Below are positions 1-55,252 of a stretch of DNA of 55,252 nt, one piece after another. Position 1 is the first letter of the stretch. Each line of letters starts with the position of its first letter. The stretch comes from Chitinophagales bacterium. Lineage in GTDB: Bacteria > Bacteroidota > Bacteroidia > Chitinophagales > JADIYW01. The notes under the pieces are model-generated. The model made no database searches. It was given only the letters and a program-made list of their open reading frames with translations, and was not told the origin of the DNA. Location: NCBI GenBank assembly GCA_019694955.1, contig JAIBAX010000030.1, positions 1-55,252 of the forward strand, read 5' to 3'. A program made the position numbers and the translations under genes.

Positions 1-631
1 TTGACATCAGTTGTGTAGGCATATCATTAGCACCCAAAAAAGTGCTATAAATAGACAGTATCGCTCCGGCACTATGCCCCACTAAAAATACCTTATTGGT
101 ATCGATACCATAAGCAGGGAAGGAATCCGTTTTAAACTCAGACAGCAATTTGCGGAAACTCCAAAAAGCTTTGAGCGAAGCAAATTCAAAATCTCCTTTG
201 GAAAATTGGGTAGCCATACCACAATTTTCCCCCGTAACCATCTTGGTCAAATCCAAACTATTAGAAATGGTATAACTTACAGACCACACATGTACGGAAT
301 CTAAGGCAAGATGTTTGGCAACATCAATATTATGGGATGAACCAGGATTATTAGGATTTGGATCTTCTAACCCTTGCGGGTTAATGACAATAAAACCACC
401 ACCGGGAACAAAGATAACGGCGGCATTACCGGACGCAGGCAGGTTAGCTAGGCGATAATGTTTAACCGTGATGGTCATGGCAGGTCCTTCCTGTTCGGGC
501 AATAAGCAATTGGTGCATTCGGGGTAGTCAATATCAAAGGAATCTACGATAATTTGACTGTGGGTTTTTAAGGAAATCATCCATAATAAAAGAAATAAAA
601 GCATTGGCTTTAAAAAGGATTTTGTTTTCAT
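1..631 (-). CDS. Secreted alpha/beta-hydrolase (esterase/lipase-like), 3'-truncated by the window edge
   Basis: The frame is open from an ATG at 631 down to base 2, giving 210 residues without a stop, so the C-terminus lies outside the window. The N-terminus is a typical signal peptide (basic MKTK, a Leu-rich core, then THSQ), so the product is exported. An oxyanion-hole-like stretch VPGGGF sits near residue 75. The nucleophile elbow GHSAGA has its Ser near residue 187. This order fits the esterase/lipase branch of the alpha/beta-hydrolase fold (BD-FAE/Abhydrolase_3-like). The catalytic Asp and His would be in the missing part. The substrate cannot be told. A full -33/-7 promoter lies about 30 bp upstream. 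The family is seen; a carboxylesterase role is inferred. Confidence 0.75.
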   Translation of the reverse strand, partial: MKTKSFLKPMLLFLLLWMISLKTHSQIIVDSFDIDYPECTNCLLPEQEGPAMTITVKHYRLANLPASGNAAVIFVPGGGFIVINPQGLEDPNPNNPGSSHNIDVAKHLALDSVHVWSVSYTISNSLDLTKMVTGENCGMATQFSKGDFEFASLKAFWSFRKLLSEFKTDSFPAYGIDTNKVFLVGHSAGAILSIYSTFLGANDMPTQLMS

Positions 632-1090
632 GTATAAGACATTTAATGGTTAATAAATGTCAAAAATAAATCACTTTTGTAATAAAAACAAAAATAATGA
701 TAAAAAAAGATACAAAAATGCTCTTATTTTATTACAAAAACATTTAAAAAGATGGCAAAAAGCAAGAATAATTTCCTGTTTCCATTCAGTGTTAGAAGAA
801 AATAAAATACATTTGAATATTAGAAGGACTGTTGTTTCTCCACGGTTTATGGTCAACGAACCATCCAGATGAATGAATTGGAACTAAGTAGAATGCTCAA
901 AAATGATTTTCTCATCAAATGCGCTAGGTTCATATAAGCGAAAATTAAAAAATACGAATACGTCATATTTATTCGCCTCAATACGATCCTATTCCAGCCC
1001 ATTGTTTCCTATGTGACCCTGAAAAACTGTATACAAAAATGATTTTACGGCTAATATAATTCGGCAAAACAGCAACAAACTATAAACAAA
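632..1090. other. Long gene-free stretch between divergent/convergent neighbours
   Basis: About 460 very AT-rich bases lie between the start of the truncated hydrolase gene and the asd terminator. The left end holds the hydrolase promoter (661-692). A 71-codon plus-strand frame (657-872) is Lys/Asn-rich, low in complexity and lacks recognisable features, so I do not call it a gene. I see no tRNA or other structured RNA in the rest. Confidence 0.5.
661..692 (-). promoter_or_regulatory. Bacteroidota-type -33/-7 promoter for the secreted hydrolase
   Basis: Read on the minus strand, TTTG (complement of 689-692) is followed after exactly 20 bases by TATTTTTG (complement of 661-668). This matches the Bacteroidota TTTG / TAnnTTTG promoter. 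It predicts transcription starting near 654 and a leader of about 20-25 nt before the ATG at 631. It is the most complete promoter match I found in the window. Confidence 0.6.
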
Positions 1091-1115
1091 AAAGGGAGAC
1101 GCCTCGTCTCCCTTT
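1091..1115 (-). terminator. Rho-independent terminator of asd
   Basis: GGGAGACG (1094-1101) pairs perfectly with CGTCTCCC (1105-1112) around a 3-base loop, extended by A/T pairs on both sides. On the minus strand the hairpin is followed by a run of seven T. It starts 23 bp beyond the asd stop codon, so it should end the asd transcript. Confidence 0.9.
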
Positions 1116-1137
1116 TTATACATAAATACGCAACATT

Positions 1138-2130
1138 CTATCCTAACAAACCATTTGCTTTTAGATACTCGGCAATTTGTACAGCATTGGTAGCGGCACC
1201 TTTTCTAAGGTTATCGGCAACTATCCACATATTCAAGGTTTTCTCCTGTGACTCATCTCTTCTCAATCTTCCTACGAAGACTTCATCTCTACCATGCGCA
1301 TCAAGAGGCATTGGGTATTGGAAATTCGCAATATCATCTTTAACGATAATTCCGGGAGCGTTTTCTAATATCCCTCTCAATTCTGCTAAATCAAACTCCT
1401 TTTCAAATGCTACATTTACAGATTCTGAATGTCCGCCCATTACCGGAACGCGAACGGTAGTCGCCGTAACACGGATGCTATCGTCTCGCATAATCTTATT
1501 GGTTTCTTTGATCATTTTCATCTCCTCTTTGGTGTAACCATTATCTCCAAATACGTCTATCTGTGGAATCAGGTTTAGGTCAATTTTGTATTTATAGGCC
1601 ATTTCTCCTTGCTCGCCTTTGCGTTCATTCATTAGCTGGTCAACCGCCTTTTTTCCGGTACCGGTAACAGATTGATAGGTGGAAACCACAATACGCTTAA
1701 TGCCATATTTTTTATGTAAAGGATTCAAAGCCACCACCATTTGTATGGTACTACAGTTTGGATTGGCAATAATTTTATCGTCTTTTGTCAAAGCATCTGC
1801 GTTGATTTCTGGAACGATGAGTTTTTTGGTTGGATCCATTCTCCATGCACTAGAATTATCGATAACTGTAATCCCTGCATCCGCAAAGCGTGGTGCCCAT
1901 TCCAAAGAAGTACCTCCTCCGGCAGAAAAAATAGCTACATCCGGCTTCATAGATATGGCTACATCCGGAGTAACTACGGTATATTGTTTGCCTTGAAATG
2001 CTACTTGCTTGCCTGCCGAACGCTCGGAAGCAACAGGTATCAACTCCGATACAGGGAAATTACGTTCTGTCAACACTTTCAACATTTCGCCACCTACTAA
2101 TCCGGTAGCACCTACAACTGCAACTTTCAT
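1138..2130 (-). CDS. asd: Aspartate-semialdehyde dehydrogenase
   Basis: This cytoplasmic enzyme reduces L-aspartyl-4-phosphate to aspartate semialdehyde with NADPH. That is the branch point towards Lys/diaminopimelate, Met, Thr and Ile. The 330-residue length is normal. The N-terminal Rossmann motif GATGLVG is at residues 7-13. The catalytic Cys126 is in the NPNCST signature, followed by the substrate-site Gln153, Arg227, and the acid/base His234 in GGHSES. The gene stands alone with its own -7 box upstream and a strong hairpin terminator downstream, so it is probably monocistronic. It diverges from the lamin-tail protein gene. The identification is secure. Confidence 0.97.
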   Translation of the reverse strand: MKVAVVGATGLVGGEMLKVLTERNFPVSELIPVASERSAGKQVAFQGKQYTVVTPDVAISMKPDVAIFSAGGGTSLEWAPRFADAGITVIDNSSAWRMDPTKKLIVPEINADALTKDDKIIANPNCSTIQMVVALNPLHKKYGIKRIVVSTYQSVTGTGKKAVDQLMNERKGEQGEMAYKYKIDLNLIPQIDVFGDNGYTKEEMKMIKETNKIMRDDSIRVTATTVRVPVMGGHSESVNVAFEKEFDLAELRGILENAPGIIVKDDIANFQYPMPLDAHGRDEVFVGRLRRDESQEKTLNMWIVADNLRKGAATNAVQIAEYLKANGLLG

Positions 2131-2157
2131 TTTATATTTTTTATAGTTTTACAACAT

Positions 2158-2165
2158 CAAAATTA
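2158..2165 (-). promoter_or_regulatory. -7 element of asd
   Basis: The complement of 2158-2165 reads TAATTTTG, a full match to TAnnTTTG. It lies 27 bp upstream of the asd ATG, so the leader would be about 20 nt. I see no clear TTTG at the -33 distance. Confidence 0.5.
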
Positions 2166-2206
2166 ATAATTAGGTTGATTCTTAAAAATATTGCTATATT
2201 AGGTTT

Positions 2207-5200
2207 ATGAAAAGTTTTTTAACGACACTGATTTTAGTACTCTTTTGCATAAGCGTAGGGTTTTCGCAATTTTCAGACGATTTTAGCGATGGCGATTTCA
2301 CCAATGGAACGACATGGTCGGGTGATAATGCTAAATTCATCGTTAATGCCTCACAAAAATTACAACTCAATGGACTTTCTGCAACGGACACAGCATATCT
2401 GTCAACCCCTTCTTCTCAAACAATAGGAAAATGGGAATTCGATCTAAACATGGATTTCCAACCTTCTACGAGTAATTTAACAAAAGTCTTCATCTTTGCC
2501 AATAATGCAAACTTGAAAACCGCAGAGGGCTATCTCCTGAAAATTGGGGAAACAGGCTCCGTAGATGGTTTGATTTTTGCAAAAAAAACGGGCGGTACAG
2601 AAACCCAACTCATCAAAATGATGGAAGGGCAACTCGCCGACACGCCAAACATACGCATCAGAGTTGAAAGAACAGTAGGTGGCAATTGGACATTCTTTGT
2701 AAAAAACTATAAAACAGGTGGCGACTTTGTAAATGTTGGCACTACAACCGACAATACCATCACCTCAACAAGTCATTTTGGCGTCAGTTGCTTGTATTCT
2801 TCCACTAGAAAGGATAAGTTCTTTTTTGATGCCTTTGATGTTGCCTCCGTGAGCGGACCCGATATCACACCACCATCACTGACTTCTCTAACCGCTTTAT
2901 CCATCAATACTTTAGACGTTTTGTTTTCAGAACCTGTAGAAAAGATAAGTGCAGAAACAGAGGCGAATTATAGCGTAAACAATGGCGTAGGCACTCCTTC
3001 ATTAGCCTTGCAAGATGCCACCAACCAAGCATTGGTACACCTTACATTTTCCAATAATTTCCCTTTAGGGCAATTGTTGACCCTCAATACAATTAATGTT
3101 AAAGATACCTCTGACAATACTAATACAGGAGGACTTAACGGCACTTTCCAATTTGGAACGGCGCCTAATCCCGATTTCCGAAGCATTGTCATAAATGAAA
3201 TTTATCCCGACCCGGACACGGCGGCTATTATACCTGAAAAAGAATTTATTGAACTCTTTAACACAACTGCCAACCCTATTAATATTAGCAATTGGAAAAT
3301 CGCAGACCCCACAAGCACACGCATATTGCCTGCGTATGCTATTCCGGCGGGTGGATTTCTAATATTGTGTTCTTCCGCAGACACCGCACTCTTTTCACCA
3401 TTCGGACCTACCGTAGGTGTGGGAACACTACCTTCTTTGAACAACACAGGCGATATTATTACCTTAAAAGATGGAACAAACACCACCATCGATAGCATCA
3501 ACTATTCTAGTGATTGGTACCATGATGCTATTAAAGACGATGGTGGGTGGACGATTGAACAAATCAACCCGTTTGCCAACTGCTCAGGAATTGAAAATTG
3601 GGCAGCTAGTAACAGCCTTGATGGAGGAACTCCCGGCAATACGAACAGCATTTTTGACAATACTCCGGACACACAAGCGCCAAGTGCCACAAGCATCGGC
3701 ATTTTAGATATAAATCGCATTTCCGTTGCATTCACTGAAACAATATCAGATGATGGCTTTTTGCGTTCACTTTTTTCCATTGACAATGGCATTACAATTA
3801 ATTCAGCAAATGCTGCCGGAAAAGAAGCCATTATCACACTTAGTCCTGCTTTAGACTCCGGCACTATTTATCGCCTGATTGCCCAAGGAATAAAAGATTG
3901 CCCCGGCAATGCTTCTTCCGCTGACACCTTGTTTTTTACTATTGGCAAAAGAGGACGTTTCAACGATGTACTCATTACCGAAATCATGGCAGACCCCGAT
4001 CCTAAAGTTCAGTTGCCGGATGTTGAGTACATCGAATTATATAATACTCAGTCGTTTCCCATCAATCTTTCGGATTGGATATTGTCCGATGAATCCTCCA
4101 ATAGCCTCATTTCTTCAGGATTCATTTTCCCGAATGAATACTTAGTCGTTTGTAAAGATACGAATGCATATAAGTTTGTTCCTTATGGAAGAGTGCTTGG
4201 ACTTCCATCCTTTCCTTCATTCACCAATTCCGGTGAAATAATTTCTTTAACAGATGAGCAGGATCAGCTTATTTTTTCGGTTGAATATGATGACGATTGG
4301 TATGCTAATAATCTAAAAAAAGATGGTGGTTGGTCATTAGAAATGGTTGACCCTCGAAATCCTTGTGGCGGACAAAATAACTGGAAGGCTTCAGAAGATC
4401 TCCGTGGCGGCACGCCCGGCCAGGCAAATAGCGTCAATGGAACAAATTCAGATATCGCCCCTATCAATATTGAAGACCTATGGGTAGTGGATTCAAATAC
4501 GATACAAATCTTTTTTACAGAAAAGTTTGATGTCAGCCTGTTTTCTGAGGCAACATTCACCGTTGACAATGGTGTCGGAATAGTAAATAATTTTGATTTT
4601 CCATTGGTAGAAAGAAAGCAGTTAAACATTCATTTACCCGAGAACATGACTGCCGGCATCATATACACCCTTACGATAAGTGGACTAAAAGATTGCGCCG
4701 GAAACGGCTTAGGAGAGATTGCAACCATCCGCTTCGGGCTACCCCAAACAGTAGCATCTGGAGACCTTATTATTAATGAAATCCTTTTCAACCCCAGAAC
4801 CATTGGTTACGATTTTGTTGAAATTTACAATCTTTCAGACAAACTATTAACTACCAAAGACTTGATTTTAGCTGAAGCCGATGTAATTACCGGAGAAACG
4901 ACAGAATTTGCCAACATGGAAAGCACCGGAAAGCTGATTTTTCCAAAAGACTATACCGTATTAACAGAAAATCCTGCCGCAGTCAAGCAAGAATATTATA
5001 CCAAAAACCCACTAAACTTCTTGGCTACACCCGGAATGCCCAATTATTTGGATGATGAAGGAGTAGCAGTTTTACATCGCAGGCAAGATTTATTGGTGTT
5101 GGATAGTTTGGCATTTGATAACAGTTGGCATTTTTCTCTGTTAGATGATGAAGACGGCGTTTCTCTGGAAAGAATCAATTTTACACAACCCACTCAAAAT

Positions 5201-5602
5201 CAAACCAATTGGCATTCTGCGGCACAATCTGTAGGCTTCGCTACGCCGGGCTACTTAAACTCAACTTATACAGAAGCCGGATTAGATGACGGCATGGCCA
5301 TTTCTCCAGAGATATTCTCACCCGACCAAGACGGCTTTGATGACATTTTAGGTATACATTTCACGTTAGATGACTATGATTATATTGCCAATGTTTATAT
5401 CTACAATGTTAAAGGAAGAGAAGTCAGGCATTTGGTAAAGAATGAGACTTTAGCGCAAACCAGTTTCTACACGTGGGACGGTTTGGAAGAGGACGGCAGC
5501 AAGGCTGATGCCGGAATATACATTATAAAAGCAGAGCTCTTTGATCCCGCAGGAAACATTAAGAAATATAAGGGAAAATGTGTTTTAGCAGTAAGATATT
5601 AA
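2207..5602 (+). CDS. Secreted multidomain protein with three Ig-like/lamin-tail repeats and a FlgD-like C-terminal domain
   Basis: The 1131-residue product starts with a signal peptide (residues 1-20, ending GFSQ). An N-terminal jelly-roll-like region follows (about 22-215, with FSDDFSDGDF as in LamG/DUF1080-like modules). Three units then each pair a SbsA-type Ig-like domain with a lamin-tail domain. The lamin-tail domains begin near residues 327, 587 and 853, each opening with an I-E-I/L-x-P pattern followed by FIELFN, YIELYN or FVEIYN. The first two end in a shared pattern with GGTPGxxNS. The C-terminus (about 1035-1131, EIFSPDQDGFDD and GLEEDG) resembles FlgD-Ig/CHU_C modules common on T9SS-exported proteins. 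A variant -7 box TATATTAG (2195-2202) lies 4 bp from the ATG. A surface adhesion or cell-wall role is inferred; no catalytic site is visible. Confidence 0.85.
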   Translation: MKSFLTTLILVLFCISVGFSQFSDDFSDGDFTNGTTWSGDNAKFIVNASQKLQLNGLSATDTAYLSTPSSQTIGKWEFDLNMDFQPSTSNLTKVFIFANNANLKTAEGYLLKIGETGSVDGLIFAKKTGGTETQLIKMMEGQLADTPNIRIRVERTVGGNWTFFVKNYKTGGDFVNVGTTTDNTITSTSHFGVSCLYSSTRKDKFFFDAFDVASVSGPDITPPSLTSLTALSINTLDVLFSEPVEKISAETEANYSVNNGVGTPSLALQDATNQALVHLTFSNNFPLGQLLTLNTINVKDTSDNTNTGGLNGTFQFGTAPNPDFRSIVINEIYPDPDTAAIIPEKEFIELFNTTANPINISNWKIADPTSTRILPAYAIPAGGFLILCSSADTALFSPFGPTVGVGTLPSLNNTGDIITLKDGTNTTIDSINYSSDWYHDAIKDDGGWTIEQINPFANCSGIENWAASNSLDGGTPGNTNSIFDNTPDTQAPSATSIGILDINRISVAFTETISDDGFLRSLFSIDNGITINSANAAGKEAIITLSPALDSGTIYRLIAQGIKDCPGNASSADTLFFTIGKRGRFNDVLITEIMADPDPKVQLPDVEYIELYNTQSFPINLSDWILSDESSNSLISSGFIFPNEYLVVCKDTNAYKFVPYGRVLGLPSFPSFTNSGEIISLTDEQDQLIFSVEYDDDWYANNLKKDGGWSLEMVDPRNPCGGQNNWKASEDLRGGTPGQANSVNGTNSDIAPINIEDLWVVDSNTIQIFFTEKFDVSLFSEATFTVDNGVGIVNNFDFPLVERKQLNIHLPENMTAGIIYTLTISGLKDCAGNGLGEIATIRFGLPQTVASGDLIINEILFNPRTIGYDFVEIYNLSDKLLTTKDLILAEADVITGETTEFANMESTGKLIFPKDYTVLTENPAAVKQEYYTKNPLNFLATPGMPNYLDDEGVAVLHRRQDLLVLDSLAFDNSWHFSLLDDEDGVSLERINFTQPTQNQTNWHSAAQSVGFATPGYLNSTYTEAGLDDGMAISPEIFSPDQDGFDDILGIHFTLDDYDYIANVYIYNVKGREVRHLVKNETLAQTSFYTWDGLEEDGSKADAGIYIIKAELFDPAGNIKKYKGKCVLAVRY

Positions 5603-5651
5603 GGAATGCCAAGGTTTTTTAAACCATATAGGTTTATTTAGCACTTTCAAT

Positions 5652-5659
5652 TATCTTTG
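5652..5659 (+). promoter_or_regulatory. -7 element that decides the start of the next gene
   Basis: TATCTTTG is a full match to TAnnTTTG and ends 5 bp before the ATG at 5665. An in-frame GTG at 5659 overlaps the box itself, so transcripts from this promoter could not carry it. ATG 5665 is therefore the start. Confidence 0.55.
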
Positions 5660-5664
5660 TGGCA

Positions 5665-6780
5665 ATGAAAATCTTTAATTGTTGGCTGGCATGCCTTCTG
5701 ATATTCTGTCTGAACAGCTTTGCTCAGGAAGGAGATTTCTTGCGGGAAGACATCATTCCATTATCCGTTCCAAAAGATTTTCAGGCTTTTGATACCTCAA
5801 AATGGGTACAATCGTCTGTGCCTACTGCTAATATTGGCTATAAATTTCCTGTACCACCTTCATTTGAAGAAAAGCAAATCTACAATTCTAAAGGTATTCA
5901 AAAGATTCAATCTGCTTCATATACAGATTTGGTGTTTAACCTGAATTATAATGTTCAATACAGGGCATTAAGTAGCGGAATGAAAGGAAAAGAGATTGAC
6001 GCCGTCTTTAATGAAGAAATCCAACGACTTTCTATTAATTTTGGTGGCTACCCTACCATCAAAAAAAGAATTGGTGGGGCTTCCTACGAAGAAATGTACT
6101 TGGAAATTTCTTTTAAGCCTGATAAAATCTTGCGTTGTCGACTGATATATGCACAGGGCAGCTTAATAAATTTTTATATTGTCGGCACCGCTCCCGCTAT
6201 TTTTTCATTGCCGACATCCTACTTTCTAGATAATATTTCAGGATTGGAAACGACCCCTTCTGCGTCGAGCAATAGTACGTCAAATCCGACGGTATCAAAA
6301 AAGAAAAAAGGCAAAGAAAAACCGACAGCTAAAATATTGACATGGGTTAAGTTCACTTCAAAAGAATTTAATGCAGAATATCCCTATAAACCGCAGGAAA
6401 AAATATATAAAATTGAAGATGGGAATGCCAATTTCTATTATTCGAAAAACTATTTTACACGTTTAAGTGGGCGAAATTTAAGTATGGTTGGAAGTGTTTC
6501 TACAAAAGACTATAGTTATGCGAATCCTGAAACACAGTTTGTTATTGCCATAGATAAAATCCGGCAAGAAACCGGCGCAGTAATAGAGAGTGAAAAGACA
6601 TTTTCTTATATTAGATTCAACAATAGAGAGTACATTTTAAAAAGTAAAAAAGACTTTTATAGAATTCGCCTCTATTTGACACCTGCGGGATTTTTCCAAG
6701 TAATGGTAAAAGGGTCTTTGGAGGAAATCAATTCTCCGGATGCGGACTATTTCATACAGAATTTTAAAATCAACGACTAG
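5665..6780 (+). CDS. Secreted protein with a duplicated alpha/beta domain, unknown function
   Basis: A 371-residue product begins with a signal peptide (MKIFNCWLACLLIFCLNSFAQ). Two similar domains follow, at about 35-195 and 225-371. Each carries an amphipathic strand-rich core. Each ends in a hydrophobic strand followed by a short acidic helix and an aromatic tail (IYAQGSLINFYIVG... SYFLDN in the first; LTPAGFFQVMVKG... DYFIQNFKI in the second). They are joined by a Ser/Thr/Lys-rich linker (about 197-225). The duplication is my reading; I do not recognise a named family. It probably acts in the periplasm or at the surface. mfd begins 5 bp after the stop, so both should share the promoter just upstream. 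Confidence 0.8.
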   Translation: MKIFNCWLACLLIFCLNSFAQEGDFLREDIIPLSVPKDFQAFDTSKWVQSSVPTANIGYKFPVPPSFEEKQIYNSKGIQKIQSASYTDLVFNLNYNVQYRALSSGMKGKEIDAVFNEEIQRLSINFGGYPTIKKRIGGASYEEMYLEISFKPDKILRCRLIYAQGSLINFYIVGTAPAIFSLPTSYFLDNISGLETTPSASSNSTSNPTVSKKKKGKEKPTAKILTWVKFTSKEFNAEYPYKPQEKIYKIEDGNANFYYSKNYFTRLSGRNLSMVGSVSTKDYSYANPETQFVIAIDKIRQETGAVIESEKTFSYIRFNNREYILKSKKDFYRIRLYLTPAGFFQVMVKGSLEEINSPDADYFIQNFKIND

Positions 6781-6785
6781 AAACG

Positions 6786-9700
6786 ATGACCAGTTTGGAT
6801 GATTTATTGGCACATTATGTCAATGATGAACGAATTATTCGATTAGAAAAGCATTTAGAACATGCGGGAGCATCTGTGTCTATAAAAAATGCGGTTGGTT
6901 CTCTACCTGCGTTCATTGGCTCAGCTATATTTACCAGAACGTCCTATTGCCATATTTTTGTCATGGATGATTGGGAAGATGCTGCCTATTTTGAGAACGA
7001 CCTTTCCTCTCTTCTCGAAAAAAAAGAAGTGATATTTTTTCCAAATTCATACAAGAAGCCCGGTTTTTTTGACGAACTAAACAACAATCAGGTACTTACC
7101 CGAACCCAGGCGCTAAACAAACTTGTCAACAGAAGAAACACACCGGAACTTTTAGTCACATATCCGGAAGCCATCCTTGAGAAAATTGTCAAGGCTGAAA
7201 AACTTAAAGAAAACACCCTCCATTTAAAAACCGGAGAAAAAATCGACTTAGATTTTATTTTAGATTTATTGATTGAATATGGTTTTGAAAGAACCGATTT
7301 TGTATATGAACCGGGAGAATTTTCCATTCGCGGTGGCATTGTTGATATATTTTCATTTGGAAATGAATATCCTTACCGTGTTGAATTATTTGGTAATGAA
7401 GTGGAAAGTTTGCGCACCTTTGACGTTGAAAATCAACTCTCTCTGCGAAAAATTTCAGAATTAACCATCATTCCCAACATTCAAACACATTTTACAAAAG
7501 AAATCAAAGCAACGATATTTGATTTCTTACCCGAGAACACTGTGTTTTGGATCAAAAGCCCGGACCTTTTTAAGGATGCATTGGTTAACTTATATGAAAA
7601 AGCCACTTTTACCATTGAGCGCGCTAACCTGCTATCCGCCAAAGAAGAGCATCCTTTTAAAAACAAACCGATTGACGATCTTTTTGAGCCACCGGATCTT
7701 TTCATCAATAAATTATTTAGCTACCGTCATATAACACTTTCCGGAAGGATTTCTGCTGAACAGGCACAGATCATTTTTAATAGCCAACCGCAACCGAGTT
7801 TCAACCGCAATTTCGATCTTTTTATTGCTACATTGAATGACAATGTGCAAAAAGATGTCAGGAATATAATTTTTGCAGAAAACCCCAGACAAATTGAACG
7901 GTTTTACCACATCTTCAATGACCTGAATGCCAAAGTAAACTTCATTCCTATATATAAAAATCTGGCGCATGGTTTTACCGATACAGATGCAAAAATTGCA
8001 TGCTATACAGATCATCAGGTGTTTGAAAGGTATAATAAGTACAAGATAAAATCCGGGTTTTCACGTGGGAAAGCTTTAACAATAAAAGCGCTTAGAGACC
8101 TGGTTCAGGGAGATTATGTGGTACATATTGACCATGGTGTGGGCGTTTTTTCCGGGTTGCAACGTTTGGAAATCAACGGACAAATCCAGGAAATGGTTCG
8201 CCTCATTTATCGGGACAACGATGTTTTATATGTCAACATACATTCATTACACAAAATTTCTAAATATTCAGGCAAGGAAGGAACCACCCCAAAGGTAAAT
8301 AAACTTGGCTCCGATGCTTGGGCGAATCTCAAGAGAAAAACCAAATCAAAAGTAAAAGATATTGCCAGAGAGTTGATACGGCTGTATGCTCAAAGGAAAT
8401 TGCAAAAAGGATTTGCATTCTCGCCCGACAATTACATGCAAGATGAACTTGAAGCCTCTTTTATGTATGAGGATACACCGGATCAGGTATCGGCTACCAT
8501 TGATGTAAAACTTGACATGGAAAAGCCGACACCTATGGATCGGCTCATTTGTGGAGATGTTGGCTTCGGAAAGACTGAAATCGCTATGCGTGCGGCTTTC
8601 AAAGCGGTACTCGATGGCAAACAAGTGGCCATTTTAGTTCCGACAACGATTTTAGCTTGGCAACACTATCAAAATTTTAAAAAGCGCTTTCAAGACTTCC
8701 CTGTTACAGTAGATTATATCAGCAGATTCAAATCACAAAAAGAAAAAACCAATACGCTACAATTGCTCTCTGAAGGAAAAGTGGATGTGCTTATCGGCAC
8801 CCATGCTATTCTTGGAAAAGCGATAAAGTTTAAGGATTGCGGGTTATTGATTATTGACGAAGAACAAAAATTTGGCGTTGCTGCCAAAGAAAAACTACGT
8901 GCTTTTTCAGTAGGTATTGATACCCTAACCCTAACGGCAACGCCGATTCCAAGAACCCTGAAGTTTTCATTAATGGGCGCACGTGACCTGAGCAATATAA
9001 CGACTCCGCCGCCAAACAGGCAACCTGTAACTACAGAAGTAAAACCTTTCGACCCTTCATTCATAAAAGAAGCGATAGAATATGAAGTATTCCGAGGAGG
9101 TCAGGTGTTTTTTGTACACAATAGGGTGAAAGATATCTATGAGTTTGAGACGCTCCTGAAGCGTTTATTGCCAAATGTCTCCATAGCTACAGCGCATGGG
9201 CAAATGGATGGCGATCGGCTGGAAGAAGTAATGATGGATTTTATCAATGGTAAATTTGACGTATTGCTGAGCACCAATATTGTAGAATCGGGATTAGACA
9301 TTGCCAATGCGAATACAATGATTGTCCACAATGCACATCAGTTTGGACTTAGCGACCTCCATCAATTGCGCGGGCGTGTTGGTCGCAGCAATAAGAAGGC
9401 ATTCTGTTACCTGATAGCGCCACCCAAATCAACACTTTCCGTAGATGCACGACGACGGTTACAAACATTGGAAGAATTTTCCGAACTGGGCTCCGGATTT
9501 CAAATTGCCATGCGCGATTTAGATATACGTGGTGCGGGAAACCTCCTAGGTGGAGAACAATCTGGGTTTATTGCTGAAATTGGCTTCGAAATGTACCACA
9601 GAATCTTAGACGAAGCCATACAAGAATTGAAATTTACTGAGTTTAAGGACGTTTTTCAAGATCAGATGGAAAAAAAGCAAGACTTCGTCAGCGATTGTTC

Positions 9701-10157
9701 CATTGATACAGACATAGAGATGCTCATTCCGAATGAATATGTTTCCAATCCGGATGAGCGATTGAAATTGTATGCCGAAATTGACAATATCAACGATGAA
9801 GAGACACTCCAAAAATTTCACGCCAAAATGGAAGACCGTTTTGGAAAAGTGCCCTTACAAGTTGAAGAACTTTTAGATGGCCTTCGGTTGAGGTGGATGG
9901 CAAAAAGACTGGGTTTTGAACGCATTATCTTAAAAAACAGAAAATTGCGCTGCTATTTCATTGAAAATCCCGAATCACCCTATTATGATATGCCCATCTT
10001 TGGAAAGGTAGTGAATATCATTCAGCAACAGAAGCACAAGGCAAACCTCAAACAAAGCAATCAAAACCTGATATTGATTTACGACCAAGTAAAATCTATG
10101 CAAGATGCTGAGCAGATATTTGTGGAATTAGTGAAAAGTTTAGAAGAAATGGTGTAA
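6786..10157 (+). CDS. mfd: Transcription-repair coupling factor
   Basis: Mfd is a cytoplasmic DNA translocase that pushes RNA polymerase off lesions and recruits UvrA. The 1123-residue length is typical. In order: a degenerate UvrB-like module (about 20-430); an RNA-polymerase-interacting CarD-like domain (about 437-535, LVQGDYVVHIDHGVGVF); the SF2 helicase core with Walker A GDVGFGKT (about 588), Walker B DEEQ (about 691), TATPIPRT (about 717) and QLRGRVGR (about 860); and the C-terminal D7 domain (about 985-1090). It follows the secreted protein gene by only 5 bp. That places a repair enzyme downstream of an export gene, so co-regulation for function is doubtful. The identification is secure. 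Confidence 0.98.
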   Translation: MTSLDDLLAHYVNDERIIRLEKHLEHAGASVSIKNAVGSLPAFIGSAIFTRTSYCHIFVMDDWEDAAYFENDLSSLLEKKEVIFFPNSYKKPGFFDELNNNQVLTRTQALNKLVNRRNTPELLVTYPEAILEKIVKAEKLKENTLHLKTGEKIDLDFILDLLIEYGFERTDFVYEPGEFSIRGGIVDIFSFGNEYPYRVELFGNEVESLRTFDVENQLSLRKISELTIIPNIQTHFTKEIKATIFDFLPENTVFWIKSPDLFKDALVNLYEKATFTIERANLLSAKEEHPFKNKPIDDLFEPPDLFINKLFSYRHITLSGRISAEQAQIIFNSQPQPSFNRNFDLFIATLNDNVQKDVRNIIFAENPRQIERFYHIFNDLNAKVNFIPIYKNLAHGFTDTDAKIACYTDHQVFERYNKYKIKSGFSRGKALTIKALRDLVQGDYVVHIDHGVGVFSGLQRLEINGQIQEMVRLIYRDNDVLYVNIHSLHKISKYSGKEGTTPKVNKLGSDAWANLKRKTKSKVKDIARELIRLYAQRKLQKGFAFSPDNYMQDELEASFMYEDTPDQVSATIDVKLDMEKPTPMDRLICGDVGFGKTEIAMRAAFKAVLDGKQVAILVPTTILAWQHYQNFKKRFQDFPVTVDYISRFKSQKEKTNTLQLLSEGKVDVLIGTHAILGKAIKFKDCGLLIIDEEQKFGVAAKEKLRAFSVGIDTLTLTATPIPRTLKFSLMGARDLSNITTPPPNRQPVTTEVKPFDPSFIKEAIEYEVFRGGQVFFVHNRVKDIYEFETLLKRLLPNVSIATAHGQMDGDRLEEVMMDFINGKFDVLLSTNIVESGLDIANANTMIVHNAHQFGLSDLHQLRGRVGRSNKKAFCYLIAPPKSTLSVDARRRLQTLEEFSELGSGFQIAMRDLDIRGAGNLLGGEQSGFIAEIGFEMYHRILDEAIQELKFTEFKDVFQDQMEKKQDFVSDCSIDTDIEMLIPNEYVSNPDERLKLYAEIDNINDEETLQKFHAKMEDRFGKVPLQVEELLDGLRLRWMAKRLGFERIILKNRKLRCYFIENPESPYYDMPIFGKVVNIIQQQKHKANLKQSNQNLILIYDQVKSMQDAEQIFVELVKSLEEMV

Positions 10158-10175
10158 TGCATAATTTGGGATTCT

Positions 10176-11636
10176 CTAAAACTTAGGACAACGGAAGTAC
10201 TTAGGGGCTTTTCCTTTCTTCTTATCTCTCAGGTATTCAATTTCTTTTGAAGGACTTACCTTGAAGGCTATATAAAAATCAGTTCCAGACCATTTTGGCG
10301 AGGGTGTTAACAGGCTCAAAAAATTATCAGAACCCAAGGTCACATACCAAAGCCTAAGATATCCGCCTACTCTTGGCCGTTTAAGATCGTATAAGATCAA
10401 GGGTGCGCCGATTTCCCATTTCCTGGTTTCATAGCGAGGTGTTATGGCAATGGTGTTGGCTCTATCTACGCCCATTACTTTGCTGGGAAGTCTAAAATTT
10501 CCCATGGCAGAGATATAAAACCTATCTATCACAGCAAAATCACTTTGGAAAGCTATCGTCATCGGCAACCTCGCTTTGAATTGATTTCCGGTGATGGTTG
10601 CGGTGCTGTCGCCATAAGCAATAGCACCTACCGTTTTTATAAACAAATCCAAGTCGCGAACCTCTTTAAAATCATCATTGTAATACGTTACGGTATCATC
10701 ACGGTCGTAATAATTTACAACGGCATTTTTGTTATAATTGATATAGCCGATGTCTAATAATGATAGTCCAATTTTAAACTTATGTGGCTGATCGAGATTG
10801 GTAGTGACTTTATTGGTATATACGAATCCGAGATCCAAGCCCATGCCGTTTCCATTTTTTTTGAGCTTATATTTCCAATCATCGTTTTCATAGTCGTAAG
10901 AATAATTAGTGGCATATGATAAATCGACATTTGAAGAAGCAATTTTTACGCCTTCATCAATTTTTACAATTGTAGCGTCCTCATTGCTGATGCCTAATAT
11001 AGCATCATAACCCCAAAGATATTTGGCAGTTACGCCAATAGAAAATTCTTGTAAATCATTATTTAGAACGGCAGTTCCATAGTTTAGTCCAAATTCTCCC
11101 CAAGTCATTATGCCTGTACGAAAAGGTCCCGTCGTCATTTGTTCCGTTGCAGAGTCTGAAAAGAAATAATATCCAAAATCCTTGGCAATATTATGGTGAT
11201 AGAACATCTCTCTCACACCAAAATAGGCACCAAAAGAATGATTTGGCAAGTTGAACATTACTGAAGGGCCAGTAATGTTTAAAGTTTGATACAAGTCGTA
11301 GTTTTTGTATTTGTCTTCGTAATTATAATAAATTGGATTATCGGGATCGTTGGGTTTTGGAGATTTAATGTTGGGGTGCGCAATGATGCGGTCTTGAGCA
11401 AGTATAAAGCGGAGGGTAGAACCTTTTTCGACAAACAAATAATCATTATCAAAGAAAAACCCTGTAGAAAGAATGTTAATATCCCATTGCAAGGGACCAT
11501 TTACACTCCAAGCCGGGTTCATGCCAATAGAGCTAATACCTCCATAATTCGACATTTTCAATCCAATCTGTTCCTGACCTGAAGAGAGCGTCGTTATGAA
11601 TATCAATAGTATGTATAAGAAATGCCTTTTCCTCAC
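10176..11636 (-). CDS. Outer-membrane DUF5723-like protein
   Basis: This 486-residue protein starts with a signal peptide from a GTG codon (MRKRHFLYILLIFITTLSSGQ). No in-frame ATG nearby would give a better leader, so the GTG is accepted. The mature protein opens with a conserved-looking IGMNPAW segment. It then alternates amphipathic strands rich in Tyr/Asn/Gly, typical of an outer-membrane beta-barrel, and resembles the Bacteroidota DUF5723 family. That family has no established biochemical role. It converges on mfd with an 18-bp gap and no clear hairpin. It sits 164 bp downstream of the SGNH gene, with only AT-rich sequence between them. Confidence 0.7.
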   Translation of the reverse strand: MRKRHFLYILLIFITTLSSGQEQIGLKMSNYGGISSIGMNPAWSVNGPLQWDINILSTGFFFDNDYLFVEKGSTLRFILAQDRIIAHPNIKSPKPNDPDNPIYYNYEDKYKNYDLYQTLNITGPSVMFNLPNHSFGAYFGVREMFYHHNIAKDFGYYFFSDSATEQMTTGPFRTGIMTWGEFGLNYGTAVLNNDLQEFSIGVTAKYLWGYDAILGISNEDATIVKIDEGVKIASSNVDLSYATNYSYDYENDDWKYKLKKNGNGMGLDLGFVYTNKVTTNLDQPHKFKIGLSLLDIGYINYNKNAVVNYYDRDDTVTYYNDDFKEVRDLDLFIKTVGAIAYGDSTATITGNQFKARLPMTIAFQSDFAVIDRFYISAMGNFRLPSKVMGVDRANTIAITPRYETRKWEIGAPLILYDLKRPRVGGYLRLWYVTLGSDNFLSLLTPSPKWSGTDFYIAFKVSPSKEIEYLRDKKKGKAPKYFRCPKF

Positions 11637-11800
11637 GATGATGTAAAATCTGTACTTTGCTTTTCAAAAATCAAACCAATACATTAGCTGATTTCTTTGA
11701 TAATGCAATATTAAAGCTAAAATGACAAGTAAAATGCATATTTTCCTAACAATAGTGACTAATTGCTAAAAATTCATTGTAAACGAAGCAATAACCTTGT

Positions 11801-12886
11801 TTATTGCCCTTTGCTTTTCTTTTTTTCGAGTTCCACAATCTTCTTCGCAACAATCTCACTATAAATTTGTGCGCCTTTAGCATTTAAATGATGGAAATTA
11901 TAACTATTTTCCACTTTATATAATTCGGGATATTTCCTTGGATCAGCCACTTCTACCTTGCTGTCACTTGGCAGTGCATTGTAAATTTCCATTAAAATAG
12001 CATAACTGGTTCGTGCTCTTGGTGGTACAGAAACATAGACGTTTATGCCTTTCTTACGGGCTTTGTCAATGATTTCTTTATATTTTTTAAGTTCGGCAGT
12101 AATAAGTTTTTTATCTTTTGTTCTACCCTCAAATTGAGCAATATTTTTACTCATTAAGCTATCTCTCTTCCATTTCTGCTCAATATAATCGTTATGCGAT
12201 TTCTTCAATAATTTTTCTTCCCATTCAAAATCGAGCATTAAATGGGTTTCTTCGTCATCATATGGATAAAATCCATCCATTCTTTTACCTAAATATGCTG
12301 TATCTCGATGAAATTTATCATAGGTAATAAAGCGAACGGCCTCATCTCCAAGCCCAAACAACAAAGTATTTTCTACTAAGCTCATTCCGTAAAAATAGGT
12401 GAACTGAACTTGTTTTTTCAGAGGCATGGGCAGTTCCATATTAATCTTAGATGCCAATAGGGCGCTTTTGGGATTTACCCATTGAACACCTTTTATCTGA
12501 TGCAACTGATTCTTTAAGAAAAGTGACTCCGAAGAAAGGCTCAGGACGATGTAATCCAAATTATCTCCCCATTTATCTATATAATATTCAACATCATTCA
12601 TCTGTTGAACGAAATTATGACCATCGATGGCAAAATTATAGGTACGCATATCTATACCATTTGCTTTTGCAGTGCTGTCTAAAATATAAGGATCGATTTG
12701 TCTATACTCTAAACTACCACCAATGACAATGGTATTGTATTGATGGCCGACTTTTTCAAAATGCTTGATTTTTGTATATTGTGTGGAGTCGCCCCAAGCA
12801 AATGGAAGCACGAATTGGTGTACCAATAAACATATAATAAGAATAATGGCAGCAAGGATACTTATTTTTTTGATGAGTGTTTTCAT
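11801..12886 (-). CDS. Membrane-anchored SGNH-like protein (DltD/AlgJ/AlgX-like) partnered with an MBOAT acyltransferase
   Basis: A single N-terminal membrane segment (about 7-30) anchors a periplasmic 330-residue domain. It shows an SGNH-like block I, VIGGSLEYRQIDP, with Ser58, and a C-terminal FHHLN block that could supply the catalytic His. In known systems such proteins act with an MBOAT acyltransferase to O-acylate exported glycans or teichoic acids. Here the MBOAT gene ends 5 bp upstream on the same strand, so the two form one operon. The position beside a polysaccharide locus supports O-acetylation of that polymer; the acyl group and acceptor are inferred. Confidence 0.75.
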   Translation of the reverse strand: MKTLIKKISILAAIILIICLLVHQFVLPFAWGDSTQYTKIKHFEKVGHQYNTIVIGGSLEYRQIDPYILDSTAKANGIDMRTYNFAIDGHNFVQQMNDVEYYIDKWGDNLDYIVLSLSSESLFLKNQLHQIKGVQWVNPKSALLASKINMELPMPLKKQVQFTYFYGMSLVENTLLFGLGDEAVRFITYDKFHRDTAYLGKRMDGFYPYDDEETHLMLDFEWEEKLLKKSHNDYIEQKWKRDSLMSKNIAQFEGRTKDKKLITAELKKYKEIIDKARKKGINVYVSVPPRARTSYAILMEIYNALPSDSKVEVADPRKYPELYKVENSYNFHHLNAKGAQIYSEIVAKKIVELEKKKSKGQ

Positions 12887-12891
12887 GGCTG

Positions 12892-14358
12892 TTAAAATTG
12901 AAAGTAAACAAAAATCTTTGAATCAAACATCCCAAACCAAATTACCGACAATAACATAAACACATAGAAGCTCCAACGAAAGTAAGTGGGTTTTTCTAAA
13001 ACGACTTCTTCAATGTATTTGTCGCCTGTTTTATATTCAATAAAAAACAAGATAAACATCGCAACCAAAGCGATTACGAAATTTATAACACCAAAATTGA
13101 CTAAGTTGACGAACTCATGAAACCATCCGGCTTCGTTCAGTTTGAAGAGATTCTTGTACATGACAACGGCTTCACTCATATGTTTCACACGGAACATCAT
13201 AAATCCTAATACCAATATGATGAACGTTATCGCAACATGGAAGAGATCTGGAAGTTTGTCAAAAAGCTTATATAAATTGCTGGGTCTGATTTTTTTCACG
13301 ACATTGTATTGCCATAAATAACGGATAGCCATCATAATACCAATGGTTGTAAATGACAACACCATCGGCCAATTGGCACCATGCCACAAGCCACAGATGG
13401 TAAGCACAAAAATAACATTGAACACTACCTTAAACCCACTGGCTTTATAGGCGCCTAAATAGAAAAAGACATAGTCTGTCAACCATGTTGAAAGAGAAAT
13501 ATGCCAACGTGTCCAAAAGTCTGCTAAGTTTTTGGCAAAGAAAGGGCGCTTGAAGTTTTCTAATAGCTTAATGCCCATAATCCTTGAAGCCCCAACGGCA
13601 ATGTCAGAATAACCGGAAAAATCACAATACACCTGAATGACAAAAAGAGAGGCACCCAATAAAACCGTCCATCCGGTAGCTTTATCATAATTCGTGTACA
13701 AATGATCGACATATAATGCCAGCCTGTCGGCAATAACGACTTTTTTAAAGAAGCCGAATAACATGCGTATCATGCCTTCGCGTGTTCTTTGGTAGTCAAA
13801 ATTTTTAAAATTTGTCAACTGCGGTAATAGAGTCGTCGAACGCTCAATGGGGCCGGCTAATAGCAAAGGCCAATAGGCGGTGAAGAGGGCAAATTTTCCG
13901 AGATGCTTTTCTGCTTTTGAAACGCCTTTAAAAACATCAAGGGTGTATCCAATTGTATGGAAAGTATAAAAAGAAATCCCCACTGGAAGGATAATTTTGT
14001 TGAACCAAGATTCGGGAACAGGATATTTCAATCCAATCATCTCAAAAACAGCCCGAATATTGTCGTCAAAAAAATTAAGGTATTTGAATGCACACAGCAT
14101 GAGCAAGTTCAATGCCAAGTTTAAAATTAAGGGAATTTTCTTGTCTCTTTTCGTTTCTCCTTTTTCGATATATATGCCGGCAAAGAAGTTTGAAACGATG
14201 CTAATGAGTAAAAAAATGAGGTACTTAGGACTGTAACTCATGTAAAAGATAAAGCTGGTTAGAACAAGCACCAACCATTTGTACCGTTGAGGACTTAAAA
14301 AGTAAACTGCCAGCGCAACAGGAAAAAACAGTAGAAACTCTAAAGAATTAAATAGCAT
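12892..14358 (-). CDS. MBOAT-family membrane O-acyltransferase (AlgI-like)
   Basis: The 488-residue protein has many hydrophobic helices and the AlgI-type landmarks LAGPIERSTTLLPQL, FCDFSGYSDIAVGASRIMG (as YCDFSGYSD...), FWTRWHISLSTWL and LCGLWHGANW. The last contains the invariant MBOAT His; the WHISL segment carries a second conserved His. It should transfer acyl groups, probably acetyl, across the inner membrane to a periplasmic partner, here the adjacent SGNH protein. It is transcribed away from the flippase gene, leaving a 141-bp divergent promoter region. The family call is secure; the acceptor glycan is inferred from context. Confidence 0.93.
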   Translation of the reverse strand: MLFNSLEFLLFFPVALAVYFLSPQRYKWLVLVLTSFIFYMSYSPKYLIFLLISIVSNFFAGIYIEKGETKRDKKIPLILNLALNLLMLCAFKYLNFFDDNIRAVFEMIGLKYPVPESWFNKIILPVGISFYTFHTIGYTLDVFKGVSKAEKHLGKFALFTAYWPLLLAGPIERSTTLLPQLTNFKNFDYQRTREGMIRMLFGFFKKVVIADRLALYVDHLYTNYDKATGWTVLLGASLFVIQVYCDFSGYSDIAVGASRIMGIKLLENFKRPFFAKNLADFWTRWHISLSTWLTDYVFFYLGAYKASGFKVVFNVIFVLTICGLWHGANWPMVLSFTTIGIMMAIRYLWQYNVVKKIRPSNLYKLFDKLPDLFHVAITFIILVLGFMMFRVKHMSEAVVMYKNLFKLNEAGWFHEFVNLVNFGVINFVIALVAMFILFFIEYKTGDKYIEEVVLEKPTYFRWSFYVFMLLSVIWFGMFDSKIFVYFQF

Positions 14359-14480
14359 GTTGGTTAATTATTATCGGTTGAACCCCTCAGTCACCCCCTA
14401 ATTAAAGGCAAAAATACATTTTTTATTGAAAGAAAAACACCGTCATCGTTATAAAAACAAAGTTAAATAAATGAAAGTGG

Positions 14481-14488
14481 TATTTTTG
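14481..14488 (+). promoter_or_regulatory. -7 element that decides the flippase start
   Basis: TATTTTTG matches TAnnTTTG fully. Its last base is the first base of an in-frame GTG, which therefore cannot be within a transcript from this promoter. The ATG at 14500, 11 bp further on, is chosen. This box would drive the plus-strand polysaccharide operon. Confidence 0.55.
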
Positions 14489-14499
14489 TGACAGTTTTT

Positions 14500-15870
14500 A
14501 TGTTAGAAATAAAAAAAATCAGAAAAAAATTACAACAGATACAAAGTGATAAAAATTTTTCCTTTGTTCTGAAAGGGTCTGCCTTCACCGCATTTAGCCT
14601 TGGATTAGTGATGGTTTTAAGGTTTGTTTCCAGTGTAATCATCTCCAGAAAATATGGTGCCGCCATTGTCGGCCAACTTGGATTGGTTACATTAATACAG
14701 AGTGTGGCCACCATCCTCTGTAATGTTGGATTAAAAGATGCCATGTTGAAATTCATTCCGCAGTACCGAGAGAAATTCAACCTTGCTACTGCCTTTCAGG
14801 TGTATAAAAAAGCAGTATGGATGCTCCTTGGGTTTTCTATTATCGGCACCATAGTGGTATATTTTGGAAGCCCATTGCTAACAGATGTGTTTTGGGAAAA
14901 ACCGGAAGTGAGACCGATGGCACAATTGAGCGCCGCTTTTCTGTTCTTTTTCTTGTTCAATGAACTGAATAACTTCACCTTACGAGCCATATTAAAAGTA
15001 AAAAACGCCAATTACAACAACATCACCACAGTAGCCATCCGAGTGATGTTACTCATAATACTCACATGGGGGTTTTACAATCCTTTGAATCCCATATATC
15101 TGCACTTTATTGCGGGAGGTTTCATTGCTGCGTTTGTATCATTTTTACCAATATATCGCTTTTTTTACAAACCTGCTGCACAGCAAGAGGTTTTACAAAC
15201 GGTTTCTTACAAAGAAATATTGAAAGTTTCGTTTCCAATGTTACTCACCTATGTAAGCTTTATGATCAATGATTATATGGATGTTTTCATGCTGGGCAAG
15301 AAGGTAACAGATTTAAGTCAATTAGGGGTTTATAGAAATTGTCAAACCACTTCACAACTGGCGGCAACGTTACTGGTAGGAATGAATACAACCATTCAAC
15401 CCAAGATATCTCAACTTTTTCACCGAGGTGAATTGGAGGAGGTGAGAAAAATGACGCAACGTGCATCTAAGTTTATTTTCCTTGCCAATATTCCCGTTTT
15501 CCTCATACTTATTTTTGGGTCGAAATTCGTCATGTCTATTTATGGTAAAGATTTCATCAGCGGCTATCTCTGTTTATCCATCCTTACCATAGGTCAGGTG
15601 GTGAATACCGCTACTGGACCGGTAGCACAACTGTTAAATGTTACAGGAAATCACAAGAAATTCAGGGACATTGCCTTCGTTGGTGCAATGATAAAACTTG
15701 TGCTAAACATCATCCTAATACCTTTTTATGGTGTTTATGGTGCCGCTATTGCCAGCGTTATCAGTATGTCCACATGGAATATTATGGGGACAATATTCAT
15801 TAGAAAGAAGTTTGGTTTCTACATTGCATACTTCCCATTTCTCAACCTACACAAACCTGCCAAGTCATGA
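14500..15870 (+). CDS. Wzx-type polysaccharide/oligosaccharide flippase
   Basis: This 456-residue polytopic protein, with roughly a dozen hydrophobic helices, matches the MATE/MOP superfamily polysaccharide exporters. It has an early FVSSVIISRKYGAAIVGQLGLV segment, split here as FVSSVIISRKYG and AIVGQLGLV. Later helices carry FMINDYMDVFMLG, IYGKDFISGY and LIPFYGVYGAAIAS, all characteristic of Wzx proteins. It should flip undecaprenyl-linked repeat units to the periplasmic face. It overlaps the next glycosyltransferase gene by ATGA, so the two are translationally coupled. The start was chosen from the promoter position. A peptidoglycan lipid II flippase is unlikely given the neighbours. Confidence 0.88.
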   Translation: MLEIKKIRKKLQQIQSDKNFSFVLKGSAFTAFSLGLVMVLRFVSSVIISRKYGAAIVGQLGLVTLIQSVATILCNVGLKDAMLKFIPQYREKFNLATAFQVYKKAVWMLLGFSIIGTIVVYFGSPLLTDVFWEKPEVRPMAQLSAAFLFFFLFNELNNFTLRAILKVKNANYNNITTVAIRVMLLIILTWGFYNPLNPIYLHFIAGGFIAAFVSFLPIYRFFYKPAAQQEVLQTVSYKEILKVSFPMLLTYVSFMINDYMDVFMLGKKVTDLSQLGVYRNCQTTSQLAATLLVGMNTTIQPKISQLFHRGELEEVRKMTQRASKFIFLANIPVFLILIFGSKFVMSIYGKDFISGYLCLSILTIGQVVNTATGPVAQLLNVTGNHKKFRDIAFVGAMIKLVLNIILIPFYGVYGAAIASVISMSTWNIMGTIFIRKKFGFYIAYFPFLNLHKPAKS

Positions 15871-16859
15871 AAATAGCGGTCTTTATTCCTGATGGGTGTC
15901 CATTGAGTATGCAGATTTATGCCAACCAAATCATGCAACACCTATCAGCGAATCACGGCGTTGAATTTCAACGATTTAAACGCAATGAGCCAATACCTTC
16001 TGAGGGTATAGATTTGTATTGGGATCCTCGGTGTGGTGGAGGTATTGCACCGTATAGATTGTTGAAAAATGTACAAAAACCCATCATTGCTACCGTACAT
16101 GGTTTAGCACTTTATTCTTTGCGTTTGGAAGATCAGTTTTTTAGTGGCAAGCAAAAAATGAAAGGACTTTATTATAGATGGCGCTATAAATTGGAATGGA
16201 AATGGTTAAAAAGCAATATCAAAAAAGTAATCACCGTTTCTGAATATAGTCGGCAAGAAGTGATAAAACACCTTCATTTCAATAGAAGTGATGTTCATGC
16301 GATTTGGAACGGCTATGATGCCCAAACTTTTTTTCCAAAAAAACAACCTTCAGGTCAGCGATATTTCCTAAATATTACAACTTATCAGAAAAAGAAAAAT
16401 TTCGAAGGGCTGCTGAAGGCGTACCAAAAATTGCCGGAAGACACTCGCCCTGACTTGGTAGCAGTAGTAAAACCATATACTAAAAATCCCCAAATAAAAG
16501 GATTGAATTTGATTACACATAAATTGCCCTTTGAAGAAATCGTCACATTGTATCAGAATGCATTGGCGTTGGTTTTTCCTTCTTTTCATGAAGGTTTTGG
16601 TTTGCCAATTATCGAAGCGATGGCTTGTGGCGTTCCGGTGATAACCAGCAATGTCACTTCCTGTAAAGAAGTTGCCGGTGACGCTGCATTATTGGTGAAC
16701 CCGCGAGAAATAAATGAAATTGCAGACGCCATGTTAAAAATTTCTGAAGACGAACAACTAAGAAACAATTTCATCCAAAAAGGAAAGGAGAGAGTTCAAC
16801 TCTTCAGCTGGGAAAAAACGGCTGAAGAACATTATACTGTTTTTCGAAGTTTAGTTTAA
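15867..16859 (+). CDS. GT4-family glycosyltransferase
   Basis: This 330-residue cytoplasmic GT-B enzyme has the C-terminal signature of retaining GT4 glycosyltransferases, EGFGLPIIEAMACGVPV, including the E-x7-E pair that binds the nucleotide-sugar phosphates. Further GT4 marks are the HGLALYSL, VSEYSRQEV and WNGYD segments and the NITTYQKKKNFEGLL strand. It should add a sugar to the lipid-linked repeat unit. It overlaps the flippase stop by 4 bp. Its own stop overlaps the stop of the convergent GT-C gene by 9 bp, so the operon is interrupted here. The donor sugar is unknown. Confidence 0.9.
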   Translation: MKIAVFIPDGCPLSMQIYANQIMQHLSANHGVEFQRFKRNEPIPSEGIDLYWDPRCGGGIAPYRLLKNVQKPIIATVHGLALYSLRLEDQFFSGKQKMKGLYYRWRYKLEWKWLKSNIKKVITVSEYSRQEVIKHLHFNRSDVHAIWNGYDAQTFFPKKQPSGQRYFLNITTYQKKKNFEGLLKAYQKLPEDTRPDLVAVVKPYTKNPQIKGLNLITHKLPFEEIVTLYQNALALVFPSFHEGFGLPIIEAMACGVPVITSNVTSCKEVAGDAALLVNPREINEIADAMLKISEDEQLRNNFIQKGKERVQLFSWEKTAEEHYTVFRSLV

Positions 16860-18467
16860 AGACGCTTTAACGTATAAATAGTGCCTTTTGTCGGTAGAGA
16901 AACCAATTTTTTTGAAGCCGTACTTTTCGTAGTGTTGCTGAAAATCTTGCCATTCTTTATCTTGATAAAAATGCTTATCTGCCAATAAAATGGGTGAAAC
17001 ATAGATCATGTTTATCTTTTTCTTTTGCAACAAAGCATAAAAAGGCTCCTGCTTATAAAACCCATGAACATACGATATGTTTTTTCGGATGAAAACATAA
17101 ATGCCCCCTTCGCTTTCAAGTAAATTAATGTGTTCTTTTATACTCAACGACTTAATTTTATTAATTGCCTTTGCACAATATTGTTCTTCGTATGCTTCCC
17201 AAATATTGTAATATGTATATGCTCCTGCTCTTGGCACAAAAACCATTGAAAGAATCCCTAACACACACAATGCAACACCTTGTTTAAGTGTATTTTTAAC
17301 TGAAACAAGATTTATTAGCAATCCGGAGATAATAAAATACAATAAGGGCAACAGCAAAACGAGGTAGTGTTCTCTGGGATAAATCAATACCGAAGACATT
17401 AATGCAGGCAAAGAGAAGAGCAAGAGCACCAATAAAATATGGATGTTTTGGCTAAAGTATTTTTTTACTGCCGCTACACCAAAAAAAACTATATTTAAAA
17501 TAATGAGCAATCCAATGATTAAACAGCCGATTGGCAAAGCCATGCGAAAAAGCGTTTTTGGGAAGAAAACATCATTCAGTCTTTGTGTATTCTTTACAAA
17601 AAACTGAACAAAGTTATAGGAAATCATATGGAAGAATTCTTTAGGATTTGCTTGCATGAATTGCGAAAAAGAATCCGCTTGCCCGAAATGTTTTTGTGAC
17701 ACTTCATACCAATTTAACCAAGCGGTTTTCGGGAGATGATGCCATTCCACATAATTCCACATATAGTGTTGACTAATGGCAATTCCGGTACGACCGCCCG
17801 ACATGGAACTGCCGAGCGCAAACAACAATAGCGCACTTAGACAGCATACCGCCAAAACGGCGAACCATTGATGTTTAGATAAATGAAGTTTATTCTTGAA
17901 GCAGATATATCCTACACACCACAAAACCATAAAAACAAATGAAAGGAAGTACTCGGGGCGAACGTAAGACATGACAAGAATAAATCCTGTAGAAAGTAAA
18001 TAAAAATAAATTGGCGACTTTATATTTCGGGTAGCGATGATAAAGGTCATGACACCAATGATGGCAAAATGTGAGATTTTTGGCCACGAGTTAAGAAACA
18101 TATTCAATTCTGACGTTTGGAACAGAAATGCGAAAATAAAAGCCGGAAGTAAACCCATATTGAAACGCCGTAAAAAACCGAATAACAGTGCGGGCGTTGC
18201 CACCGTAATCGCCATAAAAGACACATAATAAACGGTTATTGGCTGAACGAATATCTTTTGCAAAAACTTAAACCAAAGGCAGTACAATGGCCCATAGTTT
18301 ACAATGAGTTTCTTGCCAATAGAAAAACCCATACTCATATAATGGGCGTCATCTGTTGGCAATAAATCGAGGTGAAAAGGAATTTTGTGCACTTGAATAA
18401 TGCCGGTTATGCATATCAGGAGATAACCCAACAAATCATTCGCATATTTTTTAAGTATCTCTTTCAT
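16851..18467 (-). CDS. GT-C-like integral membrane glycosyltransferase, paralog A
   Basis: The product is a 538-residue polytopic membrane protein. It carries an acidic LLPTDDAHY motif (Asp39-Asp40) in the first periplasmic loop, where GT-C enzymes of the PMT/ArnT type place their catalytic Asp. It is clearly related to the divergently transcribed gene at 18598. The pairs include WPKIS/WPKVS, MSYVRPEY/MSYARPEF, QHYMWNY/QHYMLNY, LIYPREHY and LESEGGI/LENEGGI. The open frame extends to 18578, but the start at 18467 aligns with the paralog and leaves a 130-bp divergent promoter space. It should move a lipid-linked sugar onto the glycan on the periplasmic side; the exact reaction is inferred. Confidence 0.78.
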   Translation of the reverse strand: MKEILKKYANDLLGYLLICITGIIQVHKIPFHLDLLPTDDAHYMSMGFSIGKKLIVNYGPLYCLWFKFLQKIFVQPITVYYVSFMAITVATPALLFGFLRRFNMGLLPAFIFAFLFQTSELNMFLNSWPKISHFAIIGVMTFIIATRNIKSPIYFYLLSTGFILVMSYVRPEYFLSFVFMVLWCVGYICFKNKLHLSKHQWFAVLAVCCLSALLLFALGSSMSGGRTGIAISQHYMWNYVEWHHLPKTAWLNWYEVSQKHFGQADSFSQFMQANPKEFFHMISYNFVQFFVKNTQRLNDVFFPKTLFRMALPIGCLIIGLLIILNIVFFGVAAVKKYFSQNIHILLVLLLFSLPALMSSVLIYPREHYLVLLLPLLYFIISGLLINLVSVKNTLKQGVALCVLGILSMVFVPRAGAYTYYNIWEAYEEQYCAKAINKIKSLSIKEHINLLESEGGIYVFIRKNISYVHGFYKQEPFYALLQKKKINMIYVSPILLADKHFYQDKEWQDFQQHYEKYGFKKIGFSTDKRHYLYVKASLN

Positions 18468-18583
18468 TATTCCTGTAAAATATATCGTAACAAATATCCA
18501 AAATCTATGTATATTATTCAAACGGTTATAATTTGATAATACAGATTGACGAACATATTGGTTCGATAAAAAATACAATTTCC

Positions 18584-18591
18584 TAATTTTG
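18584..18591 (+). promoter_or_regulatory. -7 element of the second plus-strand polysaccharide operon
   Basis: TAATTTTG, a full TAnnTTTG match, ends 6 bp before the ATG at 18598. An in-frame TTG at 18589 overlaps the box, so ATG 18598 is preferred. The box would drive the run from the GT-C paralog through gmhA. Confidence 0.5.
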
Positions 18592-18597
18592 TGTTGT

Positions 18598-20259
18598 ATG
18601 AAATTTCTTAAATCTATATTATTTCCTGTCAGGAATGAATCGGTGGATATTTGGTCGTTATTACTTGGCTGGTTACTGATAATAGTTTTTGGGATAAAGT
18701 GTTTCTGGGGAATACAACATCACATGGATGTTCTATTGTGGGATGAAACCAATTATCTTAAAAATGGTGTAAACTTTCTACATAAAATCCCAAAAAATTG
18801 GGGGCCGATATATTCGCTTTGGTACTTCGTTTTGCATTTTTTCCAACCAAACATGTTGAAATTATACTTCCTGAATTACCAATTGATGGCCATACTTCCG
18901 GCAATGGCATTCTTTTGGTTTTTATTGAGTCGTGGCATTAATTTTTTTCCTGCATTACTGGTAAATATTTTTTGGTTAGCTTCAAGTATTAACATTACAG
19001 TTTGGCCGAAAGTATCTTTTTTTTGTGTGCTGATAATGCTAGTAGGACTGACCATAAGTCTTTCGTTCAAAAAAAATACTGTCCGTTATTTTTTTCTGAG
19101 TTTCATAGCATTGTGCATGAGTTATGCGCGCCCAGAATTCTATTTGTCGTTTGTGGTTTTATTAGTAATTTCGTTGATTGTATTCGCCATTGAACGACCC
19201 AAGTTCGATACGCAGAATATGGTGTTCCTTGGTAGTGTTTTTTTATTGGCTGTAATACTTCATTTAGTTTTACGATCGCCCCTCTTTGGAGACTCCAGAA
19301 GTGTAACAGCATTTGCACAACATTACATGTTGAACTATTATCATTGGAACAATATTGATCTCCCATTTTGGATGAATTGGAAAGAACCTTTCGACCAAAT
19401 TTTTCACAATGCCCAATCATTTGGAGAAGTAATCCAAAACAATCCCACAGCATTCCAAAAACATATTTTTTCCAATGTAGCTGGGTATAGCATACAGTTC
19501 AACAGGGATGTTAGCGATATCCTTCTTCCTAAGAAAATATTTCACTTGCAGACATGGCTAAGATGGTTGGTTTTTATAACGATTATCATCGTTTTTGCTG
19601 CTATAAAAGGGTTTAAACAATATTTCGTAGGTATAAAAAAAGGCATTTCCAATAATTTTCCTGTTTTATTTATATTAATGTCATTTTGTTTTCCGGCATT
19701 CATTTCTGCCATCCTCATTTATCCTCGCGAGCATTATTTTGTTTTACAACTACCCATTATTCTTTTCTTTCTCTTAATTTTATTCTTTGACGAAAACGCT
19801 GTTGCCAATAATGCCAAAATAAAAATTCCTTTAACGTTGCTTCTTGTTGGATTATTGCTATTCGTTTCACCCGGTGCTAAGGATTTCCATTATTTCAATT
19901 TATGGAACAATACATTCACGGGAAGTCAACCAAATTTAAAAACCATACAATACTTAAGAAATCACCTAAAGAAGCAAGAATTGATTATTTTGGAAAATGA
20001 AGGTGGTATCAACTCATATCTTGCCAAGAACTACAAATGGCAAAGAGGCTTCACAAAAGATACCAATTGGGATAAATTTCTTGCAGACAAAAGCATAGAT
20101 ATTATTTATGTCACGCCATTATTAAAAAACGACCCGAGATTTGTAAAAGACATCGAGTGGCAAAATTTTGTTAAGAATCCGGAGAAAAATGGTTTTATTC
20201 CGATAAAAACAGGTAATTTTGATGCATATCTTTTGATAAAAAAAGAATCATTACAATAA
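18598..20259 (+). CDS. GT-C-like integral membrane glycosyltransferase, paralog B
   Basis: This 553-residue polytopic protein matches paralog A along nearly its whole length. The first-loop motif is LLWDETNY (Asp49-Glu50), the more canonical form of the GT-C catalytic acidic pair. Later hydrophobic helices and a soluble C-terminal domain (about 445-550, ILENEGGI and IIYVTPLL) are shared. The stop codon is directly followed by the ATG of the Wzy-like gene, with no gap. It is probably a polyprenyl-phosphate-sugar-dependent transferase that decorates the polymer in the periplasm. That reaction is inferred from fold motifs, not shown. Confidence 0.8.
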   Translation: MKFLKSILFPVRNESVDIWSLLLGWLLIIVFGIKCFWGIQHHMDVLLWDETNYLKNGVNFLHKIPKNWGPIYSLWYFVLHFFQPNMLKLYFLNYQLMAILPAMAFFWFLLSRGINFFPALLVNIFWLASSINITVWPKVSFFCVLIMLVGLTISLSFKKNTVRYFFLSFIALCMSYARPEFYLSFVVLLVISLIVFAIERPKFDTQNMVFLGSVFLLAVILHLVLRSPLFGDSRSVTAFAQHYMLNYYHWNNIDLPFWMNWKEPFDQIFHNAQSFGEVIQNNPTAFQKHIFSNVAGYSIQFNRDVSDILLPKKIFHLQTWLRWLVFITIIIVFAAIKGFKQYFVGIKKGISNNFPVLFILMSFCFPAFISAILIYPREHYFVLQLPIILFFLLILFFDENAVANNAKIKIPLTLLLVGLLLFVSPGAKDFHYFNLWNNTFTGSQPNLKTIQYLRNHLKKQELIILENEGGINSYLAKNYKWQRGFTKDTNWDKFLADKSIDIIYVTPLLKNDPRFVKDIEWQNFVKNPEKNGFIPIKTGNFDAYLLIKKESLQ

Positions 20260-21582
20260 ATGTATATTTACAACACTGTTGTTTACAAGGCAAAACCATT
20301 TAAATACTACCTTACGGTATGCCTTTTTTCTTTTTATTTTCTTTTTTTTGGCAGCAATATCCTTTCACTGACACCTTTGGCCAAGATATATACCATCGGA
20401 TTGTACCTGTATATTGTTGGATTGGTGCTTTTTGGTGGGGTCTATTATCTTGATAGAGTCGTTAATAAAAAAAGTCTTACGCTAATAGATGTATTGGTCA
20501 TTTGGATGTGTATAACACCCATTTATCCGGCTATTATGGCGAATCAGGTGTTTGGGCAATCTTTGTTCAAAGGGATTCTTACGGTGGAAAAGACAAATAT
20601 CACCTTAATGAGTTCATGCTTTATTTATTACCTGATTAGAAATGGCTCTCTTCGAATGGAAGAATATAATCGGGCAATGCTGATTCTTTGTTGGTTAAGC
20701 TTGGTGATGTATATATACCTCATGAACACCATAAATCCCGCTGCCTATCAGGACACAGGTTTGGTTGGTTACAATCCATCCAAAGGCGGTTGGGTCTTTC
20801 GTTTCAGCCCATTGCCAATCGTTTATGGCATCAGTTTCTATTTCTTAGAATTTATCTTCTTTAAGAAAAAATGGAGCTTGCTATTATTTACCGGACTCTT
20901 TGGATACATCGTTTTCATAGACAAAAGCCGTATTACCATTGTAGAAACTTTTGGAGTGTTGATGTTGTACATGTTATATGCGCTCCCCATTTTAAAAACA
21001 TTGGGTCGATTACTTTATCTGGCAATTTTCTTCGGAATAATGTTGTACATCGTTTGGTTAATAAAGCCAGAGCTTCTTGAAATTGTAACCGGAATGTTGC
21101 AGAATTTCTTTTTAGCCATTTTAGGTGTCGACACAGGTGAAGGCTCTGCCGACGTGCGTTGGATAGAAATGGCAAAAGTGTGGGATTTCTTTGATAAATA
21201 TCCAGGCACCATGATTACAGGGGTAGGACAGCTAAACAAGGAATTCATGGAAAGAGAAATGGGAGAACTTTATCTTTCTGATATCGGCATCGTTGGAATT
21301 TTCTTTGTATATGGCGTTATTGGCACAGCACTTCAATATTTGTATTTTGCTTTTGGCACTTGGTTGGCTTGGGGAAATAAAAGTTTCAAAAATGACCTCT
21401 TCTTCCATGCGGCAAAACTTGGTCTCTTAAATATGTTTGTCGACTCCTTCTTTACCGGTGGGTTTGTTTGGGTGCCAACAAGTTTGGTAAATATATTGCT
21501 GATCCTGCGTTATTTTCAGGTAGAAGACAGAAAAATTGAAGCAGCGAAAAAATTAGCAACAGAAACCAACGCTAATGCATGA
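20260..21582 (+). CDS. Wzy-like O-antigen/exopolysaccharide polymerase
   Basis: The 440-residue product is a very hydrophobic membrane protein with around ten to twelve helices and a larger external loop (about 285-335). That loop carries SADVRWIEMAKVWDFFDKYPGTMITGVGQ-type content, with RW and G-x-G residues like those of Wzy/WaaL polymerases. These families are poorly conserved, so topology and neighbours carry most of the weight. It should join flipped repeat units into long chains. It begins immediately after the GT-C stop and overlaps the next gene by ATGA or precedes it closely, depending on that gene's start. Confidence 0.72.
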   Translation: MYIYNTVVYKAKPFKYYLTVCLFSFYFLFFGSNILSLTPLAKIYTIGLYLYIVGLVLFGGVYYLDRVVNKKSLTLIDVLVIWMCITPIYPAIMANQVFGQSLFKGILTVEKTNITLMSSCFIYYLIRNGSLRMEEYNRAMLILCWLSLVMYIYLMNTINPAAYQDTGLVGYNPSKGGWVFRFSPLPIVYGISFYFLEFIFFKKKWSLLLFTGLFGYIVFIDKSRITIVETFGVLMLYMLYALPILKTLGRLLYLAIFFGIMLYIVWLIKPELLEIVTGMLQNFFLAILGVDTGEGSADVRWIEMAKVWDFFDKYPGTMITGVGQLNKEFMEREMGELYLSDIGIVGIFFVYGVIGTALQYLYFAFGTWLAWGNKSFKNDLFFHAAKLGLLNMFVDSFFTGGFVWVPTSLVNILLILRYFQVEDRKIEAAKKLATETNANA

Positions 21583-21641
21583 TATTTAGTAAAGTAATCA
21601 TTTGGTTTATAACTGTCGTTATTAAAAGCACCACTAATTGT

Positions 21642-23105
21642 ATGATTCATTTATCACAAATTTCTCGCAACAAAATTCAACTAAAGTTAGGGTTGCTCTT
21701 TTTGGCATTTTTAGTAAGTTGTAATAACCATCACCATTCAAAAAAAACAAAAAGGAATAATATCGTTCTTGAAACGCCTTCTAACATTTCTATTACCGAT
21801 AACCAACAAGAAGGATTTCCACTAAATCCAAATTTATTTGGATTCAATACTGCCTATTTATACCAAGATATGCTTATAGAAAACCAAGGCGTCTTGCAAA
21901 AAATTGCCGATTTACAACCATCATTGCTGCGGTTTCCAGGTGGAACAGTTGCCAACTATTATCATCCGGAAGGAGCTGGTTTTGGTTTCAGAGATGATGA
22001 AATGGCCTTTAAAGAAAAGATGCGCGAGATAAAACAAAAGCAGAAAAAACGTACTTATGATGCACAAAATGATGCTATAAAAATCTGCAGTTCTACAAAT
22101 GCCAAAATTATTTATGTAGCAAATATTTTAACGGGCACTCCTGAAGAGGCTATTAAAGTTCTTGATAAATTTAAAAGAAACCATGTGGAAGTTGTCGGGG
22201 TAGAATTGGGCAATGAACTGTACTTTAAAGAATACCGAAAAGAAATTCCAGACGTTGAGGCATATATTGCAAAATGCAAACCTTTTGCCAATATGTTAAG
22301 AGAGAAATTCCCTACTATAAAAATTGGTGTATTATCCCCAAAATATAAGGACGGCAATAAAAAAGATCAAAACACCCTGTTTTATAATGACTGGAACCAA
22401 AAACTCTCTCAGGAAACCTTTTATGATGCGGTCATTTCTCATTATTATGTTGATAGCAAATCCTGCCAAACAGGTAAGACAAAAGAAGATGTTTTCAATT
22501 GTTCTCTTTCCACATTTAATATTGAAGACCGTACATTACTGAGCAATATTCGCCAACATTTAAAAGGCTGGTATAAAAACAAGGAGATTTGGTTGACCGA
22601 ATACAACATCAACAAACCACATGAATATTTCGGGAATACTATGACTCAGACCTTTTTATTAGGAGAGTATCTCTTCGGGATGGCATCTAATGCAAAAGGA
22701 GAAATGCCCTATACTATAGGTACTGTTCATCAACTGGCATCTGAGGTGGCCCCATTTTCGATGATTTACCTGAAAAATGGTCAAGCAGAAACGACCGTTT
22801 CATATGATTTATATCAACTATTTGGCAACATCGCAAAGAAATCAGTTATTGTAAAAGAAATAAAAAACTGTGGTGGCGGTTTTTCTTATATGTTGGCAGA
22901 AAACACTCAGGATAAGACCAAAATAATACTTTATATGAATAAGTCAAATACAGAAGTAAATATTAATTTCGGCAACCATGCATCCTGCGTAAATAATTAC
23001 ATAAAAGGAGCGTATCTTTGGGCGTCAAAAGACAATATTGTTTCAAAGACTTCTAATGTCTCCGTTGCCCTGCCTATAAGCTTTGGAGTATTAGAATACA
23101 ATTAG
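21642..23105 (+). CDS. Clan GH-A glycosidase-like lipoprotein
   Basis: The chosen start gives a 487-residue lipoprotein with the lipobox LVSC (Cys27). A longer frame from 21579 overlaps the Wzy gene and adds a poor leader. The mature part looks like a (beta/alpha)8 barrel of the GH51/GH79 type. It has LRFPGG near the N-terminus, VELGNE with the likely acid/base Glu192, and WLTEYN with the likely nucleophile Glu320, followed by a C-terminal beta domain ending FGVLEYN. A periplasmic or surface enzyme that trims or releases the polymer made by this locus is a reasonable inference. The linkage is unknown. Confidence 0.75.
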   Translation: MIHLSQISRNKIQLKLGLLFLAFLVSCNNHHHSKKTKRNNIVLETPSNISITDNQQEGFPLNPNLFGFNTAYLYQDMLIENQGVLQKIADLQPSLLRFPGGTVANYYHPEGAGFGFRDDEMAFKEKMREIKQKQKKRTYDAQNDAIKICSSTNAKIIYVANILTGTPEEAIKVLDKFKRNHVEVVGVELGNELYFKEYRKEIPDVEAYIAKCKPFANMLREKFPTIKIGVLSPKYKDGNKKDQNTLFYNDWNQKLSQETFYDAVISHYYVDSKSCQTGKTKEDVFNCSLSTFNIEDRTLLSNIRQHLKGWYKNKEIWLTEYNINKPHEYFGNTMTQTFLLGEYLFGMASNAKGEMPYTIGTVHQLASEVAPFSMIYLKNGQAETTVSYDLYQLFGNIAKKSVIVKEIKNCGGGFSYMLAENTQDKTKIILYMNKSNTEVNINFGNHASCVNNYIKGAYLWASKDNIVSKTSNVSVALPISFGVLEYN

Positions 23106-23113
23106 CACTATTC

Positions 23114-24073
23114 ATGGAGAAAAAAGCAAATTTCTTTGTTGTAGGAACGGTAAAGGGTGGTACCACTTCCTTACATCGATACTTAGACCAACATCCTGAA
23201 ATTTATATGAGCCCGGTAAAAGAAACAAATTTCTTCTCCAGATTTGATATTGATGAAAAAAAATTCTCCAAAGACTACGCACACGATGTGAATGTAGATT
23301 TAAAAAAATACCTTGACGGCAATATGGCATATCCAATACATATTGCTCATGTTACCGAACCGGAAGATTATACAAAGCTGTTCAAGAATGTAAAGAATGA
23401 ATCTGTTCTTGGAGAAATCAGCAATTCATATCTATTGTATGAACATGCGCCCAAAGAAATCTTTAAGTATAATCCGGAGGCAAAAATAGCCATGATACTT
23501 AGGAATCCGGTTGAGCGCGCTTTTTCCCAATATGTAATGAACCTTAGATTGGGGAAAACGCTTGAAAAGGACTTCTTAAAAGAAATTCGTGTAGATGATG
23601 CTAAGCCTGAAAAAGGTTGGGGTGCCAATCACCAATATTTAATGGTTGGGATGTATGCTGCACAAGTTAAAAGATATTTAAGCGTCTTCAATAAGGAACA
23701 AATACGGGTGTATCTTTATGAGGATTATAAAAAAAATCAAAGAGATATTGTTAAAGACCTATACAGATTCCTTGGTGTAAGCGTTGATTTTGAAGTAGAT
23801 ATGTCCGAAAAGCTAAATGAAGCAGGCGTTCCAAAGTTTAAAAAACTGAATTACCTGATTAATCAGATAGGCATCATTAGTTGGGCAAAAAGAAATATGC
23901 CCAGAGCATGGCGGGAGCCTTTTAAAAAAATCTTCTATTCCAATAAGAAAGATGAAATACCGACCATTCAGCCCCATGAACGAAAGTGGTTATTGGATTA
24001 TTACATGGATGACATCAAAGAACTGGAACAATTATTAGGTGTAGATTTGTCAAATTGGTATAATAATCCATAA
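23114..24073 (+). CDS. PAPS-dependent carbohydrate sulfotransferase
   Basis: The 319-residue cytoplasmic protein carries both PAPS-binding signatures of the sulfotransferase family. The 5'-phosphosulfate loop is GTVKGGTTSL at residues 11-20. The 3'-phosphate motif is LRNPVERAFSQY at 129-140, with Arg130 and Ser138 as the expected contacts. Length and the aromatic C-terminal region fit heparan/NodH-like bacterial sulfotransferases. It should transfer sulfate to a sugar hydroxyl in the repeat unit, which would make the exported glycan sulfated. It lies 8 bp after the glycosidase gene, in the same operon. Confidence 0.92.
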   Translation: MEKKANFFVVGTVKGGTTSLHRYLDQHPEIYMSPVKETNFFSRFDIDEKKFSKDYAHDVNVDLKKYLDGNMAYPIHIAHVTEPEDYTKLFKNVKNESVLGEISNSYLLYEHAPKEIFKYNPEAKIAMILRNPVERAFSQYVMNLRLGKTLEKDFLKEIRVDDAKPEKGWGANHQYLMVGMYAAQVKRYLSVFNKEQIRVYLYEDYKKNQRDIVKDLYRFLGVSVDFEVDMSEKLNEAGVPKFKKLNYLINQIGIISWAKRNMPRAWREPFKKIFYSNKKDEIPTIQPHERKWLLDYYMDDIKELEQLLGVDLSNWYNNP

Positions 24074-24117
24074 AAATTAACAGATATTGCGTAAAATTGC
24101 AGTCCAATTAAAATTCA

Positions 24118-25311
24118 TTGAAGAAGAAGTTACTTTTCCTTACGCCACAACTACCGTATCCACCCGTAAGTGGCGGCGTAATAAAAAGTTGGAAACTAAT
24201 AGAATTCTTACACAAGGAATATGATGTGTATCTCGCATGTTTTTTAAAAAATAATGACGAAGAACACATCGATGAATTTGAACAAAAGGTAACGCTTTTT
24301 GGCAAAACCTATCACCCTTTAAATATTCCCAGAACACCGCTTAATCTTGTAAAGAGCAACTTAATGGGTATTCCGCTCAATCTCTACAGGAACAAATCGG
24401 CAGAATTTAAAGAAAAAATACAAAATGCCCTCATGTTCTGCGACGTCCTATTTGTCGATCATTACGAAATGTATCAGTACATACCAAAACATTTCAAAGG
24501 AAAAATTATCCTCCACCAGCACAATTGTGAGTACCTGATGTGGGATAGATTTGCAAAAATAGAGACCAACCCGATGAAAAAACTTGCATTGAGTAATCAG
24601 GCGTTTTGGATTAAAAGGTATGAGAAAAAAATTTGTGCGCACGCCTCCATCGTTCTGGCAGCGCCCAACGATGAAGAAGAACTGATAAAAATCGGGGCAA
24701 ATCCTAAAAAATTCCGCGAGACATTTCACTTGGGAGATGAATCTTTATTATTGCTAGATGAGTTGGATTTTAGAAATACAGAAGAAGCACTATTTTACTG
24801 TGGAACGTTGACATGGGAAGCAAATATTGATGGGCTTTTGTGGTTTCTCGAACAGGGATGGCCCGAACTCAAGCAACGTTTTCCAAATTTGAAGTTCTAT
24901 ATTACTGGAAAGAATCCGGATAACCGAATTGTAAAAGCTATCCAAAATATTTCATCAAATGACATTGTCCTAACAGGTTTTGTGGAAGACTTGGATATTT
25001 ACTTTAAAAAATGTAGGGTTTTTGTGTCTCCTTTGCGCTTCGGCAGTGGCATAAAAGTGAAGGTAATGAATGCTTTGTATAGAGGTATTCCTACCGTAAC
25101 GACCAGCGTAGGTGCGGAGGGCTTGTCTGTTTCTAATGGAACAGAAATTTTTATGGAGGATGATATGACGAGATTTGTTAATGCCGTTGCCGTTTTGTTG
25201 ACAGATGAGACTAAGTGGAATGAAATGAGCATTAAAAGCCGACTATTAGCACGACAAAAATATACCTGGGAAAATGTTCTCAACATCGTAGAAAGAGCCA
25301 TCGAGGAATAA
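24118..25311 (+). CDS. GT4-type glycosyltransferase with TTG start
   Basis: The frame begins at a TTG; no in-frame ATG gives the intact N-terminal Rossmann strand KKLLFLTPQLPYPPVSGG. The 397-residue GT-B enzyme has a donor-side C-terminal half (CGTLTWEANIDGLLWFL, TGFVEDLDIYFKKCRVFVSPLRFGSGIKVK, split here) with the G-x-GIK-K/E pattern of the Glyco_trans_1_4 group often found in exopolysaccharide loci. It should add one sugar in the repeat unit. It shares one base with the gmhA start (TAATG), so the two are coupled. The donor is not identifiable. Confidence 0.88.
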   Translation: MKKKLLFLTPQLPYPPVSGGVIKSWKLIEFLHKEYDVYLACFLKNNDEEHIDEFEQKVTLFGKTYHPLNIPRTPLNLVKSNLMGIPLNLYRNKSAEFKEKIQNALMFCDVLFVDHYEMYQYIPKHFKGKIILHQHNCEYLMWDRFAKIETNPMKKLALSNQAFWIKRYEKKICAHASIVLAAPNDEEELIKIGANPKKFRETFHLGDESLLLLDELDFRNTEEALFYCGTLTWEANIDGLLWFLEQGWPELKQRFPNLKFYITGKNPDNRIVKAIQNISSNDIVLTGFVEDLDIYFKKCRVFVSPLRFGSGIKVKVMNALYRGIPTVTTSVGAEGLSVSNGTEIFMEDDMTRFVNAVAVLLTDETKWNEMSIKSRLLARQKYTWENVLNIVERAIEE

Positions 25312-25913
25312 TGGATATTCAACAAGATATCATTGAAAGAATTAAACAATCGATTGACATTCAATCGAAAATACGCCAATCGTCTGAAATAACTAATACT
25401 ATTGAGAGTATAATACAACGATGTGTAGCATGTTTTCAGAGCGGTGGCAAGGTCTTTTTTTGTGGAAATGGTGGAAGTGCCGCAGATAGTCAGCACCTTT
25501 CTAGCGAATTAAGTGGGAGGTTTTACTTCAATAGACCACCCTTAAATGCAGAAGCATTGCACGTAAATTCATCGTATTTGACGGCTACCGCCAATGATTT
25601 TTCATTTGCCCAGATTTTTGCCAGAGCAATAGAAGCGAAAGGAAATAGGGGAGATATCCTTTTTGCGTTAACAACCTCGGGAAAGTCAGAAAATATCATT
25701 CTGGCCTTAAAAAAAGCCAAAGAACTCGGTATCATTACGGTGCTTTTTACGGGCGCTAATCCTTTCGTAGATGCGGAATCAATCGATCATATAATTTCTA
25801 TTCCTTCTAACGATACGCCTAGAATTCAGGAATGTCATTTATTGTTGGGACATATTATCTGCGAGCAGGTAGAAAAAAGAATGTTCCCTAATGTTCAAGG
25901 GGGAAGTTGCTAA
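25311..25913 (+). CDS. gmhA: Phosphoheptose isomerase-like SIS-domain protein
   Basis: GmhA converts sedoheptulose 7-phosphate to glycero-manno-heptose 7-phosphate, the first step to nucleotide-activated heptose. The 200-residue length and SIS domain fit. The segments GNGGSAADSQHLSSEL, TTSGKSENI and RIQECHLLLGHIICEQVE contain the expected phosphate-binding Ser and the His/Glu residues of the zinc site. It is the last plus-strand gene of this block, coupled to the GT4 gene upstream. No hddA/hldE-type heptose genes are in the window, so a heptose in the polymer is inferred only. Its 3' end overlaps the convergent lipoprotein gene by 26 bp. Confidence 0.85.
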   Translation: MDIQQDIIERIKQSIDIQSKIRQSSEITNTIESIIQRCVACFQSGGKVFFCGNGGSAADSQHLSSELSGRFYFNRPPLNAEALHVNSSYLTATANDFSFAQIFARAIEAKGNRGDILFALTTSGKSENIILALKKAKELGIITVLFTGANPFVDAESIDHIISIPSNDTPRIQECHLLLGHIICEQVEKRMFPNVQGGSC

Positions 25914-26367
25914 AAATAAAACGTGCCTCTAAAGAATCTAAGCGAATAGAGTCTAAACTTAATGTATACGCTTTTGCAGAAGAAGATCCGCTCATGGTAA
26001 AATTATTTGTATTAATTTCTGTAATATTGAAATTCCCGCTGATGCCAAGATATGGCAATGTATCGTATGTTGTTTTAAGTAAATAACTAACCTCTGCTGT
26101 GTCATTCGCCGGAATAGCGATATTATTATTGGTCATTGAAATATTGAACCCGAATATGGCTAATTCTTCTCTTTTCCCGGATGAATATGCATTGAACAAC
26201 AAAGTGTCTTTATACAAAATAGCCTGACCAGTCATAGGTATAACGGTATCTATTCCATTTTTAGTTAAGATAAGTTGTATCGAATTATCCTCTTTTTTCT
26301 CTTCCTTTTTGCAAGCAAATAAAAGGAGTGTAATTAGAGAGACTCCTAAGAATATTTTTAGTTTCAT
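25888..26367 (-). CDS. Small lipoprotein of unknown function
   Basis: The 159-residue product has a lipoprotein signal, LLLFAC, followed by a charged KKEEKKED linker. The mature domain of about 130 residues is Thr/Asn/Ser-rich with alternating strands and no Cys, which suggests a compact beta-sandwich. I do not recognise a family with confidence. It lies 84 bp downstream of recA on the same strand, behind a strong inverted repeat (26401-26441), so it may be transcribed separately. Confidence 0.75.
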   Translation of the reverse strand: MKLKIFLGVSLITLLLFACKKEEKKEDNSIQLILTKNGIDTVIPMTGQAILYKDTLLFNAYSSGKREELAIFGFNISMTNNNIAIPANDTAEVSYLLKTTYDTLPYLGISGNFNITEINTNNFTMSGSSSAKAYTLSLDSIRLDSLEARFIFSNFPLEH

Positions 26368-26400
26368 TTTAGTTTGTTGATAGCTTTTGGCTGCAATTTT

Positions 26401-26441
26401 TATGCCACAAAATTAAAGTGCGACTTACCTTTTGTGGCATA
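26401..26441 (-). terminator. Perfect 12-bp inverted repeat after recA, possible terminator
   Basis: TATGCCACAAAA (26401-26412) pairs perfectly with TTTTGTGGCATA (26430-26441) around a 17-base loop. It lies 10 bp beyond the recA stop. On the minus strand no run of T follows the stem, so it may be a weak terminator, a processing site or a protein-binding site rather than a classic terminator. Confidence 0.5.
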
Positions 26442-26451
26442 TTATATGCTA

Positions 26452-27462
26452 TTACCCTTCTTGTGTAGGAAGTAGTTTTTGCTTGATTTTTGCTTCCAAC
26501 TCCTCCATCATTCCGGGATTATCTAATAAGAGTTGTTTTACAGAATCTCGCCCTTGTCCTAATTTTGTGGTATCATAGCTATACCATGTACCGCTCTTTT
26601 GAAGTATCCCTAATTCTACTGCCTGATCTACAATTTCTCCTTCTTTTGAGATGCCTTTTCCATAAATGATGTCAAACTCAACGGTACGGAACGGTGGTGC
26701 CAATTTATTTTTTACTACTTTCACTTTTGTTTGGTTACCAATGATTTCGCCTTCTTTGTCTTTAATTTGACCTGTTCTTCTGATATCTAAACGGATGGAA
26801 GCATAAAATTTCAAAGCATTACCACCTGTGGTTGTTTCAGGATTGCCAAACATCACCCCGATTTTTTCGCGAAGCTGATTGATAAAAATACAGCAACATC
26901 CTGTTTTATTAATGGCGCCTGTGAGTTTCCTCATAGCCTGAGACATCAATCTTGCCTGTAGTCCCATTTTTGAATCACCCATTTCCCCTTCTATCTCACC
27001 ACGTGGCACGAGTGCCGCAACGGAGTCTATAACTACAACATCCAAAGCTCCGGAACGAATTAGGTGTTCCGCAATATCCAAAGCCTGCTCTCCGTCGTCG
27101 GGTTGAGAAATCAGAAGATTGTCGACATCTACGCCTAAGTTTTTGGCATACTGTTTATCAAAAGCGTGTTCTGCGTCTATGATAGCACAGATACCGCCTT
27201 TTTTCTGAGATTCTGCAATGGCGTGAATGGCAAGTGTGGTTTTACCGGAAGATTCAGGGCCATATATTTCTATTATACGTCCTGTAGGCAACCCACCAAT
27301 GCCCAATGCAATATCTAACCCTAATGATCCGGTAGAAATCGTTTCCGCTTCTACCACCCTAGAATCACCCATCTTCATGATGGTACCTTTACCATACACC
27401 TTATCCAGTTTCTCCATGGTAAGTTGCAAGGCTTTTACCTTTTCTTCTTTACTTATTGACAT
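26452..27462 (-). CDS. recA: Recombinase A
   Basis: RecA forms filaments on single-stranded DNA and drives homologous pairing and SOS signalling. The 336-residue protein has the Walker [10 protein letters not shown] at 68-76, the Walker B region [16 protein letters not shown], and the signature [14 protein letters not shown]. The C-terminal part is short, without a long acidic tail. It lies between the main polysaccharide block and the initiating sugar transferase. An AATATTTG near-match to the -7 element lies about 20 bp upstream. I see no convincing LexA palindrome in the 209-bp divergent gap. Confidence 0.98.
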
Positions 27463-27576
27463 AATTTTTTAGCTTAAAACAAATATTTGCTAAAAGTACG
27501 ATACCTTTTTTAATGTTTTTGCTCAATTTTTGAGTAAAATAAAATTATTTACAACCAAACTTAACATTTCTACGTC

Positions 27577-27584
27577 TATATTTG
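27577..27584 (+). promoter_or_regulatory. -7 element upstream of the initiating sugar transferase
   Basis: TATATTTG is a full TAnnTTTG match 87 bp before the ATG at 27672. It would give a leader of about 80 nt, longer than for other genes in the window. A second, imperfect box with one extra base (TATCGTTTG, 27648-27656) lies closer to the start. Confidence 0.45.
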
Positions 27585-27671
27585 CAACGGATTAAGATAT
27601 CATTTAACTTTTTGTTTATTTAGATATTAAATATTACGATTTATTTTTATCGTTTGAACTAAAATTACCTA

Positions 27672-29087
27672 ATGAGGAAAAAAGTTACACACATTTATGT
27701 ACTGCTTCAATCTTTAGGGGATCTGTTGATCCTAAATTGCTCATACATTATTGCGCACTATTTTACGTTCACGCACTTTCAGTCTATCTTTAATACTAGA
27801 TATGCCCAATTATGGGTGTTTTTAAATGTTATTTATCTGCTGTCTGCAAGATTTTCAGGAACATTTGATATCTACAGGGTAACGCGATTCAGTACTATTT
27901 TCAAGACATTCATACAACTCTTCTTTTTACAGATAGTACTAGCCTTTTCTTACATGGTTGTTTTTAAAGACATTTACAGTACCTTTAAAATATCCAGAGA
28001 ACTCCTATTGATACATTTTTCTATTTCTGGAACACTGACGCTTATTTGGAGATTTGGCTTCATCAAAGTTTTAAGATTATACAGATCAAGAGGATTCAAT
28101 ATCCGTAAAGTAGTTATTGTTGGCGCAGGACCAACGGGACAAGAGTTTAGACAAATGTTGGACAATAAACCGGAATATGGCTATACTTTTGTTGGCTTTT
28201 TTGATGACGAGCCGGAAAAATTTCTCGCTCAAAAAAAATACATATTAGGAGATGTCGGCAGTTGCAAACAATTTTGCATTGACAATAGTATTGACGAAAT
28301 TTTTTGCGCCCTTCCTTATAAGCAAGAAGACAAGGTAAAAGAACTTGTTGAGTTTGGAGATAATAATTTAATAAGGGTAAAAATCGTTCCGGATTTTAGT
28401 CGCTTTTTAACACATCATCTAAATAAAGTGGACATCGACCATTATGGCATTTTTCCCGTTTTAACCATCAGAAGCGAACCACTTGAGTTTTTTATCAACC
28501 GCTTTCTAAAACGACTTTTCGACTTTTGTTTTTCTTTTTTAGTTTTTGCCTTGATTCTTTGGTGGCTCATTCCTATCATTTCTTTATTGGTAAAATTCAC
28601 ATCCAAGGGGCCGGTTTTCTTTATTCAAGAACGCTCCGGACTTAAAAATCAAGTATTTAAGGTATATAAGTTTCGGACGATGTATATGAATGATGACGCA
28701 CACACACGTCAAGCTGAGAAAGGAGATCCACGCATAACACCGATTGGAAGCATCCTCAGAAAAACAAACCTAGACGAAATACCACAATTCATCAATGTTT
28801 TTCTTGGACATATGTCCGTAATTGGTCCACGTCCACATATGATTAGACACACTGAAGAATATTCTCAGCTAATAGATAAATTCATGGTGCGGCATTTTGT
28901 AAAACCCGGTATTACAGGATGGGCGCAAGTGAATGGATACCGTGGAGAAATCAAAGATCATCAGGATTTAGAGAACAGAGTGATGGCAGATGTTTGGTAT
29001 ATTGAAAATTGGAGCTTACTTTTGGACTTAAGAATTATTTTAATGACAGTTTTCAATATGGTAAAAGGTGAAGAAAAGGCTTATTAA
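27672..29087 (+). CDS. Undecaprenyl-phosphate sugar-1-phosphate transferase (initiating enzyme, WbaP/WcaJ-like)
   Basis: The 471-residue protein has four N-terminal membrane helices, then a Rossmann-like CoA-binding domain (VVIVGAGPTGQEF, about 148-160). After another helix comes the bacterial sugar transferase domain (about 275-471) with KVYKFRTM, NLDEIPQF (catalytic Asp-Glu) and SVIGPRPHM. The enzyme starts a repeat unit by placing a sugar phosphate on undecaprenyl phosphate. The flippase/polymerase block upstream lacks an initiator, so this gene probably serves it across recA. The family is secure; the first sugar is not known. Confidence 0.93.
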   Translation: MRKKVTHIYVLLQSLGDLLILNCSYIIAHYFTFTHFQSIFNTRYAQLWVFLNVIYLLSARFSGTFDIYRVTRFSTIFKTFIQLFFLQIVLAFSYMVVFKDIYSTFKISRELLLIHFSISGTLTLIWRFGFIKVLRLYRSRGFNIRKVVIVGAGPTGQEFRQMLDNKPEYGYTFVGFFDDEPEKFLAQKKYILGDVGSCKQFCIDNSIDEIFCALPYKQEDKVKELVEFGDNNLIRVKIVPDFSRFLTHHLNKVDIDHYGIFPVLTIRSEPLEFFINRFLKRLFDFCFSFLVFALILWWLIPIISLLVKFTSKGPVFFIQERSGLKNQVFKVYKFRTMYMNDDAHTRQAEKGDPRITPIGSILRKTNLDEIPQFINVFLGHMSVIGPRPHMIRHTEEYSQLIDKFMVRHFVKPGITGWAQVNGYRGEIKDHQDLENRVMADVWYIENWSLLLDLRIILMTVFNMVKGEEKAY

Positions 29088-30816
29088 CTGTTTCCTTATA
29101 GCTTGTTGTTTCTGCTTGAATTCCTTCTCGCAAGAATTAGATTTGCCACTCGGACGCTTATACAATCAATATTATGAGAAGGAAATCTATGCAATAGATT
29201 CTGTAACTTTCCACACTTCCTTTCGTCCGTTCAACTCAGAAGAGTTGTTTCAGGAAATTTATCCGGACAAGAATTTTAACCTCACAAGAGTTGGCATTGA
29301 CAACAAATTCAAAAGATTTATCAATGTCATCGGGTATGATGATATGTTGCGGTTTGATGAACATGGCTTTATAAAAGCTACTACCATCGATACCACTATC
29401 TATAATTACAACAACGAAATTGCCAGAAACGAAAAAAAATATGTTCCGAGAAAATTCTACATTGCCGCAAATCCATTGTTTAGAATGGAAGCCGGTTATG
29501 AATTATTAAGAGGCAAAGTTCCCGGAGAAAAAGTGAATTTAAACGGTAGCAGTGATTTCATCACTTATAATATGAGGGGAATAGAACTCAAAGCCAATAT
29601 CGGCAGAAAAGTTTCCCTTTATACGGCCTTCATGGAAAATCAAGCAAAATTTCCTTATCTCGAAGGATTACACACCAGAGCGATTCAAGCAGCACCGGGA
29701 GAAGGAAAAACGAAAAATTTTAAAGGTACGGGATTTGACTTTGCAACGGCTATCGGATATATCTCCTATTCTCCCAACAAATATTTCAATGTCAAAATGG
29801 GGCATGGAAAACACTTTATAGGAGATGGATATAGGTCGCTATTGCTTTCTGACAATGCTTTCAACTATCCTTATATTCAACTTACTACCAAATTCTGGAA
29901 AATTAAATATGTAAACATCTTTTCCGAATTACAGGCAAATGTCTCCTCAGAAGAAGGTTTTGATAGAGGTGTGGATAGGAAACTAGCCAACTTTAACTAT
30001 GTAACCGCCGACCTTACGCCTTGGATGGAAATCGGCATCTTTGAAGGAATAATATGGAGAAGAACGACACCGGAAGGAAATACAGCTTTTGATTATAATT
30101 TCTTGAATCCTATTATCGGTGTACGTGCTTTTCAAAAAAACCTCGATAATAAAAGAATATACGGGTTGAATTACCGCTTTTCCATACCGAAAAACATGGT
30201 TGTATATGGTCAGTTTGTCGTTGATCAATTAAAAGGTGGATTCAAAAGTGCTGACCTAAAAGCAGGATTTCAAGTGGGATATAAATATTATGAGGCTTTT
30301 GGTGTTGACAACCTCAACCTGCAAGTAGAATTCAATAGAGTGCGACCATATACCTATTCTGGAGAAGACACCATTATTAATTTTTCGCACTATTCGCAGC
30401 CATTGGCACACCCCCTGGGGGCTAATTTTACGGAAGTGTTAGGCATAGTAAACTACCGATATAAAAGATTTTATGGAGAGTGGAAATTAGGTTGGTATCA
30501 GCAAGGGCTGGATTATATAGATAGAGGCACTGCCTATTTCAATTCTGGATCCAATATTTTTGTTCCTCAAAGCTTCTTTGGTACCGATGATGTTAGCTTC
30601 GGTCAAGGTGTTAATATTAATGTCATAAAAAATGAGATTCGAACAGGATTTATTCTGAATCCAAAAATCAACCTTTGCCTAGAAGGAAAAATACAAAATA
30701 GGTTCTACAAATTCGACAATGATGTATCTATACAAAGTCATATCATTACCCTTGGGTTAATTTCCAACCTATTTAACCAATATTATGATTTCACCTTAGG
30801 TCCAATTCGTTTTTAA
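29068..30816 (+). CDS. Outer-membrane beta-barrel of the RemB/Wzi-like type
   Basis: A GTG at 29068, 20 bp inside the upstream gene, gives a clean signal peptide (KKRLINCFLIACCFCLNSFSQ, without the first Met). No in-frame ATG does. The 582-residue mature protein is strand-rich with aromatic girdles and ends in Phe, as outer-membrane barrels do. The segment GHGKHFIGDGYRSLLLSDNA followed by LTTKFWKIKY resembles proteins annotated as gliding motility RemB or capsule-assembly Wzi-like in Bacteroidota. Coupling to the initiating sugar transferase supports a role in surface attachment or export of the glycan. The distinction between RemB and Wzi function cannot be made here. Confidence 0.72.
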   Translation: MKKRLINCFLIACCFCLNSFSQELDLPLGRLYNQYYEKEIYAIDSVTFHTSFRPFNSEELFQEIYPDKNFNLTRVGIDNKFKRFINVIGYDDMLRFDEHGFIKATTIDTTIYNYNNEIARNEKKYVPRKFYIAANPLFRMEAGYELLRGKVPGEKVNLNGSSDFITYNMRGIELKANIGRKVSLYTAFMENQAKFPYLEGLHTRAIQAAPGEGKTKNFKGTGFDFATAIGYISYSPNKYFNVKMGHGKHFIGDGYRSLLLSDNAFNYPYIQLTTKFWKIKYVNIFSELQANVSSEEGFDRGVDRKLANFNYVTADLTPWMEIGIFEGIIWRRTTPEGNTAFDYNFLNPIIGVRAFQKNLDNKRIYGLNYRFSIPKNMVVYGQFVVDQLKGGFKSADLKAGFQVGYKYYEAFGVDNLNLQVEFNRVRPYTYSGEDTIINFSHYSQPLAHPLGANFTEVLGIVNYRYKRFYGEWKLGWYQQGLDYIDRGTAYFNSGSNIFVPQSFFGTDDVSFGQGVNINVIKNEIRTGFILNPKINLCLEGKIQNRFYKFDNDVSIQSHIITLGLISNLFNQYYDFTLGPIRF

Positions 30817-30857
30817 TCCTTTATTTTTGGACATTATTAATCACTCAATAATAATTT

Positions 30858-30865
30858 TATATTTG
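30858..30865 (+). promoter_or_regulatory. -7 element of the small outer-membrane barrel gene
   Basis: TATATTTG, a full TAnnTTTG match, lies 24 bp before the ATG at 30890. This suggests the small barrel gene has its own promoter in addition to any read-through. Confidence 0.5.
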
Positions 30866-30889
30866 TACTCTTAAATAATAAATACAATT

Positions 30890-31588
30890 ATGATGCGTAA
30901 ATGGTTATTTCTTCTTTTTTGTGTGCTTTCCACAAAAACAATGGTAGCTCAGGATGAAGAAACGAAAGAAAAAGTAAATAAAGCAAAAGACAGAATTGTC
31001 GTTGAATTAGCACTCGAAAACCTTATCAATAAACCGGACACGATTAAAATCAGTGGACTTTCTCGAGGATTCAATACCTATTTCATGTACGACATTCCTT
31101 TAGGAAAATCGAGATTGAGTTTAGCACCGGGAATTGGTATCGGTACAAGCAATTTCTACCATAAATCAAACAAAATCGTTTCCGATTCTGCAAAAACATA
31201 TTTCGTTCCAATCGACAAATCAACCTTTGATGTCAAGAAAAACAAAATTGGATTAACCTATGTTGACATTCCGATCGAACTCAGGTATCGGTCAAAACCA
31301 AACGACAAGAATACTTCTTGGAAACTTGCCGCCGGATTTAAAATCGGCTTCCTCATCCATAATAAGTGGAAATACAAAGGACTTGACTTAGATGGAAGCG
31401 GTAAAGAAGTGAAGTTTAAACAATATAATGTCGCCAATTTAGAAAAACTGCGTTATGGTGTTACCCTTCGCGGTGGGTATGGTGCCTTTAACCTTTTCGT
31501 AAATTATTATATTAGTTCCTTATTCAAGGCAGAAAACGGTCCTGCCATGCACCCTATTGCATTTGGAATTTCTATCAACGGTCTCTAA
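30890..31588 (+). CDS. Small outer-membrane beta-barrel (porin-family) protein
   Basis: The 232-residue product has a signal peptide (MMRKWLFLLFCVLSTKTMVAQ), then a short charged helix and about eight amphipathic strands. The strands include RLSLAPGIGIGTSNFYH, LTYVDIPIELRYRS and LRYGVTLRGGYG, a pattern typical of the Bacteroidota outer-membrane barrel group that includes PorT-like proteins. No specific function can be assigned. It is the last gene before a strong terminator. Either of two adjacent ATG codons (30890, 30893) could start it. Confidence 0.8.
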   Translation: MMRKWLFLLFCVLSTKTMVAQDEETKEKVNKAKDRIVVELALENLINKPDTIKISGLSRGFNTYFMYDIPLGKSRLSLAPGIGIGTSNFYHKSNKIVSDSAKTYFVPIDKSTFDVKKNKIGLTYVDIPIELRYRSKPNDKNTSWKLAAGFKIGFLIHNKWKYKGLDLDGSGKEVKFKQYNVANLEKLRYGVTLRGGYGAFNLFVNYYISSLFKAENGPAMHPIAFGISINGL

Positions 31589-31604
31589 TTATTATATAGC
31601 ATAT

Positions 31605-31638
31605 AAAAAAGGGTTTGAGGAATGCTCAAACCCTTTTT
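31605..31638 (+). terminator. Rho-independent terminator after the small barrel gene
   Basis: GGGTTTGAG (31611-31619) pairs perfectly with CTCAAACCC (31625-31633) around a 5-base loop, followed by TTTTT. Six A upstream extend the stem. It lies 17 bp after the stop and separates this unit from leuA. Confidence 0.92.
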
Positions 31639-31791
31639 ATTTTATAGGGCATTGTTTTAGAAATTTTGATTATTTGTTGATTTTTTATTAAAAAACATAA
31701 TTTTTTACTATAAAATCGTTATTTAAACTTGCCTTAAAATAGGATACCAAAAAATAAGCCTAATTTTATTCTTTTCCTAAATGATAAAACA

Positions 31792-33279
31792 ATGAGTGAA
31801 AAGGTATTTGTATTTGATACAACACTGCGAGATGGCGAACAGGTTCCCGGTTGCCAATTAAATACTATAGAGAAAATTGAAGTTGGTTTAGCACTCGAAG
31901 CACTCGGAGTGGATATCCTTGAAGCAGGATTTCCCATATCAAGTCCCGGAGATTTTAATTCTGTTGTAGAAATTAGCAAAAACATCCGCAAACCAACCAT
32001 TTGTGCACTCACGCGAGCCAGAAAAGAAGATATTGAGTGCGCCGCAGAAGCCCTCAAATTTGCTGCACGAGGAAGAATACACACCGGAATAGGAAGTTCT
32101 GACATTCATATAAAAAACAAATTGCGTACCACACGCGAGCAAATTCTTGAACAAGCCGCTTGGGCAGCATCCTTTGCAAGAAATTTTGTCGATGATGTAG
32201 AGTTCTTTTGTGAGGACGCCGGACGTGCCGATTTAGATTTTTTAGCAAAAATGGTCGAAACAGTCATTGCCGCCGGAGCAACCGTAGTAAATATCCCCGA
32301 TACTACCGGATATTGTCTACCGGAGGAATATGGCAAAAGAATTAAGTTTCTCTATGATCATGTTCCCAATATTGACAAAGCCATTATTTCCGTACATTGC
32401 CACAATGATTTGGGATTAGCAACCGCCAATACCATTGCCGGAATAAAAAACGGCGCCCGCCAAATTGAAGTTACCATGAACGGTATCGGCGAACGTGCCG
32501 GAAATACCTCACTCGAAGAAGTGGCCATGATTTTAAAAAGCCATGAGGCCTCTTTAAAATTGTTCACAGATATCAATATCAAAAAAATATACCCCACCAG
32601 TAGGTTGATAACCAGATTAATGCGTATGCCGGTACAACCGAATAAAGCTATTGTTGGCAGAAATGCCTTTGCACACTCTTCAGGAATTCATCAGGATGGC
32701 GTTTTGAAAAACAGAGAAAATTATGAAATCATCGACCCACATGATGTTGGCATCCCCGAGTCTTTAATTGTCTTAACAGCGAGAAGTGGTAGGGCAGCCC
32801 TCAAACATCGTTTTGAAAAAATTGGACTTACCATGACCCAAGAAGAATTAGATGTTGCGTATAAAAGTTTCCTAGACTTGGCCGACCAAAGAAAAGAAAT
32901 TTATGACGACGACCTATTGGAAATGATGGGTATGAGCAAAGAAGGGAAGATTTTTGAAGTAGAAAGCCTGCGTGTAGAATGTGGTGATGGTGGCTCACAT
33001 GCAAAAGTCATCCTAAGAAAAAATGGGCAATTGGTTGAAGGAGAAGGAAATGGAAACGGGCCTGTAGATGCCACCATTAAAGCCATAAAATCAATTGTTG
33101 GCAATCTATGCCATCTAGAGGAATACTTAGTACAAGCCATCACAGGAGGAAGTGGTGATGTAGGCAAGGTACATATACAAGTTTCTAAAGAGGGTTCTTT
33201 CTATTATGGTTTTGGCGCAGATACAGACATTGTGTTGGCTTCTGCAAAAGCATATGTGGATGCAATAAATAAATTATAA
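31792..33279 (+). CDS. leuA: 2-isopropylmalate synthase
   Basis: LeuA condenses acetyl-CoA with 2-oxoisovalerate in the first committed step of leucine synthesis. The 495-residue length fits. The catalytic TIM barrel opens with [12 protein letters not shown] and carries the metal-binding [14 protein letters not shown]. The HSSGIHQDG motif follows, then a C-terminal LeuA regulatory domain (about 365-495) that binds leucine in relatives. Citramalate synthase is a less likely alternative given leuC and leuD follow directly. leuC starts 1 bp after the stop. Confidence 0.94.
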
Positions 33280-33280
33280 G

Positions 33281-34678
33281 ATGGGAAGGACATTGTTTGA
33301 AAAGGTATGGAATAAACATATCGTTAGGCAGATAGAAGACGGCCCTGTGGTATTGTACATAGACAAACATTTTATTCACGAGGTAACAACGCCACAAGCC
33401 TTTGCAGGATTAGATAAAAAAGGAATTAAGGTCTTTCGACCACAAAATACCGTTGCTACTGCGGATCATAATGTGCCAACAAAAGACCAACACTTACCCA
33501 TTCGAGAGGCGCTCTCCAAACATCAGGTAGATACCCTGATAAAAAACTGTACCAACCATGGATTGGAGCTTTATGGATTAGGGCATCCCTATCAAGGCAT
33601 TGTACATGTCATTGGGCCTGAATTGGGTTTTACGCTTCCAGGAATGACCATTGTTTGCGGCGATAGCCATACCTCCACACATGGCGCTTTCGGTGCTATT
33701 GCCTTCGGTATCGGCACCAGCGAAGTAGAACAGGTATTGGCAACACAGTGTGTATTGCAGATGAAACCTAAAACAATGAGGATTTCCATTGAAGGCGAAT
33801 TGGAGAAAGGCGTTACCGCTAAGGATATCATCTTATATATTATTTCAAAAATTTCTGCCAGTGGTGGAACAGGATATTTTGTAGAATATGCCGGATCGGC
33901 AATCCGTTCTCTTTCTATGGAAGGAAGGATGACCATTTGCAATATGAGTATAGAAATGGGCGCTCGCGGAGGCATTATCGCCCCGGACGAAACTACTTTC
34001 AAGTATATTCAAGGACGCAAATTTGCCCCACAAGGCATCAACTTCGATAAGGCTGTAGCATCCTGGAAGCAATTGGCAACAGATGATGATGCGATTTTTG
34101 ATAAAGAACTACATTTTGACGCTTCTGATATCGAACCCATGGTTACTTTTGGCACCAATCCCGGCATGGGCATAAAAATTTCCCAGAACATCCCCGATGC
34201 TGAACGATTATTAGCGCAAGAGAAAGAAAATTTCCTAAAATCCCTCCAATATATGGGTTTTCAACCCAATGAACCTTTATTGGGAAAGCCCGTTGATTAT
34301 GTGTTTATTGGTAGTTGTACCAATTCCAGAATTGAAGACCTTCGGGCTGTTGCAAATTTGGTGAAAGGAAAAAGAAAAGCAGAAAATGTAACCGTATGGA
34401 TTGTTCCGGGTTCTAAAAAAGTGGAGTTGCAAGCCAGAGAAGAAGGCATTCACACGATTTTGGAGGAAGCGGGTTTTGAATTGCGCGAACCGGGATGCTC
34501 CGCATGTCTCGGTATGAATGAAGATAAGATTCCTACTGGCAAATACTGTATATCCACGTCAAACAGAAATTTCGAAGGTCGGCAGGGGCCTGGTGCTAGG
34601 ACATTACTTGCCAGCCCCATCATGGCTGCAGCTGCGGCATTGACCGGAAAAATTACCGATGTCAGACAATATTTTTAA
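33281..34678 (+). CDS. leuC: 3-isopropylmalate dehydratase large subunit
   Basis: LeuC with LeuD isomerises 2- to 3-isopropylmalate through a [4Fe-4S] cluster. The 465-residue protein contains [14 protein letters not shown] and the three cluster ligands, Cys346 (GSCTNSR), Cys406 and Cys409 ([11 protein letters not shown]). The usual C-terminal [11 protein letters not shown] motif is present. It lies between leuA (1-bp gap) and leuD (4-bp gap), so the three are one operon. The identification is secure. Confidence 0.97.
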
Positions 34679-34682
34679 CATT

Positions 34683-35279
34683 ATGGAGAAGTTCACTACA
34701 ATACAATCTACTGCCGTACCGCTTCAAATCGAAGACATCGACACAGACCAGATTATCCCGGCAAGATTCTTAAAAGCAACCACCAGAGAAGGGTTTGGAG
34801 AAAACCTCTTCCGCGATTGGCGCTATAATGACAACCAAACACCGAAAGCCGACTTTATACTCAATGACACTACATACTCGGGAACCATTCTTGTTGTTGG
34901 AAAGAATTTTGGGTGCGGCTCTAGTCGCGAGCATGCGGCATGGGCTTTGTATGATTACGGTTTTCGGGTGGTCGTCAGCAGTTTTTTTGCAGATATCTTC
35001 AAAAACAACGCCCTCAACAATGGGCTCTTACCATTAGTGGTGAAAGAATCGGTATTAGCCGCCATTTTTACAGCGATAAAAGAAGACCCAAAAACTTTAT
35101 TAATCGTTGATCTTCAACAACAAACAATAGAAGTGCCATCAAAAAATATGGTGGAAACTTTCGAGATAAATTCTTATAAAAAGACGTGCATGCTCAATGG
35201 GTATGAAGACATTGATTATCTATTGAGTCTAAAAGAAGAAATCGCCGCATTTGAGGAACAACATTTAATAACAGGATGA
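34683..35279 (+). CDS. leuD: 3-isopropylmalate dehydratase small subunit
   Basis: The 198-residue swivel-domain partner of LeuC has [14 protein letters not shown] near the N-terminus and [14 protein letters not shown] in the substrate loop, both standard for LeuD. A longer frame from 34659 would overlap the leuC end by 20 bp and add eight residues not expected in LeuD, so the ATG at 34683 is chosen. No leuB follows. Instead the 153-bp inverted-repeat element begins 1 bp after the stop codon. Confidence 0.95.
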
Positions 35280-35280
35280 T

Positions 35281-35433
35281 TTATCACAAAAGTAATTATA
35301 AAATTGTCCATTAATAAAATCCAATTTCCTGTTCTCGTGTCGACACGAGAACACGAGTGGACTACTTTATAAATATCTTGTTATTATAAAGTAGTCGACA
35401 CCTGAACAAGGTATTGGGTTACTTTTGTGATAA
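35281..35433. repeat. MITE-like element with 15-bp terminal inverted repeats and internal palindromes
   Basis: The ends TTATCACAAAAGTAA (35281-35295) and TTACTTTTGTGATAA (35419-35433) are perfect inverted copies. Inside are CCAAT/ATTGG arms (35321-35325 with 35413-35417). A 22-bp perfect palindrome follows (35331-35352, centre GTCGAC). A 13-bp inverted repeat has arms 35360-35372 and 35384-35396. The whole element can fold as one long nested hairpin. It has no open frame. The core is found again, inverted and diverged, at 39378-39447. It may also act as a bidirectional terminator between leuD and the convergent lipase gene. Confidence 0.8.
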
Positions 35434-35472
35434 GGTCATTGGGAGTTTTCAAACCTTCGCTAAAGAAAAAGG

Positions 35473-36771
35473 CTAAAATACTGCGACACTGATACCGTCG
35501 GTTTTTGATGGCCATTTCGGTGTATTTAATACTACTCCATTTAATTCAAATGCTGTGCTGCCATTTTCTAGCGCCGACATATAAAAATCAGCACCTTTCA
35601 ACGATTGAAAACCATCGAAAAGAGGAATAGAGTTAAGATCAGTAGTATTGTTTTTATTATCATCGTATAAAAATATCGCCAACGTGTTCTTTTCAGGAGC
35701 AAGAAAAGTTTCATTTGTAAGGGATGCGCCATCTATCGTTAAATTATCTCTTCCTAACCATAAGGCTTTTGATGTGCTATAAAACACCGCCACTGCTTCA
35801 GCATCATCTTTAGGAATTCCGGCAAAAGCGAACCGCAGTGGAGAGCCTTCCGGAGGGAAAGTTCTAAACACCAACGCATGATTATCTGACGCAAACGGCC
35901 ATCTATAGAAATGTAGCTTCCTGTCGCCGCTCTCTGGAGTACTTACTTCAAACTCATAATATGCCTCTTTTCTTGGGAAAAAGGGTCCCCATTTTCCATC
36001 TTTCTTAATATTGAAAATGGCGTCAGGTGTTGGCAATATTCTTTTTCCCGTGGCAGAGGCTACTTCATAAATCTTCAATGTTGACCCTTCTAAAATCCTA
36101 TTTTCGACAAAAGTCAACACCTTCCCTGAAATCTCCGGATTATCGACGGTTTTTGGCATATTCATTTCCGGAAGCTTACCATAGAAAAGTTGAAAAATAG
36201 GTTCGAAAGTTTTATAAGTAGCGACGATTTCATTATGATCCACATCTGGCAATTCAATATTTATAGCATTGGGAATGGGCGCTCCATCCGTAACGACATA
36301 ATCCAAAGTAGGCCATATATTCAGCGTGGGGATGCCCTCGTTTGGAAGTTGCGTTCTGTATCTTAAAAAGGGTGCAATCATGGCAAGGTGTGCTACCTTC
36401 GGCGCATTTTTTTCTTTTTTACAATAGCTATAAGATAACCCTCCACCCAATGAGTGTCCAATGAGATCAACCTTTGATGCCCCTGTTTCTGCTAAAACTT
36501 TATCAACAAATATTTCGAGTTGATAAGCATTTAAATCTGCATTGGTTTCTGTTGTATTCCAATCGAAATAGAAAATATCTTCCTTTGCTACGCCGTTGGT
36601 TTCCAACATCTTGGAAAGATATTCATAAGAATCGCTGCTCCCCAAATAGCCATGAACTACTACAATAGGATAAGCGTTCACCTTTGATACCGTATGGGTA
36701 TGTTGGGTTTCCTTTTTACAGGAAAAAATCAAAACAAGTAATAGTATCGGCAATCGAACAATATCCTTCAT
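35473..36771 (-). CDS. Lipase-like alpha/beta-hydrolase lipoprotein
   Basis: The 432-residue product has a lipoprotein signal with the lipobox LIFSC (Cys18). The N-terminal half is an alpha/beta-hydrolase. The oxyanion segment VVVHGYLG is followed by the nucleophile elbow GHSLGG with Ser107. The C-terminal half (about 215-432) looks like beta domains of unknown role. The frame extends to 36798, but a -7 box covers that codon, so 36771 is the start. It is probably an outer-membrane-anchored lipase or esterase. Triacylglycerol, polyester and other ester substrates cannot be told apart. Confidence 0.82.
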   Translation of the reverse strand: MKDIVRLPILLLVLIFSCKKETQHTHTVSKVNAYPIVVVHGYLGSSDSYEYLSKMLETNGVAKEDIFYFDWNTTETNADLNAYQLEIFVDKVLAETGASKVDLIGHSLGGGLSYSYCKKEKNAPKVAHLAMIAPFLRYRTQLPNEGIPTLNIWPTLDYVVTDGAPIPNAINIELPDVDHNEIVATYKTFEPIFQLFYGKLPEMNMPKTVDNPEISGKVLTFVENRILEGSTLKIYEVASATGKRILPTPDAIFNIKKDGKWGPFFPRKEAYYEFEVSTPESGDRKLHFYRWPFASDNHALVFRTFPPEGSPLRFAFAGIPKDDAEAVAVFYSTSKALWLGRDNLTIDGASLTNETFLAPEKNTLAIFLYDDNKNNTTDLNSIPLFDGFQSLKGADFYMSALENGSTAFELNGVVLNTPKWPSKTDGISVAVF

Positions 36772-36795
36772 AGCAATAATTATGTTACTGTAACC

Positions 36796-36803
36796 CAAAG
36801 ATA
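36796..36803 (-). promoter_or_regulatory. -7 element that decides the lipase start
   Basis: The complement of 36796-36803 reads TATCTTTG, a full TAnnTTTG match. The upstream candidate ATG at 36798 overlaps it and cannot be in its transcript. The ATG at 36771 lies 24 bp downstream. Confidence 0.55.
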
Positions 36804-36897
36804 TCTATAAAGTTTATTTTTCTTTGGATAAGTTTCATTTTCATTAACAGTGACCTGTTTGCTTGATTATTCAATAGATTTTGATTAAACTTGTTGT

Positions 36898-37707
36898 ATG
36901 ATAGCTTGGCTCAATAGGAAAATTAAATCGTATATCATTCAAAAAGCCGGTCAGCATAGATCGGTGGATATTATTGAAGTAAAGGTGAAAGAAATCGGAC
37001 TCTTGAGTGTTAAGTCTGAAACCATCCTTAAATTAGAGAATTTTTTCTTTCTGCCTATTGAAATCCAATCCATACATGCCGACTTATATAATGGCGAGGT
37101 GGTGGTAGGAGAGATGAATTTTGACACGCCACAAAAAGTGCCAAAAAAATCTTCTGTTACTATTTCTACCTCTTCAGAGATAAGCATTATTACCTCTCTT
37201 TTTCAAATGATTAGCAATTTGCTGTCACAACCTATCAGTTTAAGAAGTGTGGGCGTTGCACGACTAAAAATCCTTTGGTGGGAAGTAGAAATTCCTGTGG
37301 ATGATACGTTCAAAATTCTGCCGCACCAACTGAAAATGAAAAAAGATGAAACCGAAGAAGAGAAAAAATTGCGCATAGAACAGGAAGAAATCAGGCGCAA
37401 AAAACGGGAGGAAGAAAGAGCCGTCAGAAACCAAGAATGGGAGGAAAGGAAGTTAAAATATGAAGAGGAAAGGCTACTGCGTAAGGAAAAAAGAATGGAG
37501 CGACTCTCTGAAATAAAGGAAAATGCGTTAAAGAGAAAATACAAGGAAAATTATATTCCAAAGGAAGAACGCGAACTGCAAAAGCTACAAGAAAAATCGG
37601 CAGTAGAAGAAGGCACTATCATTCCTTATCAGGCAATAGAAACAACTCCATTGGAAGAAATCAAGGAAGATGTATTAAACCATGATCAAGACATTGCCAC
37701 TTCTTGA
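36898..37707 (+). CDS. LEA-like domain fused to a highly charged coiled coil
   Basis: The 269-residue protein has no signal peptide or lipobox. Residues about 20-140 form alternating strands, with LENFFFLPIEIQSIHADLYNGEVVVGE in that part (given here in outline). They resemble the LEA_2/WHy fold that in bacteria is usually on lipoproteins. Residues about 148-235 are almost only Glu, Lys and Arg with Leu spacing, a long single helix or coiled coil. No function is known. A near -7 box TAAACTTG (36886-36893) lies 4 bp before the ATG. The 3' end overlaps the convergent gene by 22 bp. The LEA assignment is tentative. Confidence 0.65.
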   Translation: MIAWLNRKIKSYIIQKAGQHRSVDIIEVKVKEIGLLSVKSETILKLENFFFLPIEIQSIHADLYNGEVVVGEMNFDTPQKVPKKSSVTISTSSEISIITSLFQMISNLLSQPISLRSVGVARLKILWWEVEIPVDDTFKILPHQLKMKKDETEEEKKLRIEQEEIRRKKREEERAVRNQEWEERKLKYEEERLLRKEKRMERLSEIKENALKRKYKENYIPKEERELQKLQEKSAVEEGTIIPYQAIETTPLEEIKEDVLNHDQDIATS

Positions 37708-38546
37708 TAAAACCCTTTATTTTTTGAGAAGAATTCTTCTGCTAAATGATAATTGTCTATCTGGTTGGGGTGGAAGTCCTTTTTAAAGTACTCCAATAAA
37801 TTTCCGATTAAATTGCCTCGCTTATAATTACCGCCCATTTTAGTGATAAATCCCAAAAATTCTCCCGGCAACGTCCACCAGTTTTTGTCTTTATCTTTTG
37901 CAATAAAATAAATCGTGCCAATTACAGAATAAAAAAACAAGCCCCAAGAAGCAATCAACATGCCTATCACCCTTCTGGAATAGCTATCGTCAACGGCTTT
38001 CAATACATCGAAGGTGACCGCTTTGTGTTCAATTTCTTCAGCTGCATGCCAGTGCATAAGCAACTTCATTTCTTCCGACAAAAACATATCACCATTTATG
38101 CCACTGAGCGCCCATTCTCCAAACATGGCCGTATAATGTTCTAATGCTGCGGTGACAGAAAGTGCTAGTTTTGCACCGCCTTCCTCACCAAGTGATTTAT
38201 ACAATAGCTTTTCTAAGCCGTCATAGCCTGTTTTTACATAAAACTGCGCAAAATTCATAGGCTCCAGACCTTGTTCTGCCAAAACAGACCAAAACTTATG
38301 GTGTTCATTAAAATGTACCCCTTCTTGTCCGATAAAATCTTTTATGTCCTTTTTTAACTTTTCATCCTGAATGACGTGCTGAAATTTTTTGACACTGCGG
38401 ATAAAGAACTTTTCTCCTTCAGGAAAAATAACATGCAAGCTATTCATATAATGGGTTGCAAAAACATTGCCCGCAATATAATGTTTACTCAGATTTTCTT
38501 TTAGATTAAACTGTACACGACGTACCGTCATTTTGGGTGTAGCCAT
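37686..38546 (-). CDS. Ferritin-like putative metal-dependent hydrolase (PF10118-like)
   Basis: The 286-residue protein is helical with repeated Glu/His pairs. HVIFPEGEKFF comes first, then IGQEGVHFNEHHKF, ALEHYTAMFGEWAL and the hallmark HWHAAEEIEHKAVTFDV. This fits the family annotated as predicted metal-dependent hydrolase, with a di-metal four-helix bundle. One hydrophobic segment (about 192-215) may dip into the membrane. The substrate is unknown. The track frame starts at a TTG inside AATATTTG; the ATG 6 bases on (38546) is preferred because AATATTTG resembles a -7 box. Confidence 0.8.
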   Translation of the reverse strand: MATPKMTVRRVQFNLKENLSKHYIAGNVFATHYMNSLHVIFPEGEKFFIRSVKKFQHVIQDEKLKKDIKDFIGQEGVHFNEHHKFWSVLAEQGLEPMNFAQFYVKTGYDGLEKLLYKSLGEEGGAKLALSVTAALEHYTAMFGEWALSGINGDMFLSEEMKLLMHWHAAEEIEHKAVTFDVLKAVDDSYSRRVIGMLIASWGLFFYSVIGTIYFIAKDKDKNWWTLPGEFLGFITKMGGNYKRGNLIGNLLEYFKKDFHPNQIDNYHLAEEFFSKNKGFYQEVAMS

Positions 38547-38663
38547 AAACAAATATTTTTATGCAATATACCTCCATACTTCAATGTTTGCATTGATATT
38601 TGTTAATAACTTACGATTACGCCTGAAATAGAAACAATAGGTTTCTCTGTAACTAATGTAGTA

Positions 38664-39086
38664 TTAGGTGATGATAAAACTGGAAGGCGCACATTTTAAT
38701 GTAGCCCCTTGGGTGGAAATGAACTGTTCTATGTAAATCTCATCGCCGGCTTTAGCGTAATCTAACACTTTGCGGATATCCAGTTTGCTCAATTTAACGA
38801 AACGCAAATAGATGGGTGGTTCATTTTTTTTGTGTAGATTAGTTTTCAAGGTGATATTAAAATATACCTTCTGGTCGCTGTTGTTTTCTACTGTTAGAGT
38901 GCCTTGCGCATCTTGAGAAACTTCTCCACCATTTAAAATGGGTTCGTCATTTAATAATGCTTGTACACATGGAACGAGGGTCTTTTTTTCTATAGCAGGT
39001 TTAGTTGGAGATACTTGCAGTAACCCTATTCCCCAAGCCTTTTGCAAAAAGGAAAATATAACCAATATTATGAGTAACCTTTTCAT
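38664..39086 (-). CDS. Small secreted protein, unknown function
   Basis: This 140-residue product has a signal peptide (MKRLLIILVIFSFLQKAWG). The mature part is a predicted beta-sandwich with two Cys (near residues 40 and 132) that could form a disulfide. The segment GTLTVENNSDQKVYFNITLKT, abbreviated here to its Asn-rich strand pair, resembles Ig-like folds. I do not recognise a family. A variant -7 sequence (TAATTTCG on the minus strand) lies about 20 bp upstream. Confidence 0.65.
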   Translation of the reverse strand: MKRLLIILVIFSFLQKAWGIGLLQVSPTKPAIEKKTLVPCVQALLNDEPILNGGEVSQDAQGTLTVENNSDQKVYFNITLKTNLHKKNEPPIYLRFVKLSKLDIRKVLDYAKAGDEIYIEQFISTQGATLKCAPSSFIIT

Positions 39087-39559
39087 CTAGTTAATAATTC
39101 TACGAAATTAGCTATAAATTTAGAAAAGCTAAAATTATAAAAATGTTGTTATCGTTGTTAAAAACGGTTAAATCGTTAAAAAAGTTTCCTTTTAACAAAC
39201 TTTTAAACATTTTTTTTGTGATTTGTGTATTTAAATGTCTAAAAAGAATGCATTTAGGCAATACTGAAATACTTTGATTTATTGTATCACAACGTTTTTC
39301 AAAGAAAGCACTAAGAACCCTAAGGTGTATATAAGACTATTTCATGGTGGATTTTATCAATGTGCTGTTAAATAATTATAACAAGATAATTTATAAAGTA
39401 CTCCACTCATGTTTTCATGTTGACACGAAAACATGGAATTGATTTATCGTTGCTAATCTTTTACCAATCTAATGTTTACGAATCTAAGTATTTAATTTTA
39501 CGATTTTTTATATTTTATAAAATATTATTAATCAGCATTTTATAAACACAATAAATAAA
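39087..39559. other. Gene-free stretch containing a diverged copy of the inverted-repeat element
   Basis: No frame longer than a few dozen codons is convincing here. The left part is A/T-rich with an 8-bp inverted repeat (AAAAGTTT 39180-39187 and AAACTTTT 39197-39204). The middle holds the repeat core at 39378-39447. The right part is featureless AT-rich sequence up to the flotillin terminator. I see no tRNA-like or known structured RNA. Confidence 0.6.
39378..39447. repeat. Second, inverted and diverged copy of the 35.3-kb repeat core
   Basis: The plus strand here aligns with the minus strand of 35314-35384 over about 70 columns, with six substitutions and a few single-base gaps by eye. The central palindrome persists as a hairpin, with arms 39411-39420 and 39423-39432 extended by CAT/ATG. 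The 15-bp terminal repeats of the first copy are not recognisable, so this is a decayed or partial copy. Confidence 0.75.
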
Positions 39560-39594
39560 AAATCCGTAAACAAAATTTAATTATTTACGGATTT
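39560..39594 (-). terminator. Terminator of the NfeD-flotillin operon
   Basis: AAATCCGTAAA (39560-39570) and TTTACGGATTT (39584-39594) are perfect 11-bp arms around a 13-base loop. On the minus strand the stem is followed by TTTATTTATTG. It lies 19 bp after the flotillin stop. Confidence 0.75.
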
Positions 39595-39613
39595 AAATTA
39601 GTTAAACATATTG

Positions 39614-41155
39614 TTATTCTTCTTCTGTTGGCGTTATTTTTGTTTCATCAGCGGATGCTGCATCCTTCCCTTTTAAATAATCGGGGAGGTTTAATCCAGC
39701 CATATTAAACAAATCGTTTAACGGTGGCACCGACTTCATCATACTGGAAATGAATTGTGAAGTATTATTGCCATTGCCGCCATTGGCCGAATCCCAAACC
39801 GTGATCTTGTCTATTTTAATATTTTTCACAGCCTCCACTTGGGTACGAACCAATTCAGGAAGTTTTTCTATCAGCAATAGTTGGAAAGCTTTGGAAGGAT
39901 CTCCGCCGGCGGCCTGTACAACTTCTTTATAACCTTCTGCTTGTTTTGTCAGGATTTCATAGAGCCCTTTCGCCTCTGCTTCCATTTTTGCAAAGATGGC
40001 ATCTGCTTCACCCTTGGCACGTTCTCTAATTTTTTCTGCCTCTGCCTGCGCTTCAATGATTGCCTTTTCTTTTTGAATTTCAGCATGTACGACAATATTG
40101 GCAACTTGTGAAGACCTTTCTTTTTCTGCACGGGCAACTTCAGCAAGTTTTTCTGCATGATATGCCTCCTCTAGGGCTTTCGCTGTTTGAATCTTTTCTG
40201 CTGAAATGGCAATTTTCAAAGCTTCCGCTTCTTTTTCTCTACGGATGGCTTCCGAATTAGCGATTTCTATTTTCGCTTCGTTCTCGCCTTTTACCGCTTC
40301 GGCATTTGCTTCAGACATTTTAATACGTCGGTCTCTTTCTGCTTCTGCCTTACCAATCTGTTCATCTCTTTGTGCAATTGCTATCTGTACTTCTCTGTCT
40401 TTTTGTGTTACAGCGATTTTAGTATCCCTATCTCTTTCAGTTTCTGCTATCTGGATATCACGGTCTCTTGTTGCCAAGGCAATATTGGTATCTTTATCTC
40501 TGTCTGCTTGTGCTTTACCGATTTCTCCCATTCTTTCCTGCTCGGCAACGCTCACTTTCGCTTCGTTAATAGCTTTTGCGGCGGCTTCTTTTCCCAACGC
40601 CTCGATATACCCGGACTCGTCCTTAATGTCTGTGACGTTGACATTGATGAGCTTAAGACCAATTTTTTTGAGTTCTGCTTCCAGATTTTTGGAAATATTA
40701 TCTAAAAACTTATCTCTATCGGAATTGATTTCTTCGATAGTCATGGTAGCGATAACGAGCCTTAATTGTCCAAACAGGATATCTTTTGCGAGTTCTTGAA
40801 TTTGTTCCATATTAAGACCCAAAAGTCTCTCTGCGGCATTGTTCATGCTTTCAGGTTCAGTAGAAATCCCTACGGTAAATCGGCACGGCACATCCACTCT
40901 AATGTTTTGGCGGCTAAGGGCATTTGTGAGGTTAGCTTCGATGCTAATAGGTTTCAAATCCATATAAGCATAATCCTGAATGACCGGCCAAATAAATGCG
41001 CCTCCACCATGAATACACTTTGCAGAAGATCCGCCTGTTTTTCCATATACTACCAACACTTTATCCGAAGGGCATCTTTTGTATCGGGTCAATAAGGTCG
41101 TTATTGTAATAAATACTACGGTGGATATTACCACCACTAAAACTAATAATTCCAT
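39614..41155 (-). CDS. Flotillin-like SPFH-domain membrane protein
   Basis: The 513-residue protein has one N-terminal membrane segment (about 3-22), an SPFH/Band 7 domain (about 24-190), and a long Ala/Glu-rich coiled coil (about 190-420). The C-terminus is the flotillin type, with KLPELVRTQVEAVKNIKIDKITVWD. Bacterial flotillins form membrane microdomain scaffolds. Residues 220-285 are six consecutive 11-residue units, each starting with Asp (DKDTNIALATR, DRDIQIAETER and so on). This hendecad pattern gives a straight or right-handed coiled coil. The NfeD gene ends 4 bp upstream, as in the FloT/YuaF pair of Bacillus, so the two are an operon. Confidence 0.92.
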   Translation of the reverse strand: MELLVLVVVISTVVFITITTLLTRYKRCPSDKVLVVYGKTGGSSAKCIHGGGAFIWPVIQDYAYMDLKPISIEANLTNALSRQNIRVDVPCRFTVGISTEPESMNNAAERLLGLNMEQIQELAKDILFGQLRLVIATMTIEEINSDRDKFLDNISKNLEAELKKIGLKLINVNVTDIKDESGYIEALGKEAAAKAINEAKVSVAEQERMGEIGKAQADRDKDTNIALATRDRDIQIAETERDRDTKIAVTQKDREVQIAIAQRDEQIGKAEAERDRRIKMSEANAEAVKGENEAKIEIANSEAIRREKEAEALKIAISAEKIQTAKALEEAYHAEKLAEVARAEKERSSQVANIVVHAEIQKEKAIIEAQAEAEKIRERAKGEADAIFAKMEAEAKGLYEILTKQAEGYKEVVQAAGGDPSKAFQLLLIEKLPELVRTQVEAVKNIKIDKITVWDSANGGNGNNTSQFISSMMKSVPPLNDLFNMAGLNLPDYLKGKDAASADETKITPTEEE

Positions 41156-41159
41156 AAGG

Positions 41160-41732
41160 TCAAATTTTTTCTACTAATAAAATACTGTTGTTAATAATTC
41201 CAATCACTTTGATATTGCTTCCGGTAACGACAGGTTGCTCCTGTTCAGTAACTGCCTCCAACTCTCTGAGCGATCCTTGTATAGCAATGTGCACTTTGCC
41301 ATTTCCGGATTTTGCTGCTGGAATTGTCAGGTACACCTGTCCTGTTTTCCCTACGGCATTATTGATATTCATGGTGTTGTCCTGCGCCAATTTATACATG
41401 TTCTTGAGGATGAGGAAGAACAAAGCCAATAAAGACAGACCAATCACCACACCTAAAACAATGGCCACCCATTTCTGTTGGAAACTATGATAGAAGGTAA
41501 TAGTTCCCCAACTGAATCCTAATAAGAAGTTGATCAGGTTTCTAAAAGAAAACAGTTGAAAAGGAGTGTGCTCTGTGTCTAAATTGCCATCAAAATCCGC
41601 ATCTGCAATATCATGCCCATCCATGCCGACAAAGGTGAGTATTGTTTGCAACAAGAAAATTACAGAACAAGGAATAGCAATAAAATAAAGTGCTTTTAAA
41701 AAAGGGTCTAATGACGCAATAAACTCATTCAT
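41160..41732 (-). CDS. NfeD/YuaF-like membrane protein
   Basis: The 190-residue product has three or four membrane helices (about 13-35, 65-85, 88-110) and a C-terminal OB-fold domain (about 122-190, VGKTGQVYLTIPAAKSG ... IKVIGIINNSILLVEKI). This is the short NfeD type without a protease domain. Such proteins pair with flotillin-like SPFH partners, and the flotillin gene follows after 4 bp. The interaction is inferred from the family and the operon. The 112 bp to thiG upstream leave space for its own promoter, though I see no clear -7 match. Confidence 0.85.
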   Translation of the reverse strand: MNEFIASLDPFLKALYFIAIPCSVIFLLQTILTFVGMDGHDIADADFDGNLDTEHTPFQLFSFRNLINFLLGFSWGTITFYHSFQQKWVAIVLGVVIGLSLLALFFLILKNMYKLAQDNTMNINNAVGKTGQVYLTIPAAKSGNGKVHIAIQGSLRELEAVTEQEQPVVTGSNIKVIGIINNSILLVEKI

Positions 41733-41844
41733 AGTGTTGGTTTAAAGAAATAACATGAAGTATCTTAAAAAAGTTTCATTGGCAAAAAATTCCGAAGAAA
41801 CAATCCTGAAATTCACAAAAGGTTAAGATAAAAAAACGGCTGTA

Positions 41845-42621
41845 TTAATCCAAAGATTCGAGGAAGTTTTTTAAGGGACTGGTAGAAATCGCTGCATGAT
41901 ATTGGGTTGCCAGTCCGGCTTTAAAGGCATTTCTCCCATAGATTACGGCGTATTTGAATGCTTCTGCCATAATAATGGGGTTTGCCGCAGTAGCAATTGC
42001 AGTATTAACCAATACGGCGGAAGCGCCCATTTCCATTGCCTCCATAGCATGAGAAGGCGCACCAATACCGGCATCAACAATCACTGGAACGGAACTTTGT
42101 TCGATGATAATCTTTAAAAATTCCTTTGATACCAGCCCTTTATTCGTGCCGATGGGCGCTCCCAGCGGCATAACCGCCTGAACGCCGACTTCTTCCAAGC
42201 GCTTGCATAAAACAGGGTCTGCATGAATATATGGTAAAACGATAAAGCCAAGTTTTACCAACTGTTCTGCCGCCATCAACGTTTCTATTGGATCCGGCAT
42301 CAGATACTTTGGGTCTGGGTGTATTTCCAGTTTCACCCAATTGGTTTCTAAGGCTTCTCGTGCCAGTTGCGCAGCAAAAACTGCTTCCTTGGCTGTTCTG
42401 GTGCCACTGGTGTTGGGCAAAAGATGGACATGGTTCTGTTTCACATGCTGTATCATGTCATCCTCCTTATCATGAAGATGGATTCTTTTTAACGCTACGG
42501 TTACCAATTCAGAACCGGAAGCGTTGATGGCGTCCTTCATCTGTTGATTGCTGCTAAATTTTCCTGTTCCTAAAAATAAACGAGAAGAAAATTCTTTATC
42601 AGCAATTTGAAGTTTGTCCAT
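41845..42621 (-). CDS. thiG: Thiazole synthase
   Basis: ThiG builds the thiazole phosphate of thiamine from deoxyxylulose phosphate, dehydroglycine and ThiS thiocarboxylate. The 258-residue barrel has Lys97 in [15 protein letters not shown], the Schiff-base lysine. It also has [14 protein letters not shown] and [21 protein letters not shown] near the phosphate site (given in shortened form). It overlaps the thiE end by 23 bp. The ThiS, ThiF and ThiH/ThiO partners are not in the window and must be elsewhere. Confidence 0.95.
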
Positions 42622-43252
42622 CTGGCATTGTTTTTATCTTTTCTAAAAAATGTTGCAAAATAATTTCCCGAATTGGAGAGAGGTTCACGCCAGAAGAAAC
42701 GGCAATGCCATGTACACCCGTTTGAAGAATTGTTTCAACATCTACCAATTTTATGCCACCAATAGCAATAATGGGTACCTGTATTTTTCTAAGGCAAGCC
42801 ATTTGTATCATCTGCTGTAGTAACGGTATGCCGATTTGTGGTTGTGTGTTTTTCTTTGTCTCCGTATAATTTATGGGGCCCAATCCGATGTAATTACAAC
42901 CATTATTTGCTTGTCGCAACACGTCTTCAAACGAATTTGCCGTGCCACCGATAATCGCCTGGCTGCCGAGGATCTGCCTGGCCTTTTGAGGTGGCATATC
43001 ATCTAATCCCAAATGAACGCCGTGCGCATTGATTTCCTGTGCGATGGAAACATTATCGTTGATGATTAATGTGCATTGGAAAGCATCGCAGATTTCTTTT
43101 ACGGAGCGGGCAGCATATAACCAATCTTCATAGGCAAGGTTTTTGGTACGCAGTTGTAACCACTTAACGCCATTCTTGCAAGCAATTTCAGCAAGTTCCG
43201 GATGGGAGATGGTTGGTAAATCCTGTGTCAGATATTGAAATCTTGCAATCAT
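42599..43252 (-). CDS. thiE: Thiamine-phosphate synthase
   Basis: ThiE joins HMP pyrophosphate and thiazole phosphate to thiamine phosphate. The 217-residue form keeps [39 protein letters not shown] and IIAIGGI, the substrate-binding signatures. The frame runs to 43279, but the ATG at 43252 overlaps the thiD stop as ATGA and gives the normal N-terminus, so it is chosen. The gene lies between thiD and thiG in one operon. Confidence 0.92.
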
Positions 43253-44010
43253 TTCGTTGAATTGTGATAGCCAAACCAAATATCATTACTTTCCAAGAAT
43301 CCCATTGTATAGATTTTTGCTTTTTTACAAGCTTGTTCTAAGTTGGAACCATTGATTAAGGATGCTGTAATGGCAGACGAGAGGACACAGCCGCTACCAT
43401 GTTTGCTTTGTTCAAATATCTTTGAAGAAGAAAATTTGAAAGTATTGTCTTCAGAAAAAAGATAATCTGTGCCGATATCTTCTGTATTATGTCCGCCCTT
43501 TAAGAAGACATTGCAATATTTGGAAAGGTCTTCGGCTGCCAAGAAAACATCTTTTTCTGGAAATAAGCACTGAACTTCTTCCCGATTGGGTGTAAGCAGA
43601 TAAATTTCTTGTAAAATATTGCGAAACGCTGTCATGTCCCATTCTTTGTGAAAAACAAAACCGCTGGAAGCTTTTAATACAGGATCCCAAATAATTTTAA
43701 CATTGCTATTCAAAGCAGAGAGTGTTTGAATAATCTTTCTCAAAGACTTAAGACTTTTAATTAGTCCAATCTTAACGTAATCTACAGGATATTGTTCAAA
43801 GAGTACACGGATTTGTTCACGGATTTGCCCGGTCTCCATCCAATCGATATTGCTTATTCTAGCATGATTTTGGTAGGTAATTGCTGTTGTAACGCCTAAG
43901 CCATTTACTTTGAGTGCTTCAAACGTTTTTATGTCGGCCAACAATCCGGCTCCTCCACACGGGTCGAGTCCGGCAATTGAAAGAGCAAACTTGCGTGGTT
44001 CTACCGACAT
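43249..44010 (-). CDS. thiD: Hydroxymethylpyrimidine (phosphate) kinase
   Basis: ThiD phosphorylates hydroxymethylpyrimidine and its phosphate to HMP pyrophosphate. The 253-residue ribokinase-fold protein has SIAGLDPCGGAGLLADIKTF at the N-terminus, IIWDPVLKASSG, and the anion-hole motif HGSGCVLSSAI with the catalytic-type Cys. It overlaps the TenI-like gene by 10 bp upstream and thiE by 4 bp downstream. The identification is secure. Confidence 0.94.
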   Translation of the reverse strand: MSVEPRKFALSIAGLDPCGGAGLLADIKTFEALKVNGLGVTTAITYQNHARISNIDWMETGQIREQIRVLFEQYPVDYVKIGLIKSLKSLRKIIQTLSALNSNVKIIWDPVLKASSGFVFHKEWDMTAFRNILQEIYLLTPNREEVQCLFPEKDVFLAAEDLSKYCNVFLKGGHNTEDIGTDYLFSEDNTFKFSSSKIFEQSKHGSGCVLSSAITASLINGSNLEQACKKAKIYTMGFLESNDIWFGYHNSTK

Positions 44011-44612
44011 TTTTCTACAATTCTTTTAATATTATCCAAAGGGTCGCCTTTTTTCCAAACATACCCCATTGTAGCCACACCGTCAAAACCAATATCTTTT
44101 AAGCGCTCAATCTTATCAGGTGTGACACCACCTAAAGCAAAGGTAATGGATTTTGACTTTTTTACTGAAAAATATTCTTTAAGTTCCTCCAATTTTAATT
44201 TATCAGAAGTTTTGTTCTTAGAGTTATTATCAAAAATCGGGCTGAACATTAAAAATGAAAATTTATTTCTATACTTTTTTGCCTGACCGATTGTGTGACA
44301 GGAAGCAGATGTTATAGTAGGGCTACTATCTATAATCTCTTTAAAAACAGGGTAGAAACGCGAATATTTAATCAACCCTTCAAAAAAATGCACCCCACCT
44401 AATGTCGGGTACTTGTCCCACAGTTCGTATTCGTCTACAATAATTTTTTGGTGTAATTTTTCATTTATCTGTGCAAGCAAAATATCTTTTTGCTTCCAAT
44501 CCAACTTTGGTTTATATAAACGTAGGTAGTCAATACCCATATCTAAAGCCTGATGCCAAATGTCTATTTCATTGACAGCATTCTCAGGGCTTGTATAAAT
44601 AATCGTCTTCAT
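44001..44612 (-). CDS. TenI/ThiE-like protein, probably a thiazole tautomerase
   Basis: The 203-residue protein has the ThiE/TenI barrel outline but lacks two ThiE signatures: no IND motif, and no HLGxxD. It keeps SASCHTIGQA with His106, in the position of the tautomerase His of TenI, and FALGGVTPDKIERLKDIGFDG at the phosphate site (outline). This supports aromatisation of the ThiG product rather than coupling. The frame extends six residues further to 44630; the ATG at 44612 gives the family-like MKTIIYTSP. It follows pdxA by a short gap and overlaps thiD. Confidence 0.75.
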   Translation of the reverse strand: MKTIIYTSPENAVNEIDIWHQALDMGIDYLRLYKPKLDWKQKDILLAQINEKLHQKIIVDEYELWDKYPTLGGVHFFEGLIKYSRFYPVFKEIIDSSPTITSASCHTIGQAKKYRNKFSFLMFSPIFDNNSKNKTSDKLKLEELKEYFSVKKSKSITFALGGVTPDKIERLKDIGFDGVATMGYVWKKGDPLDNIKRIVEKCR

Positions 44613-44637
44613 CGTTTGATGTCTAATCAAACAAAGT

Positions 44638-45693
44638 TTAATACTCTGATTTCAAGTTCGTTCTTTGTAGCGGGTTTTTTCTTGACTCAAAATATTCTAT
44701 TTGGTTTCTGTATATATCCAAAGCTCGATAAATGGCACAAAGCATTCCATCGGGCGATGCCAAATTTTTTCCGGCAATATCTTCTGCTGTTCCATGGTCG
44801 GGAGAAGTGCGAACGATTGGCAACCCGGCGGTATAGTTGGTGCCTTCTCCAAAAGTAATCGTTTTAAAAGGAACCAATCCTTGATCGTGGTACATCGCCA
44901 ATACGGCATCAAAATTTTTATACGTTCCTGAGCCAAAGAATCCATCGGCACCATAGGGGCCAAAGGCTAAAATTTGCTGTAATTGTGCCTGTTCGATAGC
45001 CGGTTTTATTACCTCAAGTTCTTCTTTTCCGATAAGACCACCATCGCCCGCATGAGGATTTAAAGAAAGTACGGCAATCTTAGGTCTTACAATGGCAAAA
45101 TCTTCTTTTAATGATGTATCCATAATCGCCAACTTCTGGATAATATCCTTGACATTCAACTGCTTTCCAACTTCCGCAACGGGAACATGATTGGTTGCTA
45201 AACCAATTTTTAATTCATCACTCACCATGAACATCAGGCTTTCTTTACAACCAAAATAGTCAGTGATGTATTCTGTATGTCCTTTGAACTTAAAGTCCTC
45301 ACTTTGAATATAATTCTTGTTAATAGGTGCTGTTACTAATACATCTATTTGATGTTCATGTAAAGCTTCGCAGGCTGCTTTGATAGATAAAAAAGCATAT
45401 TTTCCGGTTTCTGTAGAAGGCGTACCGGGTTCAATATTGAATTCTTCTTCCCAAGGAGAAAATATATTAATAGAATTGTGCGTGATTTTTGAAAAGTCTC
45501 TGAGCGTAGTATATTGAAACTTCTGTACGTCCATCAATTTTCTATAATAAGAGATGACTCTAGGGTTACAAAAAACCACCGGGGTAAACATCTTGAGTAC
45601 TCTTTCATCAGATAACGCCTTTATCACCACCTCCGGGCCAATACCCGCAACATCACCAATGGTGATTCCCACTACAATCTTATCAGTATGCAT
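44638..45693 (-). CDS. pdxA: 4-hydroxythreonine-4-phosphate dehydrogenase
   Basis: PdxA oxidises 4-phosphohydroxythreonine in the DXP-dependent pyridoxal phosphate pathway. The 351-residue length is slightly above the usual 330. The metal-binding histidines lie in FKGHTEY, LNPHAGDGG and YHDQGLVPFK; the N-terminus has GITIGDVAGIGPE. It starts 4 bp after pepA and is followed by the thiamine genes, so two cofactor pathways share one transcript. The identification is secure at family level. Confidence 0.93.
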   Translation of the reverse strand: MHTDKIVVGITIGDVAGIGPEVVIKALSDERVLKMFTPVVFCNPRVISYYRKLMDVQKFQYTTLRDFSKITHNSINIFSPWEEEFNIEPGTPSTETGKYAFLSIKAACEALHEHQIDVLVTAPINKNYIQSEDFKFKGHTEYITDYFGCKESLMFMVSDELKIGLATNHVPVAEVGKQLNVKDIIQKLAIMDTSLKEDFAIVRPKIAVLSLNPHAGDGGLIGKEELEVIKPAIEQAQLQQILAFGPYGADGFFGSGTYKNFDAVLAMYHDQGLVPFKTITFGEGTNYTAGLPIVRTSPDHGTAEDIAGKNLASPDGMLCAIYRALDIYRNQIEYFESRKNPLQRTNLKSEY

Positions 45694-45697
45694 ATGT

Positions 45698-47122
45698 TTA
45701 TCTAAATGATTTTAAGAAATTATATATCAACCTTACACCTACACCTGTTCCATGTATTCCTTTATAATGGATGGGTTTGTGCAGATAAGCAGCACCTGCG
45801 ATATCGAAATGCAACCAAGGGTATGATGTAAATTTTTCAAGAAACTTCCCGGCAGTAATCGCACCTGCAGAAGGACCGCCAATGTTCTTAATATCTGCTA
45901 TTTTTGACTCGAGGTATTCGTTGTATTCTGGCCATAAGGGAAATTCTACCAATCTTTCACAGACGAAATCGCCGGATTTTTTGACTTGAAGTTTAGTTTC
46001 TTCCGAAGCCGTTCCCATAAATACCATTCCTTCTGCGCCGACAGCCATAGCGGCGGCACCTGTTAGGGTGGCAAAATCCATTACTAACGCAGGATTGTAT
46101 TGTTTTGCGTAGGCAAGTGCATCTGCTAAAATCAAACGACCTTCAGCATCTGTATTGAGCACTTCTACGGTTGTTTTATCATACATAGTCAAGATATCTC
46201 CAGGAACAATGGCATCTTCTCCGGGGCGATTTTCCACACATGGAACCAACCCTATCACATGTAAGGGGATTTCATTTTTTGCCAATGCCAACAATACACC
46301 TATTACTGCGGCGGAACCGGCCATATCGGACTTCATGAAATCCATAGAATTTGTGGTAGGTTTTAAGGAAAGTCCTCCGGTATCATAGACGACACCTTTT
46401 CCAACAAGAACAATGGGTTGTTCATTGGTTGCATTTGTAGACTTATATTCTAAAATATTAAAGGTTGGAGGTAATTTGCTGCCTTTGTTTACGCCCAAAA
46501 CGCCACCCATTCCCAACGCTTCGATTTTGTCTTTGTGAAAAGTAGTAACGGAAATTCCTTCTTTTTCGCATACCAACGTCATATCAGAAGCATACTGTTC
46601 TGCGGTGAGATAAGATAATGGCTCATTAACAAAGTCGCGAGTAATATATACACTCAAGCATAAATGTTCCAGTTCGACCATGGCAGGCGTTTTCTGGGAA
46701 ACATTAAAATGAAGCGCTTCAAAAGAATTTCTTGTTTTTTCTACCTGTTGGGTTTTATAACGAATAAACTGATAATTTGCCAAATAAAAGCCTTCCAAAA
46801 AGGCAATATTTACGTGTTCATCGGTAGAAAAGCTGGTTTTATAACCTGCGCTTTTAATTTTTAACTCATTTGCTAATTTATTGGCATTGGCGCCTAATAT
46901 CCTCGTTTTCTCCAGTTGCTCGTTTGAAACAACTTCCTCTCCGGAAATATTAACAATGCAAAGTCCTTTTTCCGTGAGCAGATATTGCGTTTTTATACCC
47001 AATGCAAATTGCTCGCTTAAAAATGAAATTTCTTTGGCGCTTAAAAAATCTATGCGTTGAAGACCCTCCTTATCGGTAAATAAAATGGTGTTTTCAGTTT
47101 CTTTGTTGTCAAAAATGAACAT
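45698..47122 (-). CDS. pepA: Leucyl aminopeptidase (M17 family)
   Basis: A cytoplasmic dizinc exopeptidase that releases N-terminal residues. The 474-residue protein has a variable N-terminal domain (about 1-150). The catalytic domain has VGKGVVYDTGGLSLKP (metal ligands and Lys), SDMAGSAAVIG and the family signature NTDAEGRLILADAL. It is first in the operon with pdxA and the thiamine genes, behind a full -7 match. M17 enzymes can moonlight as DNA-binding proteins in other bacteria, but nothing here shows that. Confidence 0.93.
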   Translation of the reverse strand: MFIFDNKETENTILFTDKEGLQRIDFLSAKEISFLSEQFALGIKTQYLLTEKGLCIVNISGEEVVSNEQLEKTRILGANANKLANELKIKSAGYKTSFSTDEHVNIAFLEGFYLANYQFIRYKTQQVEKTRNSFEALHFNVSQKTPAMVELEHLCLSVYITRDFVNEPLSYLTAEQYASDMTLVCEKEGISVTTFHKDKIEALGMGGVLGVNKGSKLPPTFNILEYKSTNATNEQPIVLVGKGVVYDTGGLSLKPTTNSMDFMKSDMAGSAAVIGVLLALAKNEIPLHVIGLVPCVENRPGEDAIVPGDILTMYDKTTVEVLNTDAEGRLILADALAYAKQYNPALVMDFATLTGAAAMAVGAEGMVFMGTASEETKLQVKKSGDFVCERLVEFPLWPEYNEYLESKIADIKNIGGPSAGAITAGKFLEKFTSYPWLHFDIAGAAYLHKPIHYKGIHGTGVGVRLIYNFLKSFR

Positions 47123-47140
47123 ACCTATGTATTAAGTGTG

Positions 47141-47148
47141 CAAAGTTA
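47141..47148 (-). promoter_or_regulatory. -7 element of the pepA-pdxA-thiamine operon
   Basis: The complement of 47141-47148 reads TAACTTTG, a full TAnnTTTG match, 18 bp before the pepA ATG. No TPP riboswitch-like sequence is present between this box and pepA, or between later genes. Confidence 0.55.
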
Positions 47149-47283
47149 AGCATAATATATTTTAGTATGAGGGTTTTTAGCGGAGACTTTTGCAAAGCAT
47201 CACTTAAAAATCAAAGATTAAGCAATGGAAAAAATGAATAAAACATCTAGGAGGTTGTCTTTTATTCGTTACTTTGCAATGTT

Positions 47284-48045
47284 ATGGCACAATTGAAGGC
47301 AAATAAAAATTTAGGACAACATTTTTTGATAGACAAGGGTGTCGTGTTAGATACAATTGCCTTATTGGAAAAAAACTGGTGCGGAGAACAAATATATGAA
47401 ATTGGCCCCGGCACAGGTGCTTTAACCTCCGAATTAGTTCCTAAGTTTTTATCACATCTTACTTGTATAGAGTTTGATTCGCGCTGTGTACAAAGTATTA
47501 AAAAACAATATCCGGAATTACAAGATAAGATTATTGAGGCAGACTTCCTCCAGCTCTCCGGCAGATCGTTGTTTCAAGAACCCAGCATTGTTATTGGCAA
47601 TTTTCCATATAACATCTCCTCACAGATTATCTTTAAGATTTTGGATAATTATGAACACATTCCGGTAGCAATTGGCATGTTTCAGAAAGAAGTGGCAGAA
47701 AGGCTTGCCGCAAAACATGGCAATAAGGTATATGGCGTCATTACTGTTTTTGCCCAATTGTTATATGATATCGATATTGCTTTCCATATTACACCGGATA
47801 AGTTTGATCCACCTCCAAAAGTGATGAGTAGTGTAATTATTCTAAAAAGAAAAACCGTCCTCCCGGAAGTAAATATGGAAAAACTGCGTAAAGTAGTGAA
47901 GGCGGGGTTTAGCATGCGAAGGAAAAAGTTAAGAAACGCACTAGCCGGGGTTTTTGACCCTAAGGTTTTAGATGAACCTTTTTTTCAGCAAAGGGCAGAA
48001 GAACTGAGTATTGAAGATTTTATTCGTTTAAGTGAAAGAATATGA
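47284..48045 (+). CDS. rsmA: 16S rRNA dimethyladenosine transferase (KsgA)
   Basis: RsmA dimethylates two adjacent adenines near the 3' end of 16S rRNA during ribosome maturation. The 253-residue enzyme has NLGQHFLID, the SAM-binding EIGPGTGALT (Glu39 to Thr48 region) and the catalytic NFPY at 106-109, a variant of the usual NLPY. The C-terminal MRRKKLRNAL is typical. A near -7 box TTACTTTG (47269-47276) lies 7 bp upstream. The next gene starts 1 bp after the stop. Confidence 0.96.
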   Translation: MAQLKANKNLGQHFLIDKGVVLDTIALLEKNWCGEQIYEIGPGTGALTSELVPKFLSHLTCIEFDSRCVQSIKKQYPELQDKIIEADFLQLSGRSLFQEPSIVIGNFPYNISSQIIFKILDNYEHIPVAIGMFQKEVAERLAAKHGNKVYGVITVFAQLLYDIDIAFHITPDKFDPPPKVMSSVIILKRKTVLPEVNMEKLRKVVKAGFSMRRKKLRNALAGVFDPKVLDEPFFQQRAEELSIEDFIRLSERI

Positions 48046-48046
48046 C

Positions 48047-48982
48047 ATGGAGCGCAAAGTGCTGGTCACAGAGAATGTACATGAAGCCATCATTCCACTT
48101 TTAACCGATGCGGGTTATCAAGTAGTGGTAAAGAATGGCATCCGCAGGGAAGAGTTGCTACAAGAAATCAAAACCTATTCAGGGGTTATCATTTCAACCA
48201 GAACAAAAGTAGACCGTGTGCTGATAGATGCGGCGGTACAACTGCAGTTTGTGGGGCGTGTAGGCTCAGGCATGGAGCATGTTGACATTGCATACTGCCA
48301 ACAAAAAGGGATACAATGTTACAGCTCTCCGGAAGGAAATGCCCCTGCCGTGGGAGAGCATTGCTTGGGCATGCTTTTGTCTTTGGTGAGAAACATGCGA
48401 AGGTCGCAGCAGGAATTATCTCATGGTGTTTGGAAGCGTCAGGAGAACACCGGGATTGAATTAGAAGGACGCACTATCGGCATCATTGGATACGGACATA
48501 CAGGACCGGCTTTTGTAAAGAAGCTTCAGGGGTTCAATATGCAGGTATTGATTTTTGATCCTTATAAAAAGATTGCAGACATGAGTGTTCGGCAAGTCTC
48601 TTTGGAAACCTTACAATCAACAGCAGAAATTATCAGTTTTCATGTTCCCTATAACAAAGAAACTCATCACTATTTGAATAGTGCCTTTATAGAAAATTGT
48701 CCTCTACAACCTATTTTTATCAATACCAGTAGAGGTGCGATAATGGATACTATAGCGGTAAGAGATGGGCTGATATCTGGAAAAATCGGGGGACTCTGTG
48801 TAGATGTTTATGAAGATGAGCCAATTAATCAAAACCACCATTATGCTCAGGAAATATATACAAGTATTTTTAACCTCGACAATGTCATTGCTACTTCCCA
48901 TATTGCTGGCTGGACATGGGAGGCTAAAGAGCGGATGGTGCGCATTTTGGCAGGGAAAATTTTAAATAGTCAAAGACTATAA
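48047..48982 (+). CDS. D-isomer-specific 2-hydroxyacid dehydrogenase (SerA-like)
   Basis: This 311-residue NAD-dependent enzyme has the Rossmann motif GIIGYGHTG and the catalytic set Arg in NTSRGAI, Glu in DVYEDEP and His in SHIAGWTWEA. It is short and lacks the ACT domain of many phosphoglycerate dehydrogenases. The substrate could be 3-phosphoglycerate, glyoxylate or another 2-oxoacid; no serC or serB neighbour helps. The frame begins at a GTG at 48032 inside rsmA. The ATG at 48047, directly after the rsmA stop, is preferred. Confidence 0.85.
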   Translation: MERKVLVTENVHEAIIPLLTDAGYQVVVKNGIRREELLQEIKTYSGVIISTRTKVDRVLIDAAVQLQFVGRVGSGMEHVDIAYCQQKGIQCYSSPEGNAPAVGEHCLGMLLSLVRNMRRSQQELSHGVWKRQENTGIELEGRTIGIIGYGHTGPAFVKKLQGFNMQVLIFDPYKKIADMSVRQVSLETLQSTAEIISFHVPYNKETHHYLNSAFIENCPLQPIFINTSRGAIMDTIAVRDGLISGKIGGLCVDVYEDEPINQNHHYAQEIYTSIFNLDNVIATSHIAGWTWEAKERMVRILAGKILNSQRL

Positions 48983-48990
48983 TGAAATGC

Positions 48991-49905
48991 TTATAATTTC
49001 ATTCCTTCAAAAAATGATTTTAAGAGCAATTTATAGGTGGCAAATGTTCTATGGTATTTTCCACTACCTAAAAACCGCAACTGCATTCTAAAGAAAAACC
49101 AGACAATATTTAAATATGCCAATAGGTTTTGCTGTTTTCGCAGATAATAAACTTTGTTTCTGGTACTTAACCGAATGTGAAAATTGCCAAACTTAAATTT
49201 TTGTGGTGTTCCATCTTTTGATTTTGAGAGGCTGCCTACCTTATGATAAAAATCTACAAATGGATAGTATAGCAGTTTGTGTTTTCCTTGTTTAAACACA
49301 CGATAAAAGAAATCCGTATCATCAAAATAAGCAAAGTATTTCTCATCCATTATCCCGACATCCGCAAATACTTCCTTTTTTATTAAGACGCAACAGGTTG
49401 GTGCATATTCCATGGGTTTTATCTGGTCGTACTGTCCGTTATCCTTCTCCAGCATGCCGATATGGGGTACCAACCAACCATCTTTTCTATCAAAATAACT
49501 CCCGGCGTACCAAATCAATTCCTTGTCAAAATAATACATCATTTTACAAGTTACCAACGAAAATTCTGGATAGGTGGTGAATTGCTGGACTAATTTTTCA
49601 AAAAGCGTGTTTTCAAATTCAACGTCATTATTTAGGAGGAGTATTGAATCGCAGCCCTCCTTTAATGACATTTCAATGCCCTGATTATTACCGGCAGCAA
49701 CACCGACGTTTTCGGTATTTTTTATTAATACAATTCTGGCATCTGAAAGATAAGGTTCTATAAGTTGAACGGTATTGTCCTGAGAGATATTATCGATGAT
49801 ATAAAGCACAAAATTCCGATAGGTTTGTGCTATAATACATTCCATAAATGGCTGAATAACATCACCACTATTATATGTAATCGTAACAATCCCGATGGTG
49901 TGCAT
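48991..49905 (-). CDS. GT2-family glycosyltransferase
   Basis: The 304-residue GT-A enzyme opens with IGIVTITYNSGDVI and has LLLLNNDVEF, the DxD-equivalent nucleotide-metal site, then FAYFDDTDFFYRVFKQG, the acid/base region of the rhamnosyltransferase-like GT2 group. The C-terminal part (about 240-304) is basic and aromatic, perhaps membrane-associated. It is the last gene of the etfB-etfA-nuclease operon, an odd setting. The donor and acceptor are unknown; it may serve the polysaccharide locus. Confidence 0.88.
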   Translation of the reverse strand: MHTIGIVTITYNSGDVIQPFMECIIAQTYRNFVLYIIDNISQDNTVQLIEPYLSDARIVLIKNTENVGVAAGNNQGIEMSLKEGCDSILLLNNDVEFENTLFEKLVQQFTTYPEFSLVTCKMMYYFDKELIWYAGSYFDRKDGWLVPHIGMLEKDNGQYDQIKPMEYAPTCCVLIKKEVFADVGIMDEKYFAYFDDTDFFYRVFKQGKHKLLYYPFVDFYHKVGSLSKSKDGTPQKFKFGNFHIRLSTRNKVYYLRKQQNLLAYLNIVWFFFRMQLRFLGSGKYHRTFATYKLLLKSFFEGMKL

Positions 49906-49934
49906 AGTCGAATATTGAGCATTAAGAGATATGA

Positions 49935-50531
49935 TTACTTTTTCCTTTTGGAAATTTCATCTCTAACTGCTGCTGCCTTTTCATATTCTTCTTTTTCTAG
50001 AAATTCTGACAGCATTTTGTTGAGTTCATTCAATGTATAGATGGCGTAATCTGTAGTTTTTTGCTCTTCCTTTTGTTTGAAAGACAATTCGGCTTCTGCC
50101 ATCTCGGTATATTTTTTGGGTTCTTCCAAAAGTATGCCGGCTGAATCCATAATGGGTTCATAAGTATAAATTGGACAATGGAAACGAACGGCGAGCGCCA
50201 ATGCATCCGAGGTTCTGGAGTCAATTTCGTATTCAGAACCGTTGTGAATACAGATAAGTTTAGAATAAAACACGCCATCCAGCAAGTTATTAATGACAAC
50301 TTCTTTTAGGAATATTTCAAATTGTCCGAAGATATTTTTTAGTAGGTCGTGTGTTAGCGGTCGGGATGGATTCATGTTTTCTACGGCTATTGCGATAGCC
50401 TGTGCTTCTGAAGCACCAATAACAATAGGTAAGCGTCGCTGTCCCCGTGTTTCACCCAAAACCACAGCATAAGACTGGTTTTGAGTGAAACTCTGGGATA
50501 TAGCAACAATTTCAAGCTCGATTTTATTCAT
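49935..50531 (-). CDS. Bifunctional nuclease family protein (DUF151) with C-terminal UVR motif
   Basis: The 198-residue protein has the DUF151 domain (about 1-135) with YAVVLGETRGQRRLPIVIG, IDSRTSDALALAVRFHCPIY and nearby acidic residues. After a linker, a UvrB/UvrC-type helical hairpin (about 160-195, LEKEEYEKAAAVRDEI) ends it. Proteins of this build are common in Bacteroidota and Chlorobi. A plant member has been reported to cut DNA and RNA; the bacterial role is unclear. It is 17 bp after etfA. Confidence 0.87.
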   Translation of the reverse strand: MNKIELEIVAISQSFTQNQSYAVVLGETRGQRRLPIVIGASEAQAIAIAVENMNPSRPLTHDLLKNIFGQFEIFLKEVVINNLLDGVFYSKLICIHNGSEYEIDSRTSDALALAVRFHCPIYTYEPIMDSAGILLEEPKKYTEMAEAELSFKQKEEQKTTDYAIYTLNELNKMLSEFLEKEEYEKAAAVRDEISKRKK

Positions 50532-50548
50532 TTGCTTGAAAATATATT

Positions 50549-51529
50549 TTAATGTTGAGATGCTTTAAATTTTTTAAAGGCTTCTGTCAACTTAGGAATA
50601 ACTTCAAAAGCATCGCCTAAAACGCCATAATCTGCCGCTTTGAAGAAAGGTGCTTCTGCATCTTTGTTGATAACGACAATCACTTTTGATTGGTTCACTC
50701 CTGCTAAGTGTTGGATAGCACCACTGATACCAATAGCAATATATAGATTGGGGCGAATAGCAACGCCCGTTTGTCCAACGTGTTCGTGGTGAGGTCTCCA
50801 TCCTATATCAGCAACAGGGCGAGAACATGCTGTTGTTGCACCTAAAACATTCGCTAAATCTTCAACAATGCCCCAATTTTCAGGACCTTTCATTCCTCTA
50901 CCTGCAGAAACTACTAATTCAGCTTCTGGTAACGGAAGTACATTGCCGGATTGTCTTTTCACTTCTTTGACTTTTACGCCAAAATCTGCATCGCTCAATG
51001 CAACGGAAGCAGTTTCTACTGCAGCAGTGCCTTCTTTCTTTTCTACACCGGTAGAATTAGGAACTACTGCGACGATTTTATTAGCAGTATCAATTCTCAC
51101 GTGTGCAAATGCTTTACCAGAGAAGGCTGCTTTTTTCACTACAAATCCATTGGATGTATCAGGAAGTGCAACAGCACCACTCACTAAACCTGCGTCTAAT
51201 TTTACTGATAATCTTGGTGCAATGGCTTTACCACTCAATGACTGAGAAATAATCACTACATCACTACCTGTTGACTTGGCTACTTCTGCAATAACCTTTG
51301 CATACGCTTGTGAGTCAAAATTTTCCAACTTTGCATCTGCAACTTTTACCACTTTAGAGGCACCATAAGCACCTAAAGCGGACAACTCGCTGTCTGCGAT
51401 ATCTCCTACTGCTATACCAATTGCCTGTGTTCCCAGACTGGCTGCAACTTTTGAAGCATAAGTAGCTGCTTCTAAACCATTCTTCTTTACTTTGCCATTG
51501 CTGGCTTCAGCATAAAATAAAACTGCCAT
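50549..51529 (-). CDS. etfA: Electron transfer flavoprotein alpha subunit
   Basis: EtfA binds FAD and passes electrons from acyl-CoA dehydrogenases to the respiratory chain. The 326-residue protein has an N-terminal alpha/beta domain and the FAD domain with VSAGRGMKGPENW, SRPVADIGW, GQTGVAIRPNLYIAIGISGAIQH (shortened) and VVINKDAEAPFF. It follows etfB by 2 bp. The identification is secure. Confidence 0.96.
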   Translation of the reverse strand: MAVLFYAEASNGKVKKNGLEAATYASKVAASLGTQAIGIAVGDIADSELSALGAYGASKVVKVADAKLENFDSQAYAKVIAEVAKSTGSDVVIISQSLSGKAIAPRLSVKLDAGLVSGAVALPDTSNGFVVKKAAFSGKAFAHVRIDTANKIVAVVPNSTGVEKKEGTAAVETASVALSDADFGVKVKEVKRQSGNVLPLPEAELVVSAGRGMKGPENWGIVEDLANVLGATTACSRPVADIGWRPHHEHVGQTGVAIRPNLYIAIGISGAIQHLAGVNQSKVIVVINKDAEAPFFKAADYGVLGDAFEVIPKLTEAFKKFKASQH

Positions 51530-51531
51530 TT

Positions 51532-52272
51532 TTATATCACTTTTGCTTCGTTATGTAATAATTGTACCAACTCATCCATGTTGTCTGGATTAATCATTTT
51601 GCAAGCACTTTTTGCTGGAGGCAATTCGTACTTAACAATGGTTGTATGGTTGCTAACAGAAACCGGAGCAACAACATTCAAAGGTTTTTTCTTCGCATTC
51701 ATGATACCCATCATGTTTGGAATACGTGCTTCTGCCATTCCTTTGGCTGCACTACAAACAAAAGGAGTATTTACTTCAACGATTTCCTTACCACCTTCGA
51801 TTTCTCGCTCGATGGTAGCAGTACTTGCTGCCATTTCCAATTTAGAAGCGTAAGATACAAAAGGCAATCCCAACAATTCAGCAGTCATACCACCTACATT
51901 AGAGCCATTATAGCTAATGGTTTCCTTTCCGAACATCACTACATCATAGCTGCCACTTTTTGCAGCATTGGCAATCTGTGAAGCCACATAAAAAGGATCT
52001 CCGGGCTCAGCATCTACACGGATGGCATCATCGGCACCAATTGCAAGTGCTTTTCTGATAACTTGTTCGTTATCAGCACCTCCAACATTGATTACCGTAA
52101 CGCTTCCGCCATTGGCTTCTTTTAATTCGATAGCGCGTACCAATGCGTACCACTCATCATAAGGGTTCAGAATCCACTGAACTTTGTCTGTGTTGAATTT
52201 TGTATCGCCGTCAACGAAAGATATTTTCGTTGTAGTATCCGGCACAACACTTATACAAACTAAGAATTTCAT
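51532..52272 (-). CDS. etfB: Electron transfer flavoprotein beta subunit
   Basis: The 246-residue partner of EtfA begins KFLVCISVVPDT and carries NPYDEWYALVRAIELKE, AIGADDAIRVD and GKETISYNGSNVGGMTAELLG (shortened), the conserved beta-subunit core that binds AMP in relatives. It is first in the operon, behind a full -7 match. No acyl-CoA dehydrogenase or ETF dehydrogenase is in the window. The identification is secure. Confidence 0.96.
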   Translation of the reverse strand: MKFLVCISVVPDTTTKISFVDGDTKFNTDKVQWILNPYDEWYALVRAIELKEANGGSVTVINVGGADNEQVIRKALAIGADDAIRVDAEPGDPFYVASQIANAAKSGSYDVVMFGKETISYNGSNVGGMTAELLGLPFVSYASKLEMAASTATIEREIEGGKEIVEVNTPFVCSAAKGMAEARIPNMMGIMNAKKKPLNVVAPVSVSNHTTIVKYELPPAKSACKMINPDNMDELVQLLHNEAKVI

Positions 52273-52304
52273 AATTTTGAACAGATTTAGTTTAAAAACG
52301 AGTA

Positions 52305-52312
52305 CAAAAATA
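52305..52312 (-). promoter_or_regulatory. -7 element of the etfBA operon
   Basis: The complement of 52305-52312 reads TATTTTTG, a full TAnnTTTG match, 32 bp before the etfB ATG. It lies in the 56-bp gap to the divergent TPR gene. Confidence 0.5.
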
Positions 52313-52328
52313 CTATAATTAAAAAAAA

Positions 52329-52658
52329 ATGAAAACAGATAGAATCACACTATTGCAAAACAGACTTGCAGAAAACAATAAAGATACCTTCGCGCTATTT
52401 GCCTTAGCCAAAGAGTATGAAAAAATTAATGACCCTCAACGTGCTATAGCTTTATATCTACAGCTTAAAGACGTAGATGAAAATTACCTTGGATTATATT
52501 TTCATCTCGGAAAATCATATGAAAATCAACAACTTACGAAGAATGCTCTGGAAACTTACCGCCAAGGAATGGAGTGTGCCAAAAAATTGGGAGATTTTCA
52601 TGCGTTGAGTGAGTTGCAAAATGCCTTCCAAAACCTGTCGTTAGAACAAGATTTTTAA
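52329..52658 (+). CDS. Small TPR-repeat protein
   Basis: The 109-residue cytoplasmic protein consists of about three tetratricopeptide helix pairs (residues about 18-100). Typical small/large residue spacing is seen in ALFALAKEYEKINDPQRAIALYLQL and YFHLGKSYENQQLTKNALETYRQG (outline). There is no signal peptide. TPRs mediate protein contacts; no partner can be named. It ends 33 bp before tilS, so the two are probably cotranscribed. Confidence 0.85.
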   Translation: MKTDRITLLQNRLAENNKDTFALFALAKEYEKINDPQRAIALYLQLKDVDENYLGLYFHLGKSYENQQLTKNALETYRQGMECAKKLGDFHALSELQNAFQNLSLEQDF

Positions 52659-52691
52659 CCTATCTTTCCGACAAAAATTAAAGATTAAATA

Positions 52692-54053
52692 ATGTTTTTT
52701 GAGCAGGTTCGCAATATCTTAGAAAAGAATAACATTGGCGTCAAAACACCCCTATTACTCGCTTGCAGTGGTGGCAGAGATTCTATGTCATTGGCACACT
52801 TTTTTTTACAGACTGGTCAAAATTTTGCTTTGGCACATTGTAATTTTCAATTGCGGGCAGCGGAATCAGATGGAGATGAGCAGTTTATCGCTACTTATGC
52901 CAACGAACAGCATATTCCTTTTTTTCATGTGTCGTTTGAAACAGCAGCATATGCTAAAGCGCATAAAATCTCTATACAAGAAGCGGCAAGACAATTGCGC
53001 TATGATTGGTTGGAGTCGATAAGGAAGGAAAATGCATTTCGTTATGTCATCACAGCACACCATGCAAATGACAATCTTGAGACAGTATTGATGAATTTTA
53101 CAAAAGGCTGCGGATTGAAAGGCTTATCTGGCATTCCTCCTATCAATCAACATATCTTAAGACCTTTATTGCAGGTTCCCAGAAAAGAAATTGACGCTTA
53201 CATACATGACAACCACATTCTATTTCGGGATGACGCCTCCAATGAAAAGGAGGTTTATACCCGAAATTTTATCCGAAAAAGTATCATTCCGAATGTGGAG
53301 AAAATAAATCCTGCCATTGTAGAAAATAGCATTGATTTTGTTGCCATTATGAAAGATGCTGATATTCTTTTAGAGGAATATGCCCATTTCTTGTTTAAGA
53401 AGAACTGTAGGAAAAAAGGCGAAACCCAATATGTGGCATTACAGACATTGAGGGAGAAGCAAGGTTTTAAAACACTGTTATTTTATTTTCTAAAAGAAAC
53501 CAACCCTACTTCGCAACAGCTGACAGACTTATATCATTGCATTATCAAGAGACAAACGGACAAACAATTTCTTACCAACACACATCGGTTGATACTTGAT
53601 AGAAATACGTTGTTAATACAGCATAAATCAACCCAAAATGATGCTGTAATATATTCGGCACTTCCTAAGAGAATTATTTTTGGGGAGTACAAGATTTCTG
53701 TCAGGAAGATGCCTATAGGAGAAATGAACTTAAAGTCAAGTCCCAGATATGCCTTTCTAGATGCTGAAAAAATCAAATTGCCCTTAAAAGTACGCAACAT
53801 TGAAGAAGGTGACTATTTTTATCCATTTGGTATGGGAAAAAACAAATCCCCAGAGAAACCGGGGAAGAAGAAAATCGCCAAGTTTTTTAAAGATTTAAAG
53901 TTAAATCAGATTCAAAAAGAAAATATACCCATTTTATTTTCTGGAGAACATATCATTTGGGTGGTTGGTCAACGCATCGATCAACGTTTTGCTGTAACCA
54001 GTGCTACAAAGGAGGTTATTTGTTTCACTATCGTGAAAACTCCTGATTGTTGA
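52692..54053 (+). CDS. tilS: tRNA(Ile)-lysidine synthase
   Basis: TilS modifies the wobble C of the CAU-anticodon tRNA(Ile) to lysidine, which lets it read AUA. The 453-residue enzyme has the PP-loop SGGRDS at 26-31, the ATAHHANDNLETVLMNF-type segment (VITAHHANDNLET), and the C-terminal TilS domain (about 365-450, EEGDYFYPFGMG, KKIAKFFKDLK). Length and domains are normal. Identification is secure. Confidence 0.96.
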   Translation: MFFEQVRNILEKNNIGVKTPLLLACSGGRDSMSLAHFFLQTGQNFALAHCNFQLRAAESDGDEQFIATYANEQHIPFFHVSFETAAYAKAHKISIQEAARQLRYDWLESIRKENAFRYVITAHHANDNLETVLMNFTKGCGLKGLSGIPPINQHILRPLLQVPRKEIDAYIHDNHILFRDDASNEKEVYTRNFIRKSIIPNVEKINPAIVENSIDFVAIMKDADILLEEYAHFLFKKNCRKKGETQYVALQTLREKQGFKTLLFYFLKETNPTSQQLTDLYHCIIKRQTDKQFLTNTHRLILDRNTLLIQHKSTQNDAVIYSALPKRIIFGEYKISVRKMPIGEMNLKSSPRYAFLDAEKIKLPLKVRNIEEGDYFYPFGMGKNKSPEKPGKKKIAKFFKDLKLNQIQKENIPILFSGEHIIWVVGQRIDQRFAVTSATKEVICFTIVKTPDC

Positions 54054-54061
54054 TAATAATT

Positions 54062-54116
54062 CAAATGAAAATATAAATTCTCTTATTTTCAGAATGTCAC
54101 CCAAATGAAAATATAA
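54062..54116. repeat. 15-bp direct repeat, 40-bp period, after tilS
   Basis: CAAATGAAAATATAA occurs at 54062-54076 and again at 54102-54116 in the 129-bp convergent gap between tilS and the esterase gene. There is no third copy and no clear hairpin. Its function is unknown. Confidence 0.6.
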
Positions 54117-54182
54117 CATTAATATTTGCACTTCTATGCATTTTTTGAAAAGATTTGAACTTTACTACCAATAAAATCACGC

Positions 54183-55252
54183 CTATATTTTCACAAACGC
54201 CTGATTCCCTTGTGACGTTTGTAGGATGTACATTCCTTCGGCTAAATCTTCAATATTAATCTCATTTAACCCAGGAGATAGATTGATTTCTTTGATTATT
54301 TTTCCTGAGTAATCCAAAAGGCTGGCAACAGTTATCTCTAAATCTTCTTCGAGCAATACTTGTATGAAACTTGAAGCGGGGTTAGGATATAGAAGAAACT
54401 TCTCGTCTATTTTAGCCACTTTGCCACTAATACCAGGACAAGCATAAAAATCCGGTCCATTCGTAGAGCGGAAAGTTCCCCCACCACAATCCACTCCGAC
54501 CGACCAGCGGTACTCGCTTCCAGCAATCATAGGAAGGGAAAAGGTATTGGTATTAGATGTATAGGAAAGGAATTCTCTTGTTTGGAGGTTGTGTACAACT
54601 ATTCGATAGGAAGCTGCATCTGGTACAGCATCCCAAGTCAAAGCCGCCGTGCAATCTGCGACATTAACAGCGGGATTGACAACGGAAGCACAGAAATCTC
54701 CGGATGCAATTTGATACTGACTGAAGAAATTCCACATTTCATCGTTTATCTTAACATCCTGATTGGTGTTTCCGACAATTGAAAGTGGGCCAGAACCTGG
54801 CCAAGTATGTCCACCATAAAGAATTTTATAAAACAAAACACCTTTTGTATCGGTACAAGGAGGATACCAAATTTTTACGACCCTAGAATTATCGTTTACT
54901 TGTATGTTTGGCAGTGTATCTGGGATGATAACCGGATCGCAAACGGATTCCTTTGACCAAAATTCTACTACCTTATCAACTGAAGGAAAGTTTCCGGGAA
55001 TCCCTTGATATGCGACAACCGGATCGGCAGTTCCATTGACAATCATGACTGGTATTCTTTTTTCAGGATTACAGGATTCATAGATTTCTGTTATCATGCT
55101 GGAAGCAACCGGGGCGATGGCTGCCAGGCGCCCGGGCATATCGCAAGCTAGGCGATAGCTCATAAATCCACCGGCAGAATATCCGGTAGAATATACTTTT
55201 GATGGATCTATGCCATAATACATTTGCATATAATCAATCATCATTTTGGCAA
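54183..55252 (-). CDS. T9SS-exported LpqC/PHB-depolymerase-like esterase, 5'-truncated by the window edge
   Basis: The frame stays open past the ATG at 55244 to the window end, and the next upstream codons (Ala-Lys) continue the family sequence, so the true start is outside. The visible 353 or more residues begin in the alpha/beta-hydrolase domain with the elbow GYSAGGFMSYRLAC, PVMIVNGTADPVV (Asp) and GGHTWPGSG (His). This is the triad of the LpqC/feruloyl esterase/PHB depolymerase group. A fibronectin-III-like domain follows (about 175-265). The C-terminus, from YPNPASSFIQV to GMYILQT and FVKI, is a type A T9SS sorting domain, so the enzyme is exported and probably surface-bound. The substrate is unknown. 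Confidence 0.88.
   Translation of the reverse strand, partial: AKMMIDYMQMYYGIDPSKVYSTGYSAGGFMSYRLACDMPGRLAAIAPVASSMITEIYESCNPEKRIPVMIVNGTADPVVAYQGIPGNFPSVDKVVEFWSKESVCDPVIIPDTLPNIQVNDNSRVVKIWYPPCTDTKGVLFYKILYGGHTWPGSGPLSIVGNTNQDVKINDEMWNFFSQYQIASGDFCASVVNPAVNVADCTAALTWDAVPDAASYRIVVHNLQTREFLSYTSNTNTFSLPMIAGSEYRWSVGVDCGGGTFRSTNGPDFYACPGISGKVAKIDEKFLLYPNPASSFIQVLLEEDLEITVASLLDYSGKIIKEINLSPGLNEINIEDLAEGMYILQTSQGNQAFVKI

Follow-up and report, generated by a model that had tools for sequence, protein, structure and literature searches.

What is the strongly folding unit of 153 bp that directly follows leuD in the window, the whole stretch of 55,252 nucleotides analysed here? As originally predicted, it would be a single MITE-like element bounded by perfect 15-bp terminal inverted repeats (TIRs), with a 22-bp palindrome and a 13-bp inverted repeat inside, able to fold into one long hairpin. 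On re-reading of the sequence, the perfect inverted ends (35281-35295 and 35419-35433, sequence TTATCACAAAAGTAA) and the 13-bp inner repeat are present, and the RNA fold of the 153 bases is stable far beyond chance (z = -9.4, with none of 200 shuffles equally stable). The palindrome, which belongs to the consensus of the family described below, is also perfect but measures 24 bp instead of 22. Similarly, the 153-bp unit does begin 1 bp downstream of the leuD stop (35277-35279), but the true left boundary of the structure lies at 35266, within leuD.

The 153-bp hairpin is a composite, in which a 100-bp MITE (copy A) sits inside an older, shrunken and inverted copy of the same family (copy B, spanning 35269-35430 overall), as detailed in the table. 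The perfect 15-bp "TIR" is the left end of A paired with the left end of B, the latter found at 35419-35430, whereas the 13-bp repeat consists of both right ends. Excision of A together with one TTA leaves TAATAACAGGATGATTTATAAAGTAGTCGAC, and this junction agrees with the right end of the family at 29 of 31 positions, which indicates that A inserted into the older inverted copy B. Since removal of A restores that right end, other copies act as empty sites, so that a filled/empty pair is seen within the genome itself. In this regard, the single 153-bp transposon with perfect 15-bp TIRs drawn in the original prediction is extremely improbable: its inverted ends and folding are genuine, but no other copy in the genome covers positions 1-153, the remaining main matches ending at positions 73-110, and both halves are explained apart, as A and B with their own target-site duplications. 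What had been taken as one element is a nested pair of elements of about 100 bp with imperfect TIRs of about 27 bp, and such nesting of an asymmetric element can pass for one long element whose inverted ends are perfect.

Table. Positions of the nested copies and of related features in the window.
Feature	Coordinates	Strand	Remarks
leuD	34659..35279	+	final codons ATA ACA GGA TGA (35268-35279) on copy B except for their first base
Copy B target-site duplication, left	35266..35268		TAA
Copy B (outer, older), right end	35269..35280	-	TAACAGGATGAT; holds last leuD codons and stop
Copy A target-site duplication, left	35281..35283		TTA
Copy A (inner, younger), 100-bp core	35284..35383	+	97% identity to family consensus
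Perfect palindrome, 24 bp	35330..35353		TGTTCTCGTGTCGACACGAGAACA; in copy A
13-bp inverted repeat, arm 1	35360..35372		right TIR of copy A
Copy A target-site duplication, right	35384..35386		TTA
13-bp inverted repeat, arm 2	35384..35396		right TIR of copy B
Copy B, remainder	35387..35430	-	internal deletions (~41 bp gone); finishes with left end TTACTTTTGTGA
Copy B target-site duplication, right	35431..35433		TAA
Second family copy in window	39376..39478	-	decayed, left end lost

The inventory of the family was built from searches of the window's own genome, a draft of 4,135,380 bases in 103 contigs. Searching with the 153 bp returned dozens of family copies but no second match over all 153 bp, the main matches outside the window ending at or before position 110. 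About 108 dispersed copies were counted, on the basis of a covariance model (R1) with 111 matches, some of which report one element a second time from the other strand, and of nhmmer over the fetched loci, which gave 113 places after merging, with a few short fragments at the end of the list; a scan with the right-end pattern added two more small fragments. The automatic structure of R1 was poor, and the model served as a search profile only. A consensus from 30 aligned copies is 107 bp long including both duplications, and the modal length of the copies is likewise 107 bp with both flanking trinucleotides counted. Within this length the core takes up about 100 bp (TCAC...GTTA), and the consensus TIRs (TCACAAAAGTAATTATAAAATAGTCCA and TAACAAGATGATTTATAAAGTAGTCCA) are imperfect over about 27 bp, with some 20 of the 27 positions matching. 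Identity to the consensus ranges from 64 to 98%, with a median of 85%, a spread that suggests that the family is probably old and went through several bursts.

Several other repeats accompany the family. A subfamily with more symmetrical ends (TCACAAAATGATTTATAGAATAG and TAACAAGATGATTTATAAAG), possibly nearer to the ancestor, occurs at loci L117, L128, L148, L161 and L118. At L087, L088, L090, L123 and L084 we find hybrids in which the left half of the MITE is fused to another repeat, CTTAGTGCCTTCTTTGAGAAACTTTGTGATACA. The end of this repeat is similar to the MITE end TCACAAAG, and it may represent a related second family. A different repeat, with GGTGAAGTGGTACCCCGCAG and GGAACACACGCC or close variants, adjoins MITE copies at L070, L091 and L118, and two decayed MITE fragments lie within an array of GACATGCCTTTCAGAACATGTCGAA-type repeats at L163 (G000:C93:16689-16980). 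Moreover, L082 (G000:C9:13300-26000) holds a direct duplication of about 8.6 kb with genes for malate synthase and isocitrate lyase, where identical MITE copies are spaced 8,621 bp apart.

The flanks of the copies reveal the target. Among 67 full-length copies, 23 are bordered by TTA on both sides, 20 by TAA on both sides and only 5 by one of each, a concordance (43:5) with a Fisher p of 3e-8; shuffled data gave identical flanks in 25 copies on average and never in more than 37, against the 43 observed, and no other duplication length rises above chance in these 67 copies. This concordance on both flanks defines a core of about 100 bp and a target-site duplication of 3 bp, TWA. Around one third of the full copies carry no exact duplication, as expected in old copies, although this is no proof. 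In the hairpin itself, where no target-site duplication had been obvious, they exist for both copies, TTA/TTA around the inner and TAA/TAA around the outer one. An assignment to the RUP or IS630 type, with a duplication of 2 bp (TA), was rejected because the unit is 3 bp long and the choice between TTA and TAA agrees across the two flanks.

Non-coding, high-copy DNA in the size range of 50-1000 bp, with TIRs, a target duplication and an empty site within the genome, is a MITE, and the non-autonomous transposon offered among the original alternatives is borne out in this form. With a probability of roughly 0.9, this family of about 108 copies was moved in trans by a DDE-type transposase inserting at TWA, with A nested in B. 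Such an enzyme would bind the imperfect TIRs, insert at TWA and duplicate the three bases. As the TWA duplication is a signature of PIF/Harbinger elements, an enzyme of that broad type may be proposed, and the pattern points, short of proof, to IS5/PIF-Harbinger-like chemistry; the transposase itself may have been lost or may have escaped the draft assembly. TNA duplications occur in some IS5 subgroups. At leuD, the old copy B would have inserted at the 3′ end of the gene, where it would now give the last codons and the stop, and copy A later jumped into the TTA of the right end of B (TTTATAAAG), generating the nested hairpin.

A REP-like nature had been the other suggestion. Spread of REP/REPIN sequences by a RAYT (Y1) transposase would fit a high-copy, intergenic, palindromic family close to the 3′ ends of genes, but this reading is very improbable given that the copies duplicate 3 bp of their target and carry TIRs of about 27 bp instead of short REP hairpins; single-strand Y1 transposition leaves no target duplication.

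A transposase gene with matching terminal repeats was sought in the draft genome, by left-end and right-end patterns and by three DDE families, and no autonomous partner was found, nor any IS5-type autonomous element sharing the TIRs of the MITE. Three odd left-end matches considered as a possible autonomous element all turned out to belong to the MITE family, with two lying in a duplicated segment. Matches to DDE_Tnp_4 and DDE_Tnp_1_2 are absent from this draft, whose incompleteness could hide an element, and the single match to DDE_Tnp_1, located at the edge of a contig (L182 1-414, G000:C56:1-414) with no MITE end in its neighbourhood, is a fragment that by eye corresponds to the 3′ portion of a transposase of the IS982 type. 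IS copies may have been collapsed at the contig ends of this assembly.

The position of the hairpin behind a gene raises the question of a role in termination. Gene context, based on simple long open reading frames, is clearly skewed: the 96 intergenic copies flanked by two genes lie in 49 convergent, 39 tandem and 8 divergent gaps, compared with 14, 56 and 29, respectively, among 99 control gaps without copies (p = 4e-8 for the convergent enrichment). Many copies also abut stop codons. These observations, along with the strong hairpin, would suit a functional bidirectional terminator or a stabiliser of mRNA 3′ ends kept under selection, its mobility being only historical. However, no canonical intrinsic terminator (a stem-loop followed by a T-run) occurs on either strand within 35266-35433, structure-preserving covariation is slight apart from a single pair exchanged in four copies, and purifying selection on insertions predicts a 3′-end bias as well, so that we regard this function as unlikely. 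A structured RNA was rejected, since the covariation is weak and Rfam gave no match above the gathering score, only sub-threshold ones. For the MITE family, the 3′-end bias would mainly reflect the removal by selection of insertions that hit genes or promoters. On the other hand, the duplication coincides with the TAA stop of a flanking gene in 14 of 67 copies, compared with a rate of 4.8% when non-coding TWA sites are pooled (p = 3e-6), which could evoke a safe-haven transposon whose enzyme prefers gene 3′ ends and TAA stops, the stop being regenerated by the TAA duplication. This preference is improbable, and stop-codon targeting is not claimed, because a control with TWA sites of the same gaps cuts the excess to 10 coincidences versus 6.7 expected (p = 0.05).

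At leuD itself, the first base of the ATA codon (35268) belongs to the target duplication of B and the rest of the final codons lies on B. Alignments with LeuD relatives (about 67-74% identical) mostly stop near query residue 199-205, after which short and varied tails follow. As these relatives end around residue 199-202 with varied tails, the last residues ITG and the stop are best read, from sequence comparison, as derived from the element, a case of a MITE supplying the terminus of a core biosynthetic gene. The best relatives of LeuC come mostly from Chitinophagaceae and other Bacteroidota, with identities of 77% at most, which makes the Chitinophagales the probable order of the host.

The family is apparently confined to one sampled lineage. 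It is absent from 12 genomes of the same taxonomic family, by both BLAST and the covariance model, and 383 further genomes of the order hold no full element. Across the 396 genomes of the order, including the own genome and the 12 relatives, three from another family gave weak matches of 27-48 bp, which are not full elements; one of them resembles the terminal part of a coding sequence. No match was found among plasmids, phages, viral contigs and named genomes, collections that may omit records near the window. Within the collection of papers searched, none joins MITEs with Chitinophaga-type hosts.

Among known systems, the repeat unit of pneumococcus (RUP) is a close parallel, with 107 bp, 108 intergenic copies, TIRs and a target duplication, although it targets TA and shares its TIRs with IS630-Spn1 (PMC2229807). 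The family at leuD resembles it in length, copy number, intergenic siting, TIRs and target duplication but differs in its 3-bp TWA duplication, in that no partner IS was found and in that no sequence relation is seen. Correia/NEMIS and ERIC are also short, palindromic, high-copy MITEs with 5′-TA ends (PMC2229807), a likeness in kind; they are listed with TA end motifs instead of a TWA duplication. Within the same phylum, the IS5-related MITEs of Porphyromonas gingivalis (MITE239, 464, 700 and BrickBuilt) have TIRs matched to resident IS elements, and the duplications of BrickBuilt vary in length and sequence (PMC4596501); the TIR sequences given for them are different, and the parent IS is present there but was not found here. 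The 3-bp TWA duplication is shared with PIF/Harbinger elements and Tourist-type MITEs, a eukaryotic superfamily to which the family is likened by target duplication; PIF/Harbinger elements are relatives of bacterial IS5, whose members compared in the same work duplicate ANT (PMC4482050). MITE-derived terminators and elements inserting into each other are known themes according to a recent review (PMC10969869). Altogether, as RUP, Correia and ERIC are nearest in kind, the P. gingivalis TIRs differ and the papers searched offer no match, this is a new family, though of a familiar kind of bacterial mobile DNA, and it gives the Bacteroidota a high-copy, well-documented MITE family marked by a sharp TWA duplication.
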